Assembly (NCBI GenBank): GCA_016874915.1
Contig: VGSW01000013.1
Coordinates: 1 to 38,630 of the forward strand
From: Deltaproteobacteria bacterium
GTDB taxonomy: Bacteria; Desulfobacterota; Desulfobaccia; Desulfobaccales; 0-14-0-80-60-11
DNA length: 38,630 bases
Reading direction: 5' to 3'
Shown here one piece after another: positions 1 through 38,630 of this stretch. How positions within the stretch are numbered: the stretch's first letter is position 1; each line of letters begins with the position of its first letter. The position numbers were made by a program, and so were the translations under genes. The notes under the pieces are model-generated. The model was given only the letters and a program-made list of their open reading frames with translations. It did not search any database and was not told the DNA's origin.

Positions 1-82
1 TTTCGCCAAGCTTCATCGGCTCCCCCAAGCTATTGTTTTACTATCAAAAATACTTTAGCACAGGCGCGCCGATGAGGCTTAA

Positions 83-298
83 TTTTTTCAGAAAATCAGC
101 CTAAAAAATGACTTTTGCAAGAGGCTCCAATGTCACCAGAAAATTCATGAATGCCTTGATTCAGGGAAAGCTCATCCGTGTCTCCACCAACTCGCCGAAG
201 CCCTTAAGGAAAAAAACCCGAAATCCTGGAATGAAGCCTCCGAACACCGGGAAGCCATTCGCATCCAGCAGGAACGCTATCATCATTACCAAGATCTA
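83..298 (+). pseudogene. Upstream in-frame remnant of the helicase-nuclease gene
   Basis: The frame of the helicase gene that begins at 299 stays open upstream to a TAA at 80-82. From about 128 its translation is hydrophilic and helical (it includes LAEALKEKNPKSWNEASEHR) and runs smoothly into the downstream protein, so it is probably coding sequence of the same gene. There is no ATG in this stretch and no Walker A motif. The sequence TTTTGCAAGAGGCTC at 114-128 resembles the end of a repeat found at 14412-14609 and 37658-37745, so the true 5' part was probably lost at a repeat junction. Inference from frame continuity only. Confidence 0.5.
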
Positions 299-2740
299 AT
301 GGCTCGACTTGAGAAAGCCAATGCGCCCCTGGCGTCCCTGGTGCGCCATCGTCAGGGGGACCCGCAGTGGCAACCGCGACTTGTCGACCTGGAAAAAGCC
401 TGGTTCTGGGCTTCAGCCCGGGGTTGGCTGGAGGATGTGGCCGACCGCCAGCGCTATGAGGGGCTGGTGCAAAGATACCATCGGTTAAAGGAAAAAATTG
501 AAAAGGGGACTGAGGAGGTCGCGTCGGCACGCGCCTGGCAAGCCTTCTTCAAGCGCTTGGATAACTTTACCATCCAAAATCTGCATGCCTGGACCCGTGC
601 AATCGATCGCTTAGGCCATGAAACCGGAAGATATGCCTATCGCCACCGCCGTGATGCCCGGCAGTATTTGAACAAGTGCATCCCCAAGATTCCTGCCTGG
701 ATCATGCCCTTGCACAAGTTGTGGGCCACTATAGAAGCATCACCCGGCCTCTTCGACACGGTCATCACTGATGAGGCATCCCAGGCAGAATTGAGTTCTT
801 TAGCGCTGCTGTTGTTGGCCAAAAGAATCATCGTGGTGGGCGATAAGATGCAAAATAGCCCTGAGGCCGTTGGGATCAAGGAAGACGACATTGCCCGTTT
901 GATTCGAGACAACCTTCAGGATTTCCATTTTCGCGCCGAGTTCCGACCGGATACCAGTCTCTTTGATCATGCGGAGCGGGGCTTTGGGAATCTCATTTCT
1001 TTGCGGGAGCATTTCCGCTGTGTTCCAGAGATCATCAGGTTCAGTAATGACCTGTGCTATCGAGAGGCTCCTTTGGTGCCTTTGCGGCAAGCCCCTGTGG
1101 ATCGCCTGCCGCCTTTACGGCATACCCTGGTTCCTGGCGGTTTTTGTGAAGGGGAAGGTCAGAGAATCCGCAATGAGGCAGAAGCGGAAAAACTGGTGGA
1201 GGGCGTTCTTCTATGCATAAAGGATAAAGCTTACGAAGGCAAGTCCATGGGCGTGATTGTCCTGCAAGGCCGCGCCCAGGCAGACCTCATCGAAAGAAGA
1301 CTCGCCACCATTGTGGACCCCAGGATCATTGCAGAACGTAAGCTACGTTGCGGAGTTCCGGCCACATTCCAAGGCGATCAACGAGATGTAATTTTTCTTT
1401 CACTGGTAGCTTCCCCTGATACACCTGGGCGACGCTTTAGGGCGTTGACCGAGCTGGACTTCCAGCGTCGCTTCAATGTCGCCATGAGCCGGGCTAAGGA
1501 CCAGGTGTGGCTTTTTCACAGCGTGCAACAATCCGATCTGAGGCCGGATTGCCTTCGCCGGAGGTTACTGAGGTTTATCCAAAGCCCGTGGCAGGAAGGT
1601 AGGGGTTGGGAGGGAGAAGAACTGGAACGTCTGGAAAGGGTTTCGGCCCGTAGGCCGCGCCGGCCAGGGGATCAACCCGAACCATATGAGAGTTGGTTCG
1701 AGGTTGATGTGGCTCTGGAACTATTAAGACGAAGATATCGTGTGCGTCCACAATGGGAAGTGGCAGGTTATTACATCGATTTGGTAGTGGAGGGCTGGGA
1801 ATCACGGCTGGCCGTGGAATGTGACGGTGACGCCTGGCATGGTTCTGAAAGATATGACCATGACATGGCCCGCCAACGCCAATTGGAAAGGGCCGAATGG
1901 AACTTTGTCCGTATCCGGGAATCTGAATTTTATCTTGATCGAAGCCGCGCCGTGGAGGAGGTCATCCAGGCGTGTAACGACCTGGGTATTCTCCCCGTAG
2001 ATATGGAATTCAGCCCTTCACAGGTAGAGGAAGAGAAGCCAGCCGAAGCAGAAATGGCACCGGAGGGTCAGCCGGAAGATGAATCTTTGGAACCAGAAGA
2101 AGTCGCAGAGGAAACTGCTACCGTGGCAGGACCATTTACGGGATATGCAGACGAGATGGATTTTCCCGATCCCCGTGAGGCTCCTATTGCCAATATCTGT
2201 ACCGCTCTGAAAGAGATAATCGAGAGAGATGGGCCCCTCACGCGGTCTTCCCTATATCATCTGTATATCGAAGGATGTCCCCATCTCCAGCGGTCTGGCC
2301 GTGCTGTGCGGGACAGATTAAACTTGGCCTTGAGAGCCCTCCTTAAAGCAGGAGAGATTGTCCAGGAAGATGAGTTGGGAAGTGGGAAACCCGAAGGGGT
2401 AGTGGTCCGGCCGGCAGGCACCCCAACAGTCCGCTTGCGCCCTGCTGGTCGTCGAAAGTTGGAAGAAATTCCCCCCTCAGAAATTTTTCTGGTTCTGGAC
2501 CGATTGCAGATTCATACAGCGGTTAGCGGGCCTGATGACGAAGAGCTTTTTTTCCGAAAAATCTTGGAGCACTTTGGGTTTAACCAACTTACGAGAACAA
2601 GAAGAAAGCATCTTCAGAATCTTCTTAATCGGTTCAGACAGAGAGGACAACATAATCAACCGAATCAAGAAGCCGCTGCAGGCGGGAGGGCATTACCTGG
2701 CTTACTTTTCACCCATGGACCGTTGTATGAAAAGGATTGA
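299..2740 (+). CDS. Superfamily I helicase with C-terminal Vsr-like nuclease, 5'-truncated
   Basis: This is the C-terminal part of a large AAA_11/AAA_12-type SF1 DNA/RNA helicase fused to a REase_MTES_1575-like nuclease, a family common in defence islands. Visible motifs, numbered from the ATG at 299: motif II DEAS at 158-161, motif III VVGDKMQNSP at 179-188, LREHFRCVPEIIRF at 235-248, TFQGDQRDVIFLSL at 356-369 and motif VI FNVAMSRAKDQ at 392-402. The nuclease follows at about 465-560 with candidate residues E468, D494 and E507-x-D509 (AVECDGDAWH). An acidic linker and a C-terminal winged-helix-like region complete it. Walker A (motif I) is missing and the coding frame continues upstream without a start, so ATPase function is probably lost. 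Full family members usually exceed 1200 residues. The ATG at 299 lacks a clear ribosome binding site and may only be an internal Met. Confidence 0.8.
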   Translation: MARLEKANAPLASLVRHRQGDPQWQPRLVDLEKAWFWASARGWLEDVADRQRYEGLVQRYHRLKEKIEKGTEEVASARAWQAFFKRLDNFTIQNLHAWTRAIDRLGHETGRYAYRHRRDARQYLNKCIPKIPAWIMPLHKLWATIEASPGLFDTVITDEASQAELSSLALLLLAKRIIVVGDKMQNSPEAVGIKEDDIARLIRDNLQDFHFRAEFRPDTSLFDHAERGFGNLISLREHFRCVPEIIRFSNDLCYREAPLVPLRQAPVDRLPPLRHTLVPGGFCEGEGQRIRNEAEAEKLVEGVLLCIKDKAYEGKSMGVIVLQGRAQADLIERRLATIVDPRIIAERKLRCGVPATFQGDQRDVIFLSLVASPDTPGRRFRALTELDFQRRFNVAMSRAKDQVWLFHSVQQSDLRPDCLRRRLLRFIQSPWQEGRGWEGEELERLERVSARRPRRPGDQPEPYESWFEVDVALELLRRRYRVRPQWEVAGYYIDLVVEGWESRLAVECDGDAWHGSERYDHDMARQRQLERAEWNFVRIRESEFYLDRSRAVEEVIQACNDLGILPVDMEFSPSQVEEEKPAEAEMAPEGQPEDESLEPEEVAEETATVAGPFTGYADEMDFPDPREAPIANICTALKEIIERDGPLTRSSLYHLYIEGCPHLQRSGRAVRDRLNLALRALLKAGEIVQEDELGSGKPEGVVVRPAGTPTVRLRPAGRRKLEEIPPSEIFLVLDRLQIHTAVSGPDDEELFFRKILEHFGFNQLTRTRRKHLQNLLNRFRQRGQHNQPNQEAAAGGRALPGLLFTHGPLYEKD

Positions 2741-2901
2741 GCTTTATAGGCTTATAAGGCAATTGCCTGGAAACGCGCCCATGGTCACTGAATAGCAAGT
2801 GACAATTGTTCTCTTATAACAAGATGTTATCAAATTGATTGCATAGATATTGCCTGTTCCATGGGCATTAGCTCTTTTCCCATGCAATCCTCCCTTGCCG
2901 C

Positions 2902-4521
2902 CTATCTGGGAAACCACAGGGCGCCCCGGGTGGCGCCTACGTGATGCACCCGGCCCTCTTTCTCCAGTTCCTTGAGCAAGCCTTGTATCTGACCTCGGGA
3001 ACAGGCGGGGAGCACCTGCATCAATTCCTGCAATCTGCTGCCCTCTTTGCGATTATCCTGTATGTGTTTAAATAACAGCATCTTGTTAGTTTCCCGGTCC
3101 AGACCCCGCTTGCGGGTATATACGCCCTTCTTGCCCAGAAAGCGGTAAAATTGACGGGCGATGATGTGGCGCACCCCTTTGCCCCGGCCTACCTTTTCCA
3201 CCACCCCATGATCCACCAGGTGAGGGAGCCTCGGCCGCAATTGTGCCGGAATCGGCTCTTCCCGGTTGATCAAGTCCAGGATCAGGAAATCCATAGTAGT
3301 GAAGGAGGCCAGTTTTTCTTTGCCTACTTTTTCCAGGAACCGTAGGAACTGGGGGTCTTGCACCTCGCCTCGCAAGGTAACGACTACCTGATAATCGTCA
3401 GACCCTGCGAAAGACGGCCAGGGCTTGCTCTCCTTGATGCATTCCTCAAACATCCGGTTGACGCCTTGGCCGGAGCGCTCAACCAACCCGCATTTCGCTA
3501 AGACTTCGGCAATGCGGCGGTTGCGGGGCATTTGTTTCCATAAGATGTTTTCGGGCGTAATCCCAGGGGGAAAACCGCCGGGACTGACGATTTCCATCTT
3601 GCGAGGAAATTGTTTTACAAAAGTCGAACCTGGCAACCGGTAATCCCGATGGGCCACGGCATTGAGGATCGCCTCCCGGACTACCACCTCGTTAAACGTG
3701 GGAATGTCCCAAATAAACAATCCGTCCTCAAAATGTTGCATTTCGTTCCGGAGATTGACCTTGTTCCAGATATCGTCCATAAACTGGAAAAACCCCAGGC
3801 GATACTCTTCGCGTTGTTGACAGGGGATGGAGGCTTCACTGGAGCGGTATTCGAAAATCACTTCCGCTTGCCCCAGGTACTTCCCCAAGGCTTGGCGGGA
3901 TCCAAACAGGATCAAGGCAGCATAAGTAATATTCCCGTCAAGAATCAGCTCGGCATCCGTAAGAAGCTGTTCTGTCGAAAGATTCTCCAACGCAGGGTTC
4001 TCCGATTTTCTCAGCCACCGCCGGCGGAAGTTATCGATGGCCCGGGTATCAAGGTCGGCCATGGTGGCTTTCGGGGAAATCTCTGCGGAAAAGTCGGGAC
4101 CTGTCTCGGCGAAGATTCTTTTGAGGAGGTCGGGGGTCATGGGTACCAGGTCCTCGCCACCCCTCATCCAGTAAGCGCCCTTGAACTGGATTGCCATCCC
4201 GAGTGGGCGTGAAGGAACGTTAAATACCAGCACCCGACCATCGGGATGGGATATTTCGTCCACTTCGACGCGAAGATGCAACCTTTCTATCAGACCGGCT
4301 TTGGTGCGCTCCAAGTCATTAAAAGCGCTGGTTCCCACCACCTTTCGAGGTCGCTTATGGCTAATTCCTAGGATTATCTTGCCGCCGCCTTCGTTAGCGA
4401 TGGCAGCGCAGTATCGGGTTAGCTCCTCAAAGTCGTAGCGGACCTTGGCCTCTTTAAATTCCAGGTGTTCGCTTTCCCTGTCCTTTATCCACTCTTGGAG
4501 CTGTTTAAGAAGCTCGCCCAT
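2902..4521 (-). CDS. AlbA_2 (Schlafen-like) domain ATP-binding transcriptional regulator
   Basis: The N-terminal ~130 residues form an AlbA_2 domain (formerly AAA_4): ESEHLEFKEAK near residue 18, then NEGGGKIILGISH, the glycine-rich hallmark. The middle carries the HATPase_c_4-like region usual in this family (EAILNAVAHRDYR, then VSPGGFPPG and ERSGQGVNRMFEEC). The C-terminus has helix-turn-helix segments. About 540 residues is normal for these proteins, often annotated as RecG-like or transcriptional regulators. They are nucleotide-binding proteins of mostly unknown targets, frequent in accessory regions. Start: a GTG at 4527 and an ATG at 4521 are both possible. A promoter whose -10 ends 6 nt before the ATG favours the ATG and a leaderless message. 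It converges with the helicase-nuclease gene, and both may belong to an old defence island. Confidence 0.85.
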   Translation of the reverse strand: MGELLKQLQEWIKDRESEHLEFKEAKVRYDFEELTRYCAAIANEGGGKIILGISHKRPRKVVGTSAFNDLERTKAGLIERLHLRVEVDEISHPDGRVLVFNVPSRPLGMAIQFKGAYWMRGGEDLVPMTPDLLKRIFAETGPDFSAEISPKATMADLDTRAIDNFRRRWLRKSENPALENLSTEQLLTDAELILDGNITYAALILFGSRQALGKYLGQAEVIFEYRSSEASIPCQQREEYRLGFFQFMDDIWNKVNLRNEMQHFEDGLFIWDIPTFNEVVVREAILNAVAHRDYRLPGSTFVKQFPRKMEIVSPGGFPPGITPENILWKQMPRNRRIAEVLAKCGLVERSGQGVNRMFEECIKESKPWPSFAGSDDYQVVVTLRGEVQDPQFLRFLEKVGKEKLASFTTMDFLILDLINREEPIPAQLRPRLPHLVDHGVVEKVGRGKGVRHIIARQFYRFLGKKGVYTRKRGLDRETNKMLLFKHIQDNRKEGSRLQELMQVLPACSRGQIQGLLKELEKEGRVHHVGATRGALWFPR

Positions 4522-4527
4522 GGGCAC

Positions 4528-4556
4528 AAAGTATCATTGCGTAGATTTTCAGTCAA
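4528..4556 (-). promoter_or_regulatory. Sigma70-type promoter for the AlbA_2 gene
   Basis: On the minus strand TTGACT (4556-4551) is followed after 17 nt by TACTTT (4533-4528). The predicted transcription start falls almost on the ATG at 4521, and no Shine-Dalgarno is present, so translation may be leaderless. Confidence 0.45.
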
Positions 4557-4783
4557 TAATTCCTGGAGGAACTGAATATCAGGTATGGGTGCTGGGGTGT
4601 GGGCAGGGGGGTCAACTCCAATCGTGTTTTGGGAAGATGGGTACAGAAGGATATCTGCGGCCCCAGCGCCGACTGACGCCCAGCCGCCAGCGGGGTCGCC
4701 GAGGCGCTTCAGACGGCCTCCACCAGATCCCCAGGTGCCAGCCCCAAAACCCCGATGGAGGTTATCCCTGGGTTATCCCTGGC

Positions 4784-4816
4784 AAAAAAGAGGGGTTGGC
4801 TAAAGTAGCCAACCCC
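4784..4816 (-). terminator. Rho-independent terminator of tRNA-Asn
   Basis: An 11-bp perfect stem (4792-4802 with 4806-4816, sequence GGGGTTGGCTA and its complement) with a 3-nt loop is followed on the minus strand by a T-rich run (TCTTTTTT, complement of 4784-4791). It lies 11 nt past the 3' end of the tRNA. Confidence 0.85.
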
Positions 4817-4826
4817 TTGATTTCTG

Positions 4827-4902
4827 TGGCTCCCCGGGACGGATTCGAACCGCCGACCAAGTGGTTAACAGCCACCCGCTCTACCTGCTGAGCTACCGGG
4901 GA
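4827..4902 (-). tRNA. tRNA-Asn (GTT)
   Basis: A 76-nt cloverleaf with encoded CCA. The 7-bp acceptor is TCCCCGG with CCGGGGA. The anticodon stem GGTGG/CCACT encloses loop CTGTTAA with anticodon GTT (complement of 4867-4869). The T arm is GGCGG-TTCGAAT-CCGTC. The discriminator base is G and a terminator follows directly. Confidence 0.97.
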
Positions 4903-5052
4903 AGAATTGTCTGGCCGGGAGACAAGGATGCGAACCTGGCGGATGAGGTGGGCAAGCCCACTGAGAAGAGGCGGTTGTCTCCGGTCGACTTCCTTTTGGG
5001 GACAAACCGGCGGTTCATCCTCAATCCTGACGGCCCTCGGCATTGCCCTAGA

Positions 5053-5210
5053 TAGTCCTCATCCGGAAACTCCCCCTCCCTTGGTGGGAGGGGGTTGGGG
5101 GGAGGGGGATCAATAGGGCAACTGGTCTGTATTGCTAATTTATTTCACCCCCACCCTAACCCTCCCCCATCAAGGGGGAGGGAACAAAACGACTTTCCGG
5201 ATGAACACTA
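5053..5210. repeat. Miniature inverted-repeat element, C/G-rich family
   Basis: Terminal inverted repeats of 17 bp with two mismatches: TAGTCCTCATCCGGAAA at 5053-5069 and the complement of TAGTGTTCATCCGGAAA at 5194-5210. Inside are long arms of the form CCCCTCCC...GGGAGGGGG and CCCCCACCCTAACCCTCCC. The internal C-rich arms recur at 33115-33450 and, more loosely, at 9452-9620. It has no coding capacity. The 4903-5052 stretch between it and the tRNA shows nothing recognisable. Confidence 0.7.
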
Positions 5211-5418
5211 GATAATTTAGCATATCGCCGGGTCGATGCAATACTTTTGTGGCCCAGCATGGCCCCGATGATCCGCTTGCCCGACCCCTGGTGTAGACCG
5301 GGAGGCCGGCCGGCGCCTGGTCCCCGGTCGGCAGGTTATCCTGATACTGCCACGTCAGATGACCGCGCCCCTAACCCGGTGGCTCAGGAAAACTGACAAC
5401 CCGTATGCCTAAACCAAT

Positions 5419-5682
5419 TTGCAGAACTTGGCATACACAACTTTGATCTTTGACCGGGCCTATCTGGATTATGCATGGCTTTACGGGCTGCACCAAAAGT
5501 GGCCTGCCCCCACGCAACCCGGCTTGAACTGGCGGGTTCCCAAGCCCACCTGGAAAGTGCCCCGGAAGAGCCTTCCGGTTCCTGATGACAAGGAAGAGAC
5601 GCCGGCCACCGCCACCAGGGTCACCCGGACACTGCGCCGGCCCCAATCCTCATCCCTTTTCCCGGTCCCCACCAAGCGATAG
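5419..5682 (+). pseudogene. Decayed IS4-type transposase fragment
   Basis: The frame from 5419 encodes LIFDRAYLDYAWLYGLHQK, which resembles the conserved 'FDRGYxDYxWxxxLH' segment of IS4-family DDE transposases around a catalytic Asp. After about residue 28 the match is lost, although a shifted frame gives CPHATR and later TLRR, reminiscent of the following 'FVTR...' and 'LRR' parts. No intact transposase, termini or start are present, so this is at best a relic. The rest of 5211-5726 shows no other gene. Confidence 0.4.
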
Positions 5683-5726
5683 CCCTGCACTTACTCTCAG
5701 GGCTTGGCCCGGACCGGAGTTTGGTC

Positions 5727-5755
5727 TTGACAATTTAAGAAATATTTTTTATAAA
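5727..5755 (+). promoter_or_regulatory. perR promoter with overlapping AT-rich palindrome
   Basis: TTGACA (5727-5732), a 17-nt spacer and TATAAA (5750-5755) form a near-consensus sigma70 promoter 30 nt upstream of the perR start. The spacer and -10 lie in an imperfect palindrome (ATTTAAGAAAT...ATAAAT), which could be an autoregulatory operator. The operator role is inferred. Confidence 0.75.
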
Positions 5756-5784
5756 TATCCTATTCTAAATTAGAGGGATTTTGG

Positions 5785-6222
5785 GTGGATCCCCATATCC
5801 GCTTAAACCAGATGATCAAGGTGCTTAAAGAGCATGGGCGCCGCCTTACCCCCCAGCGCCTGGCCATCCTGAAAATCCTGGCCAAAAGCGATGGTCACCC
5901 GAGCGTCGAGACTATTTTTGAAATGGTCAAAGCCAATTTTCCCACCACCAGTTTAGCCACGGTTTATAACACCATCAATTTACTGAAAAGGGAAAAGGAG
6001 GTCCTGGAACTGGGTTTCGCCCATCTGGGCAGCCGCTACGACGGCAACAAACCCTACCCCCATCCCCATGCCATCTGCACCGCCTGCGGTCGCATCGTCG
6101 ATCCGGAATGCGGCTCAATAGTGCGTTTGACCGAGGAGATGGCCAACCAGACAGGGTTTCATTTCACCCATCACCAGATTTGTTTTTTCGGCTTGTGTCC
6201 TGAGTGTCAGAAGGTTGAATAG
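5785..6222 (+). CDS. perR: PerR-type peroxide-sensing repressor (Fur family)
   Basis: A 145-residue Fur-family metalloregulator: N-terminal winged helix (LTPQRLAILKIL, then TTSLATVYNTINLLK), then the dimerisation domain. Candidate regulatory metal ligands are H38, D86, H93, H95 and D106. The Asp in GRIVD matches PerR rather than the Glu typical of Fur. Structural zinc is expected at C98/C101 and C138/C141. In PerR proteins, Fe(II)-catalysed oxidation of the His ligands by peroxide releases DNA. It starts at GTG 5785 with AGAGGG about 8 nt upstream. It is the immediate upstream neighbour of katG, and a near-consensus PerR box lies between the two genes, so KatG derepression by peroxide is the obvious role. 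Confidence 0.92.
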   Translation: MDPHIRLNQMIKVLKEHGRRLTPQRLAILKILAKSDGHPSVETIFEMVKANFPTTSLATVYNTINLLKREKEVLELGFAHLGSRYDGNKPYPHPHAICTACGRIVDPECGSIVRLTEEMANQTGFHFTHHQICFFGLCPECQKVE

Positions 6223-6246
6223 ACCAAAAATTTTTTCGGAAGCTGA

Positions 6247-6261
6247 TTAGAATAATTATTA
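6247..6261. promoter_or_regulatory. PerR box upstream of katG
   Basis: TTAGAATAATTATTA matches the Bacillus-type Per box TTATAATNATTATAA at 12 of the 14 defined positions. It sits 25 nt after the perR stop and about 280 nt before katG. Binding is inferred. Confidence 0.75.
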
Positions 6262-6264
6262 GCA

Positions 6265-6284
6265 AGTAATTTATTAAAATTACT
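6265..6284. promoter_or_regulatory. Second palindrome in the perR-katG intergenic region
   Basis: AGTAATTTATTAAAATTACT is an inverted repeat with 8-nt perfect arms (AGTAATTT/AAATTACT). It directly follows the PerR box, so it may be a second operator or part of a tandem site. Confidence 0.5.
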
Positions 6285-6300
6285 ATTTTTTCGAAAGGAA

Positions 6301-6325
6301 AAGGAGGAATTCCGAAATGCAGTAG
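6301..6325 (+). other. Minimal ORF ATG-CAG-TAG behind a perfect Shine-Dalgarno in the katG leader
   Basis: AAGGAGG (6301-6307) is spaced 9 nt from ATG 6317, whose frame is Met-Gln-stop (TAG 6323-6325). The true katG start lies 226 nt further on with its own ribosome site. The same frame then stays open to 6556. It could be a leader peptide, a relic of another gene start, or chance. A small hairpin (CTCAGCGG/CCGCTGAG, about 6377-6398) lies in the leader. Confidence 0.35.
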
Positions 6326-6443
6326 TTGTTCACCGGTCAGCCTGGAAAAACCATCTTTATCAAAGAGTTAAGTTACTCAGCGGGAGCCGCCGCTGAGACT
6401 GGCCGGCTGGCAGGCCCTGGCATTTATGAAATTATGTGCTTAA

Positions 6444-8739
<2,296 letters not shown>

Positions 8740-8873
8740 CGCCGCAGAAACGTCGGCGAGGGCTTCTGAAGCGTATTCTGCAATGCGGATCGGATGATCA
8801 GGAAGCGATAACCGCCAGGAGCCGACGGATGTTTTGAACGATCACGATCAACGGAGGCTGGAGCAACATATGA

Positions 8874-8913
8874 GGGCGGCGTTTCAATACAGTCCGAAAC
8901 GCCGCCCTTTCTT
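8874..8913 (+). terminator. Rho-independent terminator after katG
   Basis: A 12-bp perfect stem GGGCGGCGTTTC (8874-8885) pairs with GAAACGCCGCCC (8896-8907), with a 10-nt loop, followed by TTTCTT. It lies 135 nt past the katG stop. Confidence 0.85.
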
Positions 8914-8923
8914 CAGGCCCCTA

Positions 8924-8998
8924 TCCAACTTCTACAGTAAACACCGAAAATTTGGCGTAAGTGCTTGATATTACGATACCGGCATGCAGAAGTTGGGA
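8924..8998. repeat. Short inverted-repeat-bounded segment
   Basis: TCCAACTTCTACA (8924-8936) and TGCAGAAGTTGGGA (8985-8998) are near-perfect inverted repeats bounding a 75-bp non-coding stretch. This may be the residue of an insertion element. No other copy was seen in the window. Confidence 0.4.
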
Positions 8999-9484
8999 CA
9001 ATGCGGCGCCGACAGACTATTGCGACATCACAACTTACTGAATTAACATTATTTTACGTTAGTTACCGCATAACCTAAATATGATTCCACCAAAAATAAA
9101 AAACCCCTCCTCCGTCAAGGGGGCGGGGTTGGGGCGATAAATCAACTCCGGCCGCGTCCTATCTTGCCAGACAGGAAGTGTCCAGTATTGTCGGCGCTGA
9201 TTGGCTTAACTGCCGAGTTCAACGATGGTTAGCCCGTGGAAATGGCGTCAACATATCAAAAAGAGCCGCTTCTGACAAGAAAATTATTGTCTGTCCCTAT
9301 GTTACTTTGGAGAGAAGTTATAATTCTTGATCGTCTCCAAGGCTTCTTCTGTGATGAGTAATCCGTTTGTAAGAATATGGCTGATTCGAATCCTTCTCTT
9401 TTGTTTATTGACAAAGATTCGACTTATAACCACATGACTTGACCAATGTTTCCCCCCTCACCCCGGCCCTCTCCCCCCGCTGGG
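8999..9484. other. Gene-free AT-richer intergenic stretch
   Basis: No ORF with recognisable similarity. It contains a C/G-rich hairpin-forming segment (9105-9137, CCCCTCC...GGGGGCGGGG) and the left arm of the C-rich repeat at 9452-9484. Nothing else stands out. Confidence 0.5.
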
Positions 9485-9591
9485 GCATTGGCGCTAACTT
9501 AAGGCCTTATTAGATTTTCAACTGTACTGATATTATTGATGTTTACATTATCAATAACATACAAAAAGTCTTCTTAAGTTAGCGCCTATGC
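9485..9591. repeat. MITE with GCATTGGCGCTAACTTAAG ends, copy 1, inserted in a C-rich repeat
   Basis: Ends GCATTGGCGCTAACTTAAG (9485-9503) and CTTAAGTTAGCGCCTATGC (9573-9591) are inverted repeats with one mismatch over 19 bp. Flanks CCGCTGGG (9477-9484) and CCGATGGG (9592-9599) look like an 8-bp target duplication with one change. The element interrupts a second inverted repeat whose arms are at about 9452-9476 (CCCCTCACCCCGGCCCTCTC) and 9600-9620. A second copy lies at 33221-33432. Confidence 0.75.
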
Positions 9592-9821
9592 CCGATGGGG
9601 GAGAGGGTTAGGGTGAGGGGGAAGAAAAGTGCTTGCCACCTGAACTTCATGAATTCGCTGGCCAACAGGGATCAGGTCGATTTTCCGTTTGGTTGCGGCC
9701 CCAGGGCCGCGATGTGATTCTTCCGTGGATTTACCGGGGCTTTTGGGCTATGATGACAACGAAGGGCGTGTCCGCCCCAAGCCGAAGAAGCAGAGACTTC
9801 CGCAGAAAGGAGGATGGAGCC

Positions 9822-10103
9822 ATGGTGAAGGTGTTGCTGGAGAGGACCATCAAGGGCAAACAGGTAATGGAAATCGTCCGCCTCCTCAGGCAGATGCGGG
9901 TTCTGGCCATGCAGCAGCCGGGCTACATCTCCGGGGAGACCCTGCATGCGGTGGATGACCCTAACCATTATCTGGTGATCAGCACCTGGGAATCCCAAGA
10001 GCACTGGGAGGCCTGGTTCAACAACACGGAGCGTCAACGCCTGCAGGCGGAGGTGGACCGCCAATTGGAATCCCCCACATCCCTCCGGGTTTTCACCTAC
10101 TGA
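9822..10103 (+). CDS. Antibiotic-biosynthesis-monooxygenase (ABM) domain protein
   Basis: A 93-residue single-domain dimeric alpha+beta barrel protein of the ABM superfamily. The pattern GYISGETLHAVDDPNHYLVI, then STWESQEHWEAWFNN, is the typical ABM core. Members include haem-degrading and quinone-oxidising monooxygenases, and also proteins of unknown role. The ligand cannot be told from sequence. ATG 9822 is preceded by AGGAGG at 8-nt spacing. The open frame extends upstream to 9633 but that part is not conserved-looking. It is a single-gene unit with a terminator at 10142. An ABM protein beside redox genes could serve in oxidative-stress or quinone chemistry, which is inference. Confidence 0.85.
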   Translation: MVKVLLERTIKGKQVMEIVRLLRQMRVLAMQQPGYISGETLHAVDDPNHYLVISTWESQEHWEAWFNNTERQRLQAEVDRQLESPTSLRVFTY

Positions 10104-10141
10104 CCGCGCGCCGCATGGCATATGCCACCGAGGTTCGCCCA

Positions 10142-10168
10142 GGGGCGGCTCGCAGCCGCCCCTTCTTT
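10142..10168 (+). terminator. Rho-independent terminator after the ABM gene
   Basis: A 9-bp perfect stem GGGGCGGCT (10142-10150) with AGCCGCCCC (10154-10162), a 3-nt loop, and then TTCTTT. Confidence 0.85.
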
Positions 10169-10262
10169 GCTGTCCGGTAATGATTCATAACTTCATAACC
10201 GATCGGACATGATGCCGGTCATTCCAGGTCGCTCCCGCCTGCACCAGACGGGGTCACCGGCG

Positions 10263-11366
10263 TCAGGCGCCGCCGGTGGGGGCGGACGGGGTGGCCGCGG
10301 GCGGTTCCGGGGGACCCGGCTCCGAGGATGGATCGGCCAGGCAGTCCCGGCCCAGGAGCTTAACCTTGGAGGCCCCGACGACCATGGCGATGGCCAGCGT
10401 TTCCCGAAGCTCCTGGGGAGTGGCTCCCAGTTCCCTGGCAACTGCCAGGGAGCGTCGGATGCACGGTTCACAGCCCGCAGCCAGAGAGGCCCCCAGGGCG
10501 ATCAAGCGCTTGGTCTTGGCATCCAGGGCGCCGGCGGCGAAGGTCTGGGTGACAAATTCCTGATGGGACGGAAACGGATCGGACCGGGACATCTCCACCC
10601 CTTTCTCGGAAGCCGCAAGGGGCTTGTCTGCCGTAAATAACGCCCCTTCCGTGTAGGCTGAACTTTTAAAGCCGGTGAGGCGCACCAGTCTCCCCCGGAC
10701 GAAGCCGGCGGTGTGCATGAGGGCCAGGAAGTCCCTTCCCGGCAGGGCCCCGCCGATTCACCGGTGCCAGTTGTCCAGACGATCCGCCTGTTCGGGGGGC
10801 AGCGGCCTCACCAGGACCATGTCCGCCAGCAGGAGCCGGCCCCCCGGTTTCAGGACCCGATAGGCCTCTCTGAGGGCTTTTTCCTTGTCCACGGTCAGGT
10901 TGTAGACGCCGTTGCTGAGGACCACGTCGGCCCAGGCGTCGGGCACCGGCAGGGCTTCGGCCTCCCCTGCCAGGAAGCGCACCCGGCCGGCCGCCAGAGC
11001 GGCTTGGTGGGCCTGGGCCCGGCCGACCATTTCGGGGGAGAGGTCCACGCCCACCACCTCCCCCTCGGACCCCGCCAGCCGGGCGGCCACCAGAGCGTCG
11101 AAGCCGGCGCCGCAGCCCACATCCACCACCTTTTCCCCGGGGTGAATCTGGCCCAGGGAAAAAGGGTTTCCCACGCCGCAGAAGCTGTTGAGGACCTCCG
11201 CGGGGAAATCCTGCCACCACTCCTCCTCGTAGCCCAAGGCGCGTATGCCCTCAACCCCGGTGGGATATTGGAAACATCCGGCGGGCGTGACGGCCACCCG
11301 GGCATATTTTTCCAGGATTTTTTCCCTGACGAGCTGCCGGTCCAGGTTGCTCAACGCTGCAGTCAT
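10263..11366 (-). CDS. Selenoprotein: ArsM-like methyltransferase fused to AhpD-like CMD domain (in-frame TGA = Sec203)
   Basis: Read through one TGA (10760-10758), the frame encodes 367 residues. Residues 1-240 are an arsenite-methyltransferase-like SAM enzyme: SFCGVGNP at 61-68 (compare the ArsM Cys-GNP motif), SAM motif VVDVGCGAG at 80-88 and LKPGGRLLLADM at 172-183. The sequence then reads DNWHR-U-IGGALPG, so the TGA sits where ArsM has its conserved Cys in a W..CxxGAL context. The frame after TGA continues with typical ArsM C-terminal sequence (TAGF, TGFKSSAYTEGALFTADKP), then from about 260 a carboxymuconolactone decarboxylase/AhpD-like domain with CxxC at 299-302 (AAGCEPCIRRSL). A SECIS-like hairpin follows the TGA. 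Start ATG 11366 has AGGAGGGCGG upstream. The predicted role is SAM-dependent methylation of arsenite or another thiol-bound metalloid, with a fused thiol-redox domain. The substrate is inferred. A standard call gives two fragments, 10758-11366 and 10263-10592 (ATG with AAAGGGGTGGAG). Confidence 0.85.
10723..10760 (-). promoter_or_regulatory. SECIS-like element and UGA-Sec codon of the ArsM-CMD gene
   Basis: TGA is at 10760-10758. A 9-bp stem, GCCGGGAAG with CTTCCTGGC (10743-10735 with 10731-10723, one G-U pair), encloses a GGA loop. The loop begins 24 nt after the TGA. This fits the bacterial SECIS rules (apical loop 16-37 nt downstream, G among its first two bases). Confidence 0.75.
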
Positions 11367-11442
11367 AGCCGCCCTCCTGCCAGGCGTCCCTCCCCGCCTT
11401 GTTTCAGTGTTTCCTGCCGGACTCATTCCTGTGCAAGGACGG

Positions 11443-11475
11443 AAAAAGCCCGGTGAAGCGGACTCCACCGGGCTT
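11443..11475 (-). terminator. Rho-independent terminator between the two selenoprotein genes
   Basis: A 10-bp stem AAGCCCGGTG/CACCGGGCTT (11475-11466 with 11455-11446), read on the minus strand and ending in a T run. It lies 27 nt past the stop of the HdrD-like gene, so the ArsM-CMD gene is either separately transcribed or reached by read-through. Confidence 0.8.
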
Positions 11476-11501
11476 GGAGTGCTCAGATCACCGGAACAGA
11501 C

Positions 11502-12854
11502 TCACTCTTCTTCCTCGAATTCGATGCCGTCCCGCTCGAACTGGGCGTCCCTGAGGGCGTGGGCTTTCTCGATTTCCTCTTCGCTCCAGGGTTCGATGAC
11601 CAGGGTGTTGGCCACCAACTCCCAGAGGTAGACCGTTTCCTTGTAGTTGCCCATGTCGAAGCCTTCCCGGCCCTTATTGAACTCGCCGGCCAGACCTTTC
11701 ATGATCTGGTCCCGGCAGTTGTGGCAGGGGGCCATGACCACTTCCGCGCCTGTGTCCCGGATCTGGTCGGCCTTGGCCTTACCGTAAGCCAGACGCTCCT
11801 CGTCGTAGGGCATGGCCCAGGCACCGCCGCCGGCGCCGCAGCAGTGGTTGTTCAGGGGGTCGTCGCACATCTCCCGGAAGAGGGAGGGATCGACGCACTG
11901 CTTGGTGAGCCAACGGTTGAGTTCGGCCATGTGATCCCCAAAGGAAATTTGGGACTTGCGCCCATAATTGCAAGGGTCATGGACCGTGATGGTGTGGTGG
12001 TTGACCGAGGGGTCGAGCTTGATCCGGCCCTCGTCGATGTACTCTTTCAGGAGCTCCTGGATGCTGACCACCTTGAACTCGTCGAACACTTCGGGAAACC
12101 AATTTTTGAACCCGCCCCGGGTTGCAAAGTAGGCGTGCCCTCATTCCGGGTACAAGATGGTTTTCACCTTAAGTCGTCGGGCGTTCTCGATGATCCGGCG
12201 CACCTGCTCCTTCCAGGCCGGGTCGTCGCCGGAGAACAGACCCCAGTTGACCCCTTCCCAGTTTACCGACGACACGGTCCAGTCCTCTTTGGCGGCGTAG
12301 AAAATCTTCCACCAGAACTTCATGTCGTCCGGTTCGGCAAAGGGTTCCTTGCTGTTAATGGTGACGATGATGTTGGCCCCTTCCTTGTCCACCGGCACAT
12401 AGAACCCAGGGCAGCACTCATCTTCCACTTCCTTGCCCAGGTCGGCCAGGAGAAAGAGGAAGTCATCCCTGGGGATGCCCAGGTTGTTGCCCCGTTCCAG
12501 GTTCATCATGGTGCCCTTGTGGATGGGGCCGGGCACCTTGCCCCGCTCCCGGGCGGTGCGGCAGGCCCGGAAGGTCTTCATGAGTTGAATGCCCATGGGG
12601 CATTGATACTGGCAGCGGCCGCACAGGGTGCAGACCCACGGCCACTTGGAGTCCACCACCTCTTGCTCCATGCCGAAAACAATGGCCCGGATGGCCTTCC
12701 GGGGATCCCAGGCGCCTTCGCCGCCTTCCACGGGGACGAGTCCTGAGGCCGGACATCCGCCCCCGCAGGTGCCGCAGGTATAGCATCGGTCCGCCATATC
12801 GGGAGTAATCCCGATTTTGCGGTGCTTGCGGTCAACCTTGATCGCCTCTTCCAT
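11502..12854 (-). CDS. Selenoprotein: HdrD/DsrK/TmcB-like iron-sulfur protein (in-frame TGA = Sec238)
   Basis: Read through TGA 12143-12141 the frame encodes 450 residues. Two [4Fe-4S] sites appear at C24/C27/C30/C34 (CYTCGTCGGGC) and C75/C78/C81/C85 (CTLCGRCQYQC). The first CCG-type domain ends in LYPE-U-GHAYFATRGG, where relatives carry Cys (ECGHA). The second CCG domain is complete: C295, C338-C339 and C377xxC380 (HDPCNYGR, NHCCGAGGG, APCHNC). Proteins of this family pass electrons between disulfide/thiol pairs and membrane or cytoplasmic donors in sulfate reducers and methanogens. ATG 12854 is chosen because GGAGG lies 8 nt before it. The upstream ATG 12890 lacks a site. A SECIS-like hairpin follows the TGA. 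No membrane partner gene (HdrE/DsrM type) is adjacent. A standard call would give two pieces, 12141-12890 and 11502-12089. Confidence 0.88.
12105..12143 (-). promoter_or_regulatory. SECIS-like element and UGA-Sec codon of the HdrD-like gene
   Basis: TGA is at 12143-12141. The stem TTTG-(bulged C)-AACCC pairs with GGGTT-CAAA around a 5-nt loop GGGGC (12128-12105 on the minus strand). The loop begins 23 nt after the TGA and starts with G, matching bacterial SECIS rules and the spacing seen in the neighbouring gene. Confidence 0.7.
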
Positions 12855-12996
12855 GTAATTTTCCTCCATGCGCGGCCCTTGGCGGGCCATTTTGCCAGGT
12901 TCACCTCAGTGGCTGCGCCATGAATTTTCTTGCACCTAGCTTCTTATATAACAAATATTTGCCAAAAATAAACGTACCTTTTTCCGGAACAGTTCG

Positions 12997-13024
12997 ATTA
13001 TAAAATGGCCGTTCGTCAAGTCAA
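12997..13024 (-). promoter_or_regulatory. Sigma70-type promoter of the HdrD-like selenoprotein gene
   Basis: On the minus strand TTGACT (13024-13019), a 16-nt spacer and a perfect TATAAT (13002-12997), in an AT-rich 345-bp divergent intergenic region. The leader to the ATG at 12854 would be about 137 nt. Confidence 0.75.
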
Positions 13025-13199
13025 GCATAAAATACCAATTTTCACAAACCTTACTGCCCGGCCGGCGACGCGGCGGTTGAGCCGCCCTGCTACTCTCTGG
13101 GTGGAAATTTCCGGACCCTGCCGGGAAGTCTGTGGTATGATATAAATAATCCTCAAGAAAAGGGGAAGGCTCTGACCCCTGCCTCCCTGGGCGCCTCGT

Positions 13200-14399
13200 A
13201 TGCCTGACGCAGCCCACCTCCCGGCCCGCCTGGACGCTCTGCGGGAATTGAGCCGGCGACTGGCGGCCCGGCGGGACGATCTGGTCGCCGCCGCGGGCGA
13301 GGATACGGGCGCCCCCTGCCGCATCGCCGGCATTGAAGTGGACCTGGCCGTGGAGCACCTGGCCGGCATGGAGGAGGAGGCCCCCCTGGTGGCGGGGACC
13401 TCCCCCTATGGCGCCGTGGCCGCCATCTTCCCCTATGACGCGGTGCCGGTGATGCTGGCCCGGGTGGGCGGCGCGGCGCTCTTGGGGGGGAACCGCTTCC
13501 GCTTCAACTGCTCCTCCCAGACCCCCCGCACCGCCGCGGTGGTCCGGGAAATCGTCGCTCCCTTCCCGGAATTGGAAACCCCGCCGGCGGGGACGGACAA
13601 CCGCACCTTCGGCCGGGCCTGCGTCCGGGATCCGGCGGTGCGGGTCTTTTTCATCTCCGGGGGCGGCGAGGTGGGGGCGGTCTATGCCCGGGAAGCCGCC
13701 CACTTCGACAAGATTTTCTTCGCCGGCCCCAGCGGCCTGCCGCCGGTGATCTTCTGCCGCGACGCCCCGCTGGAGGCCGCCGTGCCCTTTCTGGTGCGCC
13801 GGGCCTTCCTCAACGGCGGCCAATACTGCACCTGTCCCAAGCGGGTCTACCTGCACCGGGACCTCTACGACGAAGCCCGGGACCGCATCCTGGCCATGAT
13901 GCCGGAGATCCGGGTGGGGGACCCGGCGGACCCCACCACCTGGATCGGCCCCATCCGGGTGGAGCGCACCCGCAAGCTTCTGAAGCAGGCCCTGGAACTC
14001 CTGAAGGATGCCCGCTTTCTCCTGCCGCCCCGACGGGACGGGGTCTGGCAGGGTCCCTTCCTGGTGGAGACCGCGGACCCTCCCGAGATGGAATTGTTCG
14101 GCCCCTTCCTGGCCCTGGTGCGGGTGGCCGACGATGAGGAGGCGGTGGCCCGGGTCCTGGCCGGCCGCTATCCCTTCGCGGTGGTCACCTTCGGCGCCCT
14201 GCCCGCCGGCGCCCGGGAGCGCCTGGCCGCGGCCTTCGGCATGACCTACCACGACCCCGACTTCCTCTTCACGCCGCTGCGCCTGCCCTTCGGCGGCCGC
14301 AAACGGAGCGGCTGGATCCTGGAGTGGCGCCAGGGCAAACTGCGCCGCCGGGACGGGGCCTTCAGCTACACCGCCGAACTGGTCCGGAGCGAGAAATAA
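13200..14399 (+). CDS. Aldehyde dehydrogenase family protein, divergent, lacking the usual Glu
   Basis: A 399-residue protein, shorter than usual ALDHs (about 450-500), with the ALDH fold visible: SPYGAVAAIFPYD at 68-80, the Cys loop FLNGGQYCTCPKRVYL with catalytic C210, and LFGPFLALVRVADDEEA near 300. The motif that normally carries the general-base Glu (ELGG) reads GPSGLPPVIF at 176-185, so Glu is replaced by S178. The C-terminal FGGRKRSG is typical. It may be a CoA-acylating or otherwise altered enzyme, or a non-classical member; the substrate is unknown. The start ATG 13200 has only a weak ribosome site. Its last 19 coding bases recur at 14762-14780, bracketing a repeat cluster that separates it from the DUF169 gene. 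Confidence 0.8.
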   Translation: MPDAAHLPARLDALRELSRRLAARRDDLVAAAGEDTGAPCRIAGIEVDLAVEHLAGMEEEAPLVAGTSPYGAVAAIFPYDAVPVMLARVGGAALLGGNRFRFNCSSQTPRTAAVVREIVAPFPELETPPAGTDNRTFGRACVRDPAVRVFFISGGGEVGAVYAREAAHFDKIFFAGPSGLPPVIFCRDAPLEAAVPFLVRRAFLNGGQYCTCPKRVYLHRDLYDEARDRILAMMPEIRVGDPADPTTWIGPIRVERTRKLLKQALELLKDARFLLPPRRDGVWQGPFLVETADPPEMELFGPFLALVRVADDEEAVARVLAGRYPFAVVTFGALPAGARERLAAAFGMTYHDPDFLFTPLRLPFGGRKRSGWILEWRQGKLRRRDGAFSYTAELVRSEK

Positions 14400-14780
14400 G
14401 TCTTTCATCTCAGGCTCTTGCAAAATTCTCCCTTTGTCCTGGGAAAGGGCGGCGGTTTTGAAAACGCTCGGCAAGATGCCAATCTCTTTCATGGTGCGCG
14501 GTGCGCACCCTACTTGGGGGCCGGAACATCAGAGGATCTGTAGGGTGCGCACCGCGCACCATGATATTTGGGAAACCATGACGCTGCAGCGGAAGTTTTG
14601 CAAGAGCCTCATCTGGTTTCATCTTGTTCCCAAGTCTCTCGTAGGAAGCGTCTTACGCGCCAAAAACGGTGCGTGAGACGCACCCTACATTTTCATGGTC
14701 TTGGGTGTTCCCCCGGTACTTGAGGGGCTCGTTCCCAAGTTCATCTGGGGAACCGGATGAAAACTGGTCCGGAGCGAGAA
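14377..14780. repeat. 19-bp direct repeat bracketing an inserted repeat cluster
   Basis: AACTGGTCCGGAGCGAGAA occurs at 14377-14395, ending 4 bp before the end of the ALDH CDS, and again at 14762-14780. Between them lie only repeats: the TTTTGCAAGAGCCT-ended element, its nested palindrome and a GGTGCGT hairpin at 14668-14684. This suggests insertion with duplication of the 3' end of the ALDH gene. The remainder of 14400-14805 holds no gene. Confidence 0.7.
14412..14609. repeat. MITE-like element with AGGCTCTTGCAAAA ends
   Basis: Perfect 14-bp inverted ends AGGCTCTTGCAAAA (14412-14425) and TTTTGCAAGAGCCT (14596-14609). CATCT occurs at 14406-14410 and 14610-14614 as a possible target duplication. 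A 24-bp perfect inverted repeat (14490-14513 with 14540-14563, CATGGTGCGCGGTGCGCACC...) is nested inside. The left 87 bp (from 14403 to 14489) recurs inverted at 37658-37745. Confidence 0.75.
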
Positions 14781-14805
14781 GCACATCGTTGGAGGGAGAT
14801 GATCT

Positions 14806-15621
14806 ATGGATATCAAAGGGTTACTGGAAGTCCTGGGGAACCCGGAAGAGCCGCTGGGCATGTTTTATACGGACGTGGAGCCTGAGGAGGGCTTTTCCCC
14901 CCAGCCGGGGAACCTCCCCAGCGCGGCGGCGGAAGCCCGGGGCGAAGTGGACTTCGGCGCGCTCTTCGGGGCCCATTCCTGCGTCCTGGGCCACATCTGG
15001 CGGGCCCGCCGCCAGGGAGGCGCGGCCTACTTCAGCCGGGAGCGCTTCGGCTGTCTGGGGGGCGCCTTTTATCTGGGCTTCCTCAAACCGCAACTGGAGG
15101 CCATCGTTCACTATGTCTCCACCGGCGTCCCCGGCATGATGGAGGGGGAGCGCTACCTGGAGTCCCCCCAGGCCACCCGGAACTTTTTCAACTACATCGA
15201 CCCCCGCCCGGCCCCGGCGGCGTATTGCGTCTTCCAGCCGCTGAGCCGCTTCGCTCCCGGCGAACAGCCCGAAATCGTCATCCTTTTCGGACGCCCGGAG
15301 ATGCTGAGCGGCCTGGTCTTCCTGGCCAGCTTCGTCACCAATGACCTGGAGGCCGTCGTCTCGCCCTTCGGCGCGGACTGCTCTTACCTGGTCACCTGGC
15401 CCCTGTGGCACCTGGCCCGGGGGAATCTCAAGGCGGTCCTGGGGGGGTGGGACCCCACCGCCCGGAAATATCACCAACCCGACGAACTGAGCTTCGCGGC
15501 GCCCTGGGAGCTGTTCCGGCGCATGGCCCAGCGCTGGCCCGAGTCCTTCCTCACCGGCGACACCTGGGCCGGAGTCAAGAAGAAGATCGCCCTGAGCCGG
15601 CGCACCTGGGAAAAAAGATAG
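14806..15621 (+). CDS. DUF169 family protein
   Basis: A 271-residue protein of the DUF169 family, frequent in anaerobic bacteria and archaea. Family features seen: PLGMFYTD near residue 16, the Cys-containing SCVLGHIWRARR at 58-69, RFGCLGGAFYLGF at 80-92, and YCVFQPLSRF with GRPEMLSGL in the middle. No signal peptide or membrane helix. The biochemical function of DUF169 is not established to my knowledge; conserved Cys residues (58, 83, 141) suggest a metal or redox role. ATG 14806 is preceded by GGAGGGAG. It was probably once transcribed with the ALDH gene before the repeat insertion. Confidence 0.9.
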   Translation: MDIKGLLEVLGNPEEPLGMFYTDVEPEEGFSPQPGNLPSAAAEARGEVDFGALFGAHSCVLGHIWRARRQGGAAYFSRERFGCLGGAFYLGFLKPQLEAIVHYVSTGVPGMMEGERYLESPQATRNFFNYIDPRPAPAAYCVFQPLSRFAPGEQPEIVILFGRPEMLSGLVFLASFVTNDLEAVVSPFGADCSYLVTWPLWHLARGNLKAVLGGWDPTARKYHQPDELSFAAPWELFRRMAQRWPESFLTGDTWAGVKKKIALSRRTWEKR

Positions 15622-15718
15622 AGCCGCACGACCTGAAATGGGTTTTGGGTTTTGGGATTCGGGTTCCGGGATGATTGTTCCATCCCGGCTCCCAGCCTCC
15701 GGTAAAGTCGTTCCGGAG

Positions 15719-15735
15719 GGTGCGTCTCACGCACC
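15719..15735. repeat. GGTGCGT palindrome (REP-like)
   Basis: GGTGCGT-CTC-ACGCACC hairpin, the reverse-complement form of the one at 14668-14684 (GGTGCGT-GAG-ACGCACC with flanking CCTAC). It lies 70 bp before the DUF362 start. The family is related to the nested palindrome at 14490-14563. Confidence 0.6.
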
Positions 15736-15804
15736 ATGGCCGGGGACGGCGGCGGGCGGGGCCTTAACCCCCCGGCCCCTCCGGCCCTCGGCGAGGAGGT
15801 TCCC

Positions 15805-17109
15805 ATGGTCCGCAGTTTCTGGCATCGGCGCATCGGCAGACGGCGGTTTCTGGCTGAATCAGCCGCCGCGGGGTTGCTCCTCTCCCTGCCCCGGGGTCAG
15901 ACGGAGGCCGCCCCACCACCCAGTATCCTCTATCATGTCATGAATATCCCCAGCCATCCTTTTACCAGCCCCTCCCACCCCAACGAACACGCCGGCGTCA
16001 ACGCCCTCCTGGAACTCATGGGCCAACACGGGGATAAGTTGTATCGCTCCGAGAGCGTCGGGCCGCTGTCCGGACCGTGGGGCTTCATCGCCGCCGACGA
16101 CGTGGTGGTCATCAAGGTCAACGCCCAGTGGAAGTACCGGGGCTGCACCAACAGCGACGTCATCCGGGGGCTCATCCAGAAGATTCTGGACCACCCCGAC
16201 GGCTTTTCAGGCGAGGTGGTGATCTTCGGGAACGGCCAGGGCTGGGGCAGCCTGAATTGTGACAGCGATCCGGATGGCCATTATGGTGATACCACCCAGC
16301 ACGCCAACGCCAACGACGAGAGCCACAGTTTCCTGTACCTGGTGGACACCGTGTTCCGGGACAGCCGGGTGACCGCCTTCCTGATGGACCCGCATGTCGG
16401 GACCTTTATCGGACTGGGGGATCACACCTCTCACGGCTTCCGCATCATTCTGGACCCCTCTGGACGGGATACCATCTCCTACCCCTGTTTCACCACCGCG
16501 GGTGGGCGCCGGGTGGAACTGAAGCAGGGTATCTGGACGGGAACGGCTTACAGCCAGAACCTGAAACTCATCAACGTGCCGGTCCTCAAGCACCATTGGG
16601 GCGCCAAGGTCACCGCTTCCCTGAAGCACATGTACGGCATCCTGTCCATGCGGGATGGGAACTATTTCCGTCGGCATTTTGATGATCTGGGGAGGCAATG
16701 CGGCCTGATGATGGCGACCGTCAAAACCCCGGTGCTCAATATCGTGGACGCCATCTGGGTCTCCCACGGGTCCCTTTTCGGCTATCCGCCCGAAACCACC
16801 ACCCGGGTCAACCAGCTCCTGGCCAGCCAGGACCCGGTGGCGCTGGACTATTGGGCCGCCAAATATATCCTGTATCCCATCGATAAAAATCCTCAGCACC
16901 ATCCGGACTTCGCCGGGGTGGACGCCTGGCTCACCTCCGCCCGGGACCTCATCAACGCCCGGGGCGGGCTCTGGGACCCGGATAACGCCATCTATCAGGG
17001 AAACGTGACGAAGAACGAAAAGTCCATGCTGGTGCGCACCCGGAATATGGCGCCATTCCGTCCCATTGCACCCGTTCCATCCTTCCTGGAACTCCTGCTG
17101 CATGATTGA
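15805..17109 (+). CDS. Tat-exported DUF362-domain protein
   Basis: A 434-residue protein beginning with a twin-arginine signal: RRIGRRRFLAESAAAGLLLSL, with cleavage probably near residue 35. The mature part matches the DUF362 family (VVIKVNAQWKYRGCTNSDVI, LKLINVPVLKHHWGAKVTAS, and the C-terminal SQDPVALDYWAAKYIL). No ferredoxin-type cysteine cluster is present, unlike some DUF362 proteins. ATG 15805 is chosen for GAGGAGG 6 nt upstream and because the Tat motif starts right after; the open frame from 15736 adds low-complexity sequence. Export in folded form suggests a cofactor-bearing periplasmic protein; the role is unknown. Two strong hairpins follow the stop. Confidence 0.85.
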   Translation: MVRSFWHRRIGRRRFLAESAAAGLLLSLPRGQTEAAPPPSILYHVMNIPSHPFTSPSHPNEHAGVNALLELMGQHGDKLYRSESVGPLSGPWGFIAADDVVVIKVNAQWKYRGCTNSDVIRGLIQKILDHPDGFSGEVVIFGNGQGWGSLNCDSDPDGHYGDTTQHANANDESHSFLYLVDTVFRDSRVTAFLMDPHVGTFIGLGDHTSHGFRIILDPSGRDTISYPCFTTAGGRRVELKQGIWTGTAYSQNLKLINVPVLKHHWGAKVTASLKHMYGILSMRDGNYFRRHFDDLGRQCGLMMATVKTPVLNIVDAIWVSHGSLFGYPPETTTRVNQLLASQDPVALDYWAAKYILYPIDKNPQHHPDFAGVDAWLTSARDLINARGGLWDPDNAIYQGNVTKNEKSMLVRTRNMAPFRPIAPVPSFLELLLHD

Positions 17110-17195
17110 GGCCCCCCACCCCCTTTATGGGGGGCCTCCATAAAGGGTTGGGGAAGGGGGTGTTGGGGGGCAAGGGTTTATGACCCTTGCCCCCC
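17108..17195. terminator. Two strong hairpins between the converging DUF362 and methyltransferase genes
   Basis: The first is an 11-bp perfect stem GAGGCCCCCCA (17108-17118) with TGGGGGGCCTC (17128-17138), starting at the DUF362 stop. The second is a 13-bp perfect stem GGGGGGCAAGGGT (17165-17177) with ACCCTTGCCCCCC (17183-17195). Neither has a T run, so they may act as bidirectional transcription barriers or be repeat-derived. Confidence 0.6.
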
Positions 17196-17240
17196 TCCCC
17201 CACAGCAAACTTTGTAATACAGGCCCCGAGGCGGATAACC

Positions 17241-18254
17241 CTAAGGCTCCTTCCGGCCCACCCAGAAGAGGTTCACCCCCAGGTCCAGGCGGTAGGCGAG
17301 ATATCCGAACAGCATGTCCAGGGGAGCGGAGAGGGTTTTGCGCAGGGTTTTCATCTTAAGGCGGAAAGGGGAGCGGGGCTTTCCAGGGGGCTGGGCCGGC
17401 GCGGCGGCATCCCGGCCGGGGGCCGGAGACGGTGGCTCCCCCCGCGCCAGTCTGTCCAGGAGGCCGGGAAAATCCCGATTGAACAGGTACCACAGCATCT
17501 TCTTTAGAGGCATGCCGAAGGGCAGGCGGAAGCCGTCGTGGTCGTGGTGCGGGGCGGCCACCTGGCGGAACCCGGCCCGCTCCATCAACACCGGCAAAGT
17601 GCTGGCGGAATAATAGCAGATGTGTTCTTTTTTAAAGAGATTCCAGGGGTTTTTTTCGAATTTGGCGGCGAAGGAGAAGATGTCCGGCACTTCCACCACC
17701 AGATGGCCCCCAGACTTCAAGAGGGAATGAAACCTGCGGGCGGCCTCAAGGGGCTCTTCCAGGTGCTCCAAGACATGGAAGAGGCTGATGGCATCGAAGG
17801 TCCTCTCCGGCAGGTCCGCCCGCTCCAGGAAATCGTTGATAACCGGGATCCCCTTCTCCCGATGACGCGCCGCTCCATAGCTGGAGGGTTCCACCCCCAA
17901 CACCTCAAACCCCCGGGAGCGCAGTTCCGCCAGGAAATGCCCCTGGGCCGAGCCCACCTCCAGGATGCGCCCGGACCTCAGGCCGGTGTACCGCTGCAGG
18001 CGCCCCGCCCGGAAGCGGACCACCCGGAGCACCCGCTTTTCGGCAAAAGAGGACCGGAGCAGCTCCGGCTCTTCCTCCAGGCTGTCGTAGATTTCTGTAA
18101 GGACATCCAGGGAATAGGCGCGGGCCATCTGCACCAGGCCGCACTGCCGGCAGATGACGGTGTGCATTTCCCCCAGACGGACATAGTCGGCCAGGTCGCA
18201 GGAGCCGCACAGGCGGCAGGGACGCGGGGCGATGTCGGAAGCGGGTGGCGACAT
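17241..18254 (-). CDS. SAM-dependent methyltransferase with N-terminal zinc-ribbon
   Basis: A 337-residue class I methyltransferase of the Methyltransf_23 type. The N-terminus has two Cys pairs (CRLCG at 13-17 and CRQCG at 35-39), a zinc ribbon common in methyltransferases acting on surface sugars. SAM motif ILEVGSAQGHFL is near residue 95, and LFHVLEHLEEP plus LLKSGGHLVVEVPD follow. A proline/alanine-rich insert (about 265-285) precedes a basic C-terminal segment. The acceptor is unknown; a sugar or lipid-carrier substrate is inferred from the family. It lies 74 nt after lpxC on the same strand, so joint transcription is plausible and an envelope role fits. Confidence 0.85.
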   Translation of the reverse strand: MSPPASDIAPRPCRLCGSCDLADYVRLGEMHTVICRQCGLVQMARAYSLDVLTEIYDSLEEEPELLRSSFAEKRVLRVVRFRAGRLQRYTGLRSGRILEVGSAQGHFLAELRSRGFEVLGVEPSSYGAARHREKGIPVINDFLERADLPERTFDAISLFHVLEHLEEPLEAARRFHSLLKSGGHLVVEVPDIFSFAAKFEKNPWNLFKKEHICYYSASTLPVLMERAGFRQVAAPHHDHDGFRLPFGMPLKKMLWYLFNRDFPGLLDRLARGEPPSPAPGRDAAAPAQPPGKPRSPFRLKMKTLRKTLSAPLDMLFGYLAYRLDLGVNLFWVGRKEP

Positions 18255-18328
18255 GGAGCTTCAGAAGATGCTTTCAGGCCGGCGCAGGTGGGGCCGGGGG
18301 CAGCGGACGACCCCCGGCCTGCTGGAGG

Positions 18329-19246
18329 TTATGCGGGAGACCCGGCCCACAGGGGCGCGGGGGACCAGGAACGCCGGGGCTCCCGGTTGTGCACCGGGGG
18401 AATCCAGAGGCGCCAGGCCGACTCCTGCCGCAGAAGGGTGGTGAGGAAGCGCTGGTGCAGGGCATGGCTGCCCCGGCTCACTTCCAGGCGGCCCAGCAGG
18501 GGCAGGCCCAAGAGGGCCAGGTCACCCACCGCATCCAGAATCTTGTGGCGCACAAATTCTTCGGGAAACCGTAAACCCTCGGGATTGAGCAGGCCGGTGT
18601 CGTCCAGCACCAGGGCGTTGTCCAGGGAGCCGCCCAGGGCCAGCCCCCGGGACCGGAGATACTCCACCTCTTTGAGGAAGCCGAAGGTCCGGGCCGGGGC
18701 GATCTCCCGCCGGAAGCTGTCGGAGGTCAAATCCACCGTGAAGCGCTGCCGCCGGATGAGCGGGTGCGGAAAATCTATGGCATAGGTGAGGCGCGGCTGC
18801 CCTGGAGTGGCCCGCATCCATTGGTCCCCTTCCCGGAGCTCCACCGGGCGCTGGATGAGCAGGTAGGCCCGGGGCCAGGGCAGGGACTGGAGGCCGGACT
18901 GGGCCAGGCGCTCGGCGAAGGGGGCGGCGGACCCGTCCATGATGGGCACCTCGGGGCCGTCCACGTGAATGAGGGCGTTGTCCACTCCCAAACCCCACAG
19001 AGCCGAGAGCAGGTGCTCCACCGTGCCCAGGGTGGCTTCCCCCTCACCCAGGGTGGTGGCCCGGACCGTGTCCACCACCTGGCTGAAGTGGGCCTTCAGG
19101 GTGGGCCGGTGGGGCAGATCGGTGCGCACAAAACGCAAGCCGTGGTTGGCCGGGGCCGGAAATATGGAGACGCTCACCGGCACGCCGCCGTGCAGACCGA
19201 CGCCGGTGAAGCGGTGCGTTTGCGAAACGGTTTTTTGCCAGATCAT
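18329..19246 (-). CDS. lpxC: UDP-3-O-acyl-N-acetylglucosamine deacetylase LpxC
   Basis: The zinc-dependent deacetylase that commits UDP-acyl-GlcNAc to lipid A synthesis. 305 residues, normal for the family. Signatures: GVGLHGG at 15-21, TVEHLLSAL with zinc ligand H78, MDGSAAPF at 103-110, RTFGF at 186-190, and HKILDAVGDLALLG with ligands H234 and D238. H261 (SHALH) matches the catalytic His. ATG 19246 follows GGGGAG and gives the expected MIWQKTV start; the open frame from 19306 adds non-conserved residues. It indicates an LPS-bearing Gram-negative cell. The gene is followed by a methyltransferase gene. Confidence 0.97.
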   Translation of the reverse strand: MIWQKTVSQTHRFTGVGLHGGVPVSVSIFPAPANHGLRFVRTDLPHRPTLKAHFSQVVDTVRATTLGEGEATLGTVEHLLSALWGLGVDNALIHVDGPEVPIMDGSAAPFAERLAQSGLQSLPWPRAYLLIQRPVELREGDQWMRATPGQPRLTYAIDFPHPLIRRQRFTVDLTSDSFRREIAPARTFGFLKEVEYLRSRGLALGGSLDNALVLDDTGLLNPEGLRFPEEFVRHKILDAVGDLALLGLPLLGRLEVSRGSHALHQRFLTTLLRQESAWRLWIPPVHNREPRRSWSPAPLWAGSPA

Positions 19247-19482
19247 GGTGCTCCCCTGGCGACCTTTTTTGCAAGCCTCGTACCAGGGGAAGCGGGGCCG
19301 GGACAAAATTTAAGCATTTAATTTCTTTAAGATATTTCGCACCTCTTTTTACGTCGCGGTCAATTTTCTTCAAGCTGTGGTAAAAAAACCACAGAAGCGT
19401 GGGAGGCTGTGGCAAAAGTGCAACAGGTGGGCGAAAAAGCGGGGGGAGGGGCCACAGAATTATGGCCGCTCCCCTTCTCTTG

Positions 19483-21225
19483 CTACTCTTGTTCCGGCGG
19501 GTGTTCCAGGCGGGCCCACCAGGCGGGGTCGATGTCCGGAAAGATGGCGTCCCGCTCCCGGCAGAGGGCCAGGAAGTTGGCGTCGGTTTCCGAGAGGGCG
19601 CGTTCCCGGGCATAGGTCCGGGTGATCCCGGCCAGACGCTTGAAGTCGTCGTGGTGCATCACCAGGCGCAGTTCGGCGTAGTCCCGGGCGCTGAAGGTGC
19701 TGATGAGGAACTGCCAGTCCGAGGACTCCAGGAGGAAGAGGGTGCGGCCGCACTGTTTGAGCAGGTCCTGCATGACGGGGTCCGGGTCGGCGGCGTAGGC
19801 CCGGGCCAGCTCCTCCATCTCCTGCTCCGCCGGATAGATGTGTCGCCAGGTCCAGTCGTTCATCTCGTTCAGCCAGATGAAGTGGTAGCCGCCTTCGCCC
19901 CAGGAACCCTCGGGCAGGGAGATGACGGAGGTGGGGGCCGTCTCCTGCAGGTACTGGGAGCCGCTCACCAACTGCACCTGGCCGTCCTCCTGGAAGCGGG
20001 CCAGCACCTGGTAAAGCCATTCGGGCCCCTCGAACCACCAGTGGCCGAAAAGTTCGGTGTCGTACGGGGCGGTGACGATGCCGGGTGTGCCGTGGGCTTC
20101 CCGGAATTCCCAGAGGATTTTTTTCACCAGGTCCACGAAATGGTGCGCCTGTTCCCGGCAGCGGCCCGCCACCCGTTCCGGGAAGTAGGGGGTCTTGTCG
20201 GCCAGGTCGGCCTTGGCGCTGGTCACCTGCCAGTAGCGCAGCCCGCCGGGGAAGCGCTTCTTATGGAAATCCAGGTAGTTGCCGTCGCCGGGATAGCCCC
20301 ATTCGCCGCTCCAGACCTGGAGGCCGGTTTTGGGGTCCCGGGTGAAGGCCGCCACCGGACGCTTAGTTTCCGGAGCCGAGGCCACCAGGTAAGCCAGATA
20401 GGGGGTCTTGGCCACTTCTTCGGGGCGCTGGGGGTATTGGGAGGCAAACCGCTCCCAGAGGCGCTCCAGGGCGTGGAAGCGGTCCCGGTAGACGCCGATG
20501 GCCCGGCCCCCCTTGAGCAGGTGGGAGTCGATGATGAAGAAGTCCAGGCCGTTCTCCGAGAGGAATTCCTCCACCCCTTTGCGCATCACCGCCCCGGTCC
20601 CCCCGCCGGCCACGGGCGGGGCCCAGGGGTAGCGGGGCCGATAGGCGCATTCGGGGAGCCAGAAGCCCTTGGGGTCGCGGCCGAAATGGCGTCGGTAGGC
20701 GGCCACCCCCTGCTTCACCTGGGCCTGCACGGCCGAGTCCCGTCCCAACAGGGGGAGGTAGCCGTGGGTGGCGGCGGAGGTGATAACCTCCAGGGCGCCT
20801 GACTCCATCAGGCTCCGGGCCACCCCCAGCAGGTCCTCCTGGAATTCTTCGGTGAAGAGCCGGGTCAGCTCCCGGTAATGTTCTTCCCAAAATCGGGCCA
20901 GGCCGTGGAAATGGCTCTCCCCCAGGCGGTGAAAGGTGGCCTGGTCCTCCCGGGCCGCCTCAATCTTGGCGGCCAGATATTCCCGGAACTCCTGGCGGAA
21001 GGCGGGGGCGGCCAGCATCTCCGCCAGGATGGGGGTGATGCCCAGGGTGACGCCGGCGCTGCGGCCCTCCCCGGACAGCCGCCGGAAGGCCTGCCAGAGG
21101 GGGATGTAGGATTCGGCCGCGGCTTCGTTGAGCCAGTCCATGCCGTGGGGCCAGCGGCCGTGGCCGATGACGTAGGGCAGGTGGGAATGCAGTACGAAGG
21201 TGAAATACCCCAGCGGCTGGGTCAT
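19483..21225 (-). CDS. GH57 1,4-alpha-glucan branching enzyme (DUF1957)
   Basis: A 580-residue glycoside hydrolase family 57 protein with a C-terminal DUF1957-type helical domain. Conserved GH57 regions: HSHLPY at 13-18, GFWLPECAYRP with nucleophile E192, and YDTELFGHWWFEGP with acid/base D389. This arrangement is typical of GH57 branching enzymes, which form alpha-1,6 branches in glycogen-like glucans, rather than amylopullulanases. ATG 21225 is preceded by AAGGAGA. The neighbouring pyruvate kinase on the same strand fits central carbon metabolism, but 475 bp with repeats separates them, so a shared transcript is doubtful. The 236 bp to lpxC shows no gene. Confidence 0.9.
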   Translation of the reverse strand: MTQPLGYFTFVLHSHLPYVIGHGRWPHGMDWLNEAAAESYIPLWQAFRRLSGEGRSAGVTLGITPILAEMLAAPAFRQEFREYLAAKIEAAREDQATFHRLGESHFHGLARFWEEHYRELTRLFTEEFQEDLLGVARSLMESGALEVITSAATHGYLPLLGRDSAVQAQVKQGVAAYRRHFGRDPKGFWLPECAYRPRYPWAPPVAGGGTGAVMRKGVEEFLSENGLDFFIIDSHLLKGGRAIGVYRDRFHALERLWERFASQYPQRPEEVAKTPYLAYLVASAPETKRPVAAFTRDPKTGLQVWSGEWGYPGDGNYLDFHKKRFPGGLRYWQVTSAKADLADKTPYFPERVAGRCREQAHHFVDLVKKILWEFREAHGTPGIVTAPYDTELFGHWWFEGPEWLYQVLARFQEDGQVQLVSGSQYLQETAPTSVISLPEGSWGEGGYHFIWLNEMNDWTWRHIYPAEQEMEELARAYAADPDPVMQDLLKQCGRTLFLLESSDWQFLISTFSARDYAELRLVMHHDDFKRLAGITRTYARERALSETDANFLALCRERDAIFPDIDPAWWARLEHPPEQE

Positions 21226-21636
21226 GGCTGTCTCCTTGGTCTCAAAAAATCCCTGTCAAGTCTGGGTGGGGCGCCCGGCCCCGGGTGAAAGCCCGGGCCC
21301 GGTTCCGCTCCTGCCGCCCCGTGCTTCCGAAGCAGAGCTTCGGGGGCAATGGCGTTCCCAAGCGGGAGCTTGGGAACGAGGGTTTGTTCTCCTCTCCTTC
21401 TTCGTCCCTTCTCCGCCAGGTGAGGCTCATGCTAAGCCCTGGGGGGAAAGGCGGAAAGAATCATTTGTCATATCATATGCTTATAGGTCAAGGCGTTGTC
21501 AACCTGCAAACCGTTCATAACCGACGGTCCAGTTTCACCTTACCATGAATGGGGCTCAGCGTGAGCCATAAAGTTGTTTCCGGCCGGGGACCATTTCTGT
21601 CCCGGCCCGCACCCCCACCCAGAACCCAGAACCTGG
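21226..21636. other. Intergenic stretch with REP-like hairpins
   Basis: No gene seen. It contains CGTTCCCAAGC (21353-21363) with GCTTGGGAACG (21368-21378), an 11-bp perfect palindrome, directly after a second hairpin (TCCGAAGC...GCTTCGGGG, about 21325-21343). Both look like dispersed REP-type units. An AT-rich part follows at 21460-21530. Confidence 0.55.
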
Positions 21637-21699
21637 CACCTGACACCTGACACCTGACACCTGACACCTGACATCTGGCACCTGACACCTGACGCCTGC
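21637..21699. repeat. CACCTGA heptamer tandem repeat
   Basis: Nine consecutive 7-bp units, seven of them exact CACCTGA (the variants are CATCTGG and CGCCTGC), ending 1 bp before the pyruvate kinase stop. A degenerate relative (ACCTGAAACCTGAAACCTG) occurs at 37781-37799, just upstream of the YdcF gene. Confidence 0.85.
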
Positions 21700-21700
21700 T

Positions 21701-23128
21701 TCACACCACGTCGGCCTTGAGAAGGTTGGTGGCGCCGGTGGTGCCGATGGGGGTGCCGGCGGTGATCACCACCCGGTCACCCGGTTTGAGCCAACCGGCT
21801 CTCAGGGCCTCCTCTTTGACCACGTGAAACATGTGGTCGGTGTCTTCCAGGTGCGCCGTCAACAGGGAAAAAACGCCCCAGGAGAGGGCCAGGCGGCGCC
21901 AGGTCTCCCGATGGGGGGTCACGCCGATGATGGGCGCCTGGGGACGGAAGCGGCTGATAAGCCGCGCCGTGAACCCATGGCTGGTGCTGGTGAGGATGGC
22001 CGCCGCCCCCAGGTCCCGGGCCATCTCGCAGGCGGCGTAGCTGACCGCTTCGGAAATGGCGTGGCGTTTAAAGGCGGTGTGCTCCTGCAACCACTTGGCG
22101 TGGGGGAACTGGGTCTCGGTGGCCCGGCTGATCTGGTCCAGGAATTTGACCGCGGCCACCGGGAAGCGGCCCCGGGCCGTCTCCTCGGAGAGCATCACCG
22201 CGTCGGTGCCGTCCAGGATGGCGTTGGCCACATCCGCCGCTTCGGCCCGGGTGGGACGGGGATGCTCCACCATGGAAAGGAGCATCTGGGTGGCGGTGAT
22301 CACCGGTTTGCCCACCCGGTTGGCGGCGGCAATGATGCGTTTTTGGAGCAGGGGGACGCGCTCCAGGGCCACCTCCACCCCCAGGTCGCCCCGGGCCACC
22401 ATGAGGGCGTCGGCGGCCTCTAGAATCTCTTCCAGCCGGTGCAAGGCCTCGTGGCGTTCAATTTTGGCGATGATGGAGATGGAGGCGCCGAGGGAATTGA
22501 GGAAATCCCTGACTTCCTGGATGTCCTGGCCCTGGCGCACGAAGGAGAGGCCCACGTAATCCACGCCCATGTTCACGCCGAAACGCAGGTCTTCCCGGTC
22601 CTTCTCGGTGAAGGCCGGTATCGACAGGGAGTGCCCGGGAAAATTGAGACCGGCATGGGAGCGCACCACCCCTCCCCCCTTTACCCGGCAGGTGAGGGTC
22701 TGGGGCCCCTTCGCCTCCACGTGGAGCTCAATCCCGCCGTCGGCCAGGAGCACCGTGGCCCCCACCGGCGTTTCGGCGATGATTTCCGGGTAGGACACGG
22801 AGGCGAGGTCCGGCCCCCCCGGATGGGGGACGGAGGTTAGAGTGAACTCCTGTCCCCGCACCAACTCCACCTGGCCTTCAGGGAATTCGCCGACCCGTAT
22901 TTTCGGACCGGCCAGGTCCTGGAGAATGGCCACCGGACGCTGGTGGACCTGCTCCAGGGCCCGCACCTGGCGGATCCGGCGGGCGTGGTCGTCGTGGGTG
23001 CCGTGGGAGAAGTTGAGGCGGGCCACGTCCATGCCGGCCAGAAACATCTCTTCCAGGACCGCTTCGGTGGTGGCCGGACCCAGGGTGCAAACAATTTTGG
23101 TGCGTCGCTTCCGCTTGTGACTTTGCAT
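21701..23128 (-). CDS. pyk: Pyruvate kinase
   Basis: A 475-residue glycolytic enzyme making ATP and pyruvate from phosphoenolpyruvate and ADP. Hallmarks: KIVCTLGPAT at the N-terminus, MDVARLNFSHG, ILQDLAGPKIRVGEF (the B-domain boundary), SIIAKIERHEAL, the signature KPVITATQMLLSMVEHPRPT and DGTDAVMLSEETARG. The C-terminal regulatory domain is present (AAAILTSTSHGFTARLISRFRP). Full length for bacterial type I/II enzymes. It starts at ATG 23128 with a weak ribosome site. A promoter with perfect TATAAT lies upstream at 23246. A tandem heptamer array begins right after its stop. Confidence 0.98.
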   Translation of the reverse strand: MQSHKRKRRTKIVCTLGPATTEAVLEEMFLAGMDVARLNFSHGTHDDHARRIRQVRALEQVHQRPVAILQDLAGPKIRVGEFPEGQVELVRGQEFTLTSVPHPGGPDLASVSYPEIIAETPVGATVLLADGGIELHVEAKGPQTLTCRVKGGGVVRSHAGLNFPGHSLSIPAFTEKDREDLRFGVNMGVDYVGLSFVRQGQDIQEVRDFLNSLGASISIIAKIERHEALHRLEEILEAADALMVARGDLGVEVALERVPLLQKRIIAAANRVGKPVITATQMLLSMVEHPRPTRAEAADVANAILDGTDAVMLSEETARGRFPVAAVKFLDQISRATETQFPHAKWLQEHTAFKRHAISEAVSYAACEMARDLGAAAILTSTSHGFTARLISRFRPQAPIIGVTPHRETWRRLALSWGVFSLLTAHLEDTDHMFHVVKEEALRAGWLKPGDRVVITAGTPIGTTGATNLLKADVV

Positions 23129-23245
23129 GGGGCTTACCTACGTATGGGTGGGGAAATTCTCCCCAATGGGAGTCAGAATTATGTCATGCATAACCATGCA
23201 GCGATCGTGCATTTGTATCATAACAAGGGGTTATTCCTCAGCACT

Positions 23246-23274
23246 ATTATAATTTTTCGTATAAAATCCGTTAA
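23246..23274 (-). promoter_or_regulatory. Sigma70-type promoter of pyk
   Basis: On the minus strand TTAACG (23274-23269), a 17-nt spacer and a perfect TATAAT (23251-23246), in the AT-rich divergent region between pyk and the zinc-ribbon gene. The leader would be about 110 nt. Confidence 0.6.
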
Positions 23275-23347
23275 TCTTTTCAAACACTATTGCAATTTTT
23301 TCCAGGCATGATTATTGCATATATTGAAAAGCAAAGGGGGAAAAGTC

Positions 23348-23542
23348 ATGCCTTTCTACGAATACCAATGTGTTGATTGCGGCGGCCAGGACCAAAGAGT
23401 GGCCGGGTTGGACGATCACACCGCCATCTGTATGAATTGCAACGGTCTCATGCTGCGGCTGAACGAAGACGTTTTCCAGCCTTACTTTGAAGAGGCTTAC
23501 CCGGCCGCCCGGTTGGACAAAGCGTCCGGTTCCGACAGGTAA
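23348..23542 (+). CDS. FmdB-like small zinc-ribbon protein
   Basis: A 64-residue protein starting MPFYEYQCVDCG, the FmdB/CxxC_CxxC_SSSS-type ribbon start. C8/C11 and C28/C31 (CMNCNG) can bind one zinc ion. The tail is acidic and aromatic (VFQPYFEEAY), unlike the Ser-rich tail of classical FmdB. The function is unknown; FmdB proteins are thought to be regulators. ATG 23348 has AAGGGGGA upstream; the open frame extends to 23315 without conserved sequence. It is divergent from pyk. Confidence 0.8.
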   Translation: MPFYEYQCVDCGGQDQRVAGLDDHTAICMNCNGLMLRLNEDVFQPYFEEAYPAARLDKASGSDR

Positions 23543-24025
23543 AAACCTTCAGCCAGAGCCCGGTCGGTCGGTCGGGGAAAAACCCACCTTCAGGCCACCG
23601 GTGTGCCAGAACTGTTTGGCGCCCGCCCTGGCAGATTTTCGGCGGCCGGCCCCATGGGCCTGCAACCTTTCGGCGCCGAAGCCGGAGCTGGCACCTGCGC
23701 CGTGACAAGCCCGGCCGGCTTGGCGCGACCATCTGCAGGTCGTCACGGACCGCCCGGCCCCTTCTCCTTCGCCGGATAGAGCAATCGGGCCGGGGCGGTC
23801 CCCTGCCCCGGCTTCCGCCGGCGTCCTCCCGTCTTCTCCTGCGGTTCCGGCCCCCCCCACATCATATCGTTTTTGTGTCCCGAGGAAAAGGACTGTGAGA
23901 AGGCGAAGGCCGACCGCGCCTAAATAAGAGAACCGGTCGGACGGGAATGGGAATTTTTCTCAGAATGAGAAGAGGCGAGGCCCGAGAGGGCTCTCGGGTG
24001 GCGCGGGGCGGCGGATCAGGCCGCT
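23543..24025. other. GC-rich gene-free spacer
   Basis: All frames give low-complexity, Pro/Arg/Gly-rich translations, and no start with ribosome site and plausible protein was seen. It has several possible hairpins (for example GTCGGTCGGTCGGGG at 23562-23578 and CGGCGGCCGGCC near 23640). I compared it by eye to common riboswitch cores and found no convincing match. Confidence 0.4.
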
Positions 24026-24541
24026 TCAGTTGAGCAGTCCGGGTCCCCCTGAATTGACCTCCAGGTAATCGTCGATGAACAGACCCACCAGTTCCCCCAG
24101 GCTGCCGAACAGGGCGGTCCAATCGGTTTCCCGGGCCTGGTTTTGCCTCACGTCGCCGATGGCTTCCCGGCACCAGACCATATTCAGAGAGTTGGCGCTT
24201 TGGTCGGCCAGGAGGTTGGCCGCCTTAACGAAGAAAACCTCCAGGCTGTAAAGGTGATGGGGCGGTTCGCCCGGGCCCCGGTCCACATGCAGCAGGATTC
24301 CCAGGCAGGGAAAGAGGGGGGTGGTCAGCAGATCCCGGCTGTTAAGGACGGTGATGCCCGCCAGGGAGAGCCTCTGCGTCACTTCCCGGCGCAACTGTTC
24401 CCGGCTGAGCCCCAGCCCTTCGACGTCGGGAGCGAGATGGGAAACCCAGACGTAGACTCCTTGGAGGTTGCGCAACGCCTCCGGGAGAAACTTTTCTTTG
24501 GGCGGCTCCATCTTCACCCTGATGTTCCTGGAACGTGCCAT
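24026..24541 (-). CDS. Hypothetical protein
   Basis: A 171-residue soluble protein, not recognised. The translation looks like a real globular domain: a VYVWVSHLAPDVEGLGL strand-loop, then helix REQLRREVTQRLSLAG, LNSRDLLTTPLFPCLGILLH, and a long helical C-terminus (EVFFVKAANLLAD, WTALFGSLGELVGLFIDDYL). Lone Cys residues (2 or 3), no metal motif, no signal peptide. ATG 24541 is chosen for GGGGAGG 5 nt upstream; the open frame to 24661 has no ribosome site. It is a single gene between a GC-rich spacer and a response regulator on the same strand. Confidence 0.65.
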   Translation of the reverse strand: MARSRNIRVKMEPPKEKFLPEALRNLQGVYVWVSHLAPDVEGLGLSREQLRREVTQRLSLAGITVLNSRDLLTTPLFPCLGILLHVDRGPGEPPHHLYSLEVFFVKAANLLADQSANSLNMVWCREAIGDVRQNQARETDWTALFGSLGELVGLFIDDYLEVNSGGPGLLN

Positions 24542-24875
24542 GACGGCCTCCCCGGCTACGCGTCTCTCCCCGCAGCCGTCTGCGGGCAGAGTTTTAGCAA
24601 GGCGGAACCTCCGGGGATGGCGTGATGTCCCCGGCAGCCGCAAAGGCTTCGGGATTGCCAAAGTTTTCAGGGGGAAATGTTCATGCCTTTAAGCGCCCCG
24701 GCCGGTCCGGGCGGGGGCGGACCCATCCCATGCCCATATTATGATGATGGAATAAAGGAGACAACCAGGAGAAGCCTGATTTTTATGGTCGGATTTCCTG
24801 AGCCGACGCCGCCGCTCCGGGGCGGAAAGTCGATTCGGCGGACTCCGGGGGCCCCGGCCGCGGGCGCGGGCGCCC

Positions 24876-25529
24876 TCAGATTTCCAGGGAGGTGAGGCCT
24901 TCCCGGATGGCGTACTTGGTGAGTTCGGCGATGCTGCGGATGCCCAGCTTGTTCATGATCTGCTGGCGGTGGGTCTCCACCGTCTTGACGCTGACGTGAA
25001 TGGCTTCGGCGATCTGGCTGGTGCTTTTGCCCTCCGCCATGAGCTGCAGCACCTCCCGCTCCCGGCGGGTGAGCACCGAAAAAGCCGAGGACGCCTGTTG
25101 GGGGATGCCCCGGACATAGTCCTGGATGATGATTTCCGCCACCCCGGGGCTGAGGTAGGTCTTGTTGGCCAACACCAGGCGGATGGCCTGGGACAACTCC
25201 TCGAAGGCGCAGTCCTTCAGGAGATAACCCGAGGCGCCGGCCCGCATCATGTTCAGCACGAAGCGCCGGTCGGTGTGCATGGACAGGGCGATGACCTTGA
25301 CGCCCGGATGTCGGGTCAGGATCTGGCGGGTGGCCTCAATGCCGTTCAGCTCCGGCATGTTCACATCCATAATGACCACCTGCGGGTGCATTTCCTCCAC
25401 CAGACTCACGGTCTTGCGTCCGTCTTCGGCCTCGGCCACCACTTCCAGGTCCGGTTCTTTTTCGAGGAGGGTGCGCAGCCCCTGGCGGACAATCTGATGG
25501 TCGTCGGCAATGATGATCTTGATGCTCAT
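24876..25529 (-). CDS. NarL/FixJ-family response regulator
   Basis: 217 residues. N-terminal receiver domain with acidic pocket D9/D10, phospho-acceptor D55 (VVIMDVNMPE), Thr/Ser switch ALSMH and Lys in YLLKD. C-terminal LuxR-type helix-turn-helix with LTRREREVLQLMAEG and SVKTVETHRQQIMNKLG. It acts as a cytoplasmic transcription factor, dimerising on phosphorylation. No histidine kinase is encoded beside it, so the signal is unknown. ATG 25529 has GGAGAG upstream; an in-frame start 15 nt earlier at 25544 is less likely. The flanking 214-bp and 280-bp gaps show no gene. Confidence 0.93.
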   Translation of the reverse strand: MSIKIIIADDHQIVRQGLRTLLEKEPDLEVVAEAEDGRKTVSLVEEMHPQVVIMDVNMPELNGIEATRQILTRHPGVKVIALSMHTDRRFVLNMMRAGASGYLLKDCAFEELSQAIRLVLANKTYLSPGVAEIIIQDYVRGIPQQASSAFSVLTRREREVLQLMAEGKSTSQIAEAIHVSVKTVETHRQQIMNKLGIRSIAELTKYAIREGLTSLEI

Positions 25530-25809
25530 GAAAACTCTCCGCAATACGGATTTGGGCTGCCTGGTCCTGGAAATTCGGTCATGGCGGGAAGGCCTCCCCT
25601 GGGTACGGACGCCGCCGCGGCCCTACCTCCCTTTGCGGCCCCTGAAGAACGCATAAGGCGGTTGGCGCGCGGAAACAACCGGGAGTGCCGGCCAGGTTCG
25701 TGAAGTCGGCCATTTGTCAAGTTATTCCCAAGTATTCCTCTCAAAGATATCTGGTTTTTTGGACTTGTCAACCGTTCTTCTCCGTGGGCGCCGATCCGGC
25801 GGGGCGCCC

Positions 25810-26445
25810 TCAGGTCCATTCATATCCGGCCAGGATCTCGAAGAGTCGCTTCTCCCGGCCCGCAAAGAAATGGTCGGTCTGGGGCACCACTTCCAACTCC
25901 GGGGAAGGATGTTCTCCCGGCCGGGGGTCGGCGGCCTGCCATTGCCGGATAAGTTCCCGGAGGTCGGCCAGGGGACACAGGGCGTCCTGGTCTCCGGCCA
26001 CCACCAGCCTGACGCCGGGGACCCGGGTCAGAAAGCCCAGGTCCATGAAGGCGATGGGGGGGGAGATGAGGACGGCGCCGTCCGCCGCGAGCCCTCGCCA
26101 CAGAGCCCGGGCCGTCACCGCCGCGCCGAAGGAATAGCCCACCAGCACATGGGGCCCGGGGACGCGCCCTTTCAGCCAGGCCAGTGCCTGAGCCACGTCA
26201 TCGGCTTCCGCCAGGCCTTCGCCATAATGCCCGGTGCTCAGCCCCACCCCCCGGAAGTTGAAACGCAACGTGGCCCATCCCCTGAATTGAAAAGCCCGGG
26301 CCGCAATCCAAACCACATTATCGTCCAGATCGCCGCCATAAAGGGGATGGGGATGGGCAATGACCACCCCGCCCGGCCCCTGCCCGGCCTGATAGCGCCC
26401 TTCCAGACGAACCTCAACGCCGTCGATGCTTATGCTTTCTTCCAT
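25810..26445 (-). CDS. Alpha/beta hydrolase (dienelactone-hydrolase-like)
   Basis: 211 residues of alpha/beta-hydrolase fold. Oxyanion region AHPHPLYGGDLDDNVV at 30-45 is typical of the small serine-hydrolase group often labelled COG2945. The nucleophile elbow is GYSFGA with S105; the acid Asp is in VVAGDQDALCP, and the His in QTDHFF. N-terminal RFNFRGVGLSTG also fits this group. The substrate is not known. ATG 26445 follows GGAGGG. It starts 42 nt after mtaB ends on the same strand, suggesting it is the last gene of the mnmA-mtaB transcript. Confidence 0.9.
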   Translation of the reverse strand: MEESISIDGVEVRLEGRYQAGQGPGGVVIAHPHPLYGGDLDDNVVWIAARAFQFRGWATLRFNFRGVGLSTGHYGEGLAEADDVAQALAWLKGRVPGPHVLVGYSFGAAVTARALWRGLAADGAVLISPPIAFMDLGFLTRVPGVRLVVAGDQDALCPLADLRELIRQWQAADPRPGEHPSPELEVVPQTDHFFAGREKRLFEILAGYEWT

Positions 26446-26487
26446 TGCCGCCCTCCTCTGCCTCCTGCTGGGAGGCCGCTCCGCGCC

Positions 26488-27789
26488 CTAACCCTCCAGC
26501 GGCTCCCCCCGGGCCAGGACGCCGTCGCCCCCCGTCAGCCGCACCCGGAGACGCCGGTTGCGCCAGGTGGGCGGGCCGGGCAGGAGAACCCGCAGATAGT
26601 TGCTGCTCAGGCCCTGCAGCCAGCCCCGGCGGCCGGACCCCCCCTCCACCAGGACGTCCGCCATCCCTCCCACCTGGTCCTGGATGAAGCGCTGCCGTTT
26701 GCGCTTCCCCAGTTCCCGGAGCCGGCTCGCCCGAGCCCGCACCTCCGCAGGCGGCAGGGGTTGGAGGGCCGCAGCCGGGGTGCCGGGCCGGGGCGAAAAG
26801 GGAAAAACGTGCAGGTAGGCCACCGGCAGGGCCTCCACCAGGGCCACGGTTTCCTCAAAGTGGGACCGCGTCTCGGTGGGAAACCCCACCAGCAGGTCCA
26901 GGCCGATGGCGGCCTGGGGAAAAACGCCCCGGATCTCCATGACCAGTTCCCGGAAGTCGGCGGGGGCATAAGGCCGGGCCATGTCCCTGAGCACCTCCGC
27001 AGAGCCGCTCTGGAGAGGCAGGTGGAAATGCCGACAAGCCCCGGGGAGTTCGGCCCAGGCCGCCAGCAGGTCCGCGGTCACCTCCTGGGGCTCCAGGGAG
27101 CTGAGACGCAGGCGGCCCGGCGGTGGACGGTCCGCCAGCCTCCGCAGCAGTCCGGCCAGGTCGGCGCCCTGGTCAGAGCCGTATTGGCCCAGGTCCACCC
27201 CGGTCAGCACCACCTCCCGGCACCCCTGCGACGCCAGGGCATGGAGATGCGCCGCCACCAGCTCGGGGGGGCCCAGACTGCGGGCCGGCCCCCGCACCTG
27301 GGGGACCACGCAATAGCTGCAGGAGTGGCTGCATCCGTCCTGGACCTTGAGGAAGGCCCGGGTGCGGCCAGAAAATGAAGTCGGGGGAATATCGGGCCAG
27401 GTCTGCCTCTGACCGCCGGCATGACCTTGCACCGCCACCACCTGGGCCAGGGAGCGGGTCTCCATGAGCCGGGGCAGGGATGCCTTATCGAAGTTCCCCA
27501 CCACGCCCGCCACCCCGGGCAGGGCCGCCAGTTCCCCGGGGGCCCGCTGGGCATAACAGCCGGTGACCCACAGGGCCGCGCCGGGAGATTCCCGGGCCGC
27601 CCGGCGGATGGCCTGCCGGGCCTGCTGGTCCGCCCGCGCGGTGACCGTGCAGGTGTTCACCACTACCAGGTCCGGGGCCTCGCCGGGGCGAGTTTCCACC
27701 CATCCCCGGAGGCCCAACGCCAGGGCCAGGGCGGCGGTGTCGCACTGATTGACCTTGCACCCGAAGGTGACGAAACGACAGCGAGGCAT
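26488..27789 (-). CDS. mtaB: tRNA t6A37 methylthiotransferase MtaB
   Basis: 433 residues, a radical-SAM methylthiotransferase that adds a methylthio group to t6A37 of ANN-decoding tRNAs. N-terminal UPF0004 domain with cluster Cys (FVTFGCKVNQCD, VVNTCTVT, VTGCYAQRAP). The radical SAM motif is SHSCSYCVVPQVRG (CxxxCxxC). The C-terminus has the TRAM-like domain (FIQDQVGGMADVLVEGG). Lacks the human-type C-terminal extension, as expected for MtaB. ATG 27789 gives the expected MPRCRFVTFGCK start; the open frame to 27858 is upstream overlap with mnmA. It follows mnmA by 20 nt, so two tRNA-modification enzymes share an operon. Confidence 0.93.
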   Translation of the reverse strand: MPRCRFVTFGCKVNQCDTAALALALGLRGWVETRPGEAPDLVVVNTCTVTARADQQARQAIRRAARESPGAALWVTGCYAQRAPGELAALPGVAGVVGNFDKASLPRLMETRSLAQVVAVQGHAGGQRQTWPDIPPTSFSGRTRAFLKVQDGCSHSCSYCVVPQVRGPARSLGPPELVAAHLHALASQGCREVVLTGVDLGQYGSDQGADLAGLLRRLADRPPPGRLRLSSLEPQEVTADLLAAWAELPGACRHFHLPLQSGSAEVLRDMARPYAPADFRELVMEIRGVFPQAAIGLDLLVGFPTETRSHFEETVALVEALPVAYLHVFPFSPRPGTPAAALQPLPPAEVRARASRLRELGKRKRQRFIQDQVGGMADVLVEGGSGRRGWLQGLSSNYLRVLLPGPPTWRNRRLRVRLTGGDGVLARGEPLEG

Positions 27790-27808
27790 GCAGTTCTCTT
27801 CCGGGGCT

Positions 27809-28861
27809 CTACAGGCGGCCCTCGATCCAGGCGCCGCCCAGGAGGCGGTCCCCATCAAAAAAAGCCACCGCCTGTCCCGGGGTGACCGCCCCTTGCGGGA
27901 TGGCGAAGCGGACCAGGAGGCGGTCTGCCCCCGCGGGGATGACGGTGGCGGCGACGCCGGGATGGCGGTAGCGGATCACCGCGGTGGCCGTCCATTCCCC
28001 TGTGGGAGGAGCCGCCAGCCAGACGGCCTGTCGGGCCCAAAGCCCCGGCGCCAGGAGTTCTTCCCGGGAGCCCACCACCACCTGGTTGGCCGCGGGGAGG
28101 ATTTCCAGGACATAATAGGGTTCCCGGGCAGGGAGGCCCAGACCCCGCCTTTGCCCCACCGTGTAGCAGTCCACCCCCCGGTGGCGCCCCAGGACCCGAC
28201 CCCGGCGGTCCACAAAATCCCCGGGGACGCCCAGCCGGCGGCGGGTCCGCAGGAAATCGGTGTAGCGCCCTTCCCGCACGAAGCAGAGGTCCTGGCTTTC
28301 GGGGCAGGGAGAGAGGGAAGGCAGCGTGGGGTCCGCAAAACTCCGCCGCACCTCCGCCTTGGTCAGGTTCCCCAGGGGAAAGCGCAGATGGGGCAGGAGG
28401 CTCCGGGGCAGCCGCTGCAGAAAATAGGCCTGGTCCTTGCCCCGGTCCCGGCCCCGATAGACGGCGATCTCACCGTCCGGCAGGCGCTCCCGGCGGAGGT
28501 AGTGGCCGGTGGCCAGAAATTCCAGGCCCTGGGAGCGGACGAAATCCCACAGGACCCCGAACTTCACGGCTTCATTGCAGCGGACGCAGGGGTTGGGGGT
28601 TTCGCCCCGGGCGTAGGCCGCGGCGAAGTAGTCCAGCACCAGGCGGGCGAAAGCCTCCCGGGCCTCCAGCGTGAGCACGGGGATGCCCAGGGCCCGTCCC
28701 AACGCCTCCAAGCGCCCGCAAGGCGGCGCGGCCTCCCCCAGGCGGAGGTGCACCCCCACCACCTCCCATCCCTGTCGGGACAGAAGCAGGGCGGCCACGG
28801 CGCTGTCCACCCCGCCGCTCAGCGCCACGGCGATGCGCCCTTTGCCGCTCTTTATTTTCAT
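27809..28861 (-). CDS. mnmA: tRNA-specific 2-thiouridylase MnmA
   Basis: 350 residues. Thiolates U34 of tRNA Lys, Glu and Gln using ATP and a persulfide donor. N-terminal PP-loop ALSGGVDSAVAA; catalytic Cys pair in NPCVRCNEAVKF and SPCPESQDLCFV; conserved ATGHY, GKDQAYFL and YTVGQRRGLG. Full length. The start ATG 28861 has no clear ribosome site and lies just after an AT-rich 77-bp gap that follows the acquired three-gene cassette, so the native upstream region may have been replaced. First gene of mnmA-mtaB-hydrolase. Confidence 0.95.
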   Translation of the reverse strand: MKIKSGKGRIAVALSGGVDSAVAALLLSRQGWEVVGVHLRLGEAAPPCGRLEALGRALGIPVLTLEAREAFARLVLDYFAAAYARGETPNPCVRCNEAVKFGVLWDFVRSQGLEFLATGHYLRRERLPDGEIAVYRGRDRGKDQAYFLQRLPRSLLPHLRFPLGNLTKAEVRRSFADPTLPSLSPCPESQDLCFVREGRYTDFLRTRRRLGVPGDFVDRRGRVLGRHRGVDCYTVGQRRGLGLPAREPYYVLEILPAANQVVVGSREELLAPGLWARQAVWLAAPPTGEWTATAVIRYRHPGVAATVIPAGADRLLVRFAIPQGAVTPGQAVAFFDGDRLLGGAWIEGRL

Positions 28862-28938
28862 TGCGTAAAAGCATCATTTGATAATGTTAAAGAACTGCTT
28901 AACTTATCCACCAATTAGATATAAATCTCCATAATTAT

Positions 28939-29385
28939 TTAATCCAAAGCATTTTCTATTGTAGCTTTAAAGGCGATTTCTTGAGCGATGAACTCATCTT
29001 CCGGGGTTAATCCATAAATACCACTATGCGATGGATCATAAAGTTCACCTGTCGTATGTACTAAAAGCTTACGGCCGTTATTGAATCCTGCGGTCTTTAT
29101 ATCCAGGACATTTACAACGGCAAATCCCCCTGAGCGGGATGCTTTTCTTCCGCGATCTTCTACAGCCTTACGAACTTGGTCAAGTTGTTGCCTTCTGGTC
29201 CCCGTAAAGTGTTCAAGCCAGTCTACCGAGACGAATTCTTCGGGACCGGTGCCTGGAGGATAGTCCGCTCTCGGAAGGAAACTTTCGCCCTCTACCCTGC
29301 GCTTACCGTCAAAAGATTGGTAGATTTTTAAAGGTCCTATATAGCGGCTGGTGTGGTGTTCATTGGGAAGGGGTTGCGGATTCAC
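28939..29385 (-). CDS. Unknown protein, third gene of an AT-rich three-gene cassette
   Basis: 148 residues, not recognised. Features: N-terminal HTSRYIGPLKIYQSF, then FVSVDWLEHF, and a central basic stretch (GTRRQQLDQVRKAVEDRGRKASR). Later GGFAVVNVLDIK and a Pro/Gly-rich loop YDPSHSGIYGLTPEDEFIAQEIA. No signal, membrane or Cys motif. The GTG start overlaps the preceding stop by 4 nt (GTGA), so it is translationally coupled to the gene before it. AT content and codon use differ from the flanking GC-rich genes. Confidence 0.7.
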   Translation of the reverse strand: MNPQPLPNEHHTSRYIGPLKIYQSFDGKRRVEGESFLPRADYPPGTGPEEFVSVDWLEHFTGTRRQQLDQVRKAVEDRGRKASRSGGFAVVNVLDIKTAGFNNGRKLLVHTTGELYDPSHSGIYGLTPEDEFIAQEIAFKATIENALD

Positions 29386-30062
29386 GAAATCATCCAGACC
29401 GTTGCACCGAGGTTATTGGCTCGATCAAAAACATCTGACGCTGTCGACCATCCAGCCGTTCGTTCAATGCCGTCTGAACGTCTCTCATTAGGCACAAAGG
29501 CAAGATATCGGACATCACCAGATGGATAGAATTCTATCCAGAAAATTTGTTTTTCTGAACATTCCCATATCGCTTTCACATTTCCTCTATCTGTTACCAC
29601 AATGCTTGGTTCCCGCAAGCCTATATGCCCCATAAGAAAAAGTAAGAACTGCTTTAATGAAAACGATGAAAGCGGCTGTTCATCAGATTCTAATTCTTTT
29701 TGGAATGATAAAATCTCCCCCAATCTGTAAGCCGTGTATTCGAACCCGGCAAGCCGCGCAATCGCGATAGCTTCTTTGATACCAAATTCCTCAAGCGATT
29801 CTAAAAATTCAATTTCGACCTGTGGGTTAAGAAGCAGTGTTTCTTGCCTTTGTCCTTCGCACGTTTCCTCTGGTATGGATAGTTTTTTTATTGCGGGGAG
29901 AATTTTATCAAATGAGGCTGCGGATGGCTCAGTCTTAAATCGTGCATCTCGAAACTGATTGAAAGCTTTAACTTTTCCCCTACGCTCACGCTGCGACCAG
30001 TAACCTGTAGAAACAGAATCGTATGCAGTTCCATCTTGTTCATGTATTGCTGTATTCCACAT
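29382..30062 (-). CDS. Unknown protein, second gene of the three-gene cassette
   Basis: 226 residues, not recognised. N-terminal HEQDGTAYDSVSTGYWSQRE, a helical middle (IEFLESLEEFGIKEAIAIARL, with LKQFLLFLMGHIGL) and a C-terminal strand-rich part (IVVTDRGNVKAIWE, then FWIEFYPSGDVRYLAFVP), which resembles the small sensor-like fold seen in some toxin-antitoxin partners; that comparison is only an impression. No known catalytic motif. The ATG (30062) abuts the stop of the first gene (TAA-ATG), with GGAGAA upstream. Part of one transcript. Confidence 0.7.
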   Translation of the reverse strand: MWNTAIHEQDGTAYDSVSTGYWSQRERRGKVKAFNQFRDARFKTEPSAASFDKILPAIKKLSIPEETCEGQRQETLLLNPQVEIEFLESLEEFGIKEAIAIARLAGFEYTAYRLGEILSFQKELESDEQPLSSFSLKQFLLFLMGHIGLREPSIVVTDRGNVKAIWECSEKQIFWIEFYPSGDVRYLAFVPNERRSDGIERTAGWSTASDVFDRANNLGATVWMIS

Positions 30063-30710
30063 TTAATTATGTTCTCCAAGCAATATAGGAATAATTTGAA
30101 CAAGGCACTTTTCCCTATTTTTCCATTCCTTCATGATGGTTTCAATTTGCTCCGGCGTGAAGGGTCCATCATAGTGATAGTTAGCGTTAATTATTACTGC
30201 AGGATAATATTCTCTGCCAGGAATTTTAGCTTTGCCGGGTGAGAAATTTAAGTTGCAAAGGGTGTCTTTCATCTTGAAAGAAAGCTTGACGGAGGACTGC
30301 ATCGGTTTCGCTCCGCTTTCTTTCCAAGCCTCGGGTCTCACAAATCTATCTGTGATAAACATACCCGGTTCAGCCATCTCCGCGGAAATATGCCAGTTCA
30401 GCCCTACAGAGGTGTAAGAGACATGGGGGAGAACTTTTGCATAACGGACGGCAAAATTGTGAACATCGTAATTATCCTGGAATGAGGCGGCGCATTCTTT
30501 CCTAATCTCAAGCCGTTCCTGGTCCAGCAGGAAAACCACGCCTGCGGGATACCTCACGGTAGCAAATGCAGGAGTGGTCAATATCTCGTTAGCTTCCCAA
30601 TCCGAGGAAACTATGTCATTTATCCTCAGAAAATCAGGATTTAATATGGATGGGTTATGAGACTTGGCGAGGATGACGACATTCACCCAGTGCAGGACCA
30701 AAGGCAGCAT
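30063..30710 (-). CDS. Unknown protein, first gene of the three-gene cassette
   Basis: 215 residues, not recognised. Short hydrophobic start (LPLVLHWVNVVILAKSHNPS), then a strand-rich domain: ILTTPAFATVRYPAGVVFLL, YDVHNFAVRYAKVLPHVSY, VGLNWHISAEM. The C-terminus carries charged helices (FTPEQIETIMKEWKNREKC). No membrane segment long enough, no Cys motif. Start uncertain: ATG 30710 lacks a good ribosome site and a GTG at 30686 is an alternative. An AT-rich, gene-free 457-bp region precedes it and may carry the promoter. Confidence 0.65.
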   Translation of the reverse strand: MLPLVLHWVNVVILAKSHNPSILNPDFLRINDIVSSDWEANEILTTPAFATVRYPAGVVFLLDQERLEIRKECAASFQDNYDVHNFAVRYAKVLPHVSYTSVGLNWHISAEMAEPGMFITDRFVRPEAWKESGAKPMQSSVKLSFKMKDTLCNLNFSPGKAKIPGREYYPAVIINANYHYDGPFTPEQIETIMKEWKNREKCLVQIIPILLGEHN

Positions 30711-31167
30711 ATGAGAAATGGTAACCTTATCAGAAAGTTAGTTCATTTATATTCATCTAGCTTCGGGCAAGATAAGCAAGGCCACCCGATTCGGGAAGAC
30801 CCGATATGCAGACTTAATCGAATTATAATCCAAGCCTCAAAAAAATCAATGTCTCAATCTCTCCCGCCGGGTCAATCGGCAAACAATTTCAGCATCCTGG
30901 TCGCAATTGGTGCTGGCCATCTAGATTTTCCTGACATGCGCTGGGTAATTCGAAATTCTGCACATAAGAACCCGGTTACAGAATATTCCGGCCCCCTGTT
31001 TATTCTCCCACCCCTTTTGGTCCGGATTTGTTTAAAAATCTTAAAGTTGTGTTGAGCCCGGCATAAAACTGCTTTCCGATATTTAAGATATTGATTTTTT
31101 TACACATGTGCAAACCTAGTGGATTTTCCGGGGGTTCCATGTTTAGGGGGCTGAACAACGGGGGCCT
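30711..31167. other. AT-rich gene-free region upstream of the three-gene cassette
   Basis: No convincing gene. AT-rich like the cassette, in contrast to the GC-rich PilZ gene beyond 31168, so the right edge of the probable acquired segment lies near 31100-31160. On the minus strand GAATATAAAT near 30755 could be a -10 region. Confidence 0.45.
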
Positions 31168-31599
31168 TCACCCTTCGGGAGGAGAGGGTTCATCGAAACA
31201 AAGGCCGTCCCGGAACCACAGGGCCACGCCCCCCAGGCCGCGGGGGCCGGTGGGGGGGTCCAGGCGCACCACCTCCCCCCGGGCCTTGAGCAGAGGGGTG
31301 TCGTGGTGATGCAGCTGAGGCAGGGGCAAGGTGATGACCAGGTCCACCACTTGGCCGTAGTGGAAGGAGTTGGGAAAAGGGCAGAGGAGGCTCAGCCCCT
31401 CCAGTCCCAGGTCCCGGGTGACCGCCTCGCCTTCCAGGAGGTCTCCGGTGGCCCCGCACCTGGTCTGAAAAGCCACCGCAAGGGGGAGATAAAACCGTGC
31501 AAAGCGACGTCTTTCCTGGACTTCCACGGGCCTGCCTCCTTGCCGACGCCGACTGATGGGCGTTTCCTTCAGAGCAGCCCCGGCTTCCTGCCTCCACAT
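31168..31599 (-). CDS. PilZ-domain protein (c-di-GMP binding)
   Basis: 143 residues. The PilZ signature is seen as RRRFARF (RxxxR) near residue 30 and DLGLEGLSL ([D/N]xSxxG-like, with Gly at the Ser position) near 63. The strands VDLVITLPLP and ARGEVVRLDPP complete the barrel, and GGVALWF is the usual closing strand. Binds cyclic di-GMP if functional; the Ser-to-Gly change in the second motif makes that less sure. The first ~25 residues (before RRRFARF) are unconserved, so translation may begin later. Divergent from parA. Confidence 0.75.
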   Translation of the reverse strand: MWRQEAGAALKETPISRRRQGGRPVEVQERRRFARFYLPLAVAFQTRCGATGDLLEGEAVTRDLGLEGLSLLCPFPNSFHYGQVVDLVITLPLPQLHHHDTPLLKARGEVVRLDPPTGPRGLGGVALWFRDGLCFDEPSPPEG

Positions 31600-31729
31600 G
31601 CAGTTCTCATGCCATCCGCAATGGGAGCGGGCTGAGTCGGGGGTGGCTGAGATAATCCTTGACGCCTGACCCTCTTTCCATTATCATTTCGAAAAAATTG
31701 ACAAAATCACCCAGGACCGCCTGACCTGC

Positions 31730-32548
31730 ATGAGCACCGTCGTCGCCATCATCAACCAGAAGGGAGGCACCGGCAAGACCACCACCGCCATCAATCTGAG
31801 CGCCGGGCTGGCCTATCAGGGTTACCGCACCCTGGTGGTGGACCTGGACCCCCAGGGCCACACCACCATCGGCCTGGGGGTGGAGCCCGACTCCTTCCAG
31901 GAATGCATGGCCGAGGTGCTGAGCGTGCCCCGCAAGCGCATTGCCGAGGTCATAGTCGCCACCTACATTCCGGGGCTCTATCTGGCCCCGTCCCACATCC
32001 GTCTGGCCCGGGCCGCGGAGCAGTGCTACACCCGGGTCTTCCGGGAAATGATCCTGGCCCAGTCCCTGGAGGGGCTGGAGTTCGACTTCGTGCTCATCGA
32101 CTGCCCGCCGTCCCTGGGGGTGCTCACCACCAACTCCCTGTTCAGCTGCTCCTTCATTATCATCCCCTGCCAGATCTCCCGCTATTCCCTGGACGGTCTG
32201 GCGGACCTGCTCACCACCGTGGAAACCGTGAAAAACCTGAGCCCCGAAGAGCTATTCGAGCAGGACCTCTTCCGCATCCTGCTCACCACCTACGACCGGC
32301 GCAACCGGGTGACCAATGAGTACATTTTGGAGCAGCTCAAACCTTATCGGGATAAGACCTTCGCCACCTTCATCATGAAGAACGAAGCTTTGAATCAGGC
32401 GCAGATCGCCCAGAAAGCCATTTTCGACTACGACCCCAGGAGTTCCGGGGCCCATGATTACCGCCAGCTCACTACCGAGTTTCTGGAAATATGTCAAAGA
32501 AAAAACAACTTACCGGGAAAAAGACCAAGCTGGCAAAGCTTCCTCTAA
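31730..32548 (+). CDS. ParA/Soj-family ATPase (orphan)
   Basis: 272 residues. Deviant Walker A NQKGGTGKTTTAINL at 9-23 with the signature Lys, Walker A' VVDLDPQGHTTIGLG, Walker B FVLIDCPPSLG. Such ATPases position chromosomes, plasmids or protein arrays. No ParB gene or clear parS lies nearby, so this is not the main chromosomal pair. It resembles the orphan ParAs that place chemosensory or flagellar complexes or serve unknown cargo. ATG 31730; TTGACA at 31698-31703 may be a -35. Its 3' end overlaps the next gene by 58 bp, suggesting that protein is its partner. Confidence 0.9.
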   Translation: MSTVVAIINQKGGTGKTTTAINLSAGLAYQGYRTLVVDLDPQGHTTIGLGVEPDSFQECMAEVLSVPRKRIAEVIVATYIPGLYLAPSHIRLARAAEQCYTRVFREMILAQSLEGLEFDFVLIDCPPSLGVLTTNSLFSCSFIIIPCQISRYSLDGLADLLTTVETVKNLSPEELFEQDLFRILLTTYDRRNRVTNEYILEQLKPYRDKTFATFIMKNEALNQAQIAQKAIFDYDPRSSGAHDYRQLTTEFLEICQRKNNLPGKRPSWQSFL

Positions 32549-32880
32549 CCAAGGCGCTGACCCAGCAGATGGCGGAGGAGGGCTCCTGGGAGCCGGCGTC
32601 CGAGGCTGAGGCGCCGGCCGTGGAGAACTCCACCCGGCAGCTGCCCCTCTCCTGGGAGCGGGTGGAAGAGGGGGCGGCGGGACTTCTGGCCGCCACCTAT
32701 CTCCTCCTCATCCAGGAACTCCAGGCTCTGAGGAGCGATTTCCCCTGGGCCACCGACCCGGTCGCCCCCTTTACCCCCGCCCCCCTGCCCGCCGAGCTGC
32801 CTTCCGCGCGTCGGCTCAAGCGGGCTTTGAGCCAGGTCCGGGACGACCTGACCGAGCTCTCCCGCCTCCTGGCCCTCTGA
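32491..32880 (+). CDS. Unknown protein overlapping parA, possible ParA partner
   Basis: 129 residues, not recognised. Lys-rich start (MSKKKQLTGKKTKLAKLPL), an acidic/Pro-rich linker, helix VEEGAAGLLAATYLLLIQELQALR, a Pro-rich loop, and a basic helix ARRLKRALSQVRDDLTELSRLL. A basic N-terminus is a usual way to stimulate ParA ATPase, so it may be the cargo adaptor. Starts 58 bp inside parA in another frame, without a strong ribosome site. The translation is plausible but coding status depends on conservation. Confidence 0.6.
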   Translation: MSKKKQLTGKKTKLAKLPLTKALTQQMAEEGSWEPASEAEAPAVENSTRQLPLSWERVEEGAAGLLAATYLLLIQELQALRSDFPWATDPVAPFTPAPLPAELPSARRLKRALSQVRDDLTELSRLLAL

Positions 32881-33114
32881 CGAAGCCGGCGGTTCCACTT
32901 CCTGAGGAGGGGGCCCAGGGCCAGAGACGGCTGCGCCACGGAGGCCTCGCCCCTCCGGTTATCCTCCGGCAAACCCAGAGGTGTCCGGCACGATTTTTGC
33001 CTACAATCAATCTCTGACAAGGATATTGCCTTCCAGCCTTAATGTTTCGCCCCTGAGAGAAAAGGAGGCGCAGATCAAAAAGGCCTCCGGACATGGAATA
33101 GCCTTCATCTCCGG

Positions 33115-33450
33115 CTCCCTCCCCCTTGATGGGGGAGGGCTGGGGTGGGGGTGGCGACATTTTTCATAATGACGAGGAGTTGTCTGATTCCCCCCCTCCA
33201 CCAACCCCCTCCCACCGTGGGCATTGGCGCTAACTTAAGCAAGCAGTGGGTATGCCAAGGGTAACCTGTTGAACAGTCAAGATAAATCCCCCCTTACCCC
33301 CCTTTGCCAAAGGGGGGAATGAGCAGTCGGTGACCCGAAGTCCCCCTTTGGAAAAGGAAGATTTAGGGGGATTTTAAGTATAATCGGTATGTTATGATGT
33401 AAACTGGTTTTTTCTTAAGTTAGCGCCAATGCCCACCGTGGGGAGGGGGC
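33115..33450. repeat. Triple-nested repeat: C-rich MITE interrupted by a GCATTGGCGC MITE that holds a third repeat
   Basis: The outer C-rich inverted repeat (33115-33158 and 33189-33220, resuming at 33433) matches the arms of the 5053-5210 element. Within it sits a 212-bp element, 33221-33432, with perfect 19-bp ends GCATTGGCGCTAACTTAAG and perfect 9-bp flanking duplications CCACCGTGG (33212-33220, 33433-33441). Inside that lies a third inverted repeat, about 33284-33375 (AAATCCCCCCTTACCCCCC ... TTTAGGGGGATTT). The rest of the 32881-33825 interval has no gene. Confidence 0.8.
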
Positions 33451-33779
33451 CTAAAAACCACGTTCATGCAAAATCCTTACCGGGCAGGCTTGCGGCAAAC
33501 CTTTTTTATGTGTTACGGGTGCGCCGTCGGCCCGGGCGCGACTGTCCTGAAAAGGTAAATTTCCCCCCAAACTCTGCCGGAGGACCTCACCGCCCCGCCG
33601 CCCTGCCCTCACCTTACGCAGCGGTCCTGCGGCCCAGCGGAGTCTGGACACCGGAAAAAGGCTGACACCCTGCGCCACCTGAATTTACCCTGAATGTCCG
33701 CATGGGCCGCCGGTTAATCCGCGCCTGACCTGAAAATTGATGACGGGGAAGGGCCCGACGCCGGGGCCGGCCCATCCGG

Positions 33780-33808
33780 TTGACAGACCGGCCCCCTTCC
33801 TTTAAATT
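33780..33808 (+). promoter_or_regulatory. selC promoter
   Basis: TTGACA (33780-33785), a 17-nt spacer and TAAATT (33803-33808), placing the start about 10 nt before the tRNA 5' end. Confidence 0.65.
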
Positions 33809-33825
33809 AAAAATGATTGAGACGC

Positions 33826-33923
33826 GGAAGTGCCAGGCTCACTGGTGGGGCCCCCGGACTTCAAATCCGGTGTGCTGTCTGAGGAAGGCGGCAGGTGGGT
33901 TCGATTCCCATGCACTTCCGCCA
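33826..33923 (+). tRNA. selC: tRNA-Sec (TCA), selC
   Basis: A 98-nt tRNA with the features of selenocysteine tRNA: 8-bp acceptor GGAAGTGC/GCACTTCC, anticodon stem CCGGA/TCCGG around CTTCAAA with anticodon TCA (33861-33863), a long variable arm (about 33871-33894), a T arm with TTCGATT, discriminator G and encoded CCA. It reads UGA as selenocysteine and so supports the two UGA-containing genes at 10263-12854. A Rho-independent terminator follows at 33998. Confidence 0.95.
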
Positions 33924-33997
33924 AATTATTATGAAAAAACAGATAGTTGTCTTAATATATAGAGCAAATTATCCGTCAGCAAACTGTCAGCAAACTA

Positions 33998-34019
33998 GGG
34001 GCCACCAAGGCCCCTTTTT
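33998..34019 (+). terminator. Terminator downstream of selC
   Basis: GGGGCC (33998-34003), loop ACCAA, GGCCCC (34009-34014), then TTTTT. Just before it an 11-nt direct repeat GTCAGCAAACT occurs twice (33974-33996). Confidence 0.75.
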
Positions 34020-34050
34020 AGTCCCCAAGCCCCCGCGGGATGGAAAAAAA

Positions 34051-34085
34051 GAAGGCCCTGAAAAGGGCCTTTCTTATTTTTATAA
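34051..34085 (+). terminator. Second hairpin with T-rich tail before the restriction-modification gene
   Basis: AAGGCCCT (34052-34059) with AGGGCCTT (34064-34071), a 4-nt loop, then TCTTATTTTT. It may back up termination from selC or insulate the next gene. Confidence 0.65.
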
Positions 34086-34116
34086 ATCCATGGCATAATG
34101 GCCTTGTGTGAGGCCC

Positions 34117-37100
34117 ATGAACCCCCTCGAAACCTACCTCCGGGAACTATACGACATCCGCTCCACCGGGGCGGCTACTCCTGAAACTGCCTATTATCCT
34201 CCCCTCTCCAATCTGCTCAATGAAATTGGCAAGACCCTCAAGCCCAAGGTCCGGTGCATCATCAACCTGAAAAACCGGGGAGCCGGTCTCCCGGACGGCG
34301 GCCTCTTCACTCCGGACCAGTTCAAGAAAGACTCCTCTGAACCCATTCCCACCATAGCCGCCCGTGGCGTTATCGAGGTAAAACCAACCAATGTAGACGC
34401 CTGGCTCACCGCCGAGGGGGAGCAGGTCTCCCGCTATTGGGGCAAATACCGCCAGGTATTGGTAACCAATCTGCGGGACTTCTTGTTGGTGGGCCAGGAC
34501 GCCGAAGGCCGCCAGGTGAAGCTGGAAGCCTTCCGCCTGGCCCCCACGGAAGCCGACTTCTGGAGGGAAGCTGCCCATCCCCGGCGCCTGGCCGCGGCCC
34601 AGGGAGAGCGCTGCCTCGAATTCCTCAAGCGGGTGATGCTCCAGGCCGCACCTCTGGCCTCTCCCAAGGAAGTGGCCTGGTTTTTGGCCTCCTACGCCCG
34701 GGACGCCAAGGCCCGCATCGAACAACAGGGAGCCCTCCCGGCCCTGGAAACCCTCCGGGCCGCCCTGGAGGAGGCCCTGGGCCTGAAGTTCGAGGGCACC
34801 AAGGCAGACCCGGAGAAAGGCGAGCACTTTTTCCGCTCCACCCTGGTGCAGACCATCTTCTACGGGGTCTTCTCTGCTTGGGTGCTGTGGAGCAAGAAGC
34901 ATCCCCCCACCGATTTGAAGGCAAAGTTTCGCTGGCGAGAGGCCGCCTGGCATCTCCATGTCCCCATGATTCGGGCTTTGTTCGAGCAACTGGCCACCCC
35001 CGCCAAGCTCGGCCCCCTGAACCTGGTGGAAGTCCTGGATTGGACCGAGGCCTGCCTGAACCGGGTGAGCCGGACCGACTTTTTCGCTCAATTCGAGGAA
35101 GGCCACGCGGTTCAGTATTTCTATGAGCCCTTCCTGGAAGCCTTTGACCCCAAACTCCGCAAAGACCTGGGGGTCTGGTATACCCCGCCGGAAATCGTGC
35201 AATACATGGTGGCCCGGGTGGACACAGTGCTCCGTCAGGAACTGGACATTGGCGACGGCCTGGCCGACCCCAGGGTCTACGTCCTCGACCCCTGTTGCGG
35301 CACCGGGGCGTATCTGGTGGAGGTCTTAAAAAGCATCCACGCCACCCTGCAAGCCCAGGGGGGTAACGGCCTCATGGCCCACAAGGTCAAGCTGGCCGCC
35401 CTTTCCCGGGTCTTCGGCTTTGAAATCATGCCCGCCCCCTTCGTGGTGGCCCACTTGCAGTTGGGCCTCTACCTGCAAAACCTGGGTGCGCCCCTGGCCG
35501 AGGAAACCCCCACCAGGAAGGGGGAGCGGCCCGGGGTCTATCTTACCAACGCCCTTACCGGTTGGGAGCCCCCCACCGGCCCCAAGAAACAGCTTATCTT
35601 CCCGGAGATGCAGGAGGAACGGGACGCCGCCGAAGACGTCAAAAGGGACAAGCCCATCCTGGTCATCCTGGGCAATCCCCCTTACAACGCCTTTGCCGGG
35701 GTAAGCCCTAAAGAAGAGACGGGCCTGGTGGAGCCTTACAAGGAGGGGCTGATTTCACGGTGGGGAATTAAAAAATTCAACTTGGATAATCTTTACATTC
35801 GATTTTTTGGACTGGCTGAACGGCGTATAGCTCAAATGACTGGGAAAGGAGTCGTTTCCTATATATCCATGAATACTTGGGTAAGCGAGCCTTCCTTAGT
35901 GGTCTTACGCCAACGCCTCATGAACTCTTTCGACCGATTTTGGATTGAGAACATGCACGGCGACCGAACAATCTCCGAGTATGCTCCAGACGGCAAAACG
36001 AGTGAGACTATTTTTGCTATTCCAGGCTTTTCCCCCGGTATTCGGCAAGGTATCGTGATCTCGCTTTGGGTTAAGAGCGGAAAAGGGTTACGGAAGCCAC
36101 AAATCCTTTATCGGGATAACCTTCATGCCGCCAAGGCTGTGGAACGCCGGGCCCAACTCCTGGAGAGCCTAAAAGACTCGGACTTCGGAACCCATTATCA
36201 ACCTGCGGAACCTGAGGAAAGTAACAAATTTTCCTTTCAGCCTATAGCGGTATCCGCCGCTTATATGTCTTGGCCCAGAATTGATGAATTAGCGAGTTTT
36301 AGACCAACACTTGGAATACTGGAAAATCGAAAGGAAGCCCTGATAGACATTGACAGTAGTGAACTCGAAAAAAGAATTAAGCTCTATTATGACCCAACAA
36401 TTGAATGGGATGAGCTTAAAAAGTTAGGGACAGGTTTAACTGAAGACTTCGCCAGATTTGATGCTAAGAAGACACGATTAAAAGTTCTCTCCCAAGAGGT
36501 TTTCAACAGTAATTCGATACGCAGGGTATTAATTCGCCCAATGGACTTGAGATTTTGCTATTACACATCTGTTAGACCTCTTTGGAATGAATCACGCCCA
36601 GATTACTTCATTCAATGTTGGCCCGGAAATGCTTCTCTAGTAAGCCGAAAGAAAGGAGTTGCAAGCCCTGAAGGAGTCCCTTTCCATTTCACTTCGGTTA
36701 TCGGCCTTCAGCACGCACTTCATACCGATGCCTATTATTTCACTCTCCGCCTTCGCACTTTACCTAAAAATAATCAAGGCGGACTTTTCTCTCAAGAGGC
36801 GACGGGAAAAACCAGTCCCACCGCCAATCTCTCTCCCGCCGCCCGGACTTATCTTGCGGCCCTGGGGCTACCAGACCCCGACGCCGCCCCCGACACCGCG
36901 TCTCTCATCTGGATGCACGCCCTGGCCGTGGGGTATGCCCCCGCCTACCTGACGGAGAACGCCGACGGCATCCGCCAGGACTGGCCCCGGGTGCCCTTGC
37001 CGGATACCGCCGAGGCCCTGAAGAACTCGGCCCAACTTGGCCGCCGGGTCGCCGCCCTGCTGGACACCGAAACCCAGGCGCCGGGAGTGACGGCGGGAGC

Positions 37101-37629
37101 CCTCCGGCCCGAGATGAAATTCCTGTCAGTCATCAGCAAGGAAGGGGGCGGCCCCTTGAACCCGGACGCGGGCGACCTGGCCCTCATCGCGGGGTGGGGC
37201 CATGGCGGCAAGGACGGCGTCACCATGCCGGGCAAGGGCAGAGCGGTGAAGCGGGATTATTCCCCCGAAGAACTGGCGGCCATCCGGGAGGGCGCAGCGG
37301 CCCTGGGCCTCACCGTGGAGGCGGCCCTGGAACACCTGGGAGAATCCACCTACGACATTTACCTGAACGACGCGGCCTACTGGCGCAATATCCCCGAGAA
37401 GGTCTGGAACTATTACATCGGCGGCTACCAAGTCATCAAAAAGTGGCTCTCCTACCGGGAACAGCCCCTCCTGGGCCGCCCCCTATCTCCGGATGAGGTG
37501 GAAGAAGTCACTCACATGGCCCGCCGCCTGACCGCCATCGTGCTTATGGAAACGGCGCTTAACGACAACTACCAGGCCTTGAAGAAATCAACCTACTTAT
37601 GGCAAGACAAAGAGGCTACAATTCAATAA
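34117..37629 (+). CDS. Single-chain restriction-modification enzyme (N6-adenine methylase with N-terminal nuclease)
   Basis: 1170 residues. The N-terminus looks like a PD-(D/E)xK nuclease: GAGLPDGG with D60 and RGVIEVKPT with E87/K89. A helical connector follows. The methylase core has motif I VLDPCCGTGAYLVEV (about 388) and motif IV LGNPPYN (about 518), defining an N6-adenine methyltransferase. The segment coded by about 35750-36780 is clearly AT-richer than both flanks and probably is the target-recognition region. No SF2 helicase is present, unlike type ISP enzymes, so it resembles a type IIG/IIL-like enzyme that modifies and cuts with one polypeptide. ATG 34117 is chosen for GTGAGG just upstream; a GTG at 34108 is the longer option. 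Directly follows selC, a known type of integration site. Confidence 0.88.
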   Translation: MNPLETYLRELYDIRSTGAATPETAYYPPLSNLLNEIGKTLKPKVRCIINLKNRGAGLPDGGLFTPDQFKKDSSEPIPTIAARGVIEVKPTNVDAWLTAEGEQVSRYWGKYRQVLVTNLRDFLLVGQDAEGRQVKLEAFRLAPTEADFWREAAHPRRLAAAQGERCLEFLKRVMLQAAPLASPKEVAWFLASYARDAKARIEQQGALPALETLRAALEEALGLKFEGTKADPEKGEHFFRSTLVQTIFYGVFSAWVLWSKKHPPTDLKAKFRWREAAWHLHVPMIRALFEQLATPAKLGPLNLVEVLDWTEACLNRVSRTDFFAQFEEGHAVQYFYEPFLEAFDPKLRKDLGVWYTPPEIVQYMVARVDTVLRQELDIGDGLADPRVYVLDPCCGTGAYLVEVLKSIHATLQAQGGNGLMAHKVKLAALSRVFGFEIMPAPFVVAHLQLGLYLQNLGAPLAEETPTRKGERPGVYLTNALTGWEPPTGPKKQLIFPEMQEERDAAEDVKRDKPILVILGNPPYNAFAGVSPKEETGLVEPYKEGLISRWGIKKFNLDNLYIRFFGLAERRIAQMTGKGVVSYISMNTWVSEPSLVVLRQRLMNSFDRFWIENMHGDRTISEYAPDGKTSETIFAIPGFSPGIRQGIVISLWVKSGKGLRKPQILYRDNLHAAKAVERRAQLLESLKDSDFGTHYQPAEPEESNKFSFQPIAVSAAYMSWPRIDELASFRPTLGILENRKEALIDIDSSELEKRIKLYYDPTIEWDELKKLGTGLTEDFARFDAKKTRLKVLSQEVFNSNSIRRVLIRPMDLRFCYYTSVRPLWNESRPDYFIQCWPGNASLVSRKKGVASPEGVPFHFTSVIGLQHALHTDAYYFTLRLRTLPKNNQGGLFSQEATGKTSPTANLSPAARTYLAALGLPDPDAAPDTASLIWMHALAVGYAPAYLTENADGIRQDWPRVPLPDTAEALKNSAQLGRRVAALLDTETQAPGVTAGALRPEMKFLSVISKEGGGPLNPDAGDLALIAGWGHGGKDGVTMPGKGRAVKRDYSPEELAAIREGAAALGLTVEAALEHLGESTYDIYLNDAAYWRNIPEKVWNYYIGGYQVIKKWLSYREQPLLGRPLSPDEVEEVTHMARRLTAIVLMETALNDNYQALKKSTYLWQDKEATIQ

Positions 37630-37657
37630 AAGCCAATATTAACGGTGACCTATGATT

Positions 37658-37745
37658 ACAGAAAGAGCTTGGAATCTTGCAGAGCTTTTAAAAAAACCGC
37701 CGCCCTTTCCCAGGACAAAGGGAGAATTTTGCAGGAGGCTCATGA
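37658..37745 (-). repeat. Inverted half-copy of the 14403-14489 repeat
   Basis: Reverse-complement match of about 87 bp to 14403-14489, with scattered mismatches; the shared core is CCGCCGCCCTTTCCCAGGAC then AAAGGGAGAATTTTGCA. It starts 29 bp after the restriction-modification gene. A short ACCTGAA repeat follows at 37781-37799. Confidence 0.75.
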
Positions 37746-37842
37746 AAAACCATTTCAAATCGGCAATACTCATCCTTCAACCTGAAACCTGAAACCTGCT
37801 AGCTTGCACCCGACACTTGCACAGGACTTTGCACCGACTCCC

Positions 37843-38394
37843 ATGGACTGTCTCATCGTCTTGGGGGCCAGGCTCAACGCCCGGGGGGAGCCGGGGCGGG
37901 TGGCCCGGGTGCGCCTGCTCCATGCCCTGGAGGTCTGGCGGGGCCTGGAAGGCGAACCCTATCTGCTGCTGTGCGGCGCCCCGACCCACGGCACCGGCGT
38001 CACCGAGGCCCGCTCCATGGCGGCCTTTGCCCTGGCCCACGCCGAAGAGCATTGGGGGCCGGAATTCGTGGAGCGTCTAACGGCCCGCCTCCTGTTGGAG
38101 GAGGAGAGCCACACCACCGCGGCCACGGCTCAAAACACCCTGGCCCTGGTGCAGGCCAGGGACTTCATCCGGGTAGGCCTGGTCTCCGACACCATGCACC
38201 TGCCCCGGGCCTGTTATCTCTTCCGGCGGCACTTCCGCCGTCACCGCCTGGAGCTGCACCCCCTGCCCGCCCGGGGGCTGTTGGGGCAATACTGGCGGGC
38301 CCGTCGCTATCTCTGGCTCACCCGCCTCACGCTGCGCGAAGCGGGGGCCTGGGTCAAACTGCTCGCCCGCCGGACTTTGGGGCGCGGGCCCTGA
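37843..38394 (+). CDS. YdcF/DUF218-family protein
   Basis: 183 residues from ATG 37843. The DUF218 pattern is visible: DCLIVLGARLNARGEP, PYLLLCGAPTHGTGVTEARSM, then LLEEESHTTAATAQNTLAL (the 'E..A..T..N' motif) and VGLVSDTMHLPRACYLFRRH. The C-terminal basic helix could contact the membrane. Many DUF218 proteins (YdcF, SanA) relate to envelope or SAM-binding roles; the exact role is unknown. A TTG at 37804 opens the frame earlier but adds unconserved residues. Confidence 0.85.
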   Translation: MDCLIVLGARLNARGEPGRVARVRLLHALEVWRGLEGEPYLLLCGAPTHGTGVTEARSMAAFALAHAEEHWGPEFVERLTARLLLEEESHTTAATAQNTLALVQARDFIRVGLVSDTMHLPRACYLFRRHFRRHRLELHPLPARGLLGQYWRARRYLWLTRLTLREAGAWVKLLARRTLGRGP

Positions 38395-38540
38395 GGGTTT
38401 TCCCGAGATTTTATGGGAATGAAGCCTGACGCCAATCTCCGGCGAATTCAACGCCAAGCCCCCCGGAGTCAGCCTCGGTTGCATTTGTTTTTTGCAAGGG
38501 AATAATGGCCTATTGACTCTGCTCAGGAAATAATGTAACT

Positions 38541-38630
38541 ATGTTGAATGCCAAAGCTTTTAAACAAGCCGGTTTACGAGGACATGAATCTCCTGGTCTT
38601 TCAGGAGGAATTTCAAACCGAGAGTTACTG
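38541..38630 (+). CDS. Possible 5' end of a gene running off the window
   Basis: Two open frames reach the window end: ATG 38541 (MLNAKAFKQAGLRG...) and ATG 38584 (MNLLVFQEEFQTESY). The second has GAGG 5 nt upstream and follows TTGACT at 38514-38519, a weak -35. No family can be named from so little sequence. Confidence 0.3.
   Translation, partial: MLNAKAFKQAGLRGHESPGLSGGISNRELL

Follow-up and report, generated by a model that had tools for sequence, protein, structure and literature searches.

A predicted selenoprotein of the catalogued NF041537 family joining an SNG-class methyltransferase to a CMD domain

The gene, its neighbors and its contig

The gene lies on the minus strand of a contig from a Deltaproteobacteria metagenome assembly (GCA_016874915.1, contig VGSW01000013.1; assembly G000), of which a stretch of 38,630 nucleotides, referred to as the window, was analyzed (Table 1). 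The preliminary description had joined two apparent open reading frames into one, and they were found to form a single minus-strand frame from ATG 11366 to TGA 10265-10263, the sole break of which is TGA 10760-10758. Translation through this codon gave the expected read-through peptide, ...RLDNWHRUIGGALPGRDF..., and a match to PF02627 placed an AhpD-like CMD domain with a CxxC motif on the same chain as the methyltransferase, as had also been proposed. The start at ATG 11366 is backed by the match to the family model NF041537, which begins there; GTG 11468, the start of the mechanically called ORF, sits within a terminator-like hairpin that was absent from a hairpin scan with a loop limit of 8.

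Table 1. Positions of the gene, its parts and related features in the window
Feature	Position	Strand	Basis
Complete gene of the selenoprotein (370 codons and a stop codon)	10254..11366	-	Family match starting at ATG 11366; tail layout as in relatives
Start ATG 11366, end TGA 10256-10254, with Sec203 and probable Sec368		-	Family match; tail layout of relatives
SAM methyltransferase part, SNG class (FCGVGNP, LSNGVYNL, TGFKSS)	10599..11366	-	NF047649 covering product residues 1-256; Pfam Methyltransf_31/11/25; partition of the aligned rows by motif
Sec203 codon TGA (WHR-U-IGGAL), aligned with CmArsM Cys224	10758..10760	-	Translation and alignment
SECIS hairpin 1: 9-bp stem with a GGA loop, its G lying +24/+25 past the TGA	10723..10743	-	Fold, recoding test and covariation
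CMD (AhpD-like) domain, C299-E-P-C302, without His after CxxC	10368..10556	-	PF02627, 54.6 bits; alignments to 1vke and 5dik
TGC (Cys302) with retained SECIS-like hairpin (10430-10453)	10430..10463	-	Comparison with L003, L005 and L047; folds
TGA originally given as the stop; probable Sec368 codon of a GGA-U-R-R-stop tail	10263..10265	-	Tail layout of relatives; RNAalifold
Probable true stop TGA	10254..10256	-	Tail layout of relatives
Tail SECIS hairpin: 8 bp, G at +19	10234..10252	-	Fold and RNAalifold
Terminator-like hairpin (loop 10) ahead of a T run, located between the methyltransferase gene and its upstream neighbor	11446..11475	-	Read from the sequence
Upstream neighbor, HmcF/DsrK/TmcB-like Fe-S protein, with in-frame TGA 12143-12141 (ILYPE-U-GHAY)	11502..12890	-	Profile matches
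selC, tRNA-Sec (UCA)	33826..33923	+	tRNA-Sec search

The neighboring genes in the window encode an aldehyde dehydrogenase, the likely Fe-S selenoprotein and an ABM domain protein, and none of them points to metals. The Fe-S protein scored 180.5, 149.5 and 146.9 bits against the HmcF, DsrK and TmcB models, each below the respective cut-off, and its gene likely encodes a selenoprotein as well. The UGH motif at its TGA is listed in a 2026 review (PMC13188914), and the same TGA was found in a relative (L076), near that relative's own SNG methyltransferase. The hairpin of the upstream gene was equaled in stability by 21% of synonymous recodings, and the Sec assignment there thus rests on homology and on L076 and not on the hairpin. 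An aldehyde dehydrogenase-like gene near an SNG methyltransferase was seen in the window (13200-14399) and at L073 (5390-6679), L079 (5125-6309) and L076 (10289-11470), by a scan for the first three and by eye for L076. Genes with a metal or redox link lie near a few other relatives, namely MerR-family and ArsR/SmtB regulators (L074), an ArsR regulator (L077), a thioredoxin-reductase-like protein with a weakly matching HUIPC thioredoxin-like protein (L071) and a heavy-metal P-type ATPase (L072), and may be taken as tentative support for a soft metal(loid) as the substrate. Matches of neighbors that fell below the NCBIfam cut-offs were MerR (140.9), thioredoxin reductase (323.3), HUIPC (59.5) and MtaA-like (149.3).

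Window positions 12-22630 differ from contig 47 of a second assembly (G309; 22,619 bases) at two bases, neither of them in the gene, and this segment together with 30000-33346 is 99.99-100% identical to G309 contigs. G309 is a metagenome-assembled genome assigned to another genus of the same family. G000 has a contamination of 5.15% and holds two selC copies, the one in the window and another at L084, which are near-identical with three differences inside the gene and both have a UCA anticodon. The two selC copies, the contamination and the near-identity to G309 together suggest that the contig may be mis-binned, one bin probably holding a foreign contig; a very recent transfer is the less likely alternative. 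selB was found in both candidate hosts (selA, selD and tRNA-Sec were searched in G000 only), and the Sec reading is therefore independent of which of them owns the contig. Carriage on a plasmid was considered and rejected, as positions 9600-12900 had no match in a plasmid collection. Two other segments of the window recur: an intergenic stretch with inverted repeats (33115-33488) in many relatives, at 73-97% identity among the matches listed, and 37661-37740, which turns up again in G308 and, within the window, around 14.4 kb.

The TGA at residue 203 and the selenocysteine machinery

The methyltransferase part was aligned in 62 rows, comprising the window, 49 loci and 12 further regions, which are best matches and no random sample. 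The 49 loci are the best matches from a family search that covered 297 genomes from the phylum and 22 from the family, and the 12 regions include every remaining row with an in-frame TGA among the matches listed; the window's own copy (L004), a near-identical copy (L046) and two matches below 60 bits (L059 and L060) were dropped. Among these matches, 30 rows combined an SNG motif with TGA at the site of residue 203, one combined SNG with TGC, 21 combined SNC with TGC or TGT, and ten combined SNC with TGA. The only SNG row among the matches listed without TGA, L102, is distant and has TGC. Sec203 aligns with Cys224 of CmArsM, in keeping with the earlier proposal that the TGA occupies the conserved cysteine of ArsM, and the Cys-bearing homologs spanning the site that this proposal called for were found, since all 21 ArsM rows without TGA there, among the matches listed, have TGC or TGT.

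The hairpin reported downstream of the TGA was recovered as GCCGGGAAG-GGA-CUUCCUGGC, with nine base pairs, the first loop G at +24 and a stability of -13.5 kcal/mol. This stability was reached by 13 of 2000 synonymous recodings and, in two weaker controls, by 9.7% of 300 dinucleotide shuffles and by the hairpins at 8 of the 77 Cys codons examined across 15 other window genes. Covariation was examined in 25 distinct sequences, which represent 26 rows of the 30 that combine SNG with TGA (L011 is identical to L009); L015, L016, L019 and L021, in which the hairpin is in another register, were omitted, so the result holds for the remaining rows only. The helix was paired in 95.1% of cells, against at most 66.2% for slid partners. 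Double-change cells numbered 15 against 4.2 in shuffles, and the covariation score was 0.178 against 0.082, neither value being attained in any of 500 shuffles. The double changes occurred at three of the nine pairs, a number attained by 8 of 500 shuffles, and the closing pair was A-U in 12 sequences, G-C in ten, C-G in one and unpaired in two. Five of the nine pairs were invariant, the outer pair was broken in 9 of the 25 sequences, and the count of pair types was not above that in shuffles (277 of 500). An earlier count with 23 sequences, which also left out L054 and L056, gave the same picture. The hairpin thus covaries among the relatives counted, which bears out the SECIS assignment.

The preliminary description had named a TGG or TGC in place of the TGA on resequencing as a refutation; the second deposited assembly also reads TGA, which supports the base to that extent. 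A nonsense mutation at TGA 10760, in a pseudogene or through a sequencing error, might be considered for a metagenome assembly with contamination of the order found here, but it is extremely improbable given that the TGA is identical across the two assemblies and present in 30 of 31 SNG-motif rows among the matches listed, and that the SECIS covaries. A pseudogene or frameshift was rejected on the recurrence of the TGA in these rows and in the second assembly.

A search for tRNA-Sec confirmed selC in the window, and the check for the remaining genes that had been suggested found all of them in the assembly, with scores of 623.9 bits for selA, 352.2 bits for selB and 380.5 bits for selD, the last of which has an in-frame TGA of its own. 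The features that mark a bacterial selenoprotein, i.e., a conserved TGA, a SECIS and selA/B/C/D, are all present, and selenium incorporation is predicted. The family match, the conserved TGA, the SECIS and the Sec machinery together indicate, with high confidence for a sequence-based assignment, that the locus encodes a selenoprotein.

Family membership, the middle site and the tail

The protein matched NF041537, "arsenite methyltransferase/AhpD domain selenoprotein" (ArsM_AhpD_UU), at 598.6 bits, above the cut-off of 510, and over model positions 1-345 of 345. It shares with this family the domain order, the full-length match and the Sec at the UxxG of the methyltransferase (TGA 10760), whereas the CxxU in the AhpD domain is replaced by CEPC (TGC 10463) and the 345-position model stops short of the probable tail Sec. 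The score lies above the curated cut-off in spite of the Cys at the CxxU site, and the selenoprotein belongs to this already catalogued family. The fusion, which had been presented as unusual, is of a known kind: the review (PMC13188914) lists NF041537 in a table, with UxxG, CxxU and three Sec, and credits Haft and Tolstoy 2025 (PMC12013261) as the source. The GGA-TGA-Arg-Arg-stop tail of the window protein with its hairpin is a candidate for the site of the third Sec that this table counts. A search of open-licence literature, covering titles and the starts of abstracts, returned no paper on the family besides this review.

Two related families share the methyltransferase part. NF047649 (MTase_UXPK_star double selenoprotein) has, by its name, a UXX-star tail, but it lacks the CMD domain, and the window protein scored 373.4 bits, below its cut-off of 460. 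NF041536 (ArsM_DUF2284_UU) has the same methyltransferase class with Sec203, but a C-terminal DUF2284 replaces the CMD domain, and L006 and L007 carry three further TGAs in repeats. In these two loci (L006 1501-3048, L007 1501-3036) the SNG methyltransferase with DUF2284 has its extra TGAs in PGG[GT]-U-P[TS] repeats, and behind each repeat lies a SECIS-like hairpin whose G is at +24 or +24/25, for a total of four predicted Sec; in L007 a further TGA stands two codons ahead of the last stop. The review gives two Sec for the ArsM_DUF2284_UU family, against the four in L006 and L007.

All three other AhpD-fused relatives that were read (L003, L005 and L047) have GC[ED]P-TGA in the CMD domain, and the window has GCEP-TGC there, with the first base at 10463 and a Cys in the CxxU position of the family. 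The hairpin at this TGC has 9 bp with G at +19 and shares its core with that of L047. Its stability was equaled in 6.75% of 2000 synonymous recodings and at 3 of 77 Cys codons in 15 window genes. These data are suggestive of a Sec-to-Cys replacement that would have kept its SECIS-like hairpin. Reading of TGC 10463 by a tRNA-Sec with a Cys anticodon was rejected, because both tRNA-Sec matches above the cut-off in the assembly have UCA, and the codon is most likely plain Cys. AhpD peroxidase uses CxxC plus a proton-relay His. The CMD domain has the CxxC in common with the AhpD/CMD proteins 1vke and 5dik, whereas Ser takes the place of the His that follows it (CEPCIRRS versus CPGCIGFH), so that the CxxC of the peroxidase is there and its His is not.

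The product was originally taken to end at 10263, with 367 residues, and this end is probably not the true one, since TGA 10265-10263 is likely to encode a second Sec. The tail of the window reads GGA-TGA-CGC-CGG-TGA, and the hairpin starts one base past that last stop, which is the layout of L063 and L047; the final stop is likewise TGA in L049 and L054. A tail of this kind, with a TGA and then a stop after two to four residues, was found in 15 of the 29 other TGA-bearing SNG rows among the matches listed (e.g., GGTUKPK, GGAUAPK, GSTUPR and GGTUPR); L007 and L021, in which a single residue separates the TGA from the stop, do not enter this count. Folding of 14 of 16 tails with RNAalifold (L005 and L056 omitted) gave a 7-bp helix with at least one compensatory change per pair.

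The TGA may instead be an ordinary stop, leaving Sec203 as the single Sec, the tail Sec having been lost like the middle one. The tail is missing in 14 of the 29 relatives among the matches listed, including the nearest row in the tree (L048), and the hairpin is unexceptional by itself: its stability was matched by 6.7% of 300 shuffles and by 3 of 34 non-Sec TGA-ending ORFs, from a control of 39 mechanically called ORFs, some of which are antisense non-genes and five of which are Sec sites of the class. An ordinary stop is nonetheless unlikely given the layout shared with L063 and L047 and the final TGA of L049 and L054. Elsewhere in the window, an ORF at 15736-17109 (+) ends in a TGA with a strong hairpin behind it (-16.5; G at +24/25), and the frame stays open there for 35 codons; this hairpin may be a terminator.

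Relation to ArsM and proposed function

In a study on CmArsM (PMC3877260), Cys72, Cys174 and Cys224 are the As ligands, the C174A and C224A mutants are inactive, and C174A is inactive on iAs and MMA alike; a survey of ArsM required of every sequence it admitted that three or more of the four cysteines 44, 72, 174 and 224 be present (PMC5552862). The window protein has Val65, Gly153 and Sec203 at positions 72, 174 and 224. Val or Ile at 72 with Gly at 174 was found in all 30 TGA-bearing SNG rows, and Cys at both positions in all 31 SNC rows, among the matches listed. Two residues away from the lost ligand is Cys63 of FCGVGNP, which is shared by 28 of the 30 TGA-bearing SNG rows among these matches. 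Against the ArsM model NF008823, the cut-off of which is 263, the window protein scored 192.9 bits; the six SNG proteins examined scored 185.7-209.9 and the six SNC proteins 312.4-370.9, each six coming from 31 rows.

The protein shares with ArsM, including its Sec form, the methyltransferase domain, the SAM motifs and the conserved Cys or Sec at 224, but ArsM rows retain Cys72 and Cys174. An arsenite methyltransferase in the mechanistic sense, which an ArsM-type assignment would imply, is not borne out, and the family's name is unsupported as a statement of function because two of the three As ligands are gone and the score is below the ArsM cut-off. Arsenite, methylated along the known three-thiolate route, is probably not its substrate. 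A three-ligand As(III) site, and thus a true arsenite methyltransferase, might still be remade from Sec203 and Cys63 with either the tail Sec or Cys85 of DVGCGAG as the third ligand. Among solved relatives, ArsM structures have the best scores (5evj, 6.8e-28), curators have so named the family, and ArsR-type regulators lie near L074 and L077; against this stand the residues at 72 and 174 in all 30 rows, the inactivity of CmArsM C174A and the separation of the SNG and SNC scores by the ArsM cut-off, and we regard such a rebuilt arsenic site as rather improbable.

In the tree, the midpoint root of which serves only for drawing, a single clade (99/97) held 28 of the 30 TGA-bearing SNG rows; L019 and L021 fell outside it, and all 30 formed one group in just 4% of bootstrap trees. 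Ten rows (L092-L101) have TGA at 224 with Cys72 and Cys174 retained; these Sec-containing true ArsM formed a separate clade (99/95) inside ArsM. These placements indicate that Sec occurs at the site in at least two backgrounds, only one of which has the arsenic ligands.

We consider it reasonably probable that the gene encodes one 370-residue NF041537 selenoprotein, in which a Sec203 methyltransferase is joined to a CMD CxxC and a Sec-Arg-Arg tail, and that this protein methylates a soft metal(loid) other than arsenite. What the sequence itself shows is homology that spans the TGA, a conserved TGA, covarying SECIS hairpins, the Sec machinery and the lack of the ArsM ligands at 72 and 174. The predicted architecture comprises a presumed active-site Sec203, a CMD CxxC with Cys at the family's middle Sec site, and a Gly/Pro-rich tail ending in Sec-Arg-Arg. 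A single-sequence fold of the read-through protein gave no usable structure (mean pLDDT 38), and hence no geometry stands behind this arrangement of Sec, Cys and tail.

In the proposed mechanism, the methyl group of SAM would be transferred to a soft metal(loid) or organo-element bound by Sec203, with Cys63 of FCGVGNP probably helping to hold the substrate and the tail selenol doing so in turn. The CMD CxxC and the tail would then reduce an oxidized selenol or deliver the substrate. In thioredoxin reductase, a selenol tail shuttles electrons, and the redox role suggested for the CMD domain and tail may be likened to it. Recycling of a selenenyl-sulfide by the CMD CxxC, as was originally put forward, is a plausible, putative form of this role.

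A broader reading, which we advance tentatively, is that the SNG-class selenoproteins are no arsenite methyltransferases but a separate selenium-dependent methyltransferase family for another soft element or organometal (e.g., two-coordinate Hg, or else Sb, Te or Se). Of the ArsM ligands only Sec203 would then survive, and a mobile selenol arm would make up for the absent ligand or provide electrons; this arm would be carried on the tail alone, on a CMD domain or on a DUF2284 domain with three more Sec.

The analysis confirms as one Sec gene what mechanical ORF calling had split in two, and probably extends it beyond its reported stop. The existence of two Sec groups, one with the arsenic ligands and one without, suggests that the name "arsenite methyltransferase" may cover proteins of other function; if so, this would bear on surveys of arsenic methylation that count such genes.
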